Part shown: positions 1 through 64,000 of the stretch, piece by piece | How the letters are laid out: every line of letters starts with the position of its first letter | Position numbering within the stretch: position 1 is the first letter of the stretch | From: Streptomyces syringium | Lineage (GTDB): Bacteria > Actinomycetota > Actinomycetes > Streptomycetales > Streptomycetaceae | Direction of reading: 5' to 3' | NCBI RefSeq assembly: GCF_017876625.1 | Contig: NZ_JAGIOH010000001.1 | Coordinates: 6,717,501-6,781,500, forward strand | Length of the DNA: 64,000 nucleotides | Translations under genes and position numbers: made by a program | Notes under the pieces: model-generated | Databases searched by the model: none | What the model saw: the letters and a program-made list of their open reading frames with translations, nothing else | Told to the model about the DNA's origin: nothing

Positions 1-869
1 ATGGTGAGGCGGAGCTGCTGCTCGACCTGGTTCATCGGTTCGTTGTAGAGATCGGCGACGCGGGTGTGCACGCGCAACACCGTCTGCGCGACACTCAGTT
101 CGTACTCGCGCGGGGACGGCTCGTAGTCGACGAAGGTGCCGGGAAGAGCCGGCTCGCCGACGTGCCCGGAGGACACCGCGATGTCGGCCTCACCGCGCTT
201 GTTCTGCGGGGGTGTGGGCCGGGAGGCGAAGCCCGCGACATGGTCGCGCAGTGACTCGGAGCGGTCGGCCAGTTCCTGGAAGGCCTGGCGGGAGAGCGCG
301 AGGACGGTGCAGCGCGTCACCGCCCGTACGGTGAAGTCCCATACCCCGTCGGGCTCCAGGGGGACGCGCTCGCCGAAATAGTCGCCGTCGGCCAGCACAC
401 CGAGCACGGTGTCGTCCCCGTACTTGCCGACGCCCGTCTTGTTGAGCTTGCCGTGGGCGATCAGGAAGACCTGGTCGGCCGGCTGACCCGACTCGACCAG
501 AGCGTCACCCGCCGCGTACTCCCGCTGGACGAACCCGTCCGCCAGCGCCTCCAGCACGGCATTGTCGTCGAATCCCCGGAGCAGCGGCAGCTCACCCAGC
601 TCCGGCGGGATGACCCGGACCTCCGAGCCGGTGGTGAGGAACTCGACGCGGCCGTCCCCGATCTCATAGGTCAGCCGGCGGTTGACCCGGTAGGTACCCG
701 CGGACACCTGCACCCAAGGCAGCACCCGTAGCAGCCACCGGGAGGAGATCCCCTGCATCTGCGGTACGGATTTGGTCGTCGTCGCGAGCTGGCGTGCCGC
801 CGAGGTGTCGAGGCTCTGCTGTGACTCGCCCGCCCGCGCGGTCTGCCCTTGCTCCACTGACGTGGTCAT
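1..869 (-). CDS. Family 2B encapsulin shell protein, second copy (partial at window edge)
   Basis: A subunit of a protein nanocompartment shell (HK97 fold) carrying a cyclic-nucleotide-binding-like domain, the architecture of Family 2B encapsulins, the group that includes Streptomyces EshA-type proteins. Reading leftwards from ATG at 869 gives about 289 codons, open to the window edge, so the C-terminal shell domain lies outside. It aligns along its whole visible length with the complete gene at 982-2394: both begin MTTS, both have [11 protein letters not shown] near the N-terminus, and both share [14 protein letters not shown]. The nucleotide-binding-like domain has GKYGDD and YFGER where a cNMP phosphate-binding cassette would be. 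An upstream ATG at the position matching the longer start of the first gene runs into a stop after five codons, which fixes this start. It is very likely co-transcribed with the upstream gene. Cargo enzymes, often terpene cyclases in this family, would be expected further left. Confidence 0.88.
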
Positions 870-943
870 TACTGGTCTTCACCCATCTGTATGCGATAGC
901 TGACGCGATACTGAAGCGACGTGGTGCGGATAGCGATGTGATG

Positions 944-976
944 CGGTTATGGCAAGACATCGCCTTGCCATAACCG
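944..976 (-). other. Perfect 13-bp hairpin between the two shell genes
   Basis: CGGTTATGGCAAG and its exact complement CTTGCCATAACCG are separated by 7 nt. The structure begins 5 nt downstream of the first shell gene's stop codon on the minus strand. No U-rich run follows, so it looks more like an RNA-stabilising or partially terminating intercistronic structure than a full terminator. It could set the ratio of the two shell proteins. Confidence 0.75.
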
Positions 977-981
977 GTCCG

Positions 982-2394
982 TCAGTGCCCGACTTCGACG
1001 TTCTCAAGAATTCCGAGAGCGTCGGGAACGAGAACGGCGGCGGAGTAGTAGGCGCTCACCAGATAGGACATGATCGCTTGCTCGTTGATGCCCATGAAAC
1101 GCACGGAAAGGCTGGGCTGGTACTCGTCCTGGATTCCCGTCCGGTGGAGACCGACGACCCCCTGTGATTCCTCACCGGTGCGCATCAGCAGAATCGAACT
1201 GACGCCGGTCTCGGTGACCGGGATCTTATTGCAGGGGAAAATCGGCACACCGCGCCAGGCGGGGACGGCATGGCCGTTCACATCGACGCTGTCCGGGTAC
1301 AGGCCCCGGCTGTTGAACTCGCGTGCGATCGCCGCGATGGCACGCGGGTGCGCCAGAAGGAAGCCGGGGTCCTTCCAGACGGTCGCGAGCAGTTCGTCGA
1401 GGTCGTCGGGGGTGGGAGGGCCGGTGCGGGTGTGGATGCGTTGTTTGAGGTCGGCGTTGTGGAGGAGGCCGAATTCGCGGTTGTTGACGAGCTCGTGTTC
1501 CTGGCGTTCGCGGAGTGCTTCGATGGTGAGGCGGAGCTGCTGCTCGACCTGGTTCATCGGTTCGTTGTAGAGATCGGCGACGCGGGTGTGCACGCGCAAC
1601 ACCGTCTGGGCGACGCTGAGGCCGAACTCGCGCGGGGCGAGCTCATAGTCGGCGAACACGCCGGGCAGGGCCGGCTCGCCGATATGTCCGGAGGCGATGT
1701 CGATGGCCGACTCGCCGTACTCGTTCTGCGGGCGCCCGGTCTCGGCGCGGAAGGCTTGGACGTGGTCGCGCAGCCCTTGCGAACGCTCGAGGACATCCTC
1801 GAATTCCTGGCGCGGCAGGGTCAGCACCGTGCAGGCCGTCACCGCCCGTACGGTGAAGTCCCAGTTGCCGGCCTCGGCCGCCGCGAGGGCCCGGTCGCCG
1901 AAGTATTCGCCGTCGGCCAGCACGCCGAGTACGGCGGGGTCGCCGTACTCCCCGGCGTGCACCTTGCTGACCTTGCCGTGGGCGATCAGGACGACCTGAT
2001 CGGCCGGGTGGCCCGCCTCGACCAGCACGTCCCCGGGCTGGAACTCGCGCTGAGTGAAGCGGCCGGCGAGGGTGTCGAGCACCGTGGCGTCGGTGAAGCC
2101 GCGCAGCAGCGGCAGCTCGCCCAGCTCCGCCGGGATCACGCGCACCTCGGCCCCGGTGGAGACGAATTCGACCCGGCCGTCGCCGAGTGTGTGCGTCAAT
2201 CGCCGGTTGACCCGGTACGTACCGCCGGACACCTGGACCCAGGACAGCATGCGCAGCAGCCACCGCGATGTGACGCCCTGCATCTGCGGTACGGATTTGG
2301 TCGTGGTCGCCAGATTCCGGGCGGCCGCGGTACCGAGACTCAATCGGCCCGCTGAATTCTCGGTGTCGGAACCGGATTCCAAGGACGTCGTCAT
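982..2394 (-). CDS. Family 2B encapsulin shell protein, first copy
   Basis: A 470-residue shell protein with an N-terminal HK97-type segment, an inserted cyclic-nucleotide-binding-like domain at about residues 85-215, and a C-terminal shell domain ending in LENVEVGH. The inserted domain contains a beta-roll with GDVLVEAG and [12 protein letters not shown], and YFGDRAL at the phosphate-binding-cassette position. The length fits Family 2B encapsulins. An in-frame ATG at 2412 would add six residues. I prefer 2394 because the protein then begins MTTS like its neighbour, whose equivalent upstream ATG is blocked by a stop. It is the first gene of a minus-strand operon, with the paralogous shell gene 112 nt downstream. 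Streptomyces loci of this type package 2-methylisoborneol synthase or other isoprenoid enzymes; the cargo here is not in the window. Confidence 0.9.
1523..1608. repeat. 86-bp tract identical to window positions 1-86
   Basis: Positions 1523-1608 and 1-86 are identical with no synonymous differences, while the flanks of both shell genes differ at many third positions. The tract encodes the segment around [20 protein letters not shown]. The left copy may extend beyond the window. It looks like a gene-conversion tract between tandem paralogues. Confidence 0.85.
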
Positions 2395-2530
2395 ACGGGA
2401 ATGCCCACCCATTTCCTCTGTGCAAGTGGCTGCTGCGGAACCGTCGAATAGCTCTCGTTGATGCTTCCCCGAGGCTAGCCGGGTGATTCCGTGGGCGCAG
2501 TCACCCTAAAGGGTGGATTAATCGACGATG

Positions 2531-3772
2531 TTAACGGTGGATAAAAATTCCGATACCGTTCGGGACGGCTCGTTCGGCTCCGCCCGAGGGGTGGTTGCGC
2601 ACGACGGCCTGCTCTTCGCCGGGAGTGCGGGTGACCAGGGTGCTCGACCCGCCGCCGTCCAGGTTCACGGCGTCCTCGGAGCCGAGGTCCCGCATGACAC
2701 CGGCCAGTTCGGCGACGGTGAGGCCCACGCGGTAGGCGGGGTCTCCGTCCAGTGCCAGAAGGTACAGCCGTCGGCCCCCGTCGGCCAGCCCCGCCGAGGT
2801 CCGTACGGCCGAGGCCACCGCGTCCAGCCCGCTCAGCGGGCGGCCGTCGCGCAGCACCGGGAAGCCGCCCAGCGCGAACCGCAACGCACCGCGATGCGCG
2901 GACCGCAGGCGCTCGTCCACCTGAACCCGGTCGCCGACCCGCAGTTTGCGCAGCTCCCGCGCCCCTGCCTCGCGCCCCACCAGCACCACCGTGTCGGACG
3001 CGATCTGCCCCCGCCCCGGCTCCTCGGCCACGGAGGTCACCCGGCCCCGCCGTACGGTCAGTTCGTAGGTCTCGGCGCTGCACGGTGCCGCCCGCTCCGT
3101 GTCGGTCCCGCAGGTGGCCCGCAGTCGTGAGACCGCTCCCCACGCGGGGGTGTACGCGCCGACGCCGCCGACGGGCAGCGCGTACTGATTGAGGCCGCGC
3201 AGCGGGAACTTCCGGTCCGCGGTCCGCACGGTCCCCACCAGGGTGAGCCGGTCCAGCCGCGCCACCCCGTCCGTCCCGACGCCGATGACGTCCCTCGTGG
3301 TGACCCCCTGCGGCATCGCGGGCCCGAAACGCTGACCGTCCGGCACGGCCGCGCTCAGACGGCGCCCGCTCGCGATGGACGGGCCCACCGGCGCGCCCGT
3401 CGCCTCCACCCCCGGATGCTGAGTCTCCGTGATGTTGTAGAAATCGCCGTTGACGGCACCGACCGCGCCCCGGGACTCGGCCAGGCGGGACACCGTCGCC
3501 CGTGCGGCGACCCGGCCCGGGTACAACAGGTCCAACGACACCTTCGGGTGGCGCAGATCGACGGTGAGCACATGACCGAGGGCCGGCCCGTGCGAGCCCG
3601 ATACCGAGAACTGCCGATAGGTGACGCCCGGCGCGACGCCGGCCTGACCGCCGAACTGCAGAGTCTGCGGTGCTTCCGTCTCCGCCCAGGCGGTCCCTCC
3701 GCCACCCACCAACGAGACCCACGCCACCAACACCGTCAGCACCGCGCGCACGCGGCCAGTACGTCTTCTCAC
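2531..3772 (-). CDS. Secreted phosphodiester glycosidase family protein (NAGPA/DUF2233-like)
   Basis: About 413 residues with an N-terminal signal peptide: basic residues, then a hydrophobic AVLTVLVAWVSLVGGGG segment and an AWA cleavage region. The rest resembles the NAGPA domain of enzymes that cleave GlcNAc-1-phosphodiester bonds. Visible family motifs are AVNGDFYN near residue 105, VNLDGGGSSTL near residue 375 and a C-terminal PNGIGIF. The protein is probably exported and acts on cell-wall or extracellular sugar phosphodiesters; the true substrate is unknown. A TTG at 3811 would add 13 residues, but the GTG at 3772 is directly preceded by GGGGAG and gives a normal signal peptide, although the spacing is short. 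The gene is divergent from the PI-PLC/GDPD-like gene, so two phosphodiesterase-type secreted enzymes share one intergenic region. Confidence 0.8.
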   Translation of the reverse strand: MRRRTGRVRAVLTVLVAWVSLVGGGGTAWAETEAPQTLQFGGQAGVAPGVTYRQFSVSGSHGPALGHVLTVDLRHPKVSLDLLYPGRVAARATVSRLAESRGAVGAVNGDFYNITETQHPGVEATGAPVGPSIASGRRLSAAVPDGQRFGPAMPQGVTTRDVIGVGTDGVARLDRLTLVGTVRTADRKFPLRGLNQYALPVGGVGAYTPAWGAVSRLRATCGTDTERAAPCSAETYELTVRRGRVTSVAEEPGRGQIASDTVVLVGREAGARELRKLRVGDRVQVDERLRSAHRGALRFALGGFPVLRDGRPLSGLDAVASAVRTSAGLADGGRRLYLLALDGDPAYRVGLTVAELAGVMRDLGSEDAVNLDGGGSSTLVTRTPGEEQAVVRNHPSGGAERAVPNGIGIFIHR

Positions 3773-3969
3773 AGGCTCCCCAGAGGTCCCATCAACTCTG
3801 CCACGGCGCAAGGGAGTTCACCATGCCCCGAACGAACGACACGGAACGCCCTGGCGTCGACGCGGGCAACTCTCGGCACTTCCCTCCACATCGGCCCTGC
3901 GCGCCCCGATACTCACAGCTGTCCGTAACGGCGTCCCGTCGATATCCGCCCAGAGATTCGGGAGACACC

Positions 3970-4842
3970 ATGCATCCGCGCACGCGCCGCGCAGCCGTCG
4001 TCACTCTCGGAGCCGCCTTCGCGGGATCCCTCGCGGCCCCCGCCCTCGCCGCCGCACCGCCCTCGCGCGACGACACCCGCGAAGGGCGCGGCAAGCCGCC
4101 GCTGCGCCGGGCGCACGCGCACAACGACTACGCGCACCCCCGCCCGCTCGCCGATGCCCTCTCCCACGGATTCGGCAGCGTGGAGGCCGACATCTGGCTC
4201 GTCGACGGTCAGCTCCTCGTCGCGCACGACGCGTCCGAGCTCGATCCGACGCGCACCCTCGAATCGCTCTACCTCGACCCGCTGCTGCGTCGTGTCACCG
4301 CCCATCACGGCCGCGTCTACCGCGGCTACGGCCTCTCGTTGCAGCTGCTCATCGACATCAAGACCGCGGGCGACCCCACTTACCGCGAACTCTCCGGACG
4401 CCTGCGCCGCTACCGGTCGATGCTCGGCGTCTGTGCCGACGGCCGGGTGCGGCGTGGCGCGGTCACCGCCGTCGTGTCCGGCGACCGGGGCGCCCGCGCC
4501 CCCATGGAGGCGGAGCGGGTCCGGTACGCCTTCTACGACGGTCGCCTCGCGGACCTCGGCAGCGGCGTTCCCGCGTCGTTCACCTCGCTCATCAGCGACA
4601 ACTGGGGGCTGAACTTCACCTGGCGAGGCGAAGGGCCGATACCCGGGCGAGAGCGGGAAGCCCTTCGGCGGATCGTCGCCGCCGCCCATTCGGCCGGCCA
4701 GTATGTGCGCTTCTGGGCCACTCCCGACGAGCCGGGCCCGGCCCGCGACGCGCTCTGGGGCGAGCTGCTGGACGCCGGTGTGGACTACCTCAACACGGAT
4801 GATCTGGCAGGACTCGAGGCGTTTCTCCGCGCAGCTCGCTGA
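3970..4842 (+). CDS. Secreted PI-PLC/glycerophosphodiester phosphodiesterase-like protein
   Basis: 290 residues. The N-terminus is an RR-containing signal peptide (TRRAAVVTLGAAFAGSLAAP, then AAPP), possibly Tat-dependent. The mature protein has AHAHNDYAHPRPL followed by VEADIWLVDGQLLVAHD, the catalytic-barrel pattern of the AIM6-like branch of the PLC/GDPD superfamily, in which His, Glu and Asp bind the metal and catalyse phosphodiester cleavage. The start at 3970 follows GGGAGACACC. The 3' end overlaps a convergent gene by 53 nt. Likely role: extracellular hydrolysis of phospholipid-derived or glycerophosphodiester substrates for phosphate scavenging. The exact substrate cannot be read from the sequence. 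Confidence 0.8.
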   Translation: MHPRTRRAAVVTLGAAFAGSLAAPALAAAPPSRDDTREGRGKPPLRRAHAHNDYAHPRPLADALSHGFGSVEADIWLVDGQLLVAHDASELDPTRTLESLYLDPLLRRVTAHHGRVYRGYGLSLQLLIDIKTAGDPTYRELSGRLRRYRSMLGVCADGRVRRGAVTAVVSGDRGARAPMEAERVRYAFYDGRLADLGSGVPASFTSLISDNWGLNFTWRGEGPIPGREREALRRIVAAAHSAGQYVRFWATPDEPGPARDALWGELLDAGVDYLNTDDLAGLEAFLRAAR

Positions 4843-5287
4843 GTACCTCGTGGAAGTGGGATTCGGGAACCGACGGCAGCAGCAACGCGACGACGTGCAC
4901 CAGCTTGCCGAGTACGAAGGTGGTGTCGGGCGTCGCGCGCACGAGCTCCCGCACCCTCTCCGTGTCTCCGCGCCGGACGGACTCCAGCAGCACTGCGACA
5001 TCCGGTGCGGCCTCCTCGTCCGTCTCGACCCAGCCTGCTTCGTCCGGCGCGCGCCGGACGAGGTGTCGCAACACCCGGTCGGCGACGTCGGGCTGATACG
5101 CCTTGCGTACGGCTTCGTTGGCGACCCAGGAGAGCGCGGACACGACATCCTTGGCCTCGTCGGCCGTCATGGTCTCCGGCAGCGAAGCGTCGAACGCCTG
5201 CTGATTGCCGTGCCGGAAGGCCAGGAGGAGGCGTGCTGCCCTCGCCTTCGCCTCGTTCACGCGTATATGGGAAATCTCGGCGGTCAC
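4790..5287 (-). CDS. Hypothetical protein, 165 residues
   Basis: Soluble and mostly helical by composition, starting at GTG 5287. It opens MTAEISHIRVNEAKARAARL and has repeated Ala/Leu/Glu-rich helices, including TADEAKDVVSALSWVANEAV. There is no signal peptide, membrane segment or catalytic motif that I recognise. The 3' end overlaps the convergent secreted phosphodiesterase gene by 53 nt. The start has no obvious ribosome-binding site, so the true start may be slightly different. The coding bias is normal for the organism. Confidence 0.65.
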   Translation of the reverse strand: MTAEISHIRVNEAKARAARLLLAFRHGNQQAFDASLPETMTADEAKDVVSALSWVANEAVRKAYQPDVADRVLRHLVRRAPDEAGWVETDEEAAPDVAVLLESVRRGDTERVRELVRATPDTTFVLGKLVHVVALLLPSVPESHFHEVLSELRGETPRVLPDHPC

Positions 5288-5420
5288 CGGAAAATCGTAC
5301 TGTTAGTGGATCATTCTGCTGGGAGCGCCACGCAGTGGAATGTCGCGATCCAGGGCGGAAGGTGTAGCGGTACGGTCACCACGCGGTCACGGACGGGCGC
5401 GCGTGGGGACGCTGGACCGT

Positions 5421-6248
5421 ATGGCAACCCCACCTGGACCGCCACCCGGAAACCCGCTCGGACCGCCCTCGGGCGCGCCGCCCCCGCCGTCCTGGCCTCC
5501 GCCGGGGGGCTACGGTCCGGGAGGACCGCCCTGGCCACCGGAGCCGCCCCGGCCCGAGGGCGGCGGAGGCAAGCGGATCGCCCTCGCGGCCACCGCACTG
5601 GTGGCTGTCGCCGCCGTGGCGCTGGGCGCGGTCTTGGTCCTCGGCGACAGCGACGACGAGAAGCCCGGGGAGAGAACGCCGTCCGGCAGTCCGACCGGCG
5701 GGCCCTCGCCTTCCTTCAGCCTTCCCACGAGTCTTCCCAGCGGCCTTCCGTCGGGGCTGCCCAGTGGCTTCCCCACGACGCTGCCGTCGGGCATGCCCAC
5801 GAGCCTGCCGAGCGGGTTCCCCAGCGGGCTGCTCGGTGTGCCGACCGCACGGAGCGTCGAGAGCGGCCTCCCGACGCCCACCGACGACAGGCCGTACTAC
5901 TTCGCGCTGGCCTCGGGGGACTGCTTCGACCTGCCCGCCGGCGGTCCCGGGGGGCGGCTGGTCAAGCGCTCGTGTTTCGCACCCCATGACGGGGAGGTGG
6001 TCGCCACGCCCAGGCTGTCGGGCACGTACGACAGTGAGAGCGCCCTGAAGAACGAGGCCGCGGAGCTGTGCCGGCAGCCGATGCGGGGCCGCAGTCTGAG
6101 GCAGCCCGTCGGCACCGCGCGCGGCACGCTGGTGCAGTACCCGAAATTACAGGGCTACCGACTGGGCATTCGTTCCGTCACCTGCAGCCTGACCGCCGAG
6201 GAGGGCGGTACGGGCAGCGGTCGGAAGCTGACGCAGCCGCTCGCCTGA
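5421..6248 (+). CDS. Proline-rich single-pass membrane protein with LPSG repeats
   Basis: 275 residues. Residues 1-50 are a cytoplasmic Pro/Gly-rich tail (PPGPPPGNPLGPP and similar), residues 51-75 a single transmembrane helix, and residues about 99-137 a tandem LPSG/LPTS repeat. The C-terminal extracellular domain of about 130 residues has three Cys (DCFDLP, RSCFAPHDGE, ELCRQP) plus a fourth in VTCSLT, suggesting disulfides. The CF-x-HD-GEV pattern resembles septum-formation-type (DUF4190/Septum_form) domains of actinobacteria. Function unknown; a cell-envelope role is likely. The start at 5421 gives the typical MATPPGPPPG opening. An in-frame longer start at 5340 lacks this character. Confidence 0.75.
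   Translation: MATPPGPPPGNPLGPPSGAPPPPSWPPPGGYGPGGPPWPPEPPRPEGGGGKRIALAATALVAVAAVALGAVLVLGDSDDEKPGERTPSGSPTGGPSPSFSLPTSLPSGLPSGLPSGFPTTLPSGMPTSLPSGFPSGLLGVPTARSVESGLPTPTDDRPYYFALASGDCFDLPAGGPGGRLVKRSCFAPHDGEVVATPRLSGTYDSESALKNEAAELCRQPMRGRSLRQPVGTARGTLVQYPKLQGYRLGIRSVTCSLTAEEGGTGSGRKLTQPLA
5715..5831 (+). repeat. LPSG-type coding repeat
   Basis: About nine imperfect 12-bp units encode LPTS, LPSG, FPTT, MPTS and FPSG tetrads directly after the transmembrane helix. It is probably an extended stalk and may vary in copy number between strains. Confidence 0.7.
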
Positions 6249-6250
6249 CG

Positions 6251-6282
6251 CCCCGGCAGGGCAGTCGTGGCCGCTGCCGGGG
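6251..6282. terminator. Bidirectional terminator candidate
   Basis: CCCCGGCAG and CTGCCGGGG, a perfect 9-bp stem with a 14-nt loop, lie between convergent genes ending at 6248 and 6307. Confidence 0.55.
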
Positions 6283-6306
6283 GCGAGGGGGAGACGGATG
6301 CGGCGG

Positions 6307-7176
6307 TCACTCCGCGGGAACGGCCTGGATGTCGAGTTCGATCCTGATCGTCGCCCCGATCATCGCGATGCCACGCGAGAGCATGGACCGCCAGTCCAGG
6401 GTGAAGTCCTCACGGTGCAGTTCGGCGGAGGCCGAGCAGGCGGCGCGGGTCTCGCCCATGATGCCGGTGCCGAGGCCGAGGTAGCGGGCGTCGAGCGAGA
6501 CGTTCCGGCTGACCCCGTGGAGGTTGAGCACCCCCTGCACGGCCCACCGCGAGCCGCCGCGGTGCACGAAGCGCTCGCTGACGAACTGCATGTACGGGTA
6601 CTTGTCGACGCCCAGGAAGTCCGGGGAGCGCAGGTGCGCGTCGCGCTGCTCGACCCCGGTGTCGATGCTCGCGGTCTCGATCACGACGTCGAGGCTGGAG
6701 TCCTCCATGCGCTCGCCGATCCACAGGGTGCCCTGGAACTGGTTGAACCTGCCGTGCACCTCGGCGAGCCCGATGTGCCGGGCGATGAAGCGCACCGCCG
6801 TATGGTCCGGGTCGATGCGCCAGGCGCCCGGGGCCGGCAGGGCGGGGGCGGGCGCCGGCTCCATGGGCATGGTCCCGAGGTCGGTCCGTGTTCCCTCCGT
6901 CGATTCGCACGCCTGGCGCACGGGCTGATACCCCTCGGCAGTCACCGCGACGCTGTACTCGCCCGGTGCCACGTTCGTGGCGAACCGGCCGTGCGGGTCG
7001 GTCTGCCCGTGCACCACCTCGCGGCCGTCAGCATCCCGTACGGACACTTCCGCTCTGTGCAGGGGAAGGCGCACGGGGTCGACGACGACACAGTCGAGAG
7101 CCCCCGCGCCGTACGGAATCGGTGCGCTCTCCCGGTGCAGAGAACGCTTGTATCGGCGCAGCAGGGCGAAAGTCAT
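6307..7176 (-). CDS. YceI family protein with N-terminal carboxypeptidase-regulatory-like domain
   Basis: 289 residues in two parts. Residues about 20-100 form a transthyretin-like, carboxypeptidase-regulatory-like beta-sandwich (DADGREVVHGQTDPHGRF, then PGEYSVAVTAEGYQP). The C-terminal half is a YceI lipocalin-like barrel, opening with AWRIDPDHTAVRF and containing GTLWIGERMEDSS and a YPYMQFVSERF strand. YceI domains bind isoprenoid-like ligands. No signal peptide is visible, so it may act in the cytoplasm. Of three in-frame starts (7236, 7194, 7176) I chose 7176 because GAAAGG lies about 9 nt upstream and the protein then opens MTFALLRRYKRS, as expected for this class. Confidence 0.8.
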   Translation of the reverse strand: MTFALLRRYKRSLHRESAPIPYGAGALDCVVVDPVRLPLHRAEVSVRDADGREVVHGQTDPHGRFATNVAPGEYSVAVTAEGYQPVRQACESTEGTRTDLGTMPMEPAPAPALPAPGAWRIDPDHTAVRFIARHIGLAEVHGRFNQFQGTLWIGERMEDSSLDVVIETASIDTGVEQRDAHLRSPDFLGVDKYPYMQFVSERFVHRGGSRWAVQGVLNLHGVSRNVSLDARYLGLGTGIMGETRAACSASAELHREDFTLDWRSMLSRGIAMIGATIRIELDIQAVPAE

Positions 7177-7329
7177 CCCAAAGTGCCTTTCCATGTCCAG
7201 AAGGTGATTGAACGGTAGATCGCCACATTCTGTCACTAGGACTGGGAAGCTCCTTCATTGCCCTCCCATGCCTTGGAAAGCTACCTGTTGACCGTTCTGC
7301 GCCTTTGATTCTGCCGTCTCTCGTGCGCT

Positions 7330-7346
7330 GCCCGTTCTTGACGGGC
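7330..7346 (-). terminator. Weak terminator candidate after the helicase/SWIM operon
   Basis: GCCCGT and ACGGGC form a 6-bp stem with a 5-nt loop, 13 nt downstream of the SWIM gene stop on the minus strand. It is short and of low certainty. Confidence 0.35.
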
Positions 7347-7359
7347 CCCCGCTCGTCCG

Positions 7360-8640
7360 TCACTCCTCCGTGAGCAGGACCGCGAGGGCCGCCGCCGGAT
7401 CGAGGTCGCACGGGCCCGCGGGCTCCCATCGGCCGCCCTCCTTGCGGTACGGCCACCAGCGTCCGTCCCGCCCGTAGCGCAGCTGGGTACCGGTGCCCAC
7501 CACCGTCCACCGATTGCGCGTGGCCCGCAGCCGGGGTGCCTTGTCGTCGTCCTCCCAAGCGGCCGCCAGCCGGGCGCGTACGCGGGCGAGCTCCTCCGGT
7601 CCGGGTGTCCACTCCTCCTCCAGCACGGCCAGTGCCGCGGCTCCGCCGTGGCCCCAGGCGCGAACGGCGCGGGCCAGCTCGGCACGTCCGTAGCCACTGT
7701 CCGCCGCGAGCCGGGCGGTGATCCTCTCGGGCGGCCCCGCGGCGGCCAGGCGTACCGCGTCCTGCCGGGCCGTCAGCGCGTCCGCCACGGGGGTCCGCTC
7801 ATGGCCGGGCGCCAGGGCCTCGGCCAGCAGCTGCCGGGCCCGGGCGGCCGCGTCCGCGACGAGGAACTCCAGCGCCCCGACGTCCAGGCCGGGGCCGGCA
7901 GGGGTGCTCCCGGTGAGAACGGGCGGGCGTGCTGTGGCGTCCGCCAAGAGCGGGGCGTGGGGCAGCGGCGGTATGAGATCCCGCGCCGCGAACACCTCGC
8001 TCGCCAGGACGCCCGCAGGCACCTGCGAGCTCTCCCGCGTCTGCCGAGAGGCGGCGCGGGAGACGCTGCGGGCCTGCAATTCGTCCAACAGCTCGCGCTC
8101 TCCCCGGCCGCGCATCAGCAACAGCACGAAGGGATCCTGGTCCAGCAGCCTCGCCACCTGATGGCACAGCGCCGCCGTGTGCGCGCAGTGGTCCCACGCC
8201 TCGCAGGCGCACTCGGGCTCCAGATCCCCGATGCCCGGCAGCAGATCCACCCCCGCCGCGGCCGCGTCCTCGACCAGGTGCGGCGGCATATCGCGGTCCA
8301 GCAGCGCCGCGATATGCCCCGCCCGGTCGGCGACCAGGTCCAGCAGCCGTTCCCAGTCGGCCCCGGACAGCTCCTGGATCACCACATCGGAGCGGTAGCG
8401 CATGCCGTCCGGGTCACGGACGAGTGCCGTGATCCGTCCCGGCCGCACGGACATCGCGCCGACCGCACCCGCGCGCGCGTGCCTGCGGCCCGCCTTCACC
8501 TGCTGGCCGTCCAGCGCCGTGTCCTCGAGCGCCCGGAGCCACGCCCGGCCCCACCACGTCTCGGCGAATCCCCGTCCGCTCATGGGCGGCAATGCATCGA
8601 ACGTGCGCTCCACGCGCGCGTGCACGTCATTCCCGGTCAT
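7360..8640 (-). CDS. SWIM zinc-finger family protein
   Basis: 426 residues with a SWIM-type zinc-binding motif CACEAWDHCAHTAALC near residues 160-175 (CxC...CxH), thought to bind nucleic acid or protein. The N-terminus (FAETWWGRAWLRALE) is typical of actinobacterial SWIM proteins next to SNF2 helicases. The ATG at 8640 overlaps the stop of the upstream helicase in an ATGA, so translation is coupled and the two proteins probably work as a pair, as in many actinobacteria. Role unknown; DNA remodelling or repair is the usual suggestion. Confidence 0.85.
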   Translation of the reverse strand: MTGNDVHARVERTFDALPPMSGRGFAETWWGRAWLRALEDTALDGQQVKAGRRHARAGAVGAMSVRPGRITALVRDPDGMRYRSDVVIQELSGADWERLLDLVADRAGHIAALLDRDMPPHLVEDAAAAGVDLLPGIGDLEPECACEAWDHCAHTAALCHQVARLLDQDPFVLLLMRGRGERELLDELQARSVSRAASRQTRESSQVPAGVLASEVFAARDLIPPLPHAPLLADATARPPVLTGSTPAGPGLDVGALEFLVADAAARARQLLAEALAPGHERTPVADALTARQDAVRLAAAGPPERITARLAADSGYGRAELARAVRAWGHGGAAALAVLEEEWTPGPEELARVRARLAAAWEDDDKAPRLRATRNRWTVVGTGTQLRYGRDGRWWPYRKEGGRWEPAGPCDLDPAAALAVLLTEE

Positions 8641-11570
8641 CGTCCGGTCCCCCTCAGTTCGACGAGATCCGCCAGCTCGGCGTCGGTGAGTTCCGTCAGT
8701 GCCGCCTCCCCGGAGTGCAGCACCGCGTCCGCGAGAGCCTGCTTGCGGGTGAGCATCTGGGCGATCCGGTCCTCGATCGTCCCCTCGGCGATGAGCCGGT
8801 GCACCTGCACGGGCTGGGTCTGGCCGATGCGGTAGGCACGGTCGGTGGCCTGGGCCTCGACGGCCGGGTTCCACCAGCGGTCGAAGTGCACGACATGCCC
8901 GGCACGAGTGAGGTTCAGTCCCGTACCCGCCGCCTTCAACGACAGCAGGAAGACCGGGACCTCACCGTCCTGGAAGCGGCGGACCATCTCCTCGCGCCGC
9001 GGCACGGGCGTGCCCCCGTGCAAGAACTGCGTCGGCACGCCACGCGCGGCCAGATGCTGTTCCAGGAGCCGCGCCATCTGCACGTACTGAGTGAACACGA
9101 GCACGCTCGCTTCCTCGGCGAGAATCGTGTCCAGCAGTTCGTCGAGCAGTTCCACCTTGCCGGACCGGCCCGCGATCCTCGGGCCGCCCTCCTTGAGGTC
9201 GTGCTCCTTCAAGAACTGCGCCGGATGGTTGCAGATCTGTTTGAGCCCCGTGAGGAGCTTCACGATCAGCCCGCGCCGCTCGAAGCCCTCCGCGCCCTCG
9301 ACCTCGGCGAGGATCTCCCGCACCACGGCCTCGTACAGCGCCGCCTGCTCCTTGGTGAGCGTGACCGCGTGATCCGTCTCGGTCTTGGGCGGAAGTTCGG
9401 GTGCGATGCCCGGGTCGGACTTGCGGCGGCGCAACAGGAACGGGCGGACGATCGCCGCGAGGCGTTCGGCGGCCGCGGGATCGGCACCGTCCTCGACCGA
9501 CCGCGCGTAGCGCCTGCGGAATCTGCCCAGCGAGCCGAGGAGCCCTGGCGTCGTCCAGTCGAGGATCGCCCACAGCTCGGACAGGTTGTTCTCGACCGGG
9601 GTGCCCGAGAGGGCGACCCGGGCCTTCGCACCGATGGTGCGCAGCTGCTTGGCCGTCGCGGAGTACGGGTTCTTGACGTGCTGTGCCTCGTCGGTGACGA
9701 CCAGCCCCCAGTCGGCCTCCGCCAGGCGCGAGGCGTCCAGCCGCATCGTGCCGTAGGTGGTGAGGACGAACTCCCCGTCGGCCAGGGCGTCCAGGCTCCG
9801 TGACGAGCCGTGGAAGCGGCGCACGGGCGTCCCGGGCGCGAATTTCTCGATCTCCCGCTGCCAGTTGCCCATCAGGGACGTCGGGCAGATCACCAGGGTC
9901 GGACCGGCCGTGCCGGGCAGGGCCTGGCGGTGCAGATGGAGGGCGATCAGGGTGATGGTCTTGCCGAGTCCCATGTCGTCGGCGAGACAGCCGCCCAGGC
10001 CGAGCGAGGTCATCCGGTTCAGCCAGTCGAGACCGCGCAGTTGGTAGTCGCGCAGCGTGGCGGCGAGAGCGGCGGGCTGGCCGACGGGCTCACCGGAGGA
10101 CTCGGGGTCGGCGATGCGGTCGCGCAGGGCCGCGAGCCAGCCGGTGGCCTGTACGTCGACCGTCTCCCCGGCGTCCTCGTCGCCACGCTCCTCGGCGTGG
10201 GCACGGCCGGTGAGGGCGGCACCCAGCGCCTCGACGGGCGTGACCTTGCGGTCCTGCCGCTCCCGCGCGCGGCGCACCGCCTCCGGATCGACGAGCACCC
10301 ACTGGTCCCGCAGGCGCACGGCCGGGCGGCTCGCCTCGGCCAGCCGGTCCAGTTCCTCCTTGGTCAGCTCCAGGTCGCCGACGGCGAACCGCCAGCTGAA
10401 GGTGAGCAGCGCGTCCGCCGAGAGCAGGGACGGCATGCCGGACCGCTCGGCGTCCTGGGTGCCGCCGTCGTCGGGCGGCCCGACGACGGCACGCGCGGTG
10501 AGCTTACGGGCCAGCTCCTTCGGCCAGTGGACCTCGACCCCGGCGGCGTCCAGAGCCGTCGACGCCGCGCCCAGCAGCTCGCCCATCTCCTCGTCCGCGA
10601 GGTCGATGGCGTCGGGTGCCGCCGCCGAGAGCAGCGGGGTGAGTGCGGGCCAGGCGTGCGCGGCGCGGCGGAGCGCGAGCAGGGCGTTCATGCGCGCTCC
10701 CCGCCCGAGCGAGGCGGCCACAGGAGAGTCGCCCGCCCAGACCTCGGCCGCGTCCGCGACCAGCGCCGGGTCGCTGAGGCTGTGCAGCTGGAGGACGGCA
10801 CGGAAACGCGGACGGGCGTCCTGATCGGTCTCTCCGTCCTCAGGCGCGGTCTCCGTCAGGCCCAGCACCTCGACGCGCAGGGAGAGCCGCACGCCCGCGT
10901 CGTGCCCGGCGGCGACCTCGTCGGCCCAGGCGCGCTGTTCGGGCAGCCGGCACGGCTCGGGGGCGGCGAAGGCGGGGCCACCCGTGGCCGCCGCGGCGGC
11001 GGGGGAGCGCGGCAGCCCGTCGGCCACGGCGTCCAGGAAGGCACGCACGAGCCGCTCGGGATCGGGCAGCAGCAGCGGGTCGCTGTCCGGCAGGGGCACG
11101 GCGTGCGCGGCCGGCGGCATCGCGGCGGCCAACTCCCGTACCCGGTCCAGGTCGCCCTGGGTGAGCGGACCGACGCGCCAGGCGTCGTGATCGGTCGAGG
11201 TCAGCCCCGGCAGCAGTCGGCCGCGGGCGGCAAGCTGCAGTGCGAGCAACGCCGCGGCACCCCAGAACGCGGCCGACTCCTCGCCCCGCGCAGCGCGGGC
11301 GCGGGTGAGGGCCGGCAGCGCCTCGCCCACGGGCAGCGTGGTGGCGCGTACGGTCGTGGTGGCGACGGACGCGCCGTCCGCGACGGCGATCGTCAGCTCC
11401 TCCACGACGCCCGAGGCGGCGAGGGGTTCGCCGTCCTGCTCGTCCGGCTGCCAGAAGGCGACGCGTCCGGTCCGGTGCGGGTCCTGGGGGAGGAAGACCG
11501 CCGAACAACGAGCCAGCCGGGCGATCTCGGTGGGGGTTGCGGCAGGGGGTGGTGTCACAGGGATGCGCAT
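8637..11570 (-). CDS. SNF2-family DEAD/DEAH-box helicase
   Basis: 977 residues. The C-terminal half is an SNF2 ATPase: ADDMGLGKTITL (motif I) near residue 570, DEAQHVKN (motif II), SGTPVENNLSELW (motif III), and a helicase C-lobe with VFTQYVQMARLL and YRIGQTQPVQVHR (motif VI). The N-terminal half is an SNF2-associated region without a catalytic motif that I recognise. It is expected to be a double-stranded-DNA translocase. It forms an operon with the SWIM protein through a 4-bp overlap. The start is uncertain: GAGGA abuts ATG 11570, while a GTG four codons in (11558) has more normal spacing. There is no nuclease, methylase or phage-defence partner nearby, so I treat it as housekeeping. Confidence 0.9.
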   Translation of the reverse strand: MRIPVTPPPAATPTEIARLARCSAVFLPQDPHRTGRVAFWQPDEQDGEPLAASGVVEELTIAVADGASVATTTVRATTLPVGEALPALTRARAARGEESAAFWGAAALLALQLAARGRLLPGLTSTDHDAWRVGPLTQGDLDRVRELAAAMPPAAHAVPLPDSDPLLLPDPERLVRAFLDAVADGLPRSPAAAAATGGPAFAAPEPCRLPEQRAWADEVAAGHDAGVRLSLRVEVLGLTETAPEDGETDQDARPRFRAVLQLHSLSDPALVADAAEVWAGDSPVAASLGRGARMNALLALRRAAHAWPALTPLLSAAAPDAIDLADEEMGELLGAASTALDAAGVEVHWPKELARKLTARAVVGPPDDGGTQDAERSGMPSLLSADALLTFSWRFAVGDLELTKEELDRLAEASRPAVRLRDQWVLVDPEAVRRARERQDRKVTPVEALGAALTGRAHAEERGDEDAGETVDVQATGWLAALRDRIADPESSGEPVGQPAALAATLRDYQLRGLDWLNRMTSLGLGGCLADDMGLGKTITLIALHLHRQALPGTAGPTLVICPTSLMGNWQREIEKFAPGTPVRRFHGSSRSLDALADGEFVLTTYGTMRLDASRLAEADWGLVVTDEAQHVKNPYSATAKQLRTIGAKARVALSGTPVENNLSELWAILDWTTPGLLGSLGRFRRRYARSVEDGADPAAAERLAAIVRPFLLRRRKSDPGIAPELPPKTETDHAVTLTKEQAALYEAVVREILAEVEGAEGFERRGLIVKLLTGLKQICNHPAQFLKEHDLKEGGPRIAGRSGKVELLDELLDTILAEEASVLVFTQYVQMARLLEQHLAARGVPTQFLHGGTPVPRREEMVRRFQDGEVPVFLLSLKAAGTGLNLTRAGHVVHFDRWWNPAVEAQATDRAYRIGQTQPVQVHRLIAEGTIEDRIAQMLTRKQALADAVLHSGEAALTELTDAELADLVELRGTGR

Positions 11571-11679
11571 TCCTCAAATTTGACTAGTGGGCTCCGGAGC
11601 GCCCGAGGGTACAGGACCCGAACCGGCGATGAGGGCCTCCGGCTTGTGATGCGCGTCATGCCGTCGGCCGGGGTGCACT

Positions 11680-11706
11680 CAACCCCCCTGTGCTGTTCGG
11701 GGGTTG
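11680..11706. other. Inverted repeat upstream of the desaturase gene
   Basis: CAACCCCC and GGGGGTTG form a perfect 8-bp stem with an 11-nt loop, about 150 nt upstream of the desaturase start in a 284-nt divergent intergenic region. It could be a 5' leader structure or an operator. Nothing else stands out between 11571 and 11854. Confidence 0.4.
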
Positions 11707-11854
11707 TCCCCCGGCCGGCCAGGGTGGTGACTCCATGGCCCTTCGGGGCCTGGGATCCGTACGTTTCGTGAGGTCGGTCATCAATCCCGTGGCCCGTCCG
11801 CCACCGGCCGCCCGTCCGCCCGTCGGCCGTCCGTCGAAACCCTCCGGAGACCTC

Positions 11855-12886
11855 ATGCCCCAGGCCAGTGCCCTGCTCACGGAACCCGCGACGGGCAGCG
11901 ATTTCGCCCCGCTCCTGCGCCGGATCCGCGCCGAGGGACTCCTCGAAAGACGGCGCGGCTGGTACGCGTTGACCATCGCCGTCAACGCGCTGACCCTGGC
12001 CGCCACGGGCGCCGGGATCATGCTCACGGGCGACTCGTGGTGGACGCTGTTCCTGGCCCTGCCCCTGGCGGTCTTCGGCGCCCGGACCGCCTTCGTGGGG
12101 CACGACAGCGGCCACTCCCAGATAGCGGGCACCCGGCGGACCCACCGCGTTCTCGGCCTCATCCATTCCGACCTGCTGCTCGGCATGAGTTACGCCTGGT
12201 GGAACGACAAACACCATCGCCACCACGCCAACCCCAACCACATCGACAAGGACCCGGACGTCGGTGTCGGCGCACTGGTCTGGACCCGGCGACAGGCCGC
12301 GCAGCGAGAAGGCTTCGCCCGCTGGCTCACCCGTCACCAGGCCCGGCTCTTCTTTCCGATGCTGCTTCTCGAAGGCCTCAACCTCAAGGTTTCAAGTGTG
12401 CGGGACCTCAAACGGCAGGAGGCCGGAGAGCGGCGGGTCGAGGCGACGCTGCTCACCTTGCATCTGGTGGGCTACGTGACCCTGCTGCTGTCCTCCATGT
12501 CCCTCGGCAAGGCCCTCGTCTTCGCGCTCCTCCACCATGCCCTTTTCGGGCTCCACCTCGGCATGGTCTTCGCGCCCAATCACAAGGGCATGGAGATGCC
12601 GGACCCGCACGGAGAGCGGTGGGGGCACCTGCGCCGTCAGGTCCTCACCTCACGCAATGTGCGCGGCGGCCCCCTGACCGACTGGTTCCTGGGCGGGTTG
12701 AACTACCAGATCGAGCACCATCTCTTCCCGAACATGCCGCGCCCCCACCTCCGGCGCGCCCAGCCGATCGTCCGCGCGTACTGCCGAGCGGCCGGTCTGT
12801 CGTACGCGGAAACCGGGCTCGTCGACTCCTACCGACAGGCGCTCGGCCACATGCACGACGTCGGTGCTCCGCTACGGGCCGGGTGA
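11855..12886 (+). CDS. Membrane fatty acid desaturase
   Basis: 343 residues with the three histidine boxes of acyl-lipid/acyl-CoA desaturases: HDSGH near residue 89, HHRHH near residue 123 and QIEHH near residue 289, all binding the diiron centre. Hydrophobic segments around residues 40-80 and 190-240 fit a four-helix membrane protein. The enzyme introduces a cis double bond into membrane acyl chains, usually for fluidity at low temperature. CCGGAG seven bases before ATG 11855 supports this start; upstream in-frame codons give an unlikely low-complexity extension. It needs ferredoxin or a flavin reductase as electron donor, and none is adjacent. Confidence 0.88.
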   Translation: MPQASALLTEPATGSDFAPLLRRIRAEGLLERRRGWYALTIAVNALTLAATGAGIMLTGDSWWTLFLALPLAVFGARTAFVGHDSGHSQIAGTRRTHRVLGLIHSDLLLGMSYAWWNDKHHRHHANPNHIDKDPDVGVGALVWTRRQAAQREGFARWLTRHQARLFFPMLLLEGLNLKVSSVRDLKRQEAGERRVEATLLTLHLVGYVTLLLSSMSLGKALVFALLHHALFGLHLGMVFAPNHKGMEMPDPHGERWGHLRRQVLTSRNVRGGPLTDWFLGGLNYQIEHHLFPNMPRPHLRRAQPIVRAYCRAAGLSYAETGLVDSYRQALGHMHDVGAPLRAG

Positions 12887-12931
12887 AACAACGCCGAGAG
12901 CGGAACGACAGGCGGGGGAGCGAGCCCGGAC

Positions 12932-13228
12932 TCAGGCGGCAGGCAACCCGAGAAGGGACCGGGCCACGGTGCGTGGTGACTCATCGTGTTCACGGGCGAG
13001 CGCGATGACAGCTCGGCAGGCCAGTTCGTTCACCCCGAAGCTGAGAGCCTCCGGCGAAACCCAGCGAGCCGCCTCCGCACTCCCGTCGAGATCGTTCTCG
13101 GCACACGCGGCCACATAAGTGGCCGCCGCCTCGAAGAGATTGCGCTGCCGATTCGCCGGCGGCGGCACAGGGGACGGCCGGCGGGCTTCTTCGAGGCGCT
13201 TGCGGAATTTATGGAACACGCGGATCAC
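12932..13228 (-). CDS. Small hypothetical protein, 98 residues
   Basis: Begins at GTG 13228 with a basic stretch (RVFHKFRKRLEEARRPS), then a helical region with NLFEAAATYVAACAENDLDG and a C-terminal ARSLLGLPAA. There is no transmembrane helix or signal peptide. I recognise no family. It is convergent with the desaturase gene and has normal coding bias. The ribosome-binding site is weak, so the start is tentative. Confidence 0.55.
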   Translation of the reverse strand: MIRVFHKFRKRLEEARRPSPVPPPANRQRNLFEAAATYVAACAENDLDGSAEAARWVSPEALSFGVNELACRAVIALAREHDESPRTVARSLLGLPAA

Positions 13229-13360
13229 CTGCCCCGTGAGCGGCTAGTCCTGCGTCGTTCAAGTGTTCCCGCCCGAAGTGGAGTTGAACCTACGGCGATT
13301 GCGCGGGAGAGCGCCCGGCGAAGCCGCCGGAACCGCGATCCGTGGCATCCGCCGGAGTGC

Positions 13361-13981
13361 TCATGGCCGATTCGGGCCCGGTCGGCCCCGGCGGACGGCG
13401 AGTGCGAGGAAACGGGTGTCCTCATCCGTGTAGGAGACGAGGTCCCAGCCGCCGTCGGCCAGCAAGGGGCGCAGCCGGGGCTCGGCGCGCTGGTCCTCCG
13501 GCGTCAGCGTGCGGCCCTGGCGGGCCGCGAGCGCGGCACGGCCGATGGGATGGAAGAGCGCGAGCCGGCCGCCCGGCCGTACGACCCTGGCCAACTCCCG
13601 AAGGCCGGCCGTGGCATCGGCGAGATGAGCGATGAGCCCGGCCGCGAAGACCGCGTCGACCGAACCGTCGCGCAGAGGCAGCCGGCCGACATCCGCGACC
13701 ATCAGCAGGCCGTGGTGATGCCGGCCGGCCCGGACGGCCGCGTTCAGCATCGCGGGGGTGAGGTCCGCGCCCAGCACCGCTCCACGCGGGCCGACGGCCG
13801 AACGCAGCGCCGGCAGCGCCCGCCCCGTGCCGCACCCGGCGTCCAGCACCGTGTCGCCGTCGCGCGGGCCGAGGTCGGCGACGGCCGCGTCGTACGCGGG
13901 ACCGTCCCCGGGGAACTTGGCGTCCCAGCCATCGGCACGCGCTGTGAAGAATTCCCTCACCCGGGCCGGGTCGTTGCTCAC
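13361..13981 (-). CDS. Class I SAM-dependent methyltransferase
   Basis: 206 residues with a Rossmann methyltransferase core: VLDAGCGTGRALPALR (motif I, residues about 44-59), GADLTPAMLNAA, VADVGRLPLRDGSVDAVFAA (motif III/IV region) and LARVVRPGGRLAL. This is the UbiE/ubiquinone-type small-molecule methyltransferase pattern. GAAGGAG lies seven bases before GTG 13981. The acceptor substrate cannot be inferred. The gene stands alone, next to the broken PPOX gene and without pathway neighbours. Confidence 0.82.
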   Translation of the reverse strand: MSNDPARVREFFTARADGWDAKFPGDGPAYDAAVADLGPRDGDTVLDAGCGTGRALPALRSAVGPRGAVLGADLTPAMLNAAVRAGRHHHGLLMVADVGRLPLRDGSVDAVFAAGLIAHLADATAGLRELARVVRPGGRLALFHPIGRAALAARQGRTLTPEDQRAEPRLRPLLADGGWDLVSYTDEDTRFLALAVRRGRPGPNRP

Positions 13982-14047
13982 GCGATGACTCCTTCACTGC
14001 TGCGATCGACCGCTCGGCGCGCGGAGGACACGCACCGAGAGCGCCGG

Positions 14048-14317
14048 TTACTCGGCGACACCGGCCCGAGCCACTACTTTGTCGACGCGGACGCGAACCA
14101 GCAACTCCATGCAGAGCGCCACGCGGCCGTCCCGGGCGGGATTACGGCCCTTGACCGTGTTCTCTCCGGTATTGAAGATGAGATCGTCCCGGTCCAGCAG
14201 GAACCAAATGGGTGCGATGTGCGGACTGCCGTCGGCGCGCACCGTGGAGAGTTTTCCGGCGCGGGTGCCTTCGGAAAGGAAGGCCTGCCGCTGTTCCTTG
14301 CTCATTTTCCGTGCCAT
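14048..14317 (-). pseudogene. PPOX-class F420-dependent oxidoreductase with an internal in-frame deletion
   Basis: Only 89 codons. The N-terminus (MARKMSKEQRQAFLSEGTRA, KLSTVRADGSPHIAPIWFLL, NTGENTVKGR) is a normal split-barrel F420-binding PPOX protein, and the C-terminal LLVRVRVDKVVARAGVAE is the normal family end. In related proteins about 50 residues containing the middle strands lie between the ALC motif and LLVRV. Here ALCMELLVRV joins them directly near position 14108, still in frame. The half-barrel cannot form the usual dimeric cofactor site, so I call it a decayed or internally deleted gene; a short stable remnant is possible. The family comparison is from memory. Confidence 0.7.
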
Positions 14318-14445
14318 GTCCTCATCTTGTGCCAACTGGCCAACAGGCACGTGCCGACGGGCCGGGCGGGTTGCCGACGGGGCGTAGGTGAGCAAGGCTG
14401 GCACGGCAGTTACGGGGAAAACACGGAACGGGGAGGCGGGGCATT

Positions 14446-14868
14446 ATGGCAATGGCCAAGGGACTCGACTGGCTGCTGGACGACCTGACCAAGCGGGTGG
14501 AGCAAATACGTCATGCGCTGGTGCTGTCCAACGACGGGCTGGTGACGGGTGCGAGCGCCGACCTCGAGCGAGAGGACGCCGAGCACTTGGCGGCGGTCGC
14601 GTCGGGGCTGCACAGTCTGGCGAAAGGGACCGGCCGCCACTTCCGGGCGGGCAAGGTCCGTCAGACGATGGTCGAGTTCGATGAAGGTGTGCTGTTCGTG
14701 ACGGCCGCAGGCGACGGGAGTTGTCTGTGCGTCCTCGGTGACGCCGATGCCGACATCGGCCAAGTCGCCTATGAGATGACGCTGCTCGTCAATCGTGTCG
14801 GTGAGCACCTGAGCGTCGCGTCGCGGCAGCAGGACGGCCGGGGCGAGGCCGCCGGCCGCACTCGCTGA
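14446..14868 (+). CDS. Roadblock/LC7 domain protein
   Basis: 140 residues, a single Roadblock/LC7 domain. It opens with LDWLLDDLTKRVEQIRHALV, followed by LSNDGLVTGAS, AEHLAAVASGLHSLA and a C-terminal MTLLVNRVGEHL. This family binds small Ras-like GTPases and is the CvnB-type component of Streptomyces conservons. The usual conservon partners (sensor kinase CvnA, DUF742 CvnC, GTPase CvnD) are absent on both sides, so this is an orphan copy. GGGGAGG lies just before ATG 14446. It probably modulates a GTPase encoded elsewhere. Confidence 0.85.
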   Translation: MAMAKGLDWLLDDLTKRVEQIRHALVLSNDGLVTGASADLEREDAEHLAAVASGLHSLAKGTGRHFRAGKVRQTMVEFDEGVLFVTAAGDGSCLCVLGDADADIGQVAYEMTLLVNRVGEHLSVASRQQDGRGEAAGRTR

Positions 14869-14987
14869 CGTGCGGCGCCGACCCCGCCCCCAGCCCGGAA
14901 CGGAGTTATCCACAGGGTCGACGCGATGTCGCCACCCGCCACTATCGTCGTCACTGTCAGTGATGAACCGGTGGCGGGGAGGATGTC

Positions 14988-15881
14988 ATGGCGGTGCGAC
15001 AGTGCGAGATGCGGAGCGCGACCGAGGAAAGCGTCGCGTTCGGAAGGGCGGCACGGGAGCTGGAGCTCAAGCCGCGCGAGTTCGAGCTGGCGGTGCAGCT
15101 CGGGGCGGTACGGACGGTGGCGTCCGGTCCCGGTCGTCGACGGAGGGTCAGCCGGGCGGAGATCGAACACCATCGGAGCGCCGACGGATTCCCTGAAGGA
15201 CTGCGCTCACGGTTGTGGGTGGTCGGCACCGCCGAGGGCGCCGAACTGATGGGGATCAGCCCGGCCCGCTTCGGACGACTCGCCCGCGGCGGTTGTTTCG
15301 CACCCGTGCGCTTCTACGTCAACCGGTACCGAGCCGTCGTCTGGCACTACCTGGCCGCGGATCTCGTGGACTTCGCCGACCGTAATCCCGAGCTCCTGAC
15401 CGGCCGTACGCCTTCCCTCTTGCGCACGGCGCTGGAGGAGCGCGAGGACCGCCGCGGGCGATCCTGGCGCGCCCGCAGGATCGATCAGTTGCTGGCCCAG
15501 ACCGATGACCCATGGGAGCGGGCGGCGGTCACCGCGTCCGTGCTCACCCCCGAAGACCTGGCCGCCGGCGTGCCGGACGAGAACGAGCGGGCTTATGTGA
15601 CCGGGCTGCGGCCGACTCTCGTCCCCGCGCGGTCGGACGCGATGGCCGCCCACGAGGTGATCGAATCCGTGATCCTGGCGGAGGACCCGGATGAGATCGA
15701 GTGGCACCGGCACCGCTTGACCGCCGCGTTGGCACAGGCCCGCGCGGTGCGGCCCGCCCCCGCCCCGGACGTACGACCCGGTCCGGTGCCGTCACCCGCC
15801 GAGCCCGTGACGGGCACCGAAGCTGTGACCGAACCGGTCCGGCCACGAGGGCTGTGGGATTGGCTGCGGCGCCGCACATGA
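14988..15881 (+). CDS. DUF6397-like Streptomyces protein
   Basis: 297 residues. The N-terminal part resembles a winged-helix/MerR-like or excisionase-type DNA-binding segment (FGRAARELELKPREFELAVQ, then RRVSRAEIEHH). A second similar unit follows near residues 80-130 (GTAEGAELMGISPARFGRLA). The C-terminus is a proline-rich tail ending RPRGLWDWLRRRT. This matches my recollection of the DUF6397 family, which is restricted to Streptomyces and has no known role. GGAGG six bases before ATG 14988 fixes the start. A DNA-binding function is an inference from the tandem HTH-like pattern. Confidence 0.65.
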   Translation: MAVRQCEMRSATEESVAFGRAARELELKPREFELAVQLGAVRTVASGPGRRRRVSRAEIEHHRSADGFPEGLRSRLWVVGTAEGAELMGISPARFGRLARGGCFAPVRFYVNRYRAVVWHYLAADLVDFADRNPELLTGRTPSLLRTALEEREDRRGRSWRARRIDQLLAQTDDPWERAAVTASVLTPEDLAAGVPDENERAYVTGLRPTLVPARSDAMAAHEVIESVILAEDPDEIEWHRHRLTAALAQARAVRPAPAPDVRPGPVPSPAEPVTGTEAVTEPVRPRGLWDWLRRRT

Positions 15882-15916
15882 GGCGCTCCGCGCGCCCGCG
15901 GCGACCCGGCGGTGGC

Positions 15917-16780
15917 TCACGTGACCTTGCGGAACAACCCCTCCTGCATCACAGAAGTGACGAGTCTGCCCTCGCGGTCGAAGATCTGCCCCCGGGCCAG
16001 GCCCCTGGCGCCCGTCGCGATGGGCGACTCCTGCTGGTAGAGGAACCACTCATCGGCGCGGAACGGACGGTGGAACCACATGGCGTGGTCGAGTGACGCC
16101 ATATCGAAGCCACGTGGGCCCCACAGCGGCTCGACCGGGATGCGCACCGCGTCGAGCAGCGTCATGTCGCTGGCGTAGGTGACAGCGCAGGTATGGACCA
16201 GAGGGTCGTCGCCGAGCGGCCCCACCGTCCGCATCCACACGGCGCTGCGCGGCTGCGCTTCCGAGAACTCCCGCGTGGTCCAGCGCAGCCGGTCCACGTA
16301 CCGGATGTCGAAGGCCAGCCGCCGTTCCATGTGGCGCAGTGCGCTCGGCAGCTCCCCGAGATGCTCGCGGATCTCGTCCGCGAGCCGGGGCAGCTCCTCG
16401 GGACCGGGCACTTCCGGCATCGCCACCTGATGCTCGAAGCCCGGCTCGGGCTGATGGAAGGAGGCGGTGAGATTGAAGATCGTACGGCCCTGCTGGACGG
16501 CCACCACGCGCCGCGTGGTGAAGGAACGCCCGTCGCGCACCCGTTCCACCTGGTACACGATCGGCACGCCGGGCTGCCCCGGTCGCAGGAAGTACGCGTG
16601 GAGGGAGTGAACCGGGCGCTCACCGTCGGTGGTCCGGCCGGCCGCGACCAGCGCCTGCCCGGCCACCTGCCCGCCGAACACGCGTTGGAGCGACTCGTCC
16701 GGGCTCCGGCCGCGGAAGATGTTCAGGTCGATCTGCTCCAGATCGAGCAGATCGACCAGCCGGTCGGCGGGACTGGACAT
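15917..16780 (-). CDS. tesB: Acyl-CoA thioesterase II (TesB family)
   Basis: 287 residues with the double hot-dog fold of TesB: LEQIDLNIFRGRSP, then RVFGGQVAGQALVAAGRT near residue 33, HSLHAYFLRPG, and a C-terminal SLDHAMWFHRPFRADEW. The conserved DMTLLDA segment carries the catalytic Asp of the family. It hydrolyses medium- and long-chain acyl-CoA to free acid and CoA. AAGGAG seven bases before ATG 16780 supports this start over the in-frame ATG ten codons upstream. It lies downstream of the large helicase gene on the same strand's opposite flank, with no evident operon. Confidence 0.88.
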   Translation of the reverse strand: MSSPADRLVDLLDLEQIDLNIFRGRSPDESLQRVFGGQVAGQALVAAGRTTDGERPVHSLHAYFLRPGQPGVPIVYQVERVRDGRSFTTRRVVAVQQGRTIFNLTASFHQPEPGFEHQVAMPEVPGPEELPRLADEIREHLGELPSALRHMERRLAFDIRYVDRLRWTTREFSEAQPRSAVWMRTVGPLGDDPLVHTCAVTYASDMTLLDAVRIPVEPLWGPRGFDMASLDHAMWFHRPFRADEWFLYQQESPIATGARGLARGQIFDREGRLVTSVMQEGLFRKVT

Positions 16781-16829
16781 CGGTGCTCCTTCGCTTCCGG
16801 TGCGCGCCACACGGGCGGCGCCTCGGAGG

Positions 16830-19343
16830 CTACAGCTGACCGACCTCCATCACCCGCACCACCGCGCGGCCCTCCTCGTCCGAGGCGGCGAGGTCCACCT
16901 CCGCGGAGATGCCCCAGTCATGATCGCCGTTGGGGTCGGCGAAGGTCTGCCGGACGCGCCACAGCCCGTCCTCCGGCTTCTCCTCGATCCGCAGCAGCTT
17001 CGGGCCGCGCGCGTCGGGACCGGTGCCCAGGTCCTCGTACTCGTCCCAGTAGGCGTCCATGGCCTCGCCCCAGCGGTCCTCGTCCCAGCCGGCCTCGGCG
17101 TCCATCTCGCCCAGCTCGCCGACCTTGTCGAGGGCGGCCAGCTCCACGCGGCGGAACATCGCGTTGCGCACCAGCACCCGGAAGGCGCGCGCGTTGGCGG
17201 TGACCGGCTTGACCTGGTCGGCGCGCTCCTGGGCCTCCTCGGCGGTCTCGGTCTCGGGGTTGGCCAGCTGCTCCCACTCGTCCAGCAGGCTGGAGTCGAC
17301 CTGGCGCACCATCTCGCCGAGCCAGGCGATCAGGTCCTCGAAGTCGTCGGACTTGAGATCGTCCGGGACGGTGTGGTCCAGCGCCTTGTACGCGCCGGCG
17401 AGGTAGCGCAGCACGATGCCCTCGGTGCGCGCCAGGTCGTAGTAGGAGGTGAATTCGGTGAACGTCATCGCGCGCTCGTACATGTCACGGATGACCGACT
17501 TCGGCGAGAGCGGGTGGTCCCCGACCCACGGGTGGCTCTTGCGGTAGACGTCGTAGGCGTGGGACAGCAGCTCTTCCAGGGGCTTGGGATAGGTGACGTC
17601 CATGAGCCGCTCCATGCGGTCCTCGTACTCGACGCCGTCCGCCTTCATCACGGCGACCGCTTCGCCGCGCGCCTTGTTCTGCTGCGCCGCCAGGATCTGC
17701 CGCGGGTCGTCCAGCGTCGACTCCACCACCGAGACCATGTCGAGGGCGTACGAGGGCGACTCGGGGTCGAGAAGTTCGAAGGAGGCGAGCGCGAAGGTCG
17801 ACAGCGGCTGGTTGAGCGCGAAATCCGACTGGAGGTCCACGGTCAGACGCACGATCCGGCCCTCGGCGTCGGGCCTGTCGAGCTGCTCGACGACACCGCC
17901 GTCCAGCAGCGAACGGTAGATCGCGATGGCCCGGCGGATGTGCCGCAGCTGATTCCTGCGGGGCTCGTGGTTGTCCTCCAGCAGCCGGCGCATCGCCTCG
18001 AAGGCGTTGCCGGGCCGTGCGATGACCGACAGGAGCATCGTGTGCGTGACCCGGAAGCGCGAGGTGAGCTGCTCGGGCTCCGAGACGATCAGCTTCTCGA
18101 AGGTGTTCTCGCCCCAGTTGACGAAGCCCTCGGGAGCCTTCTTACGGACCACCTTGCGGCGCTTCTTCGGGTCGTCGCCGGCCTTGGCCAGCGCCTTCTC
18201 GTTCTCGACCACGTGCTCGGGAGCCTGCGCCACGACGAAGCCGGCCGTGTCGAAGCCGGCCCGCCCGGCACGCCCCGCGATCTGGTGGAACTCCCGGGCC
18301 CGCAGCGTGCGCACCCGCTGGCCGTCGTACTTGGTGAGCGCGGTGAACAGCACGGTGCGGATCGGCACATTGACCCCGACGCCGAGCGTGTCCGTACCGC
18401 AGATGACCTTCAGCAGACCCGCCTGCGCCAGCCGCTCCACCAGCCGCCGGTACTTCGGCAGCATCCCCGCGTGGTGCACGCCGATACCGTGGCGCACATA
18501 GCGCGAGAGGTTCCGGCCGAATTTGGTGGTGAAGCGGAAATTGCCGATCAGCTTGGCGATCTCGTCCTTCTCCTCGCGCGAGCACATGTTGATGCTCATC
18601 AGCGCCTGAGCCCGCTCCACGGCCGCCGCCTGCGTGAAGTGCACGATGTACACCGGTGCCTGCCGGGTCTGCAGCAGCTCGGTCAGCGTCTCGGTCAGCG
18701 GCGTCGTGCGGTACGCGTAGGACAGCGGCACCGGCCGGGTCGCGGACCGGACCACCGAGGTGGGCCGGCCCGTGCGCCGGGTCAGGTCCTCCTCGAACCG
18801 GGACACATCACCGAGCGTCGCCGACATCAGAATGAACTGCGCCTGCGGCAGCTCCAGCAGCGGGATCTGCCACGCCCAGCCCCGGTCCGGCTCCGCGTAG
18901 AAGTGGAACTCGTCCATGACGACCTGGCCGATGTCGGCGTCCTTGCCGTCCCGCAGCGCGATGGAGGCGAGCACCTCGGCCGTGCAGCAGATCACGGGCG
19001 CGTCGGCGTTGACCGAGGCGTCACCCGTGAGCATGCCGACGTTCTCCGTGCCGAACAGCTTGCACAGGTCGAAGAACTTCTCCGAGACGAGAGCCTTGAT
19101 GGGTGCGGTGTAGAAGGTCACCTGGTCGTTGGCGAGCGCGGTGAAGTGCGCACCGGCCGCGACGAGGCTCTTGCCCGAGCCGGTGGGCGTGGACAAGATC
19201 ACATTCGCCCCGGAGACCACCTCGATCAGCGCCTCCTCCTGCGCGGGGTACAGCGAGATGCCGCGCTCCTCGGCCCAGGTCGAGAAAGCTTCGAAGAGGG
19301 CATCGGGATCGGCATTGCTCGGCATCTGATCGATAAGGGTCAC
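16830..19343 (-). CDS. Ski2-like DEAD/DEAH-box RNA helicase
   Basis: 837 residues. Motif I STPTGSGKSL is at residues 51-60, motif II VVMDEFHFY near residue 155, motif III MSATLGD, and motif VI HQIAGRAGRAGFD. The DEFH box and the C-terminal DUF3516-type domain place it in the actinobacterial branch near HelY/Ski2, thought to process or unwind RNA. GTG 19343 gives the family opening VTLIDQMPSNADPDAL. The longer ATG at 19457 adds an unconserved Arg-rich stretch. GGAGG is very close to the GTG, so the start is probable rather than certain. Confidence 0.88.
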   Translation of the reverse strand: MTLIDQMPSNADPDALFEAFSTWAEERGISLYPAQEEALIEVVSGANVILSTPTGSGKSLVAAGAHFTALANDQVTFYTAPIKALVSEKFFDLCKLFGTENVGMLTGDASVNADAPVICCTAEVLASIALRDGKDADIGQVVMDEFHFYAEPDRGWAWQIPLLELPQAQFILMSATLGDVSRFEEDLTRRTGRPTSVVRSATRPVPLSYAYRTTPLTETLTELLQTRQAPVYIVHFTQAAAVERAQALMSINMCSREEKDEIAKLIGNFRFTTKFGRNLSRYVRHGIGVHHAGMLPKYRRLVERLAQAGLLKVICGTDTLGVGVNVPIRTVLFTALTKYDGQRVRTLRAREFHQIAGRAGRAGFDTAGFVVAQAPEHVVENEKALAKAGDDPKKRRKVVRKKAPEGFVNWGENTFEKLIVSEPEQLTSRFRVTHTMLLSVIARPGNAFEAMRRLLEDNHEPRRNQLRHIRRAIAIYRSLLDGGVVEQLDRPDAEGRIVRLTVDLQSDFALNQPLSTFALASFELLDPESPSYALDMVSVVESTLDDPRQILAAQQNKARGEAVAVMKADGVEYEDRMERLMDVTYPKPLEELLSHAYDVYRKSHPWVGDHPLSPKSVIRDMYERAMTFTEFTSYYDLARTEGIVLRYLAGAYKALDHTVPDDLKSDDFEDLIAWLGEMVRQVDSSLLDEWEQLANPETETAEEAQERADQVKPVTANARAFRVLVRNAMFRRVELAALDKVGELGEMDAEAGWDEDRWGEAMDAYWDEYEDLGTGPDARGPKLLRIEEKPEDGLWRVRQTFADPNGDHDWGISAEVDLAASDEEGRAVVRVMEVGQL

Positions 19344-19485
19344 GCCTCCATACTGCCTGGCCCCGGACCGGATCAGGGAACCGGCCGGTCGAACGGTGAT
19401 CATCCGGGCGCTACGCTGAGTGGCCGACCGGGCGTCAGAAACGCGAGACGTCGCCAATCAGAGGGCCAATTGAGGTGGAACGACC

Positions 19486-20277
19486 ATGATGGGACCGGCG
19501 CACTCGCTTTCCGGAGCCGCCGCCTGGCTGGGAGTGGGCGCCGCGGTGGCCGGGGCCGGCCACCCGATGCCCTGGCCGGTGCTCGTCGCCGGTGCGCTGA
19601 TCTGCGCGGGTGCGGCGCTCGCCCCCGACCTCGACCACAAATCGGCCACGATATCCCGTGCGTTCGGTCCGATCTCGCGCTGGCTCTGCGAGATCATCGA
19701 CAAGCTCTCGCACACCGTCTACAAGGCCACCAGGACACAGAGCGACCCCCGTCGCAACGGCGGCCATCGCACCCTCACCCACACCTGGCTGTGGGCGGTG
19801 CTGATAGGGGTCGGCGCCTCGGCGCTGGCCATGACCGGTGGCCGCTGGGCCGTGCTCGGCATCCTCTTCGTCCACCTGGTCCTCGCCGTCGAGGGGCTGC
19901 TGTGGCGGATGGCCCGGACCTCCAGCGACGTCCTGGTCTGGCTGCTCGGCGCGACCAGCGCGTGGATCCTCGCCGGGATTCTCAACGAGCCGGGCAACGG
20001 CGCCGGCTGGCTCTTCACCGATCCGGGCCAGGAGTACATGTGGCTCGGCCTGCCGATAATCCTCGGCGCGCTCGTGCACGACATCGGGGACGCGCTCACC
20101 GTCTCGGGATGCCCGATCCTGTGGCCCATCCCCATAGGCCGCAAGCGCTGGTACCCGCTCGGCCCGCCGAAGGCCATGCGCTTCCGGGCCGGCAGCTGGG
20201 TGGAGTTGAAGGTACTCATGCCCGCCTTCATGGTGCTCGGCGGGTTCGGTGGGCTCGGCGCCCTCGGATACATCTGA
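19486..20277 (+). CDS. YdjM-like membrane metal-dependent hydrolase
   Basis: 263 residues. It begins GPAHSLSGAAAWLGVG with the conserved His of the YdjM/LexA-binding family and has APDLDHKSATISR near residue 45 and GGHRTLTHTWLW near residue 92, the His/Asp residues that bind metal. Four or five hydrophobic helices follow (ALAMTGGRWAVLGILFVHLV and others), and a further ALVHDIGDALTVSG carries more metal ligands. An integral membrane hydrolase of unknown substrate. It is divergent from the helicase gene. Confidence 0.8.
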   Translation: MMGPAHSLSGAAAWLGVGAAVAGAGHPMPWPVLVAGALICAGAALAPDLDHKSATISRAFGPISRWLCEIIDKLSHTVYKATRTQSDPRRNGGHRTLTHTWLWAVLIGVGASALAMTGGRWAVLGILFVHLVLAVEGLLWRMARTSSDVLVWLLGATSAWILAGILNEPGNGAGWLFTDPGQEYMWLGLPIILGALVHDIGDALTVSGCPILWPIPIGRKRWYPLGPPKAMRFRAGSWVELKVLMPAFMVLGGFGGLGALGYI

Positions 20278-20302
20278 CCGTCCCGGACCACCGGCCCCGA
20301 CA

Positions 20303-20332
20303 CGGCTCCCCGGCCGTGTGGCCGGGGAGCCG
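20303..20332. terminator. Strong bidirectional terminator
   Basis: CGGCTCCCCGGCC and GGCCGGGGAGCCG form a perfect 13-bp stem with a 4-nt loop between the convergent YdjM-like and ABC exporter genes. Confidence 0.75.
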
Positions 20333-20348
20333 CTCGATCACCACGTGG

Positions 20349-22130
20349 CTACTGGTGCCAGGACCGCCACAGCGCCGCGTACGCGCCATCGGCCGCGACC
20401 AGCTCGTCGTGGCTGCCCAGCTCGCTGATCCGGCCGTCCTCCGTCACCGCGATCACATCCGCGTCGTGCGCGGTGTGCAACCGGTGGGCGATGGCCACGA
20501 CCGTCCGGCCTTCGAGCACCTTCGCCAGCGACCGCTCCAGGTGCCGGGCCGCGCGCGGATCCAGCAGCGAAGTCGCCTCGTCCAGCACCAGGGTGTGCGG
20601 ATCGGCGAGGACCAGCCGGGCCAGCGCGATCTGCTGCGCCTGGGCCGGGGTGAGCGTCGCACCGCCCGACCCGACCTCCGTGTCGAGCCCCTCCTCCAGT
20701 GCCCGCGCCCAGCCGTCGGCGTCCACCGCGCCGAGCGCCGCCCACAGCTCGCCGTCCTCGGCCGTCGTACGGGCCAGCAGCAGATTGTCGCGCAGCGAGC
20801 CCACGAAGACGTGGTGCTCCTGGTTGACCAGCGCCACGTGCCTGCGCACCCGCTCCGTGGGCATCCGCGCCAGTTCGGCGCCGCCGAGGGTCACCGCGCC
20901 GGAGCGCGGTGCGTAGATCCCCGCCAGCAGCCGGCCCAGGGTCGACTTGCCGGCGCCGGACGGCCCGACCAGCGCCACCCGGCTGCCATGCGGGACATCG
21001 AGGGACACCCCGTGCAGGACGTCCTGGCCCGCCGAGTAGCCGAAGCGGACCTCGTCCGCCTTGACGTCCCGGCCCACCGGGCTCACCCGCTCGTCTGCCT
21101 CCTCCGGTTCGATCTCCCGCACCCCCACCAGCCGCGCCAGCGACACCTGGGCGACCTGCAGCTCGTCGTACCAGCGCAGGATCAGTCCGATCGGATCGAT
21201 GAGCATCTGGGCGAAGAGCGCTCCCGTCGTCAGCTGGCCGACCGAGATCCAGCCCTCCAGGACGAAGACGCCGCCGATGATCAGCACCGAGCCGAACAGC
21301 AGGGCGTGCGTCACATTGATCACCGGAAAGAGGACCGAGCGCAGCCACAGGGTGTAGCGCTCCCATTGCGTCCACTCGGAAATCCGTTGGTCGGAGAGTG
21401 CGACCCGACGCTGCCCGAGCCGGTGGGCCTCGATGGTCCGCCCCGCGTCCACGGTCTCCGCGAGGGACGCCGCGACCGCGGCGTACCCCGCGGCCTCGGA
21501 ACGGTAGGCAGCGGGAGCCCGCCGGAAGTACCAGCGGCAGCCGACGAGCAGCAACGGCAGCGCGATCAGCACGCACAGCGCCAGCGGCGGCGCGGTCAAG
21601 GTCAGCGCGCCCAACAGCAACGCGACCCATACGAAGCCCACCGCCAGCTGGGGCACCGCCTCGCGCATGGCGTTGGCGAGCCGGTCGATGTCGGTGGTGA
21701 TCCGCGACAGCAGGTCCCCGGTCCCGGCCCGCTCCAGCACGCTCGGCGGCAGCGCCACCGACCGCACCAGAAAGTCCTCGCGCAGATCCGCAAGCATCCG
21801 CTCGCCCAGCACCGCCCCACGCAACCGCACCATGCGTACGAACAGCGTCTGTACGGCCAGCGCGACCGCGAAGAGCGCGATGACGCGGCCCAAATGGAGA
21901 TCGTCCTTGCCCGACGACAGGTCCTCCACCAGCCCGCCCAACAGGTACGGGCCGACCATGGAGGCGATCACGGCGATCGCGTTGACCGACACCAACAGGA
22001 CGAACGCCGTCCGATGCCTGCGGAGCAGGCCGCTCACATACGCCCGCACCGTCGCGGGCCTGCCGACCGGCAAAGTCGTCGCCGACTCCGGTGCGGCCGG
22101 GTCGTGCGCCGGTGGCGCCACGCCGATCAT
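20349..22130 (-). CDS. Heterodimeric ABC exporter, subunit with intact Walker A and degenerate signature
   Basis: 593 residues: a six-helix type I exporter membrane domain (residues about 30-310) and an ATPase domain. Walker A is intact (GPSGAGKST near residue 385), Walker B is TLVLDEATSLLD and the H-loop is AIAHRLH. The C-loop, however, reads ATLTPAQAQQ instead of LSGGQ. Its ATG overlaps the stop of the partner gene (ATGA at 22127-22130), and the partner has the reciprocal pattern. The pair should therefore form one consensus ATP site from this Walker A plus the partner's LSGGQ, and one degenerate site. The substrate is unknown; lipid, peptide or drug export is typical. Confidence 0.88.
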   Translation of the reverse strand: MIGVAPPAHDPAAPESATTLPVGRPATVRAYVSGLLRRHRTAFVLLVSVNAIAVIASMVGPYLLGGLVEDLSSGKDDLHLGRVIALFAVALAVQTLFVRMVRLRGAVLGERMLADLREDFLVRSVALPPSVLERAGTGDLLSRITTDIDRLANAMREAVPQLAVGFVWVALLLGALTLTAPPLALCVLIALPLLLVGCRWYFRRAPAAYRSEAAGYAAVAASLAETVDAGRTIEAHRLGQRRVALSDQRISEWTQWERYTLWLRSVLFPVINVTHALLFGSVLIIGGVFVLEGWISVGQLTTGALFAQMLIDPIGLILRWYDELQVAQVSLARLVGVREIEPEEADERVSPVGRDVKADEVRFGYSAGQDVLHGVSLDVPHGSRVALVGPSGAGKSTLGRLLAGIYAPRSGAVTLGGAELARMPTERVRRHVALVNQEHHVFVGSLRDNLLLARTTAEDGELWAALGAVDADGWARALEEGLDTEVGSGGATLTPAQAQQIALARLVLADPHTLVLDEATSLLDPRAARHLERSLAKVLEGRTVVAIAHRLHTAHDADVIAVTEDGRISELGSHDELVAADGAYAALWRSWHQ

Positions 22131-23932
22131 GCCGACTCCTCGATGTGCTCGGTCTTCTTCAGCTCTGCGAGCTCCGTGCCCAGCTCCTCGTCCGGCTCAC
22201 GGGTGACGACGGCCCGGTACGCGGAGTCGTCCCGCAGCAGTTCGCGGTGCGTGCCCACCGCGGCGGCCCGGCCGTCGCGGACGAACACCACGCGGTCGGC
22301 CCGGTCCAGCAGCAGCGGACTGGAGGAGAACACCACCGTGGTGCGCCCCTCCCGCAAGCTCCGCACCCCCTCCGCGATGCGCGCCTCCGTATGCGAGTCG
22401 ACCGCCGAGGTCGGCTCGTCCAGCACCAGCACCTCGGGGTCGGTCACCAGCGACCGGGCCAACGCCAGCCGCTGCCGCTGCCCGCCGGACAGCGAGCGGC
22501 CCCGCTCGGTGATCCGTGTCCGCATCGGGTCGCCGGAATCGTCCACCGAGGCCTGGGCGAGGGCGGCCAGCACGTCCTTGCACTGCGCGGCGCCCAGCGC
22601 CGCGTCGGCGTCGACCGCGCCCGAAGAGGGCACGTCCAGCAACTCCGCGAGGGTCCCGGACGTCAGCACCGGGTCCTTGTCCTGGACGAGAACCGCGGCA
22701 CGGGCCTCGTCCAGCGGCACCTCGTCCAGCGCCACCCCGCCGAGCAACGCCGACGGCACTCCCTCCGGGCCCTCCGCCGCGTGTCCGCCCAGCCGGTCGG
22801 CGAGCCGTCCGGCGACGTCCGGATCGCCGCACACCACCGTGGTCAGCAGCCCGGCGGGAGCCAGGAGCCCGCTCTCGGGGTCGTACAGGTCGCCGGTGAG
22901 CACCATGCCCCGGGCTTCGCCGTCCGTCGAGGGGTCGGTACGCCGCAGGGCCAGGACCCGGGCGGCGCGCTGCGCGGACGGCCGTGAGAAGGAGTACGCC
23001 ATGGCGATCTCCTCGAACTGGCGCAGAGGGAACAGCAGGAACGTCACGACGCCGTAGACCGTCACCAGCTCGCCGACACCGATCCGGCCGTCCTGGGCCA
23101 GCCCGACCCCGTACCAGACCACCGCGATCAGCAGCAGCCCCGGCAGCGCCACCTGCACCGCCGCGATCAGCGCCCACATCCGGGCACTGCGTACCGCCGC
23201 CTTGCGCACCTCTTGCGAGGCACGGCGGTAGCGGGTGAGGAACAGCTCCTCGCCGCCGATGCCGCGCAGCACCCGCAGCCCCGCCACCGTGTCCGACGCC
23301 AGCTCGGTGGCCCGGCCCGCCTTCTCACGCTGTTCGTCGGCCCGCTTCGTCGCGGGCGGCAGCAGAGGCAGGACCGCCAGCGTCAGCACGGGCACACCGA
23401 TCGCGATCACCAGGCCGAGTGCGGGCTGGTAGATCACCAGCGCCACGCACACCGCGAGCGTCGTGACCGCCGCGGAGGCGAACCGCGACAGGGCCTCCAC
23501 AAACCAGCCGATCTTCTCGACATCACCCGTCGATACCGCGACGACCTCGCCCGCCGCGACGCGCCGGGTCAGCGCCGAGCCCAACTCGGCCGTCTTGCGG
23601 GCCAGTAGCTGCTGCACCCGGGCGGCGGCTGTGATCCAGTTCGTCACCGCCGTGCGGTGCAGCATGGTGTCGCCCAGCGCGGTCAGTGCCCCGAGCAGCG
23701 CCATCAGACCGCCGGCCATTGCCAGACGGGCGCCGGACCGGTCGACGACGGCCTGTACCGCGAAGCCCACAGCCACAGGGAACACGGCCACTGCCGCCAT
23801 GTGCAGAACGCCCCACAGCATGGCCTTCAGTTGGCCGGACAGCTGATTCCGCCCGAGCCAGAGGAGGAAACGCGGGCCTGACCGGACATCAGGGATGCCG
23901 GGATCGGTATACGGAAGGTCGCGAATCTGCAT
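22127..23932 (-). CDS. Heterodimeric ABC exporter, subunit lacking Walker A
   Basis: 601 residues with a type I exporter membrane domain and an ATPase domain. The signature RGRSLSGGQRQRLALARS and Walker B VLVLDEPTSAVD are intact. The Walker A position reads TTVVCGDPDVAGRL, with no GxxGxGKS/T, and the switch His is replaced (VVFSSSPLLLD). It can therefore donate LSGGQ but cannot bind ATP productively at its own site. It is first in the operon, overlapping the partner by 4 bp. Start at 23932. The 146-nt region upstream is shared with the divergent PNGase A-like gene. Confidence 0.88.
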   Translation of the reverse strand: MQIRDLPYTDPGIPDVRSGPRFLLWLGRNQLSGQLKAMLWGVLHMAAVAVFPVAVGFAVQAVVDRSGARLAMAGGLMALLGALTALGDTMLHRTAVTNWITAAARVQQLLARKTAELGSALTRRVAAGEVVAVSTGDVEKIGWFVEALSRFASAAVTTLAVCVALVIYQPALGLVIAIGVPVLTLAVLPLLPPATKRADEQREKAGRATELASDTVAGLRVLRGIGGEELFLTRYRRASQEVRKAAVRSARMWALIAAVQVALPGLLLIAVVWYGVGLAQDGRIGVGELVTVYGVVTFLLFPLRQFEEIAMAYSFSRPSAQRAARVLALRRTDPSTDGEARGMVLTGDLYDPESGLLAPAGLLTTVVCGDPDVAGRLADRLGGHAAEGPEGVPSALLGGVALDEVPLDEARAAVLVQDKDPVLTSGTLAELLDVPSSGAVDADAALGAAQCKDVLAALAQASVDDSGDPMRTRITERGRSLSGGQRQRLALARSLVTDPEVLVLDEPTSAVDSHTEARIAEGVRSLREGRTTVVFSSSPLLLDRADRVVFVRDGRAAAVGTHRELLRDDSAYRAVVTREPDEELGTELAELKKTEHIEESA

Positions 23933-24078
23933 GACGTCCCAGGGTCGGGGTGGCTGGTGGGAGAAGTGAAAGGTTCGCGTTTCAGGAGTGCCGAATTCAA
24001 CTGGTTTTTCGCGCGGTCGACGGATCAGGCCAAAGAGGCTCTGGCGCGCCGCGGTACGGCACGCTTCACTCCTGCCCC

Positions 24079-25701
24079 ATGAGACCGAGACGACTGCTTC
24101 TCGCGCTGTGCGCCGCGGCCGTCGGCCTGGCGCTGGGCGCGAGCCCCGCCGCGGCCGCGGAACCGCCCCCAGAGTTCGGCACCGACTGGCACGACCCGGT
24201 CACCGCCACGCCGCCCGTGGCCACCCCGAACACCACCTCGTGCAAAGTGACCGTCGCCCAGACCGAGTTCCGCGACTACACGCCCTACAAGAGCTCCTAC
24301 ACTCCCCCCGAAGGATGTGGCGATCGCTGGAACAAGGTCGTCCTGCGACTCGAAGGGTCCGTCGCCGGACGGCAGTACGACCGTCTGGGCTACCTTCGGA
24401 TCGGCGGTGTGGAGGTCCTGCGCACCTCCACACCGGAACCGTCGCCCGAGGGCATCGCCTGGAACGTGGAGAAGGACGTCACCCGTTACGCGGCGACCCT
24501 GCGCTCCGCTCAGCCCGTCGAGATGCTCATCGGCAACCTCGTGAACGACACCTACACCGGCGTCATCAAGGTCAAGGTGACCCTGACCTTCTACGCGGCC
24601 GAGGGCCGGGTGAAGCCGGCCCACACCCCGGACAAGGTCCTGACCCTGGACGGGGCGCGCACCGAGGGCGGCGTCCACGAAGGGCGCCTCACCACACCGC
24701 GCAACAGCGAGCGGATCGTGGCCGAGGTGTACGCCACCGGCTCCGGCGGAGGCTGTGAGGAGTTCTGGTACCTCACCGTGCCGGACGCGGCTCCCTACTC
24801 GTGCAAGGCCAAGAACGGCCCGTACCGGGAGGTGCAGGTCTCGGTGGACGGCCGGCTCGCCGGGATCGCCGCGCCCTTCCCGACCGTGTGGACGGGCGGC
24901 TGGTCCAATCCCTTCCTCTGGTACGTCATTCCCGGGCCACGTGCCTTCGACGTCCGGCCCGTGGAGTACGACCTCACGCCCTTCGCCGGCCTGTTGAACG
25001 ACGGCAAGCCGCACCGCGTCGCCGTCTCGGTCGCCGGAGTGCCCGAGGGCCAGAGCGGCTGGAGTACCCCCACCAACATCCTGGTCTGGCAGGACGCGAA
25101 AGCCACCCGCGTCACGGGTGCGCTCACCGCACACACGGTGGGGGACCTCGCCAGCACCACGGAGTACAAGCCCGGCACGGAGCACCGGCTGACCTCCGAG
25201 GGCGGGCATTCCCTCACGGTCGCGGGCTATGTGGACACCTCCCACGGGCGGGTCACGACGACCGTCGCCCGGAAGGTCGCCGGTACTTCCGTCCACCGCT
25301 GGACCGACGGCGAGTCGACGGACGCGCTGCGGGCCCGTTGGAGCGACGACGAAACGGTGACGGTCGACGGTCGCGGCCCCGCGACCACGACCGGGGCCCG
25401 GCGCGCGTACAGCATGGACGGTGAGATCACCATCGGCGCGGGAGACCGGCTGCGCACGGTCATGACCATGGGCGACCGGGCGGACACGGTCACGCTGCGT
25501 GGACATCGACGCGTGGGATGGTCGCGGCTGGACAACACCTACACGGGTGACGCGGCCTACAACCAGAACGTGCCCCGCGACCAGCGGCACGCGACGGGCG
25601 TCTCGCGTGAGCGCTACCGCCTGTACGGTCCGGGAGTCTGCTACGACCGGACTCTGGCCACGGCACAGGGGGACCTGACGGAGGACCGCCAGGGCTGCTG
25701 A
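24079..25701 (+). CDS. Secreted peptide-N-glycosidase A-like amidase
   Basis: 540 residues with a clear signal peptide (RPRRLLLALCAAAVGLALGA, cleaved near AAAAE). The mature part resembles PNGase A (peptide-N4-asparagine amidase): PEFGTDWHDPVTA, YTPPEGCGDRWNKVVLRLEG, RTSTPEPSPEGIAWNVEKDV and IGNLVNDTYTG. Such enzymes release N-glycans from glycoproteins by cutting the Asn-GlcNAc amide. In a soil saprophyte it may help use plant or fungal glycoproteins. In-frame ATG at 23950 would put a long charged stretch ahead of the signal peptide, so 24079 is preferred. There is no glycoside hydrolase partner nearby. Confidence 0.82.
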   Translation: MRPRRLLLALCAAAVGLALGASPAAAAEPPPEFGTDWHDPVTATPPVATPNTTSCKVTVAQTEFRDYTPYKSSYTPPEGCGDRWNKVVLRLEGSVAGRQYDRLGYLRIGGVEVLRTSTPEPSPEGIAWNVEKDVTRYAATLRSAQPVEMLIGNLVNDTYTGVIKVKVTLTFYAAEGRVKPAHTPDKVLTLDGARTEGGVHEGRLTTPRNSERIVAEVYATGSGGGCEEFWYLTVPDAAPYSCKAKNGPYREVQVSVDGRLAGIAAPFPTVWTGGWSNPFLWYVIPGPRAFDVRPVEYDLTPFAGLLNDGKPHRVAVSVAGVPEGQSGWSTPTNILVWQDAKATRVTGALTAHTVGDLASTTEYKPGTEHRLTSEGGHSLTVAGYVDTSHGRVTTTVARKVAGTSVHRWTDGESTDALRARWSDDETVTVDGRGPATTTGARRAYSMDGEITIGAGDRLRTVMTMGDRADTVTLRGHRRVGWSRLDNTYTGDAAYNQNVPRDQRHATGVSRERYRLYGPGVCYDRTLATAQGDLTEDRQGC

Positions 25702-25712
25702 CCGCTCACCCG

Positions 25713-25752
25713 GGGCGGGTTCGCGGGGCCAGAGCGCCCTGCGGGCCCGCCC
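25713..25752. terminator. Terminator candidate between convergent genes
   Basis: GGGCGGG and CCCGCCC form a 7-bp stem with a long GC-rich loop that can pair further. It lies between the PNGase A-like stop and the MarR stop. Confidence 0.4.
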
Positions 25753-25796
25753 TTGCGCGTCACCGGGCATGTGCCCCGCGCGCACTGCGCGGCGCG

Positions 25797-26237
25797 TCAG
25801 CAGCCGCGCTCCGGGCCCGCCATGAGCTCGTCCAGCAGGCTGCCGAGCACCACGCGCTGTTCGGTGCTCAGCGGGGCGAGTATGTCCTCCACGGCCGTCC
25901 GCCGGGCCTTGCGCAGCGCGCGCAGCGTCGACCGGCCCTGGTCGGTGATCTCGATCCGGATGACCCGGCGATTGGTCGGGTCCGGCACCCGGCGCACCGC
26001 CCCGTTGGCCTCCAGCGCGTCGACCAGCGTGGTGACCGCCCGGGGCACGACCTCGAGGCGCTGCGCCAGATCCGCCATGCGCGGTGGTTCCTCGTAGTGC
26101 GAGACGGTGCGGAGCAGCCGGGACTGGGCGGGCGTGATGCCGACCGGGTCGAGGTAACGCTTCTGCGCGCGGTGGAGCCGGCGAGTGAGGCGCAGCAGCT
26201 GCTCGGCGAGCTGCCCGGACGGATCGGGAGCGGTCAT
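25797..26237 (-). CDS. MarR family transcriptional regulator
   Basis: 146 residues with a winged helix-turn-helix: PVGITPAQSRLLRTVSHYEE, RMADLAQRLEVVPRAVTTLV (recognition helix region) and the wing DPTNRRVIRIEITDQGR. MarR proteins usually repress a divergent efflux gene and release on binding a phenolic or drug-like ligand. It is divergent from an ABC exporter with 110 nt between starts, including a perfect inverted repeat. ATG 26237 is preferred to the TTG two codons upstream. Confidence 0.88.
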   Translation of the reverse strand: MTAPDPSGQLAEQLLRLTRRLHRAQKRYLDPVGITPAQSRLLRTVSHYEEPPRMADLAQRLEVVPRAVTTLVDALEANGAVRRVPDPTNRRVIRIEITDQGRSTLRALRKARRTAVEDILAPLSTEQRVVLGSLLDELMAGPERGC

Positions 26238-26269
26238 GATCAACAGAATACCAGGACGCAGTGCATTGT

Positions 26270-26296
26270 GAGCATAGGTAACAGTGAGCTATGCTC
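26270..26296. promoter_or_regulatory. Candidate MarR operator
   Basis: GAGCATAG and CTATGCTC form a perfect 8-bp inverted repeat with an 11-nt spacer, centred in the 110-nt MarR/ABC exporter intergenic region. Size and position suit a MarR dimer site that could repress both genes. Confidence 0.6.
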
Positions 26297-26347
26297 GGTG
26301 AACGGTGGGAGATTCACCTCGCTGCCCCGACCCCTCTGAAGGAGCCC

Positions 26348-28144
26348 ATGCGTCACGACGAACCGGACTGGACGCCCCCGCCCGCAGACCCGGAGCAACC
26401 CGCGCAGCTGCGCCGTATCCTCCGCCTCTTCCGCCCCTATCGCGGCCGGCTCGCCCTCGTCGGGCTGCTCGTCGCCGCCTCCTCGCTCGTCTCGGTGGCC
26501 TCGCCGTTCCTGTTGCGCGAGGTCCTCGACGTCGCCATTCCGGACGGCCGCACCGGCCTGCTGAGCCTGTTGGCTCTCGGCATGATCGCCGCAGCCGTCG
26601 TGAACAGCGTCTTCGGCGTTCTGCAGACCCTCATCTCCACCACGGTCGGCCAGCGCGTCATGCACGATCTGCGGACCGCGGTCTACGGCCGGCTCCAGAG
26701 CATGCCGCTGGCCTTCTTCACCAGGACCCGCACCGGCGAGGTGCAGTCCCGGATCGCCAATGACATCGGTGGCATGCAGGCGACCGTGACGTCCACCGCC
26801 ACCTCCCTGGTCTCCAACCTCACCAGTGTGGTCGCCACGGTCGTGGCGATGCTCGCCCTGGACTGGCGCCTGACCGTCGTCTCGCTCCTTCTCCTGCCGG
26901 TGTTCGTATGGATCAGCCGCCGCGTCGGCAGCGAGCGCAAGAAGATCACCTCCCAGCGTCAGCATCAGATGGCGTCCATGGCTGCCATGGTCACGGAATC
27001 GCTGTCCGTCAGCGGGATCCTGCTCGGCCGCACGATGGGCCGTGCCGACTCCCTGACCACGGCCTTCGAGAAGGAGTCCGAGCGGCTGGTCGGGCTCGAA
27101 GTGCGGGCGAACATGGCCGGGCGGTGGAAGATGTCCGTCATCGGCATCGTCATGGCCGCCATGCCCGCCGTCATCTACTGGGCGGCCGGAATAGCCCTGC
27201 GGGCGGACGGGCCGGATATCTCGATCGGTACGCTCGTCGCCTTCGTCTCCCTCCAGCAGGGACTCTTCCGCCCCACGGTCAGCCTGCTGTCCACCGGTGT
27301 GCAGATGCAGGCCTCCCTGGCCCTCTTCCACCGCATCTTCGAGTACCTCGATCTGCCCGTGGACATCGCCGAGCCCGAGAAGCCGGTGCGGCTGGAGAAG
27401 ATCCGCGGTGAGATCCGCTTCGACTCCGTCTCCTTCTCCTACGACCCGTCGGCGGAGACCCTCTCGGACATCGACCTGTCCGTTCCGGCCGGAAGCAGCC
27501 TGGCCGTCGTGGGGCCGACGGGCTCGGGCAAGAGCACGCTCAGCTATCTCGTCCCCCGGCTCTACGACGTCACCGGCGGCCGAGTGCTGATCGACGGAGT
27601 CGACGTCCGCGACCTCGACTTCGACACGCTCGCCCGTGCGGTCGGAGTGGTCTCGCAGGAGACCTATCTCTTCCACGCCTCTGTCGCCGACAATCTCCGC
27701 TTCGCCAAGCCCGATGCGACGGACGACGAGATCAGGGCCGCCGCGCGGGCGGCACAGATCCACGACCACATCGCCTCCCTGCCCGACGGCTACGACACTC
27801 TCGTGGGAGAGCGTGGCTATCGCTTTTCCGGCGGTGAGAAGCAGCGGCTGGCGATAGCCCGGACCATCCTGCGTGACCCGCCCGTGCTCGTCCTGGACGA
27901 GGCGACCAGCGCGCTGGACACCCGTACCGAGCACGCCGTGCAGAAGGCCATCGACGCCTTGTCCGAGGGGCGGACGACGATCACCATCGCGCACCGGCTC
28001 TCCACGATCCGCGACGCCGACCAGATCGTCGTCCTTGACGGCGGTCGGATCGCCGAGCGCGGCACCCATCAGGAACTGCTCGCGGGTGCGGGCCCGTATG
28101 CCGCGCTCGTCCGGCGCGATACGCGGCTCACGGCAAGAGTCTGA
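26348..28144 (+). CDS. ABC multidrug-type exporter (fused permease and ATPase)
   Basis: 598 residues. The six-helix membrane domain covers residues about 40-320. The ATPase domain has Walker A GPTGSGKST near residue 395, Q-loop VVSQETYLF, signature YRFSGGEKQR, Walker B VLVLDEATSALD and switch TIAHRLS. All motifs are intact, so a homodimer is likely. GAAGGAG lies just before ATG 26348. Control by the divergent MarR regulator suggests inducible export of a toxic or signalling compound. The 3' end is 7 nt from the convergent SGNH hydrolase gene. Confidence 0.9.
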   Translation: MRHDEPDWTPPPADPEQPAQLRRILRLFRPYRGRLALVGLLVAASSLVSVASPFLLREVLDVAIPDGRTGLLSLLALGMIAAAVVNSVFGVLQTLISTTVGQRVMHDLRTAVYGRLQSMPLAFFTRTRTGEVQSRIANDIGGMQATVTSTATSLVSNLTSVVATVVAMLALDWRLTVVSLLLLPVFVWISRRVGSERKKITSQRQHQMASMAAMVTESLSVSGILLGRTMGRADSLTTAFEKESERLVGLEVRANMAGRWKMSVIGIVMAAMPAVIYWAAGIALRADGPDISIGTLVAFVSLQQGLFRPTVSLLSTGVQMQASLALFHRIFEYLDLPVDIAEPEKPVRLEKIRGEIRFDSVSFSYDPSAETLSDIDLSVPAGSSLAVVGPTGSGKSTLSYLVPRLYDVTGGRVLIDGVDVRDLDFDTLARAVGVVSQETYLFHASVADNLRFAKPDATDDEIRAAARAAQIHDHIASLPDGYDTLVGERGYRFSGGEKQRLAIARTILRDPPVLVLDEATSALDTRTEHAVQKAIDALSEGRTTITIAHRLSTIRDADQIVVLDGGRIAERGTHQELLAGAGPYAALVRRDTRLTARV

Positions 28145-28151
28145 TCTTCGT

Positions 28152-29429
28152 TCAGAGGACGTCGAGTTCGATGGCCTCGGCCATGACCCGGTAGCCGGCG
28201 TCGTTGGGGTGCTTGCGGTCACCACTGTCGTATGCCGGGTGCAGCACCTGGGGGTCGTCGGGCGAGGCCAGAGCCCGGTCGAAGTCGGCGACCCCGTCGT
28301 ACGCACCGGAGGTGCGGATCCACTCGTTGAGCGCGACGCGCTTCGCCTCGGCCGCCGGGGTGTGGTACTCCGACCCCTTGAACGGCAGGATGGTCGCGCC
28401 GATGACCTTGACACCACGGCTGTGAGCCCGCTCGATCAACTGTCGGTATCCGGCGGTCAACTCCGCCACCGTGACGTCCGGGTTGGGCTTGTACGTCGGC
28501 AGGTCCACCTCGCTGAAGCCGATGTCGTTGAGTCCCGCGAACACCACCACGGAGCGGACACCGGGCTTGTCGAGAACATCGCGTTCGAACCGGTCCACGG
28601 CCCGGTCGCCGTACCAGGCGGAGTCGTTGAGCATGAGGTTTCCACCGATCCCCGCGTTGACGACGGCCAGCGGCCGGCCCGCGGTGGTGAGGCGCTCGGC
28701 GAGCGCGTCGGGGTAGCGGTGGTTCGCCCCTACGGTGGACCCGTAGCCGTCCGTGATGGAGTCCCCGAAAGCCACCACCGTGTCGAAGGGAGTGGCGCTC
28801 CCCGACAGTTCGACGTCGGAGAGGTAGTACCAGGAATGGGTGACCTCGTCGAAGCCCTCACCGCCGACGTCGGCCGTGCGGTCGCCCGTGGCGCGGTAGC
28901 TGTTGGCATACGCCTGCGAGTGGAATGTCGAGGGCCCGGTGGGCTCCTCGAAGTACAGGGTCACGGTCACCGAGTCGAACGGTTCCACCAGCAGTCCCGT
29001 CGCATCGCCGACGGTCTCACCACCGGCGGGGATCGTCACCGAGGTAGCTCCGCCGAACGACAACTGCCTCATGGTGCCGGGGTGGGTGGCGGCACCCTCG
29101 TCGGTCAGCGCGAGAGTCGCGGCGCTGACGGTCAGGGGCTCGGTGCCGAAACGGTTCGACAGCCGGATGCGGGCCGCAGTGCCCCTTCCGGTGAGGCGGA
29201 CGATCTGCCGCACGGACTGCTGAGCGAACCCGGTCTCCGACCAGTTCTCCTCGAAGCCGCTGCTCGGCCGCTGTACCGGTGCCGACCAGCCCGCCGACCA
29301 CAGGGTCGCCGTGGCCGCCCGGCTCCGGGGCCGGCCCTGAGTCCGGTCGTCGGCCCGGCCCCCGGCCCTGCCGAGAGCCGGGGTCGTGACGTCGTACTCC
29401 TGGACGGAGTGCTGTCCCTGAACGGTCAT
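28152..29429 (-). CDS. SGNH/GDSL-family hydrolase
   Basis: 425 residues. An N-terminal beta-sandwich region (residues about 60-200: VRQIVRLTGRGTAARIRLSN, FDSVTVTLYFEEP) precedes a C-terminal SGNH domain with block I FGDSITDGYGS near residue 222, block II Gly in NAGIGGN, block III GLNDIG and block V HPNDAGY, which carries the catalytic Asp and His. It resembles rhamnogalacturonan-acetylesterase or lipase-like Streptomyces proteins. Homologues are usually exported, but no signal peptide is visible from this start or the longer one at 29519. AGGAAGG seven bases before ATG 29429 supports this start. Confidence 0.85.
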   Translation of the reverse strand: MTVQGQHSVQEYDVTTPALGRAGGRADDRTQGRPRSRAATATLWSAGWSAPVQRPSSGFEENWSETGFAQQSVRQIVRLTGRGTAARIRLSNRFGTEPLTVSAATLALTDEGAATHPGTMRQLSFGGATSVTIPAGGETVGDATGLLVEPFDSVTVTLYFEEPTGPSTFHSQAYANSYRATGDRTADVGGEGFDEVTHSWYYLSDVELSGSATPFDTVVAFGDSITDGYGSTVGANHRYPDALAERLTTAGRPLAVVNAGIGGNLMLNDSAWYGDRAVDRFERDVLDKPGVRSVVVFAGLNDIGFSEVDLPTYKPNPDVTVAELTAGYRQLIERAHSRGVKVIGATILPFKGSEYHTPAAEAKRVALNEWIRTSGAYDGVADFDRALASPDDPQVLHPAYDSGDRKHPNDAGYRVMAEAIELDVL

Positions 29430-29567
29430 GATCAAGCCTTCCTCGCGTGATGTGCGGTGCTGAGGAAGAGCCTGCTCCTCGAAGATCGCCCCACCCAGTC
29501 CTCTCCGCGTGGTACGCACCCGGTGCGTACCACTGGCAGGGTCACCTTCGGGATCCGACGGCGTGCG

Positions 29568-30731
29568 TCACTCGTGCGCGTCGGCCTGCGAAGTCGTCGA
29601 GAACTCGGCCCGGATCGCCGCCGTATGCTCCCCGGCGGCGGGCACCGCGCCCATGGCCGCTTCCCTGCCCCGTACCTCGACGGGCGGCAACAGACCGCGC
29701 AGCGGCCCTGCGGGCGAGCCGAAGTCACGCCAGCGCTCGCGTGCCGTCAACTGCGGATGGTCGGCGAACTCCCCGACGGTGCGCAAGCGGGCGTTGGCGA
29801 TGCCGGCGCCGTCGAGGAGGGCGAGGAGCCCGTCCGCCGTATGACGAGCGAAGACCTCCTCCATGACGGCCGTCAGTTCGTCGTCGTGTGCCCGGCGCAG
29901 TGGATTGTCGGCGAAACGCGGGTCACGGATGAGCTCGGGCTGCCGCAGCACCTGTGAGCAGAGGGCCACCCATTCGCGGTCGTTCTGCACGCTCAGGAAC
30001 ACGCGTGCGCCGTCGCCGCACGCGTAGTGCCCGTACGGGGAGATGGACGGGTGCCGGGCCCCGCTGCGGGCGATGGGTGCGCCGCCGTAGGCCTGGGCGA
30101 AGTACGGGTGCCCCATCCACTCGGCGAGCGCGTCGAAGAGGGAGACCGACAGCGCGGAGCCCCGGCCCGTGCGCTCGCGTTCGTACAGCGCGGTCAGAAT
30201 GCCCGTGTAGGCATACATCCCACCGGCGATGTCCGCGATGGAAATGCCCGGACGGGCCGGGGAGTCGGGGCTGCCGGTGATCGACAGCAGCCCGACCTCA
30301 CACTGAACCAGCAGGTCGTAGGCCTTCTTGTCGCGGTAGGGACCTTCGGGGCCGTATCCGGAGACATCACAGGTGATCAAGCGCGGATCGCGGGCACGAA
30401 GCGTCTCGGTGCGGAGGCCCAGCCGGTCGGCCGCGCCGGGGCCGAGGTTCTGGATGAAGACATCGGCGCGGGCCAGCAGCCGGTCGAGCAGCGACCGGTC
30501 AGCGGGGTCCTTGAGGTCGAGGGCGATACTCTCCTTGCCACGATTGATCCAGACGAAGTAGGCGGAGAGCCCCTTGACGCTCCGGTCGTACTCACGGGCG
30601 AAGTCACCTCGGCCCGGTCGTTCGATCTTGATCACGCGTGCACCGAGGTCCGCGAGCTGACGGGTGGCGAACGGCGCGGCGACGGCCTGCTCGAGGGCGA
30701 CGACGGTGATGCCCTGCAGGGGCAGTTCCAT
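29568..30731 (-). CDS. Class III CoA-transferase (CaiB/BaiF family)
   Basis: 387 residues with the family III pattern: LQGITVVALEQAVAAPFATR, LGARVIKIERPGRGDFARE, FVWINRGKESIALDLK and the catalytic-Asp region KKAYDLLVQCEVGLLS near residue 140. These enzymes move CoA between an acyl-CoA and a free acid. The donor and acceptor cannot be told; no acyl-CoA dehydrogenase or transporter is adjacent. GAAGGAG lies directly before ATG 30731. The preceding gene on this strand is the beta-galactosidase, 139 nt away, probably separately transcribed. Confidence 0.87.
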   Translation of the reverse strand: MELPLQGITVVALEQAVAAPFATRQLADLGARVIKIERPGRGDFAREYDRSVKGLSAYFVWINRGKESIALDLKDPADRSLLDRLLARADVFIQNLGPGAADRLGLRTETLRARDPRLITCDVSGYGPEGPYRDKKAYDLLVQCEVGLLSITGSPDSPARPGISIADIAGGMYAYTGILTALYERERTGRGSALSVSLFDALAEWMGHPYFAQAYGGAPIARSGARHPSISPYGHYACGDGARVFLSVQNDREWVALCSQVLRQPELIRDPRFADNPLRRAHDDELTAVMEEVFARHTADGLLALLDGAGIANARLRTVGEFADHPQLTARERWRDFGSPAGPLRGLLPPVEVRGREAAMGAVPAAGEHTAAIRAEFSTTSQADAHE

Positions 30732-30870
30732 CACTCCTCCTTCATCGGCGTGATCATATGACCGGGCCTGTGGACAGTGCACCACCCGCTGGTCCGGGGA
30801 CTTCTACTCTGGCGCTCATGGAAAACGAAACCACCGCCCAAGGGGCGTTGACGGCACGCCCCGGCCGAAG

Positions 30871-33984
<3,114 letters not shown>

Positions 33985-34126
33985 TCAGCTCCAGGGAGGG
34001 ACGTCGGAAGAAGAGGACGCGGGGACGGGACACGGCAGCGACATACGGGGGAAAACCGCCGAAGAGCACGAAGGGCCAGGATCGGACAGGACGCCCGCGC
34101 CCCACAAGCCCCGCGCCCGGCGCGGC

Positions 34127-34816
34127 TCACAACGACCGAGGATCGCCGTCCACCAGGATCACTTCGAGGGTGCGTGGACCATGGACGCCCTCGACCCGGT
34201 CCAGTTCGATGTCGCTGGTCGCGGACGGACCCGAGATCCAGGTCAGCGGCCGTTCGGGAGCCAGCCGTTCGAGGGCCTGCGGCACCGAGTCCACCACCTG
34301 GTCCGCGATCCGCACCACGCACAGATGGTGATCGGGCACGAGTGAGATGCGACGACGGCCCTGGTCCGGGCCCGAGTCGAGGACCACCGTGCCGGTCTCG
34401 GCGATGGCCAGCGCGCATCCGGTGACGACGCTGTCCGCGCTGTCCAGCTCCCGAGGCGTCAGAGCCGCCGCATCCGGCACCAGGTCCACTCGGGCCCCGG
34501 CAAGCCACCCCCGCGGCAGCCCGGCCGGTACGACCACACGGCGGGCACCGCGCGAGGCGAGCAACCGCCCGAGGAGCGGGGGCAGCCCGGCCGGGTCCGT
34601 GCGGTGCACGACGGCGCGGTAGTCCGCGAGATTCTCGGCGAGGAGGGCCACGGACTCGGCGGGTGTCCGCTCGGCGTGGGTGCGGAGATAGTCGCGGACG
34701 ACGGGGTGGTCGCGCGGGCGCTCGTAGCGCGGCACATCGGCCAGCGCGCGCCGGATCCGCCCGAGGACCCGCTCCCTGCTCGCGTCGCCGTCGGCACGGC
34801 CGGAACCGGCACTCAT
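34127..34816 (-). CDS. lutC: Lactate utilisation protein C (LutC/YkgG family)
   Basis: 229 residues of the LUD domain family. It opens ADGDASRERVLGRIRRALAD and includes AVVHRTDPAGLPPLLGRLLA, SVVTGCALAIAETGTVVLDS and a C-terminal TSDIELDRVEGVHGPRTLEV, the conserved end of LutC. LutABC together oxidise L-lactate to pyruvate through an iron-sulfur complex. ATG 34816 overlaps the LutB stop as ATGA. It is the last gene of the operon. No lactate permease or GntR-type LutR regulator is visible nearby. Confidence 0.9.
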   Translation of the reverse strand: MSAGSGRADGDASRERVLGRIRRALADVPRYERPRDHPVVRDYLRTHAERTPAESVALLAENLADYRAVVHRTDPAGLPPLLGRLLASRGARRVVVPAGLPRGWLAGARVDLVPDAAALTPRELDSADSVVTGCALAIAETGTVVLDSGPDQGRRRISLVPDHHLCVVRIADQVVDSVPQALERLAPERPLTWISGPSATSDIELDRVEGVHGPRTLEVILVDGDPRSL

Positions 34817-36342
34817 GAAGCCTGCTCCCGGGGCCGGGTGGCCGTCGGTCCGCCTCGGGTGCGGGCCCACCAGTCCCGGAACGACTCGGCGGGCATCTCG
34901 GGCAGCTCGCGGGAGTCCGTCCAGGTGCGGCCCGGCCCGGGCAGCCGTCGCGGGTGGAAGCGGCGGGTGCGGGCGGCGAGGCGCTGACCGTGCCGGAGCG
35001 CGGCGGGGTGGTCGAGGACCCAGCCGGCGGTTCGCATCAGCGCCCGTTCGGCGGCGTGCTTCCTGGCCGGTTTGATGACGGTCCTGGTGCCGCGGACGGT
35101 CACCTCGCCGCCTTCCACGACCCGCTCGCGCAGGTGAACGAGGACCTCCGGGATATCGATGGCGACCGGGCAGGCGTCGTAGCAGGCGCCGCACAGAGAG
35201 GAGGCGTAGGGAAGGGATTCCTCCAGCGGGGAGATGAGGCCGCGCAACTGCGGTGTGAGGATCGCGCCGATCGGTCCGGGATAGGGCGAGCCGTACGCGT
35301 GCCCACCGGCCCGCTCGTACACGGGACAGACGTTCAGGCAGGCCGAACAGCGGATGCAGCGCAGTGCCTGGCGGCCGACCCGGTCGGCGAGCGTGTCGGT
35401 GCGACCGTTGTCGAGCAGCACGAGGTGGAAGGCGCGTGGACCGTCCTCGGCGGTGGTCCCCGTCCACATAGAGGTGTACGGGTTCATGCGCTCGGCGGTC
35501 GAGGAGCGGGGGAGCAGTTGGAGGAAGACCTCCAGGTCCTGCCAGGTCGGCACGGTCTTCTCGATGCCGACGACGGAGATCAGGGTCTCCGGGAGGGTGA
35601 GGCACATCCGGCCGTTGCCCTCGGACTCCACGACCACGAGGGTGCCGGTCTCGGCCACCATGAAGTTGGCGCCCGAGATCGCGACCTTGCTCCTCAGGAA
35701 CTTCTCGCGCAGGTGCAGCCGGGCGGCTTCGGCGAGATCGGCGGGGCGGTCCGTGAGCCCTTCCGGTGCCGGGCGCCCCCACTGCGCCATCCGGTCGCGG
35801 AAGATGTCGCGGATCTCGCCCCGGTTGCGGTGGATGGCGGGGACCAGGATGTGTGAGGGCAGATCGTCGCCGAGCTGCACGATCAGCTCGGCGAGGTCGG
35901 TCTCGTACGCCCGGATCCCCGCCTCCGCGAGGGCGGCGTTGAGTCCGATCTCCTGGGTGACCATGGACTTGACCTTGACGACTTCGCGCTCGCCGGTGGC
36001 GCGCACGAGGTCGGTGACGATGCGGTTCGCCTCGGCGGCGTCCGCCGCCCAGTGGACGGTGCCCCCGGCCCGGGTCACGTTCTCCTCCAACCGCACGAGA
36101 TAGTGGTCGAGGTGACGCAGGGTCCGGTCCTTGATGGCGGCTCCGGCGGCGCGCAGCCGCTCCCAGTCGTCCAGCTCGGCGACGGCCGCGGCGCGCTTGG
36201 CGCGGATGGTGTGCGTCGCGTGCCGCAGGTTGGCGCGCAGCCCGCCGTCCCGGGTCGAGACGGCGGCGGCTCGGGGAAATGCGGGCATGCCCAGGTACGT
36301 CGCGTGGGCGGAGCCGTCCGTAGGGCGCTCGGGGCCGCTCAC
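34813..36342 (-). CDS. lutB: Lactate utilisation iron-sulfur protein B
   Basis: 509 residues. The N-terminal LUD-like domain contains VVKVKSMVTQEIGLNAALA and ISGANFMVAETGTLVVVES. Two ferredoxin-like Fe-S motifs, CIRCSACLNVCP near residue 310 and CGACYDACP near residue 360, follow. This is the central Fe-S subunit of the LutABC L-lactate oxidation complex. GTG 36342 overlaps the LutA stop as GTGA and gives a normal N-terminus; a longer ATG at 36564 would read through LutA in a shadow frame. Confidence 0.92.
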   Translation of the reverse strand: MSGPERPTDGSAHATYLGMPAFPRAAAVSTRDGGLRANLRHATHTIRAKRAAAVAELDDWERLRAAGAAIKDRTLRHLDHYLVRLEENVTRAGGTVHWAADAAEANRIVTDLVRATGEREVVKVKSMVTQEIGLNAALAEAGIRAYETDLAELIVQLGDDLPSHILVPAIHRNRGEIRDIFRDRMAQWGRPAPEGLTDRPADLAEAARLHLREKFLRSKVAISGANFMVAETGTLVVVESEGNGRMCLTLPETLISVVGIEKTVPTWQDLEVFLQLLPRSSTAERMNPYTSMWTGTTAEDGPRAFHLVLLDNGRTDTLADRVGRQALRCIRCSACLNVCPVYERAGGHAYGSPYPGPIGAILTPQLRGLISPLEESLPYASSLCGACYDACPVAIDIPEVLVHLRERVVEGGEVTVRGTRTVIKPARKHAAERALMRTAGWVLDHPAALRHGQRLAARTRRFHPRRLPGPGRTWTDSRELPEMPAESFRDWWARTRGGPTATRPREQAS

Positions 36343-37091
36343 AGGACGCTGCCTTCCGTGCTGGCGAGGATCTCCGCGATATGGACGGGGCGGACGGCGG
36401 AGCCACTGCGGGCGAGCGTGCCGCCGATGTGCACAAGACAGGAGTTGTCGACCGCGCACACGGCCGCCGCACCGGTGTCGTCGAGCGCGCGGGCCTTGTC
36501 GGCACCCATCGCGGCGGAGACGGCGGGGTTCTTGACGGCGAAGGTGCCACCGAAGCCGCAGCACTCCTCGGCCCCGGCGAGCTCCCGCAGTTCGATGCCA
36601 CGCACCTTCTCCAGGAGCCGCAGCGGCCGGTCACCGAGGCGCAGTACCCGCAGTCCATGACAGGTGGGGTGGTAGGTGACGGTGTGCGGAAAGTACGCCC
36701 CGACGTCCGTCACCCCCAGGATGTCGACCAGGAACTCGGTCAGCTCATGGGTCTTGGCCACCGCTCCCGCCGCCGCCTCGGACATCGCGTCGCCCCGCCC
36801 CTCGGCAGCCGCTTTGGCGGCGATCCGCGGGTAGTTGTCACGGATCATCGCCGCACAGGAACCGGACGGGGTCACCACGTGGTCGACGTCCTGGAAGGCG
36901 GTGGCGTAGCGGCGCATCAGGGGTTCCGCCAGATGGCGGTAGCCCGTGTTGAACTGCGGCTGACCGCAACAGCTCTGCGCCATGGGGAAGGCGACCTGGA
37001 CGCCCAACCGCTCCAGCAGGGTGACGACGGCCTGACCGGTGCGCGGGTAGAGCGTGTCATTGACGCAGGTGATGAACAGCCCCACACGCAT
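36339..37091 (-). CDS. lutA: Lactate utilisation protein A (cysteine-rich CCG domain)
   Basis: 250 residues with two CCG domains, SCCGQPQFNTGY and ECCGFGGTFAVK, typical of LutA and GlpC-like subunits that hold [4Fe-4S] or handle electrons from lactate to quinone. GAGGAGG lies four bases before ATG 37091, a strong site. It is translationally coupled to LutB by a 4-bp overlap, and its start is only 18 nt from the stop of the upstream flavin monooxygenase gene, so the four genes probably form one transcript. Confidence 0.92.
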   Translation of the reverse strand: MRVGLFITCVNDTLYPRTGQAVVTLLERLGVQVAFPMAQSCCGQPQFNTGYRHLAEPLMRRYATAFQDVDHVVTPSGSCAAMIRDNYPRIAAKAAAEGRGDAMSEAAAGAVAKTHELTEFLVDILGVTDVGAYFPHTVTYHPTCHGLRVLRLGDRPLRLLEKVRGIELRELAGAEECCGFGGTFAVKNPAVSAAMGADKARALDDTGAAAVCAVDNSCLVHIGGTLARSGSAVRPVHIAEILASTEGSVL

Positions 37092-37109
37092 GATTCCTCC
37101 TCGCGCGGC

Positions 37110-38255
37110 TCATACTGCCGCAGCGACCGCGTGCTGTGAAGGATCGTCCACGTGGCGGTCCTTGGGGCCTCCGACGGGTCCGGCACCGGGCTCGGCGAAC
37201 AGCGACCGGATCTCCCGTACGGCCTCCCGGCCCGCCCGGTTCGCGCCGATGGTGCTCGCCGAAGGCCCGTATCCGACCAGGTGCACGCGAGAGTCACGGA
37301 CGGCCCGCGTGCCCTCGACGCGGATGCCGCCGCCCGGCTCGCGCAGCCGGAGCGGTGCCAGGTGGTCGATGGCGGGGCGGAAGCCGGTGGCCCAGACGAT
37401 GACGTCGGCGTCGACGCGGTGGCCGTCGGCCCACGTCACACCGTTGGGCGTGATGCGGTCGAACATCGGCAGCCGTTCGAGAACACCCGCGGACCGGGCT
37501 CGTTCCATGGCCGCCGTCATGGGCAGCCCGGTCACGGACACCACACTCTGCGGCGGCAGCCCCCGCCGTACGCGCTCCTCGACCCGCGCGACGGCTTCCC
37601 TGCTGCGGGCCTCGTCGAAGGGGCCCTCGCGGAAGAGCGGAGGACGCCGGGTCACCCACGTCGTTGCCGCGGCCACCTCGGCGATCTCCATCAGATGTTG
37701 CACACCCGAGGTCCCACCCCCGACGACCACGACACGCTGCCCGGCGAACTCCTGCGGGCCCGGATAGTCGGCCGTATGCAGCTGCCGGCCGCGAAAGTGC
37801 TCCTGACCGGGGTAGCGGGGCCAGAACGGGCGGTCCCAGGTGCCGGTCGCGTTGATCAGGGCCCGTGGCGCCCAGACGCCCTCGGACGTCTCGGCCCACA
37901 GCCGCCCATGCGGCCCCTCCCGCACCGCGCTCACCTCGACCGGGCGGTGCACCCGCAGATCGAACGCCTCCTCGTACTCCGCGAAGTAGCCGCCGATCAC
38001 CTCGGCGGACGGCATGGAGTCGTCCGCTCCCGTCAGCTCCCTGCCCGGCAGCGCGTGCATGCCGTGCACCCTGCCGTAGGTCAGCGACGGCCAGCGGAAC
38101 TGCCAGGCGCCGCCCGGGCGCGGCGAGTGATCCAGAACGACGAAGTCCCGGTCGGGCTCGTACCTCGCCCGGCGCAGGTGATACGCGCTGGACAGCCCTG
38201 CCTGCCCGGCGCCCACCACGACGACCTCGACCTCACGCGACCGGATTTTGTTCAT
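37110..38255 (-). CDS. Flavin-containing monooxygenase-like NAD(P)/FAD oxidoreductase
   Basis: 381 residues. The FAD-binding motif VVVVGAGQAGLSSAYHLRRA is at residues about 11-30, and the NADPH-binding motif VVVVGGGTSGVQ near residue 170. VIVWATGFRP near residue 285 is the C-terminal FAD motif typical of FMO and Baeyer-Villiger-like enzymes. It probably inserts oxygen into a nucleophilic N or S atom or a ketone, but the substrate is unknown. It is directly upstream of lutABC with an 18-nt gap, an unusual association. The start ATG 38255 lies after a divergent promoter shared with the YjbQ gene. Confidence 0.83.
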   Translation of the reverse strand: MNKIRSREVEVVVVGAGQAGLSSAYHLRRARYEPDRDFVVLDHSPRPGGAWQFRWPSLTYGRVHGMHALPGRELTGADDSMPSAEVIGGYFAEYEEAFDLRVHRPVEVSAVREGPHGRLWAETSEGVWAPRALINATGTWDRPFWPRYPGQEHFRGRQLHTADYPGPQEFAGQRVVVVGGGTSGVQHLMEIAEVAAATTWVTRRPPLFREGPFDEARSREAVARVEERVRRGLPPQSVVSVTGLPMTAAMERARSAGVLERLPMFDRITPNGVTWADGHRVDADVIVWATGFRPAIDHLAPLRLREPGGGIRVEGTRAVRDSRVHLVGYGPSASTIGANRAGREAVREIRSLFAEPGAGPVGGPKDRHVDDPSQHAVAAAV

Positions 38256-38349
38256 GATTCCACTAACAGTGGCGACGCTCGCGGTCTTCCCGCTCCTCGC
38301 ACCCTCCCCGGAGCCGGGTCGCGTGCCCGCCACCGGGCAAGATGGGAGC

Positions 38350-38772
38350 ATGACCGAAACGTTCCGTACGCATGTCCTCGACGTCTCCACCGGCACTTCG
38401 GAGACCGTGTACGACCTCACGCGAGACTGTGAGGAATTCTTGCGCGCCGTGGCCGCGGGCCGCGACGGCCTGCTCAATATTTTCGTGCCGCACGCCACCG
38501 CCGGAGTGGCCGTTCTGGAGACGGGCGCGGGCAGTGACGACGACCTGCTCGCCGCGCTGCGGGACCTGCTGCCGGCGGACGACCGCTGGCGGCACCGGCA
38601 CGGGAGCCCCGGCCACGGCCGGGATCATGTCCTTCCGGCGCTCGTGCCGCCGCACGCGACGCTCCCCGTCCTCGGCGGACGGCTGGAACTGGGCACCTGG
38701 CAGTCCGTGTGTCTGGTGGATACCAACCGGGACAACCCGGACCGCCAGGTGCGGCTGACCTTTCTCGGCTGA
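38350..38772 (+). CDS. YjbQ/UPF0047 family protein
   Basis: 140 residues with the conserved HATAGVAVLETGAGSD, then WRHRHGSPGHGRDHVLPALV and LGTWQSVCLVDTNRDNPDRQ, a pattern of His and Asp residues that bind metal in the YjbQ family. Some members have thiamine phosphate synthase activity in vitro, but the physiological role is unsettled. GGGAG lies before ATG 38350. It is divergent from the monooxygenase and convergent with the D,D-carboxypeptidase gene. Confidence 0.85.
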   Translation: MTETFRTHVLDVSTGTSETVYDLTRDCEEFLRAVAAGRDGLLNIFVPHATAGVAVLETGAGSDDDLLAALRDLLPADDRWRHRHGSPGHGRDHVLPALVPPHATLPVLGGRLELGTWQSVCLVDTNRDNPDRQVRLTFLG

Positions 38773-38811
38773 CCGCCCGGCGGCCGGTCGGCCTCGGCTC
38801 AGCCGGGTGCG

Positions 38812-39738
38812 TCAGTCCTTCTGGGCCGAGGCCGGCAGCTGGCGCAGCTTCACCGGCGTCTTGGTGTTGTAGGCCCAGTCGAGCATCTTCGTGGCGTCCG
38901 CGTAGCGGTTGCCGGCGTTGAGGATGACGCCCACGACGGTGCGTCCGTTGCGCTGGGCGGCGAACACCAGGCACGGCCCGGCCACGGAGCCCGTGCCGGT
39001 CTTGATGCCTATCGCGCCCTTGTACGACCCGAGCAGCTTGTTCGTGTTGTCCCAGTAGTAGGTGCGATTGATGTTCGCGGCCTTCTGCTGGGTGCTGGTC
39101 GACTTGACGACCGTGCCGAACGTGCTGTTGGCCATCGCGTGGCCGGCCAGCTTCGCCGTGTCGCGCGGCGTCGTGTAGTTGGCGCCCGCCGCCGAGATGC
39201 CGTCGAAGGAGTCGTACTTGGTGTTCTTCATGCCAAGGGCGGCGGCCTTCTTGTTCATCTTGCCGATGAACGACTTCGTGCGCGCGGCCTCGGTGCTGCC
39301 GCTGCCGAAGGTGTCGGCGAGCGCGTACGCGGCGTCGCACCCGGAGGGGAGCATCAGGCCGTACAGCAGCTGGCGCACGGTCAGCTTGTCGCCGACGCGC
39401 AGATCCGCCGTGCTCGCGCCGTTACGCGCGACGTAATCGCGGTACGACTGCTTGATCGTGACCAGCTTGTTGAGATTGACGCCACTGGTGTCCAGGACCA
39501 CGGTCGCCGTCATGACCTTGGTGGTGCTGGCCATCTGACGCTTGGTGTCGGCGCTCTTGGACCACAGCCGGCTGTTCTTGCCGGTGTCGAGCAGGAACGC
39601 GCCCTGGGCGGTGACGCCCGACGGACCGCTGGCGGCGGCCTCGGCGGTCGTCGCCGGGAGTACGACGGCGATCGCCGCGGTCGACGCGACGAGCGCCGTT
39701 CCCCACCGGCGTACCGGTCTTCCCCCATTTCGATCCAT
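38812..39738 (-). CDS. Serine D-alanyl-D-alanine carboxypeptidase (peptidase S11)
   Basis: 308 residues with a signal peptide (RRWGTALVASTAAIAVVL, TAEAAA). The SxxK nucleophile motif is in MASTTKVM near residue 70, and KTG is in IGIKTGTG near residue 235. The SxN position reads LPSGCDAAYALAD, with Cys where Asn is usual. It trims the terminal D-Ala of peptidoglycan pentapeptide or acts as a related serine hydrolase at the cell surface. In-frame starts at 39744 and 39738 are both possible; AAGGGG has the better spacing to 39738. Confidence 0.87.
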   Translation of the reverse strand: MDRNGGRPVRRWGTALVASTAAIAVVLPATTAEAAASGPSGVTAQGAFLLDTGKNSRLWSKSADTKRQMASTTKVMTATVVLDTSGVNLNKLVTIKQSYRDYVARNGASTADLRVGDKLTVRQLLYGLMLPSGCDAAYALADTFGSGSTEAARTKSFIGKMNKKAAALGMKNTKYDSFDGISAAGANYTTPRDTAKLAGHAMANSTFGTVVKSTSTQQKAANINRTYYWDNTNKLLGSYKGAIGIKTGTGSVAGPCLVFAAQRNGRTVVGVILNAGNRYADATKMLDWAYNTKTPVKLRQLPASAQKD

Positions 39739-39960
39739 GTACATCCCCTTGTCCTCGCTTGTTGAGATGAGCGAGCAGATAATCCCACCTATGTGTGAGA
39801 GGGGAGACATCGGGGGCGCCTCTCCGGGTGAGGGGCGGCTCCTCGGACGATCCGTCAGGCAGCGCGGAGAGACAGCCTGATCAGGCGTACCGGTCAGGCG
39901 CGGGCCCGGTCCGGCGCACCGGTCGTGTGGCCCGGTCGGGCGGCCGGTCGGGCAGCCCCG

Positions 39961-40443
39961 TCAGGGAGACCGCTGAGCCGCCCGTCCCACCGATTCCACC
40001 AGCGGCACCATCCGGTAGGGCACGCGCTCGCGCAGCACCACCTCGGTGCGCGTGCGGACCACCCCCGGCAACTGGACCAGCAGCTGGATCACGTCCTCCA
40101 GGTGTGCCGCGTCGCGCGCGACGACCCGTGTCATCAGATCGCCGCCACCGGTGATCGAGAACGCCTCGATGATCTCCGGCACCTCGGCGAGCGCGTTCGC
40201 GACCGTGTCCAGATGGCCCTGAGTGACCTCTATGTGGACGAACGCCAGCATGGGATGGCCGAGCGCCGCGGGGGACAGCCGCGGTCCGGTGCCGGTGATC
40301 ACGCCCTCGCGCTCCAGCCGGTCGAGCCGGGCCTGCAGCGTGCCGCGCGCGATGCCCAGCACGCGCGCGTACTCCCGCACGCTCGTCCGTGGCTGCTCCA
40401 GCAGCAGCCGCAAGATCTTCGCGTCCAGCGCGTCCACCGCCAT
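39961..40443 (-). CDS. Lrp/AsnC family transcriptional regulator
   Basis: 160 residues. The N-terminal helix-turn-helix has LDAKILRLLLEQPRTSVREY and RVLGIARGTLQARLDRLERE. The C-terminal RAM/AsnC domain (LAFVHIEVTQGHLDTVANAL, ITGGGDLMTRVVARDAAHLE) binds amino acids and forms octamers. AAGGAGG lies ten bases before ATG 40443. It is divergent from the FUSC gene. Two short palindromes just upstream of its own start suggest autoregulation. Confidence 0.9.
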   Translation of the reverse strand: MAVDALDAKILRLLLEQPRTSVREYARVLGIARGTLQARLDRLEREGVITGTGPRLSPAALGHPMLAFVHIEVTQGHLDTVANALAEVPEIIEAFSITGGGDLMTRVVARDAAHLEDVIQLLVQLPGVVRTRTEVVLRERVPYRMVPLVESVGRAAQRSP

Positions 40444-40460
40444 GGGCCAACGGCCTCCTT

Positions 40461-40494
40461 ATGGTCACCATCACTGGATTGGCACTGTACCAAT
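40461..40494. promoter_or_regulatory. Candidate Lrp-type operator, two palindromes
   Basis: ATGGTcACCAT at 40461-40471 and ATTGG-N7-CCAAT at 40478-40494 lie 18-51 nt upstream of the Lrp start in the 283-nt divergent region. The second has the size and A/T ends of Lrp/AsnC sites. The rest of 40495-40726 shows no further structure. Confidence 0.45.
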
Positions 40495-40726
40495 GGCGCA
40501 GTTGTCCGAGGAGCTCTTGAGCCATTGAGGCTCCGGATGTTTTCCTCTACCTACTGATGGCGTTGCGCTGGGCTGCGTCGGGCGGCGAAGAAGCCGCTTC
40601 CGAACCCCCGCAGCGCCTTTGTCGTGCCGCGAAGCGCTGATGTGACATCGACGTCCGTGCGCATCCGCGGAATCCATCCGTACACATTCGTTTCTTGGGG
40701 AGAAGGGGGCGGCCGCTCTGAAGAGG

Positions 40727-42232
40727 ATGTTCGTGGCTCCGGACCCGGGCCGGCTCAGGCTCCGCACCGGTGTCCGTGCCGTCATCGGTGTGAGCCTCGC
40801 GGTTGCCGCGGCGGAGCTCTGCGGCCTGTCGCTGCCCGCCTCCATCACGGGCGGGCTCGCGGCGCTCCTCGCGCTCTTCACCGTCGGTGACCCGACCGTG
40901 CGGCGTCAGGCGGTCAGCACCGCCCTGCTGCCGGCCGTCGGTTTCCCCGTGCTCGCCCTCGCGACGGCCCTGCACGGCCTGCCCCTGCTGCGCGACGCCG
41001 CGTTCCTCGCGGTGGTCTTCTGCGGCGTCTACGCCCGGCGCTGGGGCCCGCGTGGCCACGCGCTCGGGATATTCGCCTTCATGATGTTCTTCGCCACGCA
41101 GTTCCTGCACGCCGTACCGGCTCAGCTGCCGGAGCTGTACGGAGCCATGGCGATGGCGCTCGCCGCGTCCGGTCTCGTCCGCTTCGGGTTCTGGTGCATC
41201 GAACGGCGGACACCGCCGCCCGCCCAGCCCGCCCCGCTCGCGGCGCGCGGGCTGGCGCGGCCCACCACCCGCCAGGCGTTCCAGGCGACCTTCGCCTGCG
41301 GTCTCGCCCTCGCCGTCGGGCAGCTCGTCTCCGACGAGCGCTGGTACTGGGCCGTCGGCACCGCCTGGTGGATCTTCGTCAACACCGCTTCGCGCGGTGA
41401 GACCCTGGTCCGCGGCTTCCGCCGCGTGGTCGGCACCGTGACCGGAATCGGCGTCGGGCTCCTCGTGGCCGTGCCGCTGCACGGCGCGCCCGCGCCCACC
41501 GCGGTGCTCGTCGCCGTCTGCGTCTTCGGCATCTTCTACACCGCCGCCCCGTCCTACAGCTGGATGATGTTCTTCGTGACCGTCATGGCCGGGCTGCTCT
41601 ACGGGCTCCTCGGTGTGCTCCACCCGGGGCTGCTGGCGCTGCGCTTCGAGCAGACGGCCGTCGGCGCGTTCGGCGCGGCCCTCGCCGTCGCCGTCATCCT
41701 GCCGGTCACCACGCACGCCGCCACCGACGCCTGGATCCAGCGCGCCCTGCTGGCCGTACGGCACTGCACCGCGGAGTCGGCCCGGCGACTCGCCGGCGAC
41801 GAGTCCGCCGACCCCACCGCGCACGTCGCCGAGCTGGAACTGCTCCTGGGCAAGGTGCGCGTCTCCCTCGCGCCGCTGCTGCACCCGCTCAGCCCGCTGC
41901 GGGCACGCAAGGCCCGGGCCCGGGAGGTCATGGTCTTCCTCGACGACTGCGCCCGTCAGGCGCGGGGCCTGGCGGCCGTCGCCGCCGACCCCGCCGCCTC
42001 GCACGACGCCCGGCTGACCGCGGCCTGCCAGCGGGTCGAGACCGCGCTGTACGCCCTGGTCGCGCCCGGCGGGGACGGTGCGCCCCCGGCGGCCGCGGCA
42101 TCCGACGCCGTTCCGCACCACCACCCCGGCGCCGAGCGCGCCCTCGCCCACCTGCACGACCTGGAAGCCACGCTCGTCTCGCTCGCCGCGCCCCTGCGCA
42201 GCAACCCGCGGGGCGTCTTCGCCGAGGCCTGA
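40727..42232 (+). CDS. FUSC-family membrane protein
   Basis: 501 residues. Two sets of membrane helices (residues about 15-150 and 195-340) surround a linker rich in Pro. The FUSC-type signature DERWYWAVGTAWWIFVNTAS and RGFRRVVGTVTGIGVG fits the aromatic-acid exporter-like family (PF13515-type). The C-terminal cytoplasmic part has long helices. It may export an aromatic or weak-acid metabolite. GAAGAGG abuts ATG 40727, so the start might be slightly upstream. The divergent Lrp regulator is a candidate controller. Confidence 0.83.
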   Translation: MFVAPDPGRLRLRTGVRAVIGVSLAVAAAELCGLSLPASITGGLAALLALFTVGDPTVRRQAVSTALLPAVGFPVLALATALHGLPLLRDAAFLAVVFCGVYARRWGPRGHALGIFAFMMFFATQFLHAVPAQLPELYGAMAMALAASGLVRFGFWCIERRTPPPAQPAPLAARGLARPTTRQAFQATFACGLALAVGQLVSDERWYWAVGTAWWIFVNTASRGETLVRGFRRVVGTVTGIGVGLLVAVPLHGAPAPTAVLVAVCVFGIFYTAAPSYSWMMFFVTVMAGLLYGLLGVLHPGLLALRFEQTAVGAFGAALAVAVILPVTTHAATDAWIQRALLAVRHCTAESARRLAGDESADPTAHVAELELLLGKVRVSLAPLLHPLSPLRARKARAREVMVFLDDCARQARGLAAVAADPAASHDARLTAACQRVETALYALVAPGGDGAPPAAAASDAVPHHHPGAERALAHLHDLEATLVSLAAPLRSNPRGVFAEA

Positions 42233-42236
42233 GCCG

Positions 42237-42279
42237 GGCACCGACAGCGGCCGGGAGCGCCCCGGCCACTGTCGGTGCC
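42237..42279. terminator. Strong terminator after FUSC gene
   Basis: Outer arms GGCACCGACAG and CTGTCGGTGCC enclose inner arms GGCCGGG and CCCGGCC, giving an almost continuous 18-bp stem that begins 4 nt after the FUSC stop. It overlaps the first codons of the longest lactonase ORF, supporting the later lactonase start. Confidence 0.75.
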
Positions 42280-42325
42280 CCGGTGTAGCGTCGGGCGGAC
42301 AGTGGCTCGACGGGGAGGCGGCACG

Positions 42326-43405
42326 GTGGCCGGTACGGGACAGCAGGGGCGTCGGCGGGGGCAGCGGGCGTACATCGGGTCGTTCACGGAGGCGGGCGGT
42401 CCTGGTCTCACGGTCGCGGACGTCGACACCACCACCGGCGCGCTGAGGCCCGTATTCGCCACCGACGCCGTGGTGAACCCGTCCTTCCTCGCGCTCTCGC
42501 CCGCCGCCGACGTGCTGTACGCGGTGAGCGAGACCGCGGAGGGAGCCGCCGTCGCCTTCTCCCTCGCCGACCCGGCCCGGCCCGAGCCGCTCGGCGCGCC
42601 CGTTTCCGTCCGTGGCGCCTCCCCCACGCACCTCGCGCCCACCGGCACGCACCTGCTCACCGCCAACTACGGCTCGGGCAGCGTCAGCGCTCTGCCCGTC
42701 GGCCCCGACGGTGGACTCGAGGCGCCCTCGGCGGTCCTGCCGCACCGGGGCGGCGGCCCCGTGACGGACCGGCAGGCGGGCCCGCACGCGCACGCCGTGG
42801 TGCCCGACCCCTCCGGGCGCTGGGTGCTCGCCGTCGACCTCGGCACGGACTCGGTGTGGATCCACGCCCTCGACCCGGCGACGGGTGTCCCGAGGCCCCA
42901 CGGTGAGACACCGCTCCGCCCCGGGACCGGCCCCCGGCATCTCGCCCTCCACCCGCGCGGCGACCGCGCGTACGTCCTCAACGAGCTGGAGTCGACCGTC
43001 ACGGTCTGCCGCTGGGACGCGTCGGCCGGGGCCCTGGAGCCGGTCGGCGAGACACCTGTCGTGCCCGAGGAGTCTCCCGGCGGGGACACGGCGGCGCCCA
43101 ATTTCCCCTCGGCACCCGTGGTCTCGCCCGACGGCCGGTTCCTGTGGGTCGCCAACCGCGGCCACGACACCATCGCCACGCTGGCCCTCGACGCCTCGGG
43201 TGACGTCCTCGGCCTCCGTGCCACCGTCGACTGCGGCGGCCACTGGCCTCGCGATCTGTCGGCACACCCGGGCGGACACCTGCTGTACGCCGCCAACGAG
43301 CGTTCCGGCGACGTCACCTGGTTCACCGTCGAGCCCGACACGGGCCTGCCGCGCCGCGCCGGGTCGATCACGATGCCCGCCGCGTCCTGCGTGGTCTTTG
43401 CCTGA
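42326..43405 (+). CDS. Lactonase family protein (6-phosphogluconolactonase/YbhE-like beta-propeller)
   Basis: 359 residues folded as a seven-bladed beta-propeller with repeated strands: GQRAYIGSFTEAGGPGL, YAVSETAEGAAVAFSLAD, LLTANYGSGSVSALPV, GPHAHAVVPDPSGRWVLAVD, GPRHLALHPRGDRAYVLNE and GHWPRDLSAHPGGHLLYAAN. This is the Pgl/YbhE family that hydrolyses 6-phosphogluconolactone or related lactones; the true substrate is uncertain. GTG 42326 has GGAGG seven bases upstream. The ORF from 42275 begins inside the upstream terminator and is rejected. Confidence 0.83.
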   Translation: MAGTGQQGRRRGQRAYIGSFTEAGGPGLTVADVDTTTGALRPVFATDAVVNPSFLALSPAADVLYAVSETAEGAAVAFSLADPARPEPLGAPVSVRGASPTHLAPTGTHLLTANYGSGSVSALPVGPDGGLEAPSAVLPHRGGGPVTDRQAGPHAHAVVPDPSGRWVLAVDLGTDSVWIHALDPATGVPRPHGETPLRPGTGPRHLALHPRGDRAYVLNELESTVTVCRWDASAGALEPVGETPVVPEESPGGDTAAPNFPSAPVVSPDGRFLWVANRGHDTIATLALDASGDVLGLRATVDCGGHWPRDLSAHPGGHLLYAANERSGDVTWFTVEPDTGLPRRAGSITMPAASCVVFA

Positions 43406-43444
43406 AGCGATGCAACGCCCGGGCTCGCGGACGGGCCGGAATGG

Positions 43445-43468
43445 CCGGATCCGATCCATCGGATCCGG
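43445..43468. terminator. Hairpin 1 in the convergent lactonase/CbiX-like region
   Basis: CCGGATCCGA and TCGGATCCGG form a perfect 10-bp stem with a 4-nt loop, 40 nt after the lactonase stop. Confidence 0.6.
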
Positions 43469-43506
43469 CGCCATCCGGCTCGGCGACGACCGGCCCCGGA
43501 AACGAC

Positions 43507-43532
43507 CGGAGGGGCCCCTGAGGGCCCCTCCG
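43507..43532. terminator. Hairpin 2 in the convergent lactonase/CbiX-like region
   Basis: CGGAGGGGCCC and GGGCCCCTCCG form a perfect 11-bp stem with loop CTGA, between the two convergent genes. Together with hairpin 1 this makes a double bidirectional terminator. Confidence 0.7.
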
Positions 43533-43569
43533 AACAGCGAGGCGTCCGTCCCCGGACGCCGAACGCGCG

Positions 43570-44514
43570 TCAGCGCACCGGCGCGCCCTGAAGCGACGGC
43601 TCGGGGGCGATGCCCAGGGCGGCCGCGTACTTGGCGAGGGCGAGCTTGCCGATCGCCGGGTAGGCGCCCAGCGGCTCGGCCGCCGCGCAGCCCGCTTCCT
43701 GGGCGGCCACGGCCGGGAGGCTCTCGGCCACCTCGGGGCCGATCAGGCAGGGCGCCAGCGCGAGGTTCCGGGAGCCGGAGCCACGCAGCCGCTCGGCGGT
43801 ACGGGCGATCGCGCCCTCCTCGTCCAGCGCGGCGGCCATCACCGGGACGGCGAGGCGCGCGGAGAGCAGCATGCCGGTGATGCCCGCGGCCTGCACGGCT
43901 TCCTCGCCGCCGATCGTGGCCAGAATGATGCCGTCCGCAGCCGTTGCAACTGTAAACAGCCGTGCGCGGTCGGCGCGGGCCAGACCGGCTTCGGAGAGGC
44001 GCACGTGCAGCGCTTCGGCGAGCAGCGGGTGCGGACCGAGCGCGTCGGTCAGCTCGACGACGGAACCGCTGCTCATGACGGACTGGCGTATGCGGCGCAG
44101 CAGGGCGCTGTCGGGCCCCGCGAGCAGCGGCACGACGACGGCGGCGGGCCCCGCGGCCCACGCGTCGGCGTTCTCGTCCGCCGCGGCCTCTTCGCGGGCT
44201 TCGCTCGCGCGAGCGGCGTGCTGGGCCGTGGCGTAGCCGAGGACGGCGTCCAGGGACGGGTAGCCCTCGCTGCCGCCGTCGGCGTCCACGTAGCCGATGC
44301 GCGCGTCGAGCCCCGGGAGCTCGGCGCGCGCGATGCTGAGGATCTCCTCGGCGAGGAGGCGCGTGGCGGGGTCGGGTGTCCCGGGTACGGCGAGGACCAG
44401 CGGGGGCGCACCCGCTGGAGCAGCCGCCGGCTCCGGCCGCCGGTGCCGTCCAGGCTGGCGGGGGCGCGGCATTCGTACAGGCAGGCCGGACACGGGCCCT
44501 GTGGGGGAGCTCAT
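43570..44514 (-). CDS. CbiX/sirohydrochlorin chelatase-like protein, degenerate active site
   Basis: 314 residues. The fold-level pattern is CbiX-like: two repeated halves with VVVPLLAGPDSALLRRIRQ, HPLLAEALHVRLSEAGLARA and RNLALAPCLIGPEVAESLPA. The catalytic motif that normally reads GHGS followed by P is VPGTPDPATR here, so the first metal-binding His is missing, and no His follows the VVVP strand. Chelatase activity is therefore doubtful. ATG 44514 is preferred; the frame extends to 44601. The gene is isolated from sirohaem or cobalamin genes. Confidence 0.7.
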   Translation of the reverse strand: MSSPTGPVSGLPVRMPRPRQPGRHRRPEPAAAPAGAPPLVLAVPGTPDPATRLLAEEILSIARAELPGLDARIGYVDADGGSEGYPSLDAVLGYATAQHAARASEAREEAAADENADAWAAGPAAVVVPLLAGPDSALLRRIRQSVMSSGSVVELTDALGPHPLLAEALHVRLSEAGLARADRARLFTVATAADGIILATIGGEEAVQAAGITGMLLSARLAVPVMAAALDEEGAIARTAERLRGSGSRNLALAPCLIGPEVAESLPAVAAQEAGCAAAEPLGAYPAIGKLALAKYAAALGIAPEPSLQGAPVR

Positions 44515-44620
44515 GGCGCCGCATGTTAGTCGTTCGGAGGACTGGGCCGTTCGGGTGGGGGCAACTAGGTGACGTCTGTCCGGATTTATTCGGTGGTTCA
44601 TACGATCAGTGGAGATGTGT

Positions 44621-45676
44621 TCAGCAAATGATCCGTAGTAATCCGGCTGCGGTGGGTAGTCGCAAGGAGTCCGTTGCCAGCGCCGCTGCCACGAGCGACG
44701 CCCCGCTCAGCGGATCGCCCGCGGCGGCGAGCAGGCGCGCCTGAGGTAGTTGCAATTGCAACTCTTGATGGAGTGGCGTCAGGAGTGGTTCACCCATGCG
44801 GAGCAGCCCGCCGGTGAGGGCCACCGGCAGGGTCCGCTCGTCGTCCCGGTCCGGGCGATCCGGGCGGGGGCACACCGCCGCCGCTGCCCCGGCGATATGG
44901 CGGGCCGCCTCACGGAGGATGCGGGAGGCGACCGGGTCGGTCCCGGCGCACCGGCCGACCTCGGGTGCGAACGACGCCAGCAGCGCGGGCCGGTCCGCGC
45001 GCGGGTACAGCTTTCCCGGCAGTTCCGGCGCGGGGCCGAACAGGACCTCCAGCCGGGCCAGCAGGGCGGGGGAGGCGCCCTCCTCGCGGCCGTCGTACGC
45101 GCGCATCGCCGCTTCGAGCCCGGCGCGGCCGATCCAGGCTCCGCTGCCGCAGTCGCCGAGGAGGTGGCCCCAGCCGTCCGCGCGCCGCCAGCCGCCTTCC
45201 GGCGTCAGGTCGGTGCCGAGCGCGACCAGCCCGGTGCCGACGGCGACGACCGCGCCCGGCCGCTGCCCCAGTGCGCCCGCGTAGGCGGTCACCGCGTCCG
45301 AGGCCAGGGCCAGCCGACGTGCCCCGAGCGCGTCGCGCAGCGCGTCGGGCAGGACGGCACGGAGATCGTCGCCGAGGGTGGCCATGCCGGAGGCACCCAC
45401 GCAGACGGCCTCGCAGCGCTCCGCGCCCGCTTGGCGCAGGAGACGCGCGGCGGCGGGCAGCACCCGGTCGAGGAGGCTTCGCGCGTCGATACCCCGGGGG
45501 CCCATGACGGCGGGTTCGGGGGAGGACCACATGAGGGCCGGGCCCTCACCCCGGACGGGTGTGAGGGCGATCCTGACGCCCGAACCGCCCGAGTCGACGC
45601 CGAGGACAGGGGAGCGACCGTGCCGCGGAGGGCCGGTCGGGAGGCCGGGCGGCAGGTCCCCGGGCGTGACGTCCAC
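44621..45676 (-). CDS. BadF/BadG-type N-acetylglucosamine kinase-like ATPase
   Basis: About 351 residues of the ASKHA fold. The phosphate-1 motif is GVDSGGSGVRIAL, GAVVAVGTGLVALG is a second ATP-binding segment, and GHLLGDCGSGAWIGRAGLEA is the family hallmark, followed by VALTGGLLRMGEPLLTPL. BadF-type proteins include N-acetylglucosamine kinase and 2-hydroxyacyl-CoA dehydratase activators. The sugar kinase role is more likely here because no dehydratase is nearby. The start is uncertain: GTG 45676 follows a possible tiny upstream gene, while ATG 45829 would add a long Arg/Pro-rich stretch. Confidence 0.78.
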   Translation of the reverse strand: MDVTPGDLPPGLPTGPPRHGRSPVLGVDSGGSGVRIALTPVRGEGPALMWSSPEPAVMGPRGIDARSLLDRVLPAAARLLRQAGAERCEAVCVGASGMATLGDDLRAVLPDALRDALGARRLALASDAVTAYAGALGQRPGAVVAVGTGLVALGTDLTPEGGWRRADGWGHLLGDCGSGAWIGRAGLEAAMRAYDGREEGASPALLARLEVLFGPAPELPGKLYPRADRPALLASFAPEVGRCAGTDPVASRILREAARHIAGAAAAVCPRPDRPDRDDERTLPVALTGGLLRMGEPLLTPLHQELQLQLPQARLLAAAGDPLSGASLVAAALATDSLRLPTAAGLLRIIC

Positions 45677-45680
45677 GGGA

Positions 45681-45863
45681 TCAGCCGGAGTCGCGCACGG
45701 CGCGCTCGCTCGTCGAGGCGCCGGTGAGTGCCGCGTGCACGCCGCTCGGGGCAGTGCTCGCGCCCGGCAGTGCCGCGCTCCCGGCCGGCGCCCGCCGGTC
45801 GCCTGCCGGGAGCGCGGCGCCTGCCCCATGCGGGCTGTCCGTATTGTCCCTGCCGATAGTCAT
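45681..45863 (-). CDS. Possible small upstream gene, 60 residues
   Basis: ATG 45863 has TAAGGTG six bases upstream, and the frame ends five bases before the kinase GTG. It encodes an Ala/Gly-rich peptide opening MTIGRDNTDSPHGAG with no recognised motif. It overlaps the long-start version of the kinase in another frame, so only one of the two can be right. It may be a translational-coupling leader or a chance ORF. Confidence 0.25.
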   Translation of the reverse strand: MTIGRDNTDSPHGAGAALPAGDRRAPAGSAALPGASTAPSGVHAALTGASTSERAVRDSG

Positions 45864-45886
45864 GGCGGGCACCTTACCGCCCAAGA

Positions 45887-46564
45887 TCACGGAAGTTGCC
45901 AGTTGACGGGAGCCGATCCCTGCTGGACGAGGAGGTCATTGGTCCGGCTGAACGGCCGGGACCCGAAGAAGCCGCGATCGGCGGACATGGGGGAGGGGTG
46001 AGCGGACTCGACGCACGGCACCCCGCCGAGCAGCGGTCGCAGATTGCGGGCGTCGCGGCCCCACAGGATCGCCGCCATCGGCCGGCCGCGCGCGACCAAC
46101 GCGCGGATCGCCTGCTCGGTGACTTCTTCCCAGCCCTTGCCCCGGTGCGCGGCGGGCTTGCGCGGAGCCGTGGTCAGTGCCCGGTTGAGCAGCAGGACGC
46201 CCTGCTGGGTCCAGGGCGTCAGATCGCCGTTGGACGGCCGGGGCAGCCCGAGGTCGGTGTGCAGCTCGCGGAAGATGTTCTCCAGGCTGCCGGGCAGCGG
46301 CCGCACCTCGGGCGCGACGGAGAAGCTCAGCCCCACGGCATGGCCGGGCGTCGGGTACGGGTCCTGACCGACGATCAGGACCCGTATGTCGTCGAACGGC
46401 TGCTGGAACGCGCGCAGCACATTCGCGCCCGAGGGCAGGTAGGTCCGGCCCGCCGCGATCTCGGCGCGCAGGAAGTCGCCCATCGCGGTGATGCGCCCGG
46501 CGACCGGCTCAAGTGCCTTGGCCCAGCCCGCTTCTACGATCTCGTTCAATGGTCGTGCAGCCAC
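45887..46564 (-). CDS. ung: Uracil-DNA glycosylase, family 1
   Basis: 225 residues. The water-activating motif [18 protein letters not shown] is at residues about 66-83. The uracil-binding LLLNRALT and DNA-intercalating [18 protein letters not shown] near residue 185 are also present. It excises uracil from DNA in base excision repair. All catalytic residues (Asp in GQDPY, His in HPSP) are visible. GTG 46564 is the chosen start. It is not clearly operonic with the kinase downstream. Confidence 0.95.
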
Positions 46565-46651
46565 GGGGCGTCACTCTACTGGCTCAGCCTGTTCCGGGAC
46601 GAACGGGAGCGGGTACGTCCGTACGCTCCGGCACGCACTCGTACGTGCAGC

Positions 46652-46695
46652 GGCCGCCGCCGGTACGGGGCGGCAGAACCGTACCGGCGGCGGCC
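46652..46695. terminator. Very strong terminator after the ene-reductase gene
   Basis: GGCCGCCGCCGGTACGG and its exact complement form a 17-bp stem with a 10-nt loop, 18 nt downstream of the ene-reductase stop on the minus strand. Confidence 0.75.
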
Positions 46696-46713
46696 CCGGA
46701 AGGGGTCCGCAGG

Positions 46714-47808
46714 TCAGACGGCCCAGCCGTACTGGTCGGGGATGCGCCGGTCGGCGCCCAGGCCGGTCGCCGCGCGGCGCGCCCAGAAGGGGTCGCGCAG
46801 CAGCTCGCGACCCAGCAGCACCGCGTCCGCCTCACCATTGGCGATGATCTTCTCGGCCTGCGCGGGGTCGGTGATCATCCCCACCGCCGCGACGGGCAGA
46901 CCGGTCTCCTCCTTCACGCGCCGGGCGAACGGCACCTGGTAGCCGGGGCCGACCGGGATGCGGGTGGCCGGCGCGTTGCCGCCGGTGGAGACATCGAGCA
47001 GGTCCACGCCGTGGGCGAGCAGCTCCCGCGCGAAGCGCACGGTGTCGTCGGCCGTCCAGCCCTCGCGCTCGTCCTCGGGGTTCTCCGTCAGCCAGTCGGT
47101 CGCGGAGACGCGGAAGAAGACGGGCTTGTCCTCGGGCCACACCGCGCGCACCGCGTCCACGACCTCCAGCGGGAACCGGACGCGGTTGTCGAAGGAGCCG
47201 CCGTACGCGTCGGTGCGGCGGTTGCTGTGCGGCGAGAGGAACTCGTGGATGAGGTAACCGTGCGCGCCGTGCACCTCGACGACCTCGAAGCCGGCGGCCA
47301 GGGCGCGCCGTGCCGCGTCCGCGAACTGCTCCACGATCTCCTTGATCTGCGCCACGGTCAGCTCCGCGGGCACCTGGTGGTCGTCCGCGTACGGCAGCGG
47401 GCTCGGCCCGGCCACCGGCCAGCTCTCCTCCCGGCTCGCGGGGCCACGGCCCCGCCACGGCCGCTCGGTCGCCGCCTTGCGCCCCGCGTGGGCTATCTGG
47501 ATGCCGGGAACGGTGCCCTGCTCCTTGAGGAAGGCCGTCACGCGGCGGAGCGCCTCGGTCTGGGTGTCGTTCCACAGGCCGAGGTCGGCCGGGCTGATCC
47601 GGCCCTCAGGGCTGACCGCGGTGGCCTCGACCAGGATCAAGCCGGTGCCGCCGGCCGCGCGGGCGGCGTAGTGCTGGAAGTGCCAGTCGTTCGCGACACC
47701 CGCGTTCGGCCCGAAGACCTCGGCGGAGTACTGGCACATCGGCGCCATCCAGGCACGGTTGGGGATGGTCAGCGACCGCAGGGTGTAAGGCTCGAACAGG
47801 GAACTCAC
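46714..47808 (-). CDS. NADH:flavin oxidoreductase, old yellow enzyme family (YqjM-like)
   Basis: 364 residues: SLFEPYTLRSLTIPNRAWMA, the YqjM-type Cys in PMCQYSAE, QIAHAGRKA (active-site His pair region), VHGAHGYLIHEFLSP and HSNRRTDAYGGS, and LLGRELLRDPFWARRAA. FMN-dependent ene-reductase that reduces activated C=C bonds, often in response to electrophiles. AAGGAG six bases before GTG 47808 supports this start over ATG 47823. It is divergent from an ArsR regulator with a dense cluster of CTCGTA-type sites between, so it is probably inducible. Confidence 0.9.
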   Translation of the reverse strand: MSSLFEPYTLRSLTIPNRAWMAPMCQYSAEVFGPNAGVANDWHFQHYAARAAGGTGLILVEATAVSPEGRISPADLGLWNDTQTEALRRVTAFLKEQGTVPGIQIAHAGRKAATERPWRGRGPASREESWPVAGPSPLPYADDHQVPAELTVAQIKEIVEQFADAARRALAAGFEVVEVHGAHGYLIHEFLSPHSNRRTDAYGGSFDNRVRFPLEVVDAVRAVWPEDKPVFFRVSATDWLTENPEDEREGWTADDTVRFARELLAHGVDLLDVSTGGNAPATRIPVGPGYQVPFARRVKEETGLPVAAVGMITDPAQAEKIIANGEADAVLLGRELLRDPFWARRAATGLGADRRIPDQYGWAV

Positions 47809-47842
47809 GACAGGCTCCTTCATGGGTTGCGCCGAGGTACAG

Positions 47843-47907
47843 CTCGTACGATACCCGTCGTACTACGAGACCTGTCAAACTACGATGACCCTCGTACGAC
47901 TCTCGTA
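47843..47907. promoter_or_regulatory. Candidate ArsR operator array
   Basis: CTCGTACGA at 47843-47851 and 47891-47899, CTCGTA at 47902-47907, the inverse TACGAG at 47864-47869, and the perfect palindrome GTACGA-N6-TCGTAC at 47846-47863, all within the 134-nt region between the divergent ene-reductase and ArsR starts. Confidence 0.6.
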
Positions 47908-47942
47908 TACTGGGCCTTCGCAGTGACCCCTGAGGAGCAGCC

Positions 47943-48308
47943 GTGCAGACGCCGTCCGCAACCCCGTCGACCAGCCGCGTCCTCGAGCACCCCGCCCGCG
48001 AGGACATCCGGCTCGAGAGCGTGCTGCACGCCCTGTCGGACCCCATGCGCCTGCTGGTCGTGCGGTCCCTGGCGGCGGCCGGGACCGAGCAGTCCTGCTC
48101 CGTCCTGGAACTCCCCGTGAGCAAGTCGACGACCACCCACCACTTCCGCGTGCTCCGCGAGTGCGGCGTGGTCAGCCAGATCTACCGGGGCACGGCGAAG
48201 ATGAACGCCCTGCGCCGGGACGACCTGGAGGCGCTGTTCCCGGGGCTCCTCGACAGCGTTCTCACCGCCGCCGACCGGCAGGCCGAGCGGCTGGGGGAGC
48301 ACGGCTGA
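47943..48308 (+). CDS. ArsR family helix-turn-helix regulator
   Basis: 121 residues, a winged helix: LESVLHALSDPMRLLVVRSL, ELPVSKSTTTHHFRVLRECG (recognition helix) and a wing at VSQIYRGTAKMNALRRDDL. There is no metal-binding ELCVCDL motif; one Cys (SCSV) lies just before the recognition helix, so sensing may be redox- or electrophile-based. GTG 47943 follows GAGGAGCC. The divergent ene-reductase is the likely target. Confidence 0.88.
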   Translation: MQTPSATPSTSRVLEHPAREDIRLESVLHALSDPMRLLVVRSLAAAGTEQSCSVLELPVSKSTTTHHFRVLRECGVVSQIYRGTAKMNALRRDDLEALFPGLLDSVLTAADRQAERLGEHG

Positions 48309-48354
48309 GGCGCGATGCCTCCGGTGTCGGGCGGTGACGGGTCCGGCCCCTCGG

Positions 48355-49704
48355 TCAGGCCTGGTCCCGTGCCGCGGCGAGCAGGCCCTCCCAGTCCGGG
48401 ATCTTCACCGGTCCGCGGCCCAGCCGCGCTCCGAGGGCGGCCTCCGCCGCCTCGATCCCCAGCCAGCCCGGCCACCGCACCGGATCCTGCCCCGCCGCCC
48501 GCAGCGCGGAGTACGGGTCACCCACCGGCCGTCGTGTCATGAGGCTCTCGGCGTCGGCCAGCAGCGAGGTCACCGTCTCCTTGGCGCACGAGCGATTGGT
48601 GCCGATCACGCCGGTCGGCCCGCGCTTGATCCAGCCCGCGACGTACTCGCCGGGCGACGGCACGCCGTCCCGCAGGACCCGCCCCCCGGTGTGCGGCACG
48701 GTTCCGCGCTCCGGGTCGAACGGCAGCCCCGGGATCGGCACCCCGCGATAGCCCACCGACCGCAGGACCAACTGCGCCTCGATGTCCTCGAACCGGCCCG
48801 TGCCGGCCACCCCGCCGTGCTCGTCCGGCACGGTCCGCTCGAAGCGCACCGCACGCACGGCGTCCTCCCCGAGCAGGGCGACGGGCCGCAGGAAGAACCG
48901 CAGCCGGATCCGGCGCGCGAGGCCCCGGGCCGGCTGCCCGGCCCATCCCCGCAGCACCTCCACATTGCGTCGGCCGACCGCCGGCAGCCCGGACGGGTCG
49001 GTCCACGCCGGGTCCAGAGCCGCCTCCTCGGCCCCCACGAGCACCTCCGCCCCCGGCAGGGTGCCCAACTCCCGCAGCTCCTTCGTGGTGAACTTCGCCT
49101 GTCCCGGACCGCGTCGGCCGACCATGTGGATGTCCGCCACCCGGCTGTCGGCGAGCGCGGCCAGCGCCGTGTCCGGCACATCGGTGGCCCGTAGCTCGTC
49201 CGCGCCGCGGGCCAGCACCCGGGCCACGTCCACCGCCACATTGCCGACCCCGATGACGACCGCCGAGCGCGCCCCCAGCACGAACCCGCCCGGCTCCGCG
49301 TCCGGGTGGGCGCTGTACCAGGAGACGAACTCCGTGGCCGAGAAGCTGCCCGGCAGGTCCTCCCCGGGGACGCCGAGGCGCCGGTCGGTCGCGGCGCCCA
49401 CGCAGTAGACGACCGCGTGGTAGAGGTCCAGCAGCCGCCGCGGAGCCAGCCCCCCGGCCTCGTCCCCCACCCGGACGTTGCCGAGGAAGGAGATCGCGGG
49501 GTGTTCGAGGGCGGCACGCAGATTGTTCTGCAGCGACTTGATCTTCTCGTGGTCGGGTGCCACCCCGTAGCGCACGAGGCCGTACGGGCAGGGCAGCCGG
49601 TCCAGCACATCGACCGTCACACCGGGGACGCCCTGCTGCTGCACCAGGGCCTGGGCGGTGTAGACCCCACTCGGTCCCGATCCGACCACTGCGACGCGAA
49701 GCAC
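48355..49704 (-). CDS. NADPH-ferredoxin reductase (FprA/adrenodoxin reductase type)
   Basis: 449 residues. FAD motif VAVVGSGPSGVYTAQAL is at residues about 4-20. PCPYGLVRYGVAPDHEKIKS, VIGVGNVAVDVARVLA (NADPH site) and YVAGWIKRGPTGVIGTNRSC follow, all characteristic of FprA-type reductases that pass electrons from NADPH to ferredoxin for P450s and other oxygenases. GGAAGGAG eight bases before GTG 49704 supports this start over ATG 49737 or 49830. It could supply electrons to the desaturase or to oxygenases in the neighbouring cluster, but nothing shows a dedicated partner. Confidence 0.88.
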   Translation of the reverse strand: MLRVAVVGSGPSGVYTAQALVQQQGVPGVTVDVLDRLPCPYGLVRYGVAPDHEKIKSLQNNLRAALEHPAISFLGNVRVGDEAGGLAPRRLLDLYHAVVYCVGAATDRRLGVPGEDLPGSFSATEFVSWYSAHPDAEPGGFVLGARSAVVIGVGNVAVDVARVLARGADELRATDVPDTALAALADSRVADIHMVGRRGPGQAKFTTKELRELGTLPGAEVLVGAEEAALDPAWTDPSGLPAVGRRNVEVLRGWAGQPARGLARRIRLRFFLRPVALLGEDAVRAVRFERTVPDEHGGVAGTGRFEDIEAQLVLRSVGYRGVPIPGLPFDPERGTVPHTGGRVLRDGVPSPGEYVAGWIKRGPTGVIGTNRSCAKETVTSLLADAESLMTRRPVGDPYSALRAAGQDPVRWPGWLGIEAAEAALGARLGRGPVKIPDWEGLLAAARDQA

Positions 49705-50014
49705 GGCGGAACTCCTTCCCGCGGGTGCGTCCAGCATCGCACCGGGAACCCGGATACGGGAGAGGCGGACGCGGGGCGGCGCGGCGCGGTGTCGGTGCCG
49801 CCCCGCGGCCGGGCGGACACGGCGTCTCATTGACCGACGCGGTGCGCGGGGACATGCTGTAACTCCTGCGGCGACCGGCCCCCGGGCCGGTCTGTTCAGC
49901 AGGTCCTCGGTGCCCCGCCCCGTTCGGCAGGGCGGGCTCCGGCGTGTCCGCTGATTTTGGGCGACGCGGGGGATCGCCCAAAGTCAGCGGACGGGACACG
50001 GCCCCGACGCCGCG
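49705..50014. other. 310-nt intergenic region with a long inverted repeat
   Basis: GTCCGCTGATTTTGGGCGA at 49946-49964 pairs with 49974-49992 (19 bp, one G-U pair, 9-nt loop). It lies 22 nt downstream of the HAD gene stop on the minus strand and is the likely terminator. Nothing else in the stretch looks coding beyond shadows. Confidence 0.6.
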
Positions 50015-50710
50015 TCAGCCGGCCAGGTCGAGCACCGGCAGCAGCGCGTCGGGGCGCTCCTCGACCGGCAGATGGTCGACCAGGTGCACCGCGCAGCCCA
50101 CCGCGGCGGCGCCCGCGTCCGCGCGCCGGTCGTCGCCGACCATCAGCACGTCCTCGGGCGCCAGCCCGAGCGTCTCGCACGCCGCCCGGAACAGCCGCGG
50201 ATCCGGCTTCTGGACGCCGTGTTCGTAGGAGAGCACGTAGGCGTCGATCCATGGGTCGAGACCGTGCTCCCGGAAGACCGGCCGTGGGTCCCAGCCGATG
50301 TTGCTCACCACGGCGGTGCGCACGCCGCGCCGCCGCAGCTCGGCCAGCACGGCGCCCGCGTCGGCGTACGGCCGCCAGGCGGCGGGCTCCATGTGACGGG
50401 CGTACAGGGCGTCGTAGAGCTCGGGGCGCGGCAGCGGGACCTCGCGGGCCATTCCGGTGTACGCGGCCCGGTGCTGCTCCGCGGTGCGATCGCGCTCCGC
50501 CCACACCTCGGTGAGGTGCGCCGGCACCGCGCGCGGGGCGACGCCCCCGGGCAGGGCGCCGCAGGCCTCCAGGCCACGGGTCAGCCGCTCGAACTCGGCC
50601 TCGTCCAACGGGATCCGGGCCCGGTCGAGCACGGACCGCAGCCAGGACGCGGTGGATTCGATGCGGAACAGGGTTCCGGAGAAGTCGAAGAGAACACCTT
50701 TGACGGTCAT
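50015..50710 (-). CDS. HAD-superfamily hydrolase
   Basis: 231 residues. Motif I is VLFDFSGTLFRIEST, where the usual second Asp is Ser. Motif II is TAVVSNIG, motif III HGVQKPDPRLFRAACETLG and motif IV MVGDDRRADAGAAAV. The helical cap lies in residues about 20-90. The D-F-S change in motif I replaces the general-acid Asp, so it may be a phosphatase with altered activity or another phosphotransfer enzyme. ATG 50710 is chosen. The substrate is unknown. Confidence 0.82.
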   Translation of the reverse strand: MTVKGVLFDFSGTLFRIESTASWLRSVLDRARIPLDEAEFERLTRGLEACGALPGGVAPRAVPAHLTEVWAERDRTAEQHRAAYTGMAREVPLPRPELYDALYARHMEPAAWRPYADAGAVLAELRRRGVRTAVVSNIGWDPRPVFREHGLDPWIDAYVLSYEHGVQKPDPRLFRAACETLGLAPEDVLMVGDDRRADAGAAAVGCAVHLVDHLPVEERPDALLPVLDLAG

Positions 50711-50786
50711 GGCGCCCAGTCTCCCCGGTGGCACCCGCTCGGTGCCCCGGCACGCCCATCGGGTGGCAGGGGCGGGCGCGGGTACG

Positions 50787-51581
50787 TCAGGCGGGCTCCA
50801 GCAAGGACGTGCACATCGCGAAGCCGAGGAAGCCGAGGAAACCGAGCGTCGTGATCGCCATCATGAAACCGACATCGACAACTGCCCCCTGTTCGGTGAA
50901 GTTCATATAGAGAGCGGCAGTGGTCGTCGCGGCAGCGCAGCCGCAGAGGATTGCCAGAGCCATCCAGCGGGCTCCTGATCGCGGAATGGAGAAGCGGGTC
51001 GTGAAGGAGACCCAGCGGTGGAGGGAAAATCCGCCGATGCTCCAGGCCAGAAGCACGACGAGGAAGCAGCCCAGAACGATTCTCGTGGAAATCGGGGCCC
51101 CGCCCGGGAACCTGGCCGACAAGTACGCTTCCAGCGGCCCTTGCGCGTTGGCGAAGCAGAGCAGGGGAAAGAATTGGGTGAGAACGTGACGGGTGTATGC
51201 GGCTGCCGAGCTGCCCGGCACGAACGAGTCGAGGACAAGGACGATGAACAGGGTGAGCAGGAGAGACGAAAACGCCAGGGACGTGCCGGAGAGCAGCGCT
51301 CCCAGGAGCATTCGGTAAGTGTCGCCGGACACGGCCACAACGGATCCGTAGGACACCGCGGTCACGCTGAGGGCGAAGAACGACGAGATCCCGACGGTGA
51401 GCGTCTCCCCCAGCTCTTCGCCGCCGCTCCGGCCGGCTCGCTCTCTGGCCACCGAAATGACAACGATGACGGCAGTGAAGGCGAAGCCGGCCAAAATGGC
51501 CGAGAAGCTCGAGTAGAGAGCGAGTGCGTCTCGAATAGCGGAGGAGTCGTGAAGCGGCGCGACGGGACCGGGAGCAGTCAT
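50787..51581 (-). CDS. Membrane protein of unknown function, about 264 residues
   Basis: Six or seven hydrophobic segments are visible: LYSSFSAILAGFAFTAVIVV, VGISSFFALSVTAVSYGSVV, LAFSSLLLTLFIVLVLDS, IVLGCFLVVLLAWSIGGF, WMALAILCGCAAATTTAALY and VGFMMAITTLGFLGFLGFA. There is no signal peptide and no recognised family. The ribosome-binding site is not evident for ATG 51581 or 51608, so the start is tentative. Its codon use is slightly less GC-biased than its neighbours. Confidence 0.65.
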   Translation of the reverse strand: MTAPGPVAPLHDSSAIRDALALYSSFSAILAGFAFTAVIVVISVARERAGRSGGEELGETLTVGISSFFALSVTAVSYGSVVAVSGDTYRMLLGALLSGTSLAFSSLLLTLFIVLVLDSFVPGSSAAAYTRHVLTQFFPLLCFANAQGPLEAYLSARFPGGAPISTRIVLGCFLVVLLAWSIGGFSLHRWVSFTTRFSIPRSGARWMALAILCGCAAATTTAALYMNFTEQGAVVDVGFMMAITTLGFLGFLGFAMCTSLLEPA

Positions 51582-51663
51582 GCCATGAGCAAAACGGTGG
51601 CATGCCACTGTCCAGTGGGATTCGCAGATGTTTCACATACGGTGACTCAGCGCTGACGGAAGA

Positions 51664-51680
51664 AACGCTTCGCTAGCGTT
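51664..51680. other. Small inverted repeat downstream of the ATP-grasp gene
   Basis: AACGCT and AGCGTT form a 6-bp stem with a 5-nt loop, 89 nt after the ATP-grasp stop on the minus strand. A possible terminator, weak. Confidence 0.3.
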
Positions 51681-51722
51681 GGGTGCCGGGACCGGCGGCA
51701 TCGGGCACTCCAAAATCCTGGC

Positions 51723-51746
51723 CGCAGTGTCGCAGTGCCGCAGTGC
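51723..51746. repeat. Three tandem octamers
   Basis: CGCAGTGT, CGCAGTGC and CGCAGTGC lie back to back in the 3' region of the ATP-grasp gene. Function unknown. Confidence 0.6.
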
Positions 51747-51769
51747 CCCGAAGTGGGCTTGACCCGCCG

Positions 51770-53020
51770 TCAGTCGAGGGACGCCTTGCCGTGCTCGCCG
51801 TGGAGTCCGGTCCACCGCACCCCCGCGGCGTACCACTGGGCGAGTTCCTGGGCGCGCCGCTCGACCTCCTGGTCGTCGGCGCCGGTCAGGACGTAAGCCG
51901 CCAGGTAGTGAGCGGACTTCACGCCCCCTTGGTAGGCCGTGCCCACCGTGGCCCGCAGGCGTTCCTCCACCACGAACGGCGGGGGGTTCTCGGGCAGGGC
52001 CGCGAGTGTGCCCCGTTCGGGATAGAAGACGACCCAGCCCGCGCTGTGCCCGGGCGCGACGCCGTGGATCCTGGCATCGGTCAGGGTCTCGGGGGCGACC
52101 TGGGCCCGGAACCACTGCTCGTCGAGGTTGAAGCCGGTGGCGGCGTGGATGGCGGGGGCGGTCAGCGCGCCACCGGTCCTGCTGCCGATCTCGCACAGCA
52201 CGAGGCGGTCGTCGGGCGTGTGGAAGACCTCCAGGTGGAAGGCGGCGCACTCGGGGGTGGGCAGCGCGCCCAGGACCTTCCGCGCATAGCCGATGAGCCG
52301 GTCCGTCAGCGGGTGGTCGCGGGTGAGCTGTGCCGAGCCCAGGTATATGCCGTCGTGGAAGGACAGGCAGTCGTTGAGGTAGCGCGAGACGAACGTGGCC
52401 ACCGGCTCGCCCGCCGCCACCAGCCCGTCCACCACGTACATCCGACCCTCCACGAACCGCTCCACCTCGGCGTGTTCGGGCAGGCCTTCGGCGAGGAGCC
52501 GGGCCAGGTCCGCGGGGCCGCGCAGCACCTGGGTGCCGGTGGAGCCGGAACCCAGGGCCGGTTTCACCACCACGGGGTAGCCGTGCTCGCGGACGAATCC
52601 GAAGAGGTCGAAGTCCACGCGTACGGGGGCGAACTCCGGTACGTCGAGGCCGCTTTCGCGCACCAGGGTCTTCATATGGACCTTGTCGCGGAACGCGAGG
52701 GTGCTGGCGAAGTCCTGGCCCGGCACGCCGAGCAGCTCCCGCAGCCGCGCCGCGCGCAGCAGATCGCCCTCCATGCGGGCGATCACCGCACTGGGCGGCG
52801 TGTGCTCGGCGAGTTCGAGGGCCGCCCGCTCCGCGTCGCCGCCCTGGCGGAAGTCGGGGAGGGAGACGGCACCCGGAATGTGGCTGTACTGCGGGAATTT
52901 GGCCTCGGAGACCAGGAGGTGCGGCCGTACGCCCGTGTCAGCCGCCCACTTGTCGTACGGAGTGTCCGCATAGTCGCTGTCCACGAAAGCCAGAACGCTC
53001 CGTTCCGTTCCAGTTCTCAC
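51770..53020 (-). CDS. ATP-grasp ligase, cluster-associated
   Basis: 416 residues. The N-terminal domain opens RTGTERSVLAFVDSDYADT. The ATP-grasp core has VVVKPALGSGSTGTQVL near residue 147 (ATP-binding loop), FHLEVFHTPDDRLVLCEIGSR near residue 260 (metal-binding Glu residues; the usual Asn is Ser) and a C-terminal domain. This is the amide/peptide ligase type of ATP-grasp enzyme (carboxylate plus amine, ATP to ADP). GGAGG six bases before GTG 53020 fixes the start. It is divergent from the response regulator, and its promoter shares the CCGAGGTAAAGCC-N40-CTAG arrangement with the main operon, which is the best evidence that it belongs to the pathway. Confidence 0.82.
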   Translation of the reverse strand: MRTGTERSVLAFVDSDYADTPYDKWAADTGVRPHLLVSEAKFPQYSHIPGAVSLPDFRQGGDAERAALELAEHTPPSAVIARMEGDLLRAARLRELLGVPGQDFASTLAFRDKVHMKTLVRESGLDVPEFAPVRVDFDLFGFVREHGYPVVVKPALGSGSTGTQVLRGPADLARLLAEGLPEHAEVERFVEGRMYVVDGLVAAGEPVATFVSRYLNDCLSFHDGIYLGSAQLTRDHPLTDRLIGYARKVLGALPTPECAAFHLEVFHTPDDRLVLCEIGSRTGGALTAPAIHAATGFNLDEQWFRAQVAPETLTDARIHGVAPGHSAGWVVFYPERGTLAALPENPPPFVVEERLRATVGTAYQGGVKSAHYLAAYVLTGADDQEVERRAQELAQWYAAGVRWTGLHGEHGKASLD

Positions 53021-53074
53021 CGGCACCTCCCAGGACTCCTGACCAGCACGCACCGGCTGCGTGCGGCCTCAAGG

Positions 53075-53131
53075 CTAGGGGTGTGAGCCCAGGTCAGGGC
53101 CGTCCTGGCGGATACCTCGGCTTTACCTCGG
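53075..53131 (-). promoter_or_regulatory. ATP-grasp promoter with shared activator element
   Basis: On the minus strand CCGAGGTAAAGCC (53131-53119) is followed by 40 nt and CTAG (53078-53075) within the -10-like TAGCCT. GAGGTA recurs 11 bp later, a one-turn direct repeat. No good -35 is visible, which fits activator dependence. The same element, spacing and CTAG occur before the operon at 54262. Confidence 0.65.
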
Positions 53132-53210
53132 AAAGATTGTTCTGCTCATTCTGACGGTGTAGGAAGAAAGGGAACCGACGATTCTGATCTTGCGCATGCA
53201 CTGGGGTTAA

Positions 53211-53224
53211 GTTGAAGATTCAAC
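53211..53224. promoter_or_regulatory. Palindrome upstream of the response regulator
   Basis: GTTGAAGATTCAAC, two perfect 6-bp arms with a 2-nt centre, in an A/T-rich stretch 104 nt before the regulator start. A candidate autoregulatory site. Confidence 0.4.
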
Positions 53225-53327
53225 GAATTCTCGGCGGCTCGGCCCGACCGGCCGAGCCGCCGGGCGGTGGTGCCGTGTGCGCGGTCCGAGCGCCCCGGAA
53301 TCCGCCCGTGGCGGCGGGAGCGGCACC

Positions 53328-54026
53328 GTGATCGACGTGCTGGTCGTGGACGACGACTTCTATGTGGCCGAGGTCAATTCCCGCTACGTGTCCCGCATCC
53401 CGGGATTCCGTGTCACGGGCCGGGCCCACACGGCCGCCGAGGCGCTGATGGCGGTCGAACGCGGCGGTGTCGATCTGATCCTGCTCGACCACTACCTTCC
53501 CGACGAGGACGGGCTGCAGCTGGTGCGCAGACTCCGTCGGCTCGGTCACGAGACCGACGTCATCATGGTCTCGGCGGCCCGCGGGGCGGAGCAGGTGAGC
53601 TCGGCGCTGCGCCACGGCGTTCTGCAGTACCTGGTCAAACCCTTCGGTTTCGCTGCGCTGCGGGCCAAGTTGACGTCCTACGGCCAGATGCGGGACCGCC
53701 TCGACCGATTAGACTGCCTGGGACAGGGCGAGGTGGACGAGATCTTCGGTACGCTCCACGCGCCGGTCCAGACGGAAGTGCCGCCCAAGGGGTATTCGGC
53801 GGCGACCACCGAGCACATCCGCGAGGCGCTGCTCCGGGCCGGCAAGGCGCTGTCCGCGCAGGAGGTGGCCGACCTCACCGGGGTGAGCCGCTCCACCGCG
53901 CAGCGCTACCTCAAGCACCTGCAGGAGCGCGGCAGCATCCAACTCGCCCTGAAATACGGGGGAGCCGGCCGCCCCGAGCACCACTACGAGTCCGCGCACG
54001 GCGCCTCCCGCGCCGGCCCCCGCTGA
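53328..54026 (+). CDS. CitB/DcuR-type response regulator, orphan
   Basis: 232 residues. The receiver domain has acidic pocket DDDFYVAEVN, phospho-acceptor Asp in LILLDHYLPDEDGLQL (residue about 53), Ser/Thr switch VSAARGA and Lys in YLVKPFGFAAL. The C-terminal HTH has QEVADLTGVSRSTAQRYLKH and a tail with RPEHHYES, the CitB/DpiA/DcuR type. These normally pair with a CitA/DcuS-like sensor kinase encoded alongside; none is in the window. GGGAG eight bases before GTG 53328 supports the start. It sits between the two promoters that share CCGAGGTAAAGCC, so it is the best candidate activator of the cluster. Confidence 0.87.
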   Translation: MIDVLVVDDDFYVAEVNSRYVSRIPGFRVTGRAHTAAEALMAVERGGVDLILLDHYLPDEDGLQLVRRLRRLGHETDVIMVSAARGAEQVSSALRHGVLQYLVKPFGFAALRAKLTSYGQMRDRLDRLDCLGQGEVDEIFGTLHAPVQTEVPPKGYSAATTEHIREALLRAGKALSAQEVADLTGVSRSTAQRYLKHLQERGSIQLALKYGGAGRPEHHYESAHGASRAGPR

Positions 54027-54058
54027 GCGCACACCGCGAGGGCGCCCCCGGCGTCACC

Positions 54059-54088
54059 AGGCCCCACGCCCCGAAGGGTGCGGGGCCT
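54059..54088 (+). terminator. Terminator after the response regulator
   Basis: AGGCCCC and GGGGCCT plus an inner CGCCC/GGGTG pair form a 12-13 bp stem with one mismatch and a CGAA loop, 32 nt after the regulator stop. It separates the regulator from the operon that follows. Confidence 0.65.
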
Positions 54089-54116
54089 GTGCCGTTCCGC
54101 CGGTGTCGGCATGACG

Positions 54117-54130
54117 TTACCGCGCGGTAA
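54117..54130. promoter_or_regulatory. 14-bp perfect palindrome upstream of the cluster operon
   Basis: TTACCGCGCGGTAA is fully self-complementary and lies 23 nt upstream of the shared activator element. It looks like a dimeric regulator site, TetR-like in character. Confidence 0.5.
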
Positions 54131-54153
54131 GCAAAAGAAGCAGAAGCAGCTTC

Positions 54154-54213
54154 CCGAGGTAAAGCCACAGTGCACGCAGAAACGTGTCTCCCTCTCGGCT
54201 GCTGATCTAGTGT
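54154..54213 (+). promoter_or_regulatory. Cluster operon promoter with shared activator element
   Basis: CCGAGGTAAAGCC (54154-54166) is followed by exactly 40 nt and CTAG (54207-54210) inside TAGTGT, a plausible -10 of the TAGNNT class. The start codon is 51 nt further. The match in sequence and spacing to the ATP-grasp promoter makes a shared activator likely. Confidence 0.65.
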
Positions 54214-54261
54214 CCGTCTTGATCCAAAGTTCCTCACCTGCAAGGACACCGGAGACCTGCT

Positions 54262-55632
54262 ATGGGCGTGACACGCCGTACGCTCCGTCTTGGAGCCTTT
54301 CTCCTGGCCCCCGGCTACCACGTCGCCTCCTGGCGTCACCCCACGGCCCGCGCGAACGGCGGCCTGGACTTCGCTCACTACCGCGAGCTCCTGCACACCG
54401 CCGAGCGCGGCAAGTTCGACATGTTCTTCGTCGCCGATGGGGTGGGCATCCGCACCCCGTACAACAACGCCGACGAGCTGAGCCGATGGGGTCGCTTCCT
54501 CCAGTTCGACCCGCTGACGCTCCTGTCCGCCCTCGCCGTGCACACCACGCACATCGGTCTCGCGGCGACCGCGTCGACGACGTACAACGAACCGTTCCAC
54601 ATCGCGCGGAAGTTCGCCTCGATCGACCACCTCAGCGCCGGCCGGTCCGCCTGGAACATCGTCACCTCGGTGACGGACGCCGAGGCGAAGAACTTCAACC
54701 GCGACTCCCAGCCCGACCACGCGTCGCGCTACCACCGGGCCCGGGAGTTCATGGAGGTCGTCACCGGCCTGTGGGACAGCTGGGACGACGACGCGTTCGG
54801 GTACGACAAGGAGTCCGGGCGCTACTTCGATCCCGACGGACTGCACGTCCTCGACCACAAGGGCGAGCACTTCTCGGTGCGCGGTCCGCTCAACGTGGCC
54901 CGCCCGCCCCAGGGTTACCCCGTGCTCATCCAGGCGGGCGCCTCCGCGGACGGCCAGGACTTCGCCGCCCGCTGGGCGGAGGTGGTCTTCACCGCCGCCC
55001 AGACGCTGGAGGAGGGCCGGACGTTCTACCGCGGCATCAAGCAGCAGGCCGCCGCCTACGGGCGCGACGCCGACCAGATGAAGGTGATGCCCGGTCTCTT
55101 CCCGGTGATCGGCCGCACCCGCGCCGAGGCCGAGGACAAGTACGCGGTACTGCAGGAACTGGTCGACCCGGTGGTCGGGCTGGGGCTGCTCACCCAGCTC
55201 CTCGGCGACATCGACATCTCGGGCTTCCCGCTGGACGAGCCGCTGCCCGAACTGCCGCCGACCCAGGGCAGCACCAGCCGCCAGCAGCTCGTCTACGACA
55301 AGGCGCGCCGCGAGGGCCTGACGGTCAGGGAGCTGTACCAGTCCCTGACCGGGGGCCGCGGGCACCGCGTCGTCATCGGCACCCCCCAGGACGTCGCCGA
55401 CCTCATGGAGGAGTGGTTCACCGGGGAGGCCGCCGACGGCTTCAACGTCATGCCGCCCGTGCTCCCCGAGGGCCTGGACGACTTCGTCGACCTCGTGGTG
55501 CCCGAGCTGCAGCGCCGGGGCCTGTTCCGCACCGAGTACGAGAGCACCACCCTGCGCGGAAACCTCGGCATCGACCGGCCCGCCCGTGGCGCCGCGGCCG
55601 AACTCCCGCTCAGCAGCACGGGCCCGTCCTAA
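54262..55632 (+). CDS. LLM-class flavin monooxygenase (NtaA/SnaA/DszA family)
   Basis: 456 residues: LRLGAFLLAPGYHVASWRHP at the start, DMFFVADGVG, HTTHIGLAATASTTYNEPFH, AGRSAWNIVTSVTDAEAKNF and YPVLIQAGASADGQDFAARW. This is the two-component FMNH2-dependent monooxygenase group that includes nitrilotriacetate, EDTA and dibenzothiophene-sulfone monooxygenases. It needs free reduced FMN from a separate reductase, and none lies in the visible cluster. In this setting it could oxidise an amine, imine or sulfur-containing intermediate. GGAG eight bases before ATG 54262; first gene of the operon, 21 nt before the aminotransferase. Confidence 0.88.
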   Translation: MGVTRRTLRLGAFLLAPGYHVASWRHPTARANGGLDFAHYRELLHTAERGKFDMFFVADGVGIRTPYNNADELSRWGRFLQFDPLTLLSALAVHTTHIGLAATASTTYNEPFHIARKFASIDHLSAGRSAWNIVTSVTDAEAKNFNRDSQPDHASRYHRAREFMEVVTGLWDSWDDDAFGYDKESGRYFDPDGLHVLDHKGEHFSVRGPLNVARPPQGYPVLIQAGASADGQDFAARWAEVVFTAAQTLEEGRTFYRGIKQQAAAYGRDADQMKVMPGLFPVIGRTRAEAEDKYAVLQELVDPVVGLGLLTQLLGDIDISGFPLDEPLPELPPTQGSTSRQQLVYDKARREGLTVRELYQSLTGGRGHRVVIGTPQDVADLMEEWFTGEAADGFNVMPPVLPEGLDDFVDLVVPELQRRGLFRTEYESTTLRGNLGIDRPARGAAAELPLSSTGPS

Positions 55633-55653
55633 GTCCAGGAGTGAGCACCCCCC

Positions 55654-56823
55654 ATGCCTTCCTTTGCCAGAACCCTCAGCGAGATACCGCCCTCCCCGCT
55701 GGTGACCGTCGACCGGCTGCTGCGCTCCGGCGCGCACACCGAACCGGTGCCGTTGCAGCAGGGCAAGACCGTCTTCGAGCCCTGCGCGCGGCCGACCACC
55801 TGGGAGCGCGCGGAGTTCGGGATCGCGGCCCACGAACACGCGCCGCCCGCCGGAGTCCCCGCGCTGCGCTCGGCGTTCGCCGACGCGGCGAGCCGACGCC
55901 GGGGCACCCCTGTCGACCCCGGGCAGGTCCTGGTGACGAGCGGCGCCACCCACGCCATCGCCGTGACCCTGCACGCCATCCTGGGTCCGGGCGACGAGGT
56001 CCTCATCCTGTCCCCGCAGTGGCTCTTCGCGACCGGCCTCGTGTGGGCGGCCGGCGGGACGCCGCGCGAGGTGCCGGTCTTCCTGGAACTCAGCGAGGAC
56101 CCCGGCTTCGACTTCATCGCCGCGATCGAGCGGGCCGTGGGCCCGCGCACCCGGGCGATCTACTTCAACAACCCCAACAACCCGACGGGCTTCCGCCTGG
56201 ACGAGCGTGCCCTGGGCGCGCTCGTCGAGCTCGCCGCGCGGCACGACCTGTGGCTGATCGCCGACAACGCGTACGAGAACTACGACTTCAGCGACGGCGG
56301 CTTCCTCGACACGGCGGCCGTTCCCGGCGCGGCGGAGCGCACCTTCTCGGTGCACAGCTGCAGCAAGACGTACGCGATGCCCGGCGCCCGTGTGGGCCAT
56401 CTGATCTCGCCGCCCGGCGCGGAGGAGATCCTCACCAAGTGGTCGCTGCACACGCTGTACTCGGTCTCCACGGCCGCGCAGTACACCGCGTTCCGGGCGC
56501 TCGCCACACCCGCCGACGAGCTGGCGCGGCGCCGGGCGGCGGCCGAGCGCGCATGGCGACTCGCCGACGCCGCCCTGGAGATCCCGCACACCCGCGTCAC
56601 CGGCGGGCTCTACACCTTCCTCGACCTGAGCCGCTACGGCGACGGCGCGGAGTTCGTGCGCCGCTGCGCCGAGGCCGGCGTGGGACTCGCGCCGGGCCGG
56701 GTGTTCGGCGCCCACTGCGACGGCTGGGCCCGGCTCTGCTTCACCGCGGCACCCGAAGAGGTCGTCACGGACGCCATCGGCCGTATCAACAAGATCTACT
56801 GGGAGGGCGGCCGTGACCGTTGA
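55654..56823 (+). CDS. Class I/II PLP aminotransferase
   Basis: 389 residues of fold type I: PAGVPALRSAFADAASRRRG, VLVTSGATHAIAVTLHAILG, IYFNNPNNPTGFRLDERALG (cofactor and substrate-binding Asn), DNAYENYDFSD and the PLP Lys in HSCSKTYAMPGARVG near residue 238. It transfers amino groups between a 2-oxo acid and an amino acid and resembles kynurenine/aspartate aminotransferases. Next to the PanB homologue it may aminate or deaminate a hydroxymethylated 2-oxo acid. The PanB gene starts 11 nt before its stop. Confidence 0.9.
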   Translation: MPSFARTLSEIPPSPLVTVDRLLRSGAHTEPVPLQQGKTVFEPCARPTTWERAEFGIAAHEHAPPAGVPALRSAFADAASRRRGTPVDPGQVLVTSGATHAIAVTLHAILGPGDEVLILSPQWLFATGLVWAAGGTPREVPVFLELSEDPGFDFIAAIERAVGPRTRAIYFNNPNNPTGFRLDERALGALVELAARHDLWLIADNAYENYDFSDGGFLDTAAVPGAAERTFSVHSCSKTYAMPGARVGHLISPPGAEEILTKWSLHTLYSVSTAAQYTAFRALATPADELARRRAAAERAWRLADAALEIPHTRVTGGLYTFLDLSRYGDGAEFVRRCAEAGVGLAPGRVFGAHCDGWARLCFTAAPEEVVTDAIGRINKIYWEGGRDR

Positions 56824-57787
56824 CACCACCGTGGCCAGGCCGGCGGCGGCTGCCGCGCTGGCTCCGTATCTGCACCGGTACGACAGCCCGGCGCAACTCG
56901 GACTCAAGATCAACGCGTATCGGGGTTACGAGGTGGAGGGCCTCGCCGAGGCGCTGCGCGCGCCGGACCTGCACGACGCCCCCGTCGAATGCGTGATGGT
57001 CGGCGACTCGTACTTCATGACACACCTGGGCCGCGACGGCACCACGCTGACCGGCGACGCCGAGCAGGAGTGGGGCCTCGCCACCCTCACCGGCCTGGTG
57101 GCCGAGGTGCGCAAGGCGCTGGACGCCGCGTTCCCGGCCGCCAGGCGGCCGTTCCTGCTCGCCGACCTGCCGGACGGCACGACCCGCACCCCCGCCACGG
57201 CCCGGGCCGCCGCCGACCGGTTCGTCGCGGCCGGCGCGGACGCCGTCAAGATCGAGGTGGCGGGCGAGGGCGAGTTCGACTGCATCGAGGCGGTGGCCCG
57301 CACCGGCACACCCACCCTGGCGCACCTCGGCTACACCCCGCAGAGCGGCGGCCTGGCCCGGCACGGCGACGCCCTGGACGGCGCGCTCGCGCTCTTCGCG
57401 CAGGCCCGCCGTGCCCGGGCCGCGGGCGGCTGCGGCCTGATCATCGAGATGGTCAGCGAGGCGGTGAACCAGGCGCTCAGCCGGCCGCACCCCGAAGGCC
57501 TTCCGCTGTACTCGGTGTTCAGCGGCCGGGCCCGCTGGGGCGGCCAGAGCCTCAATCTGTGGGATGCCGTCGTACGCCCCGTCCCGGGCGGCCGCTACTT
57601 CCCGCCCACCCCGGTGATCGACGCGGCCGAGGTGCCCGACCGGTACACCCCGGAGCTGATCGCCGACCGCATGCGCGAACTGCTGCGGCTCAGCGTCGCC
57701 GGCTGGTTCCCGCTCTCCCCGCGCACCGCCCTGACCCCCCGTGAGACGGCCGAGATCACCGGCATCGACCCTTGGAGTGCCTCATGA
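56813..57787 (+). CDS. Ketopantoate hydroxymethyltransferase (PanB) homologue
   Basis: 324 residues, longer than typical PanB. Conserved points: LKINAYRGYEVEGLAEAL; ECVMVGDSYFMTHLG with the first metal Asp; LLADLPDGTT with the second Asp; AVKIEVAGEGEF; HLGYTPQSGG; catalytic Glu in GLIIEMVSEAV; and SGRARWGGQSLNLWD. PanB adds a hydroxymethyl group from methylene-tetrahydrofolate to 2-oxoisovalerate. The placement inside a metabolite operon, with no other pantothenate genes, suggests a paralogue that hydroxymethylates a pathway 2-oxo acid. GTG 56813 has GGGAGGG upstream. Its stop overlaps the next start (ATGA). Confidence 0.85.
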   Translation: MTVDTTVARPAAAAALAPYLHRYDSPAQLGLKINAYRGYEVEGLAEALRAPDLHDAPVECVMVGDSYFMTHLGRDGTTLTGDAEQEWGLATLTGLVAEVRKALDAAFPAARRPFLLADLPDGTTRTPATARAAADRFVAAGADAVKIEVAGEGEFDCIEAVARTGTPTLAHLGYTPQSGGLARHGDALDGALALFAQARRARAAGGCGLIIEMVSEAVNQALSRPHPEGLPLYSVFSGRARWGGQSLNLWDAVVRPVPGGRYFPPTPVIDAAEVPDRYTPELIADRMRELLRLSVAGWFPLSPRTALTPRETAEITGIDPWSAS

Positions 57788-59109
57788 CCACCGCCGAACC
57801 GCTCACCGCAGGGCCGGTGACCCCCGGATCGGACACGGCCGTCTTCGACGAGCTCGAATCGGCCGTACGCACCTACTGCCGGCGCTTTCCCGCCGTCTTC
57901 ACACGGGCGGCGGGAGCTCGCATGTGGGACGCGGAAGGCCGCGAGTACATCGACTTCCTGTCGGGCGCCGGAGCGCTCAACTACGGGCACAACCCGCCCG
58001 AGGTGCGCGCCGCCCTCATCGAGTACCTGCAGGCCGACGGGCCGGTCCACGGCCTCGACCTGCACACCGGCGCCAAGGCCGCGTTCCTGCACCGCTTCCG
58101 CGAGGTGGTGCTCGCGCCGCGCGGGCTCGACCACCGGGTGCAGTTCACCGGGCCGACCGGCACCAACGCCGTCGAGGCGGCGTTCAAGACGGCCCGCCGG
58201 GTCACCGGACGCACCGACATCATCGCCTTCACCGGCGGCTTCCACGGCCTCTCGCTCGGCGCGCTCGCCGCGTCCGCCACCTCGTTCAAGCGCGGGGCGG
58301 CCGGGGTGCCGCTCGGTCACGTCACGCGGATGCCGTACGAGGGGTACGCGGGCGAAGGCGTCGACACCATCGACTACCTCACCCGCATGCTCGACGACCC
58401 GGGCAGCGGCATCGACCTGCCCGCGGCCTTCGTGGTGGAGACCGTGCAGGGCGAGGGCGGCCTCGCGGCGGCGAGCGCGCCGTGGCTGCGCAGGCTCGCC
58501 GACGTGGCGCGCGAGCGGGGCATCCTGCTGATCGTCGACGACATCCAGGCGGGATGCGGGCGCACCGGCACCTTCTTCAGCTTCGAAGAGGCGGGCATCG
58601 TCCCCGATCTGATCTGCCTGTCCAAGTCCATCAGCGGCTTCGGCCTGCCGATGGCCCTCGTCCTGATCCGCCCCGAGCTCGACCAGCTCGGCCCCGGCGA
58701 GCACAGCGGCACCTTCCGCGGCAACAACCTGGCCTTCGTCACCGCCACGGCCTGCCTGGACCGCTGGGCGGATCCGGAGTTCGCCCCGCAGGTGCGGCGC
58801 AACGCCGCCGCCCTGGAGGAGCGGCTCACCGAACTGGCCGCCACCTTCGCCGACCTCGGCTGCACCGTGCTGGGCCGCGGCCTGATCCGCGGTCTCGGCT
58901 TCACCGACCCCGCCCTCGCGGACCGCGTGTCACGGGCCGCCTTCACCCGCGGGCTCCTGGTGGAGACCTCCGGCGCCCGCGGCCAGGTCCTCAAGATCAT
59001 GCCGCCGATCGTGGCGGACGCCGAAGAGCTGGCGCCCGGCCTCGCCCTCCTCGCCGACGCCATCGCGTCGGCCGCACACGACCACGTATCCGAAGGGGAC
59101 CCGCGTTGA
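57784..59109 (+). CDS. Class III aminotransferase, EctB-like (diaminobutyrate--2-oxoglutarate type)
   Basis: 441 residues. YIDFLSGAGALNYGHNPPEV, VQFTGPTGTNAVEAAFKTAR, AFTGGFHGLSLGALAASATS, ETVQGEGGLAAASAPWLRRL, DDIQAGCGRTGTFFSFEEAG and the PLP Lys in ICLSKSISGFGLPMALVL follow the pattern of EctB, which converts aspartate semialdehyde plus glutamate to L-2,4-diaminobutyrate. No ectA or ectC is present, so it is not an ectoine locus. The likely product is a diamino acid or other omega-amine, a natural substrate for the N-oxygenase encoded directly downstream. ATG 57784 overlaps the PanB stop. Confidence 0.88.
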   Translation: MTTAEPLTAGPVTPGSDTAVFDELESAVRTYCRRFPAVFTRAAGARMWDAEGREYIDFLSGAGALNYGHNPPEVRAALIEYLQADGPVHGLDLHTGAKAAFLHRFREVVLAPRGLDHRVQFTGPTGTNAVEAAFKTARRVTGRTDIIAFTGGFHGLSLGALAASATSFKRGAAGVPLGHVTRMPYEGYAGEGVDTIDYLTRMLDDPGSGIDLPAAFVVETVQGEGGLAAASAPWLRRLADVARERGILLIVDDIQAGCGRTGTFFSFEEAGIVPDLICLSKSISGFGLPMALVLIRPELDQLGPGEHSGTFRGNNLAFVTATACLDRWADPEFAPQVRRNAAALEERLTELAATFADLGCTVLGRGLIRGLGFTDPALADRVSRAAFTRGLLVETSGARGQVLKIMPPIVADAEELAPGLALLADAIASAAHDHVSEGDPR

Positions 59110-60074
59110 GCATCGCCGAGCACGAGCAGACCATCGAGGACGGCCACGCGCACGGCATCGACGAGACCGTGCTGCGCCGGATCGCCGACTCCTGGCCGCG
59201 GCGCGCCACGATCCGCACCGACCTGGACCAGATATCGGAGCCGGAGGAGTACGACGAGCGGCTGCCGGACTACCCGGAGCACCTGCTGCCGTTCGCCGAG
59301 CACCCCCTGTACCTCGCGGCCACGCCCGAGCAGCGCCAGAAGGTCCTCACCATGGCCTGGCTGGTCTACAACGAGCGGGTCATCGCGGCCGAGGAGTACG
59401 TCGCCAACCCGACCTTCGCCATGATCATGCACGGCGCCTTTCCCGGGGCCGACGGCATCCAGCTCAAGCGCGCCGTCCAGCAGACGCATGTGGACGAGGT
59501 CTGGCACACCTACATGCACATGATCGCGATGCAGCGCACCCGCGAGGTCCGGCAGATCACCGGCGAGCCCGCCTACCCGCACACGGTCACCTACCGCCGG
59601 CTCCTCGAAGCCGACGCGAAGGCGTCGGAGCGCTGGGAGCGCGACCTGCTGAAGCTGGTGTGGACGACCGTCTCGGAGATCAGCGTCAACGCCTACCTGG
59701 AGCTGCTCTCCCGCGACAAGACCGTCCAGCCGCTGCACGCCCTGGTGCCCCGGCTGCACGCCCGCGACGAGTCCGCGCACTCCTCCGTCATGGTCGAGGT
59801 CGCCAAGGCGCTGTACGTGCACATGAACGCCGAACAGCGCCGTACCTTCGTCGACTCGCTGCCCAAGGCGCTGCACGCCTTCGTGGAGCAGGACTTCGCG
59901 GTGTGGCCCGGCATCCTGCGGGCGGCCGGGTTCGAGCAGGCCGACGAGATCGTCGAGGACTGCCGCCGCCAGGCCGGCACCGGCCTGCTGGTGCGCGACT
60001 TCTCCGGGGTACGGCGCATCGTGCGCGAGATGGAGCTCGAGGACCAGGTCGACTTCGACTTCGGGGCCGAGTGA
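59106..60074 (+). CDS. AurF-type diiron N-oxygenase
   Basis: 322 residues from a TTG start that overlaps the aminotransferase stop (TTGA), with AAGGGG eight bases upstream. The diiron ligands of AurF, p-aminobenzoate N-oxygenase, are recalled as E101, E136, H139, E196, H223, E227 and H230. Here E96, E131, H134, E191, H218, E222 and H225 match all seven at a constant offset of five: ERVIAAEEYV, HVDEVWHTYMH, VSEISVN and HARDESAHSS. The enzyme should use O2 to turn an amine into a hydroxylamine or nitro group. Tight coupling to the EctB-like gene suggests that its amine product is the substrate. The electron donor is unknown. Confidence 0.87.
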   Translation: MSIAEHEQTIEDGHAHGIDETVLRRIADSWPRRATIRTDLDQISEPEEYDERLPDYPEHLLPFAEHPLYLAATPEQRQKVLTMAWLVYNERVIAAEEYVANPTFAMIMHGAFPGADGIQLKRAVQQTHVDEVWHTYMHMIAMQRTREVRQITGEPAYPHTVTYRRLLEADAKASERWERDLLKLVWTTVSEISVNAYLELLSRDKTVQPLHALVPRLHARDESAHSSVMVEVAKALYVHMNAEQRRTFVDSLPKALHAFVEQDFAVWPGILRAAGFEQADEIVEDCRRQAGTGLLVRDFSGVRRIVREMELEDQVDFDFGAE

Positions 60075-60075
60075 C

Positions 60076-61308
60076 GTGAAGCTCACCGCGGGCGGGCGCA
60101 GACTCGCCGCCGCAGCCCTCGTCCAGTCGCTCGGCATCGGCCTGTTCATGGCGAGCTCCATGGCGTACTTCACCCGGCAGGTGGACCTCTCGGCGAACCA
60201 GGTGGCCTCCGGGCTCGCCCTCGCCGGTGTCGTGGCCCTGGGGATCTCGCTGCTCGGCGGGGTCCTCGCCGACCGGTACGGGGCACGGCGGGTACTCGCC
60301 GCGGTGTATCTGGGGCGGGGGGTGTGCTGTGCGGCGTACGTCTTCGTCACGGACTTCTGGCAGTTCATGGTGGTGACACTGTGCGCGGTGGCGTGCGACC
60401 GGGCGGGGCCGCCGGTGCTCCAGGCACTGGTCGCCGTGGCCGTGCCGGAGCGCCAGGAGCGCACCCGCCTGCTCGCGGTGGTCAACGTCGTACGCAACTG
60501 CGGACTCGGGGTCGGCGCGATGGCGGCCGGCGTGGCGCTCGCCAGCGACACCCAGGCCGCCTACCGGGTCACGCTGGTCGCCATCGGGCTCGCCTTCCTC
60601 GGCGGTGCGGTGCTCGTGCTGCGGGTGTCCGAGCTGACCGCGCCGACAGCGGCCGAGGCCGCCCCGGAGGGCACGGCCGAAGGACCGGTCAAGGGCCGGG
60701 TGCTGCCCGACGCGCGCTATCTGACGCTGACCGGGCTCAACTTCCTGCTGTTCTTCTTCGACACGATGCTGCTGGTCGCGATGCCGGTGTGGATCCTGGA
60801 GCACACGGACGCCCCGCGGGCCACCGTGTCGGTGCTGTTCGCGCTGAACACCGTGCTCGTCGTGGTGCTGCAGATCCCGGTCAGCCGGCTGGCGACCGGC
60901 CAGCGGCGCACCACCCGGATGCTGACGTGGACGGGCGCCGTACTCGCGGTGAGCAGTCTGTGCTTCGCCGCGTCCGGCTCCGTCGCGGGCGGGCCCGCGG
61001 TGGCGTGGCTGGCCGCCGCCGTGGTGACGCTGTCGCTGGCCGAGGTGATCGCCAACTCCGCGGTGTGGGACCTGTCCATAGCTCTGGCCCCCGAGGAGCA
61101 GCGCGGACGCTATCTGTCCGTCTTCAATCTGAGCGTGGCCGGGCAGCGGGTCCTCGGCCCCGTGATGGTCACCGGGCTGCTGCTCGGCTCGGGTTCGCTC
61201 GGCTGGGTGGTGGCCGCGGGGGTGCTCGTGGTGGCGGGCTTCGCGGCCGAGCGGGTCGCCCGCGCGGCGGGGGAGCGGATACGCGCGGAGGTGGCCGTCC
61301 ATGCCTGA
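60076..61308 (+). CDS. MFS transporter
   Basis: 410 residues with about 12 hydrophobic helices: AAALVQSLGIGLFMASSMAY at the N-terminus, GVVALGISLLGGVLADRYGA with the MFS loop 2-3 DRYGARR motif, and NFLLFFFDTMLLVAMPVWIL. It resembles drug/metabolite exporters of the DHA type and is the likely exporter or self-resistance pump of the cluster. GTG 60076 is one base after the oxygenase stop. Its stop overlaps the next start by 8 bp. Confidence 0.87.
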   Translation: MKLTAGGRRLAAAALVQSLGIGLFMASSMAYFTRQVDLSANQVASGLALAGVVALGISLLGGVLADRYGARRVLAAVYLGRGVCCAAYVFVTDFWQFMVVTLCAVACDRAGPPVLQALVAVAVPERQERTRLLAVVNVVRNCGLGVGAMAAGVALASDTQAAYRVTLVAIGLAFLGGAVLVLRVSELTAPTAAEAAPEGTAEGPVKGRVLPDARYLTLTGLNFLLFFFDTMLLVAMPVWILEHTDAPRATVSVLFALNTVLVVVLQIPVSRLATGQRRTTRMLTWTGAVLAVSSLCFAASGSVAGGPAVAWLAAAVVTLSLAEVIANSAVWDLSIALAPEEQRGRYLSVFNLSVAGQRVLGPVMVTGLLLGSGSLGWVVAAGVLVVAGFAAERVARAAGERIRAEVAVHA

Positions 61309-62032
61309 GCTGTCGGTCCTGGTCTTCGCGTCCCTCGCGGTGTTCCTCGGCGCGCTGGTCCAGGGCAGCCTGGGAGTGGGTCTCGCCCTGGTGTCGGCGC
61401 CGGTGGTGCAGATCGCCGCGCCGAGTCTCATGCCGGGGTCCCTGCTCCTGGTCGCCGCCGTCCTGGCCGCGCTCGGGGCGGTCCGGGAGATCTCCCACAC
61501 CGACTGGTACGGCGTCTCCTGGGCGATGGCCGGGCGGATCGTCGGCACGGTGGCGGCCTCGTACGTGATCCTCGTGGTCTCGGTGTCGACGCTCGACCTG
61601 CTCTCGGCGGGCATCACCCTGGGCGTCGTCTCGCTGCTCGCCTTCGACCCGGCCAGGCTGCCCAGGAACCGGGGCACCCTGATCGCCTCCGGCGCCGTGG
61701 CGGGCCTCACCGGGACGACGTCGTCCATCGGCGGGCCGTTCATCGCGCTCGTCTACCACCGGGAGCCCGGGCCCACGGTCCGCGGCACCCTCAGCGTCTT
61801 CTACACGGCCGGGACGCTGCTCTCGCTCGGCTCCCTCACCGTCGTGGGCCGCCTGCCGGGCAACCAACTGGCCTTCGGGGCCATGCTGCTGCCCGCGGTG
61901 GTGGCCGGATTCGCGCTGTCGGGGCCGGTCCGGCGGCGGGTGGACGGCGGCGGCCGGATGCGCGGAGCGGTGCTCGTCCTCGCGGTCGTCGCGGCGCTCG
62001 TCCTCCTCGTCCGGGGGCTGGCCGCCATCTGA
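61301..62032 (+). CDS. TauE/SafE-family membrane transporter
   Basis: 243 residues with about eight membrane helices. It opens ELSVLVFASLAVFLGALVQG and has GVGLALVSAPVVQIAAPSLM plus a repeat half SGAVAGLTGTTSSIGGPFIA, the TauE/SafE (sulfite/sulfonate/organic acid exporter) pattern. Such a gene inside a biosynthetic operon is unusual; it may export sulfite or a small anionic by-product or product. The 8-bp overlap with the MFS gene shows that it is in the same operon. It is the last gene before a 101-nt gap. Confidence 0.85.
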   Translation: MPELSVLVFASLAVFLGALVQGSLGVGLALVSAPVVQIAAPSLMPGSLLLVAAVLAALGAVREISHTDWYGVSWAMAGRIVGTVAASYVILVVSVSTLDLLSAGITLGVVSLLAFDPARLPRNRGTLIASGAVAGLTGTTSSIGGPFIALVYHREPGPTVRGTLSVFYTAGTLLSLGSLTVVGRLPGNQLAFGAMLLPAVVAGFALSGPVRRRVDGGGRMRGAVLVLAVVAALVLLVRGLAAI

Positions 62033-62079
62033 CGGGACGAGAGCGGCGCGCCGCCACGAGCACGCCGGAACAGCAGGAA

Positions 62080-62097
62080 CGCGTCCGCTGGGACGCG
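62080..62097 (+). terminator. Hairpin in the gap before the dehydrogenase gene
   Basis: CGCGTCC and GGACGCG form a 7-bp stem with a 4-nt loop. It may attenuate rather than end the operon, since the next gene follows 37 nt later. Confidence 0.4.
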
Positions 62098-62133
62098 CGA
62101 GCAACACGTACTGAGAAAGGAACGGATCGGATC

Positions 62134-63006
62134 ATGCGGGTGGGATTTGCGGGACTGGGGTCCATGGGCGGAGGGATGTGCCGTCGCCTCGCGGAGCGCG
62201 GGTTCGACGTGGTCGCGTACGACGCCGATCCGAGCGTCGCCGCGGCGGCCGGTGAGCACCCGGGCGTGCGCACGGCGGAGGGCATCGCCGACCTGGCCGC
62301 CCCGGTGGTGATCACCATGCTCCCCGACGGAGCGGCGGTCCGGCAGGTGGCCGATGAGCTGCTCCCGCACCTCGCCGCCGGCTCCCTGATCGTCGACACG
62401 GGCTCCTCGGCACCCGAGGACACGCTGGCCCTCGGCCGCGCGGCCGCCGGGCACGAGGTGTCCGTGGTGGACGCGCCGGTCTCCGGCTCCCCGGCCGCCG
62501 CGCGTGCGGGTGAGCTGACGCTGATGGCCGCGGGCGAGACCGAGCACGTGGCACGGGCGGAGCAGGTACTCGGCGCGCTCGGCACGGTGTACCGGGTGGG
62601 GCCCGCGGGCGCGGGCCACGCGCTGAAGGCGCTCAACAACCTGCTCTCCGCGGTCAATCTCGCCGCGGTCGCCGAAGTCATGCTCGCCGGGCGGGCGTTC
62701 GGCCTCGAACCCGCGGCGATGCTGGAGGTGATCAACGCCTCCACCGGCCGCAACCACGCCTCGCAGACCAAGATCCCCGACCATGTGCTGCCCGGTACCT
62801 TCGACTCGGGCTTCGCGCTGCGGCTGATGCTCAAGGACATCCGCATCGGCACGTCGCTGCTCGACTCCGCGGGCGGCCCCGCCGCCTTCGGCCACGCCTG
62901 CCGGGAGCTGTGGGAGAAGGCGCACGACGAACTGCCGGCGGGCGCCGACAACGTCGAGGTCGTGCGCTGGCTGGAGAACGCATCGGGACGGGAGCTGCGC
63001 GCATGA
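62134..63006 (+). CDS. 3-Hydroxyisobutyrate dehydrogenase-like beta-hydroxyacid dehydrogenase
   Basis: 290 residues. NAD(P)-binding GFAGLGSMGGGMCRRLAERG is at the N-terminus, with an Asp at the second beta-strand end (YDADPS). The substrate-binding block DAPVSGSPAAARAGELTLMA and the catalytic Lys in GAGHALKALNN near residue 167 follow. It oxidises or reduces a beta-hydroxy acid, often one bearing a CH2OH group, which is exactly what a PanB-type step would create. AAAGGAACGG lies upstream of ATG 62134. Its stop overlaps the ATP-grasp start (ATGA at 63003-63006). Confidence 0.88.
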   Translation: MRVGFAGLGSMGGGMCRRLAERGFDVVAYDADPSVAAAAGEHPGVRTAEGIADLAAPVVITMLPDGAAVRQVADELLPHLAAGSLIVDTGSSAPEDTLALGRAAAGHEVSVVDAPVSGSPAAARAGELTLMAAGETEHVARAEQVLGALGTVYRVGPAGAGHALKALNNLLSAVNLAAVAEVMLAGRAFGLEPAAMLEVINASTGRNHASQTKIPDHVLPGTFDSGFALRLMLKDIRIGTSLLDSAGGPAAFGHACRELWEKAHDELPAGADNVEVVRWLENASGRELRA

Positions 63007-64000
63007 CACACGGGAACGCACCGCGGATCGCGGTCATCGGCGGCCAGGTCGCCGCCCTGAAGAAGGCACGGAAGGCCGGCTTCGACATCGTCTGGGTGCA
63101 CGGCCCGCACGAACTCGACCCGTCGGGCCTGGAGCTGGTGGCCGAGGCCCATCTCACGGACTACCGCGACCCGCAGGCCGTCGCCGATCTCCTCGCCGCC
63201 GTGCACCGGCACCGGCCGCTGGCCCGGGTCGTCTCGATCATCGAGGACGGCCTGGAGTCGGCGGCGGCCGCGACCACGGCGCTCGGCCTGCCGGGCACCG
63301 GCCTCGACACCGTCCGCGTGCTGCAGGACAAGCTGGCCTTCCGGGAGCTGCTCGCCGAGCGGGGCATCGAAGGCGTCGCCGCCCGCCTGGGGCACGACGA
63401 GGCCGATATCCGCGCCTTCGTCGCCGAGTTCGGGCCCGCGGTGATCAAGCCCAGGTACGGGTCCGGCAGCCTCGGCGTGCGGCTGGTGCAGGGCCCCGAG
63501 GCGGTCGCGGACGTCGCGGCCTGGGCAGCGGAGTTCGGGCTGCACACGTTCGTGATGGAGCAGTATCTGCAGGGCCCCGAGTTCAGCGTGGAGGCGTTCA
63601 GCTTCGCGGGCGAGCACGTGGTCATCGCGTACACGGCCAAGGAGAAGCTGGACTCGTTCGTCGAGGTCGGGCACGTACAGCCGGCGGGCCTCGACGCGGA
63701 CGCCACCGCCCGGATCGATGCGCTGGTCGGCAGGATGCTGGACGCCGTCGGAGTCAAGGACGGCCCCTCGCACAGCGAGGTGATCCTCACCGCCGACGGC
63801 CCCCGCCTGGTGGAGTCCCACAACCGGCGCGGCGGCGACCGGATCACCGACCTGACCCACGAGGTGTACGGGACCGACATCGACGCCCTGGGCTTCCTCT
63901 GGTACGCGGACCGCACCGCGCCCATCACGCCGGGGCCGGCCAGGGGCGGCGGCGCCATCCGCTTCCTGACCGCCGAGCCGGGCATCGTCGAGTCCGTCAC
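63003..64000 (+). CDS. ATP-grasp ligase, second copy (cut by window end)
   Basis: At least 332 codons from ATG 63003, open to the edge. PRIAVIGGQVAALKKARKAG begins a Rossmann-like N-domain. The ATP-grasp core has AVIKPRYGSGSLGVRLVQG near residue 145, MEQYLQGPEFSVEAFSF (metal-binding region) and LVESHNRRGGDRITDLTHE with the Glu and Asn that bind Mg2+. This is the carboxylate-amine ligase type, similar in layout to the enzymes that build dipeptide natural products. It is translationally coupled to the dehydrogenase. With the first ATP-grasp gene it gives the cluster two candidate amide-bond formers and no NRPS. Confidence 0.85.
   Translation, partial: MTHGNAPRIAVIGGQVAALKKARKAGFDIVWVHGPHELDPSGLELVAEAHLTDYRDPQAVADLLAAVHRHRPLARVVSIIEDGLESAAAATTALGLPGTGLDTVRVLQDKLAFRELLAERGIEGVAARLGHDEADIRAFVAEFGPAVIKPRYGSGSLGVRLVQGPEAVADVAAWAAEFGLHTFVMEQYLQGPEFSVEAFSFAGEHVVIAYTAKEKLDSFVEVGHVQPAGLDADATARIDALVGRMLDAVGVKDGPSHSEVILTADGPRLVESHNRRGGDRITDLTHEVYGTDIDALGFLWYADRTAPITPGPARGGGAIRFLTAEPGIVESV

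Follow-up and report, generated by a model that had tools for sequence, protein, structure and literature searches.

Two promoters flank a response regulator gene in Streptomyces syringium, one leading leftward into an ATP-grasp gene and the other rightward into an operon, and the question arises whether both answer to a single activator and which protein this activator would be. A first-pass annotation of the 64,000 nucleotides analysed here, to which we refer as the window, had noted that both promoters carry the 13-bp element CCGAGGTAAAGCC and had proposed that one activator unites them. From our point of view, it is likely that the element lies within the operator of the neighbouring CitB/DcuR-type regulator, that this regulator activates both units, and that regulator and operator are of duplicated origin, with the partner kinase in the course of being shed. 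The features on which this reading is built are collected in Table 1.

Table 1. Features of the two-promoter locus, in window coordinates
Feature	Position	Strand	Basis or remark
ATP-grasp ligase, predicted target of operator A	51770..53023	-	start picked by conserved GGAGG and frame
Proposed -10 TAGCCT, ATP-grasp promoter	53072..53077	-	CTAG at 53075-53078; conservation
Putative operator A, upstream of ATP-grasp gene	53103..53155	-	conservation; outer limits read from offsets
CitA-type kinase remnant, 39 codons, in frame	53212..53331	+	H-box and ATPase boxes gone
CitB/DcuR-type response regulator (receiver and HTH)	53328..54026	+	GTG start overlaps TGA of kinase stub
Putative operator B, upstream of LLM operon	54130..54182	+	holds the 13-mer at 54154-54166; conservation; limits read from offsets
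Proposed -10 TAGTGT, LLM operon promoter	54208..54213	+	CTAG at 54207-54210; conservation
NtaA/DmoA-family flavin (LLM) monooxygenase, first operon gene under operator B	54262..55632	+	above NCBIfam cut-off
PLP-dependent aminotransferase class I/II	55654..56823	+	best NCBIfam model GntC, below cut-off
PanB-like (ketopantoate hydroxymethyltransferase) homologue	56813..57787	+	homology
EctB-type diaminobutyrate aminotransferase	57772..59109	+	above cut-off
AurF-like di-iron N-oxygenase	59109..60074	+	below cut-off
MFS transporter	60076..61308	+	homology
TauE/SafE-like transporter	61301..62032	+	homology

The shared element and its spacing

The 13-mer lies at 53119-53131 on the minus strand and at 54154-54166 on the plus strand, where the first-pass annotation had placed it, and the sequence agrees with its statement that CTAG follows exactly 40 nt further on at both promoters. 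Of the 51-54 nt that it had given from CTAG to the start codons, the 51 is found on both sides (GTG 53023 of the ATP-grasp gene, ATG 54262 of the LLM monooxygenase gene) and the 54 on neither. Within the whole genome (7,715,887 bases in two contigs), the exact element occurs at two places only, both flanking the regulator gene, and the many copies at unrelated places that would speak against a common regulator are not seen there. With up to one mismatch, the genome holds ten places (two exact, eight with one mismatch), as many as the reversed control; a degenerate 26-bp form with up to three mismatches recovers both window sites at zero and two others at three mismatches, with none in the control. 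The suggested search for the 13-mer followed by N38-42 and CTAG, carried out in 392 genomes of the genus, returned two places in the own genome, one in G191, on the ATP-grasp side, and no others.

The assertion that such a match is very unlikely by chance could not be upheld for the 13-mer alone. The window contains 1136 repeated 13-mer pairs compared with 495-664 in 20 Markov shuffles, and 4 of the 20 shuffles contained at least one pair whose two members have CTAG at the same distance (up to 100 nt); the window has one such pair, that of the two promoters. As 13-mer repeats abound and shuffled sequences mimic the pair together with its CTAG, the 13-mer taken alone is weak as proof. The match between the two promoters, however, spans 28 bp (AGCAGAAnnAnCTTnCCGAGGTAAAGCC), with a score of 18 versus a null maximum of 14.5 (0 of 300 shuffles), and it is this longer match together with the cross-species conservation, not the 13-mer by itself, which leads us to regard the element as real.

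Conservation across species

Related loci were found in S. albospinus (L014), S. netropsis (L015), S. silaceus (L016), S. huasconensis (L017), Streptantibioticus silvisoli (L018) and Streptomyces sp. TRM49041 (L042); the genomes G191 and G725 are probably the same as those of L014 and L015, respectively, and were not counted as separate cluster loci. Operator and -10 are kept at both promoters in the window and in L014, L015, L016, L017 and L018. A blind comparison of the two promoters was clear in four of these six loci (the window, L014, L015 and L016) and not clear in L017, where 17 of 300 shuffles scored as high, or in L018 (175 of 300). In the assembly of S. huasconensis, several cluster genes are split between frames, probably through sequencing errors.

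Among the five closest loci, the window included, 29 of 31 columns of the operator core are invariant at promoter A and 24 of 31 at promoter B, and the -10 block is invariant in 10 of 11 columns at both. The stretch between operator and -10 retains 29/37 (A) and 24/37 (B) invariant columns, the outer intergenic DNA 62/111 and 89/178. The idea that the 13-mer represents the whole element was rejected, as some 30 bp are conserved and the relatives deviate at the B site. Judging from these alignments, the 13-mer belongs to a longer operator, a point absent from the first-pass annotation. The B sites of L014-L017 read CGCGG where the window has CGAGG, so that the full identity of the two 13-mers is partly specific to this strain. 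Likewise, "exactly 40" turns out to be a loose rule, since the gap is 40 nt at promoter A (39 in L018) and 40 or 39 at promoter B; over 14 sites it measures 38-40 nt in 13 and 58 nt in one.

The latter value belongs to the seventh locus, L042, in which the ATP-grasp and LLM genes are divergent, with a single intergenic region between them. The operator that they share there is a nearly perfect dyad of the same motif and lies 3.3 kb from the regulator gene. Because the operator is kept there despite the changed gene order, it goes with its two targets, and we consider this arrangement the best single support for the predicted regulon. On the LLM side a -10-like CTACGGT follows after 38 nt, while on the ATP-grasp side the first CTAG/CTAC, a CTAC, is the one that misfits the spacing rule. 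With operator and -10 kept in the relatives and a common operator in L042, the proposal of one activator for the ATP-grasp gene and the operon is well supported in silico, and a small regulon made up of these two units is probable.

Operator architecture

GCANAA-like direct repeats were found at the offsets -9, 0, +18 (18/19 in the cluster) and +36/37 in 13 cluster and 29 paralog sites; of 50 unique composites, 8 away from two-component genes had been dropped and 42, with a length of 74-78 bp, were kept. Operator A has its repeats at -9, 0, about +18 and +36, the last two being weak in the window, and the 13-mer spans the +18 repeat, which reads GGTAAA in the cluster operators and GCAGAA in the paralog type.

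Scored as mean matches out of five, with a background of 1.27 (sd 0.28 for cluster and 0.18 for paralog sites), the cluster sites reach 4.0, 5.0, 2.9-3.0 and 3.4 at -9, 0, +18/19 and +36/37 and the paralog sites 5.0, 5.0, 4.3 and 3.4, where offset 0 is 5 by construction and the averaged sites share descent. The inner repeat is not outstanding in the cluster, as offset +3 scores 3.08 there versus 2.92/3.0 at +18/19. An inverted word at +12 scores 3.38 in cluster and 3.69 in paralog sites, partly owing to a TT fixed by the search pattern. Compared with this best inverted word, the direct repeats score 5.0 and 4.28 versus 3.69 in the paralogs and 4.0 and 3.38 versus 3.38 in the cluster, and since they are only somewhat above the inverted word in the latter, the direct-repeat architecture is a preference and not proof. 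Two other descriptions were tried and rejected, namely a plain inverted repeat, which matches 17 of 20 positions in register in L042 but only 5 to 9 of 20 in the window sites, and an inner dyad TTTN7-8AAA, which occurs in only part of the sites. The operator appears to consist of an array of GCANAA-like direct repeats whose spacing to a -10 of the TAG/TAC type is fixed.

When the first T of the -10 is counted as -12, the repeats come to lie at about -89, -80, -62 and -44, and no good -35 was seen on inspection of either window promoter. Activators commonly bind at such positions where a promoter lacks a good -35. By inspection, the repeat array upstream of the -10 would represent an activator geometry that fits the Class I type.

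The same operator type beside other CitA/CitB systems

The composite pattern AGCANAANNNNNTTN{50,58}CTASNNT, which was constructed after the window sites and the paralog sites, the own one included, had been seen, matches three places in the own genome (control 0), namely both window promoters and a paralogous CitA/CitB locus (L100), the site of which is at G000:C1:5713689-5713764; as all three were known beforehand, what counts there is that no further ones turned up. In 199 genomes of the genus it gave 27 matches versus 25 in the reversed control (counted from the table), so that the numbers alone are uninformative and only location tells. The 198 other genomes account for 24 matches, two of which are the cluster in G191; the remaining 22 come from cluster-free genomes, where 14 have CitA/CitB-type genes as neighbours and 8 have none (flank of about 1.5 kb). 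A slightly wider composite, scanned in 53 of 56 regulator loci, was present in 22, always between -3.6 and +1.2 kb from the regulator (reversed control 0), and was not found in 31 of the 53. An unrelated but similar element, AGCAAAAAnGGGTTGG ... inverted repeat ... TCCTACTCT, was also caught by the composite in four genomes (G118:C1:6525952, G136:C1:5494654, G159:C1:6812844 and G192:C9:56).

Seventeen regulator loci share the exact left half and have a divergent promoter of the form GCACAACAGGGTTT ... AGAAAG (with small variants) ... CTAGCCT (CTAGCGT in L036 and L049), with a gap of 39-41 nt to CTAG, and by alignment the start of the gene behind it is alike in 17 of 17. For L027, the one target taken to Pfam, this gene encodes an ABC transporter ATPase, accompanied by a permease and an NMT1-type binding protein. 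Streptomyces CitA/CitB-like systems facing such a transporter (L027, L026 and similar loci, and the own paralog L100) carry the same operator type as the cluster, a recurrence that the first-pass annotation had not noted, and the regulators of the L027 type are about 60% identical to that of the cluster. L027 and L100 differ from the cluster in that their kinases are complete with Cache and PAS and that the target is a transporter instead of biosynthetic genes. The ATG lies only about 8 nt past CTAGCCT (L027:8087-8174 and alike in the 17 loci), so that the transporter mRNAs may be leaderless.

The response regulator

The regulator combines a receiver (Pfam Response_reg, 80 bits) with an HTH of the DpiA/DcuR type, the combination by which membership of the citrate family was judged; several HTH models match, among them HTH_64 (DpiA-like) with 21.6 bits, under the cut-off of 27. 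Its best NCBIfam models are DcuR (141.5 bits) and DpiA (122.4), with the next at 59.5; the former two fall short of their equivalog cut-offs of 262 and 264. The window regulator and 40 of 43 tree rows have the phospho-acceptor Asp within LLDHYLP; L041 and L054 show variants of this motif and L044 gave no LLD match. The nearest solved sequences are the receiver domains 5lwk and 5lwl, which we take to be those of MaeR. The regulator most likely works like a CitB-type activator.

Relatives at E 1e-60 or better exist in 341 of 392 genomes of the genus, cluster copies included, and, own genome and G191 apart, identity does not exceed 63% among the matches listed. In a tree of 43 of 54 rows (L045 and L056-L065 failed the motif/length filter, and L066-L069 were left out), the seven cluster regulators form one clade (100/98), to which the own-genome paralog is next (98/89). 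Pairwise dN/dS amounts to 0.15-0.25 in six pairs of four loci; in these tests the regulator is under purifying selection, and it travels with the cluster.

Loss of the partner kinase

The regulator is an orphan in the window, as the first-pass annotation had said without seeing the cause, because its partner kinase gene carries an in-frame deletion in this strain and is reduced to a stub of 39 codons. Compared with the L016 kinase gene, the stub is 555 bp shorter, its start at TTG 53212 being joined to the C-terminal end; in a protein search it matches kinase residues 199-235 at 70% identity, and its TGA overlaps the regulator GTG at 53328 (one assembly). A kinase gene precedes the regulator in L014-L018 and L042, with the L017 copy frameshifted; in the five readable copies, which are 218-235 codons long, the kinase stop meets or overlaps the regulator start. 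A relocated kinase copy was considered and rejected: at E 1e-5 or better, the protein search of the own genome gave 18 matches, the stub among them and the paralog kinase as the best (57%), and no intact cluster kinase. Cache (PF17203) has three matches in the own genome, one of which is the paralog kinase.

In the four cluster kinases examined by Pfam (L014, L015, L018 and L042), HATPase is present in all four and SPOB_a, under cut-off, only in L018; no Cache or PAS domain was found in any of them. The paralog kinases of L027 and L100, with 572-574 aa, possess sCache, PAS, SPOB_a and HATPase. As the cluster kinases do not show Cache, PAS, SPOB_a and HATPase together, the cluster is not a complete CitA/CitB system. 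In S. albospinus (L014:9303-9974) an Arg replaces the H-box His, and the kinase dN/dS is 1.01 for L014/L015, 0.335 for L014/L016 and 0.175 for L015/L016; the L017 kinase was omitted since many genes of that assembly are frameshifted. The S. albospinus kinase gene is probably a pseudogene in the making. Stub, lost His and the dN/dS contrast together point to kinase decay in at least two lineages that keep the regulator. The kinases can be arranged from full ones in the paralogs through sensor-less ones with the boxes in place (L015, L016, L018 and L042) to the drifting L014 copy without its His and to the window copy gutted by deletion.

Target genes

A citrate or C4-dicarboxylate regulon would be recognised by targets for di/tricarboxylate transport or metabolism, and none are seen; because the predicted targets are ATP-grasp, LLM, aminotransferase, PanB-like, AurF-like, MFS and TauE genes, this is not a citrate regulon. 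The PanB-like gene occurs in 2 of 394 genomes of the class (E 1e-70), the second being G725, and a search of the plasmid collection with the PanB-like protein gave no hit at E 1e-30. Among the matches listed, no described cluster with this gene set was found in the literature. The segments 54262-62032 and 51770-53023 together form a rare biosynthetic cluster, the product of which is perhaps an N-oxidised amino acid or dipeptide.

Discussion

From the sequences and their conservation we infer that the repeat arrays of both promoters are most likely bound by the regulator, which would thereby switch on the ATP-grasp gene along with the LLM-aminotransferase-PanB-EctB-AurF-MFS-TauE operon. Because both units would be activated by one regulator, we propose that the cluster is one two-promoter regulon. 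With regard to its origin, the direction of change is inferred: regulator and operator would have been derived by duplication from a CitA/CitB-type two-component system that elsewhere faces an NMT1-type ABC transporter, the partner kinase in the cluster would first have lost its Cache/PAS sensor, and the kinase of this strain would then have lost its catalytic core by the in-frame deletion that preserved the overlap with the regulator start. Phosphate, if needed, could be supplied by the paralog kinase (57% identical to the cluster kinase), by another Cache-type protein or by small molecules, or might not be involved at all. We can tentatively imagine that the regulator has become independent of a cognate kinase, being either unphosphorylated or phosphorylated by small molecules or a foreign CitA-type kinase, and that the loci represent a natural series from a two-component system to a one-component, cluster-bound activator.

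The system resembles CitA/CitB of Corynebacterium glutamicum, an actinobacterial two-component system of the citrate family, where, according to a 2012 review, CitB acts as an activator that binds the promoters of transport genes, including one encoded divergently from citAB, and the exact CitB DNA motif had not been identified at that time (PMC3353115). The C. glutamicum system has its kinase and acts on citrate transporters, whereas here the kinase is lost and the targets look biosynthetic (PMC3353115). The predicted direct repeats recall MaeK/MaeR of Lactobacillus casei, likewise a system with a citrate-family regulator; MaeR is described as recognising three direct repeats, TTATT(A/T)AA, upstream of its target, whereas the repeats predicted here are GCANAA-like (PMC5457438). 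There, the kinase MaeK is present and, according to the authors, phosphorylation of MaeR at Asp 54 is needed in vivo, in contrast to the window with its lost kinase (PMC5457438). Aor1 of Streptomyces is described as an orphan response regulator tied to secondary metabolism; compared with it, the loss of the kinase is visible here as a remnant, with intermediate stages in relatives (PMC5733086). Among the matches listed, no described operator of this kind for Streptomyces was found in the PMC literature, and the main text of PMC9739842 contains none of the names CitB, DcuR and DpiA. The present analysis proposes a DNA operator for CitB-type regulators in Streptomyces.

It could be argued that in vivo the main protein on the operators is the paralogous CitB-type regulator (G000:C1:5711184-5711849), the cluster regulator being a helper or on its way out, as the paralog neighbours the third copy of the composite in the genome and has a complete Cache/PAS kinase, unlike the cluster regulator, whose own kinase is gone. 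We regard this as improbable, since the cluster regulator is under purifying selection in the pairwise tests and moves with the cluster as one clade, and since the cluster operators have drifted from the paralog type at the inner repeat, with GGTAAA for GCAGAA. Still less probable is that the element is the operator of another regulator, for which the ArsR-like gene at 47943-48308 of the window would be a candidate, or a repressor site, its closeness to the response regulator gene being incidental: the same composite recurs by CitB-type regulator genes in cluster-free genomes, and the position of the array, upstream of the -10, is that of an activator. That 13-mer and CTAG are a mere coincidence in GC-rich DNA, as the abundant 13-mer repeats and the 4 of 20 shuffles might suggest, is hardly credible in view of the conservation of both sites in six loci, the A/B match beyond the 13-mer, the genomic scarcity and the paralog sites.

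The loci offer a natural series in which the kinase is lost while the response regulator is conserved. If the regulator has become independent of its kinase, this series may show a stepwise change from a two-component to a one-component system during which operator and target promoters stay fixed. One regulon joining the ATP-grasp gene to the N-oxygenase operon would also help to delimit a rare biosynthetic cluster.

As a minor observation, Streptomyces sp. TRM49041 has two further genes beside the cluster (L042:12008-15138), one for a second ATP-grasp protein of greater distance (36%) and one for another LLM monooxygenase (71%).
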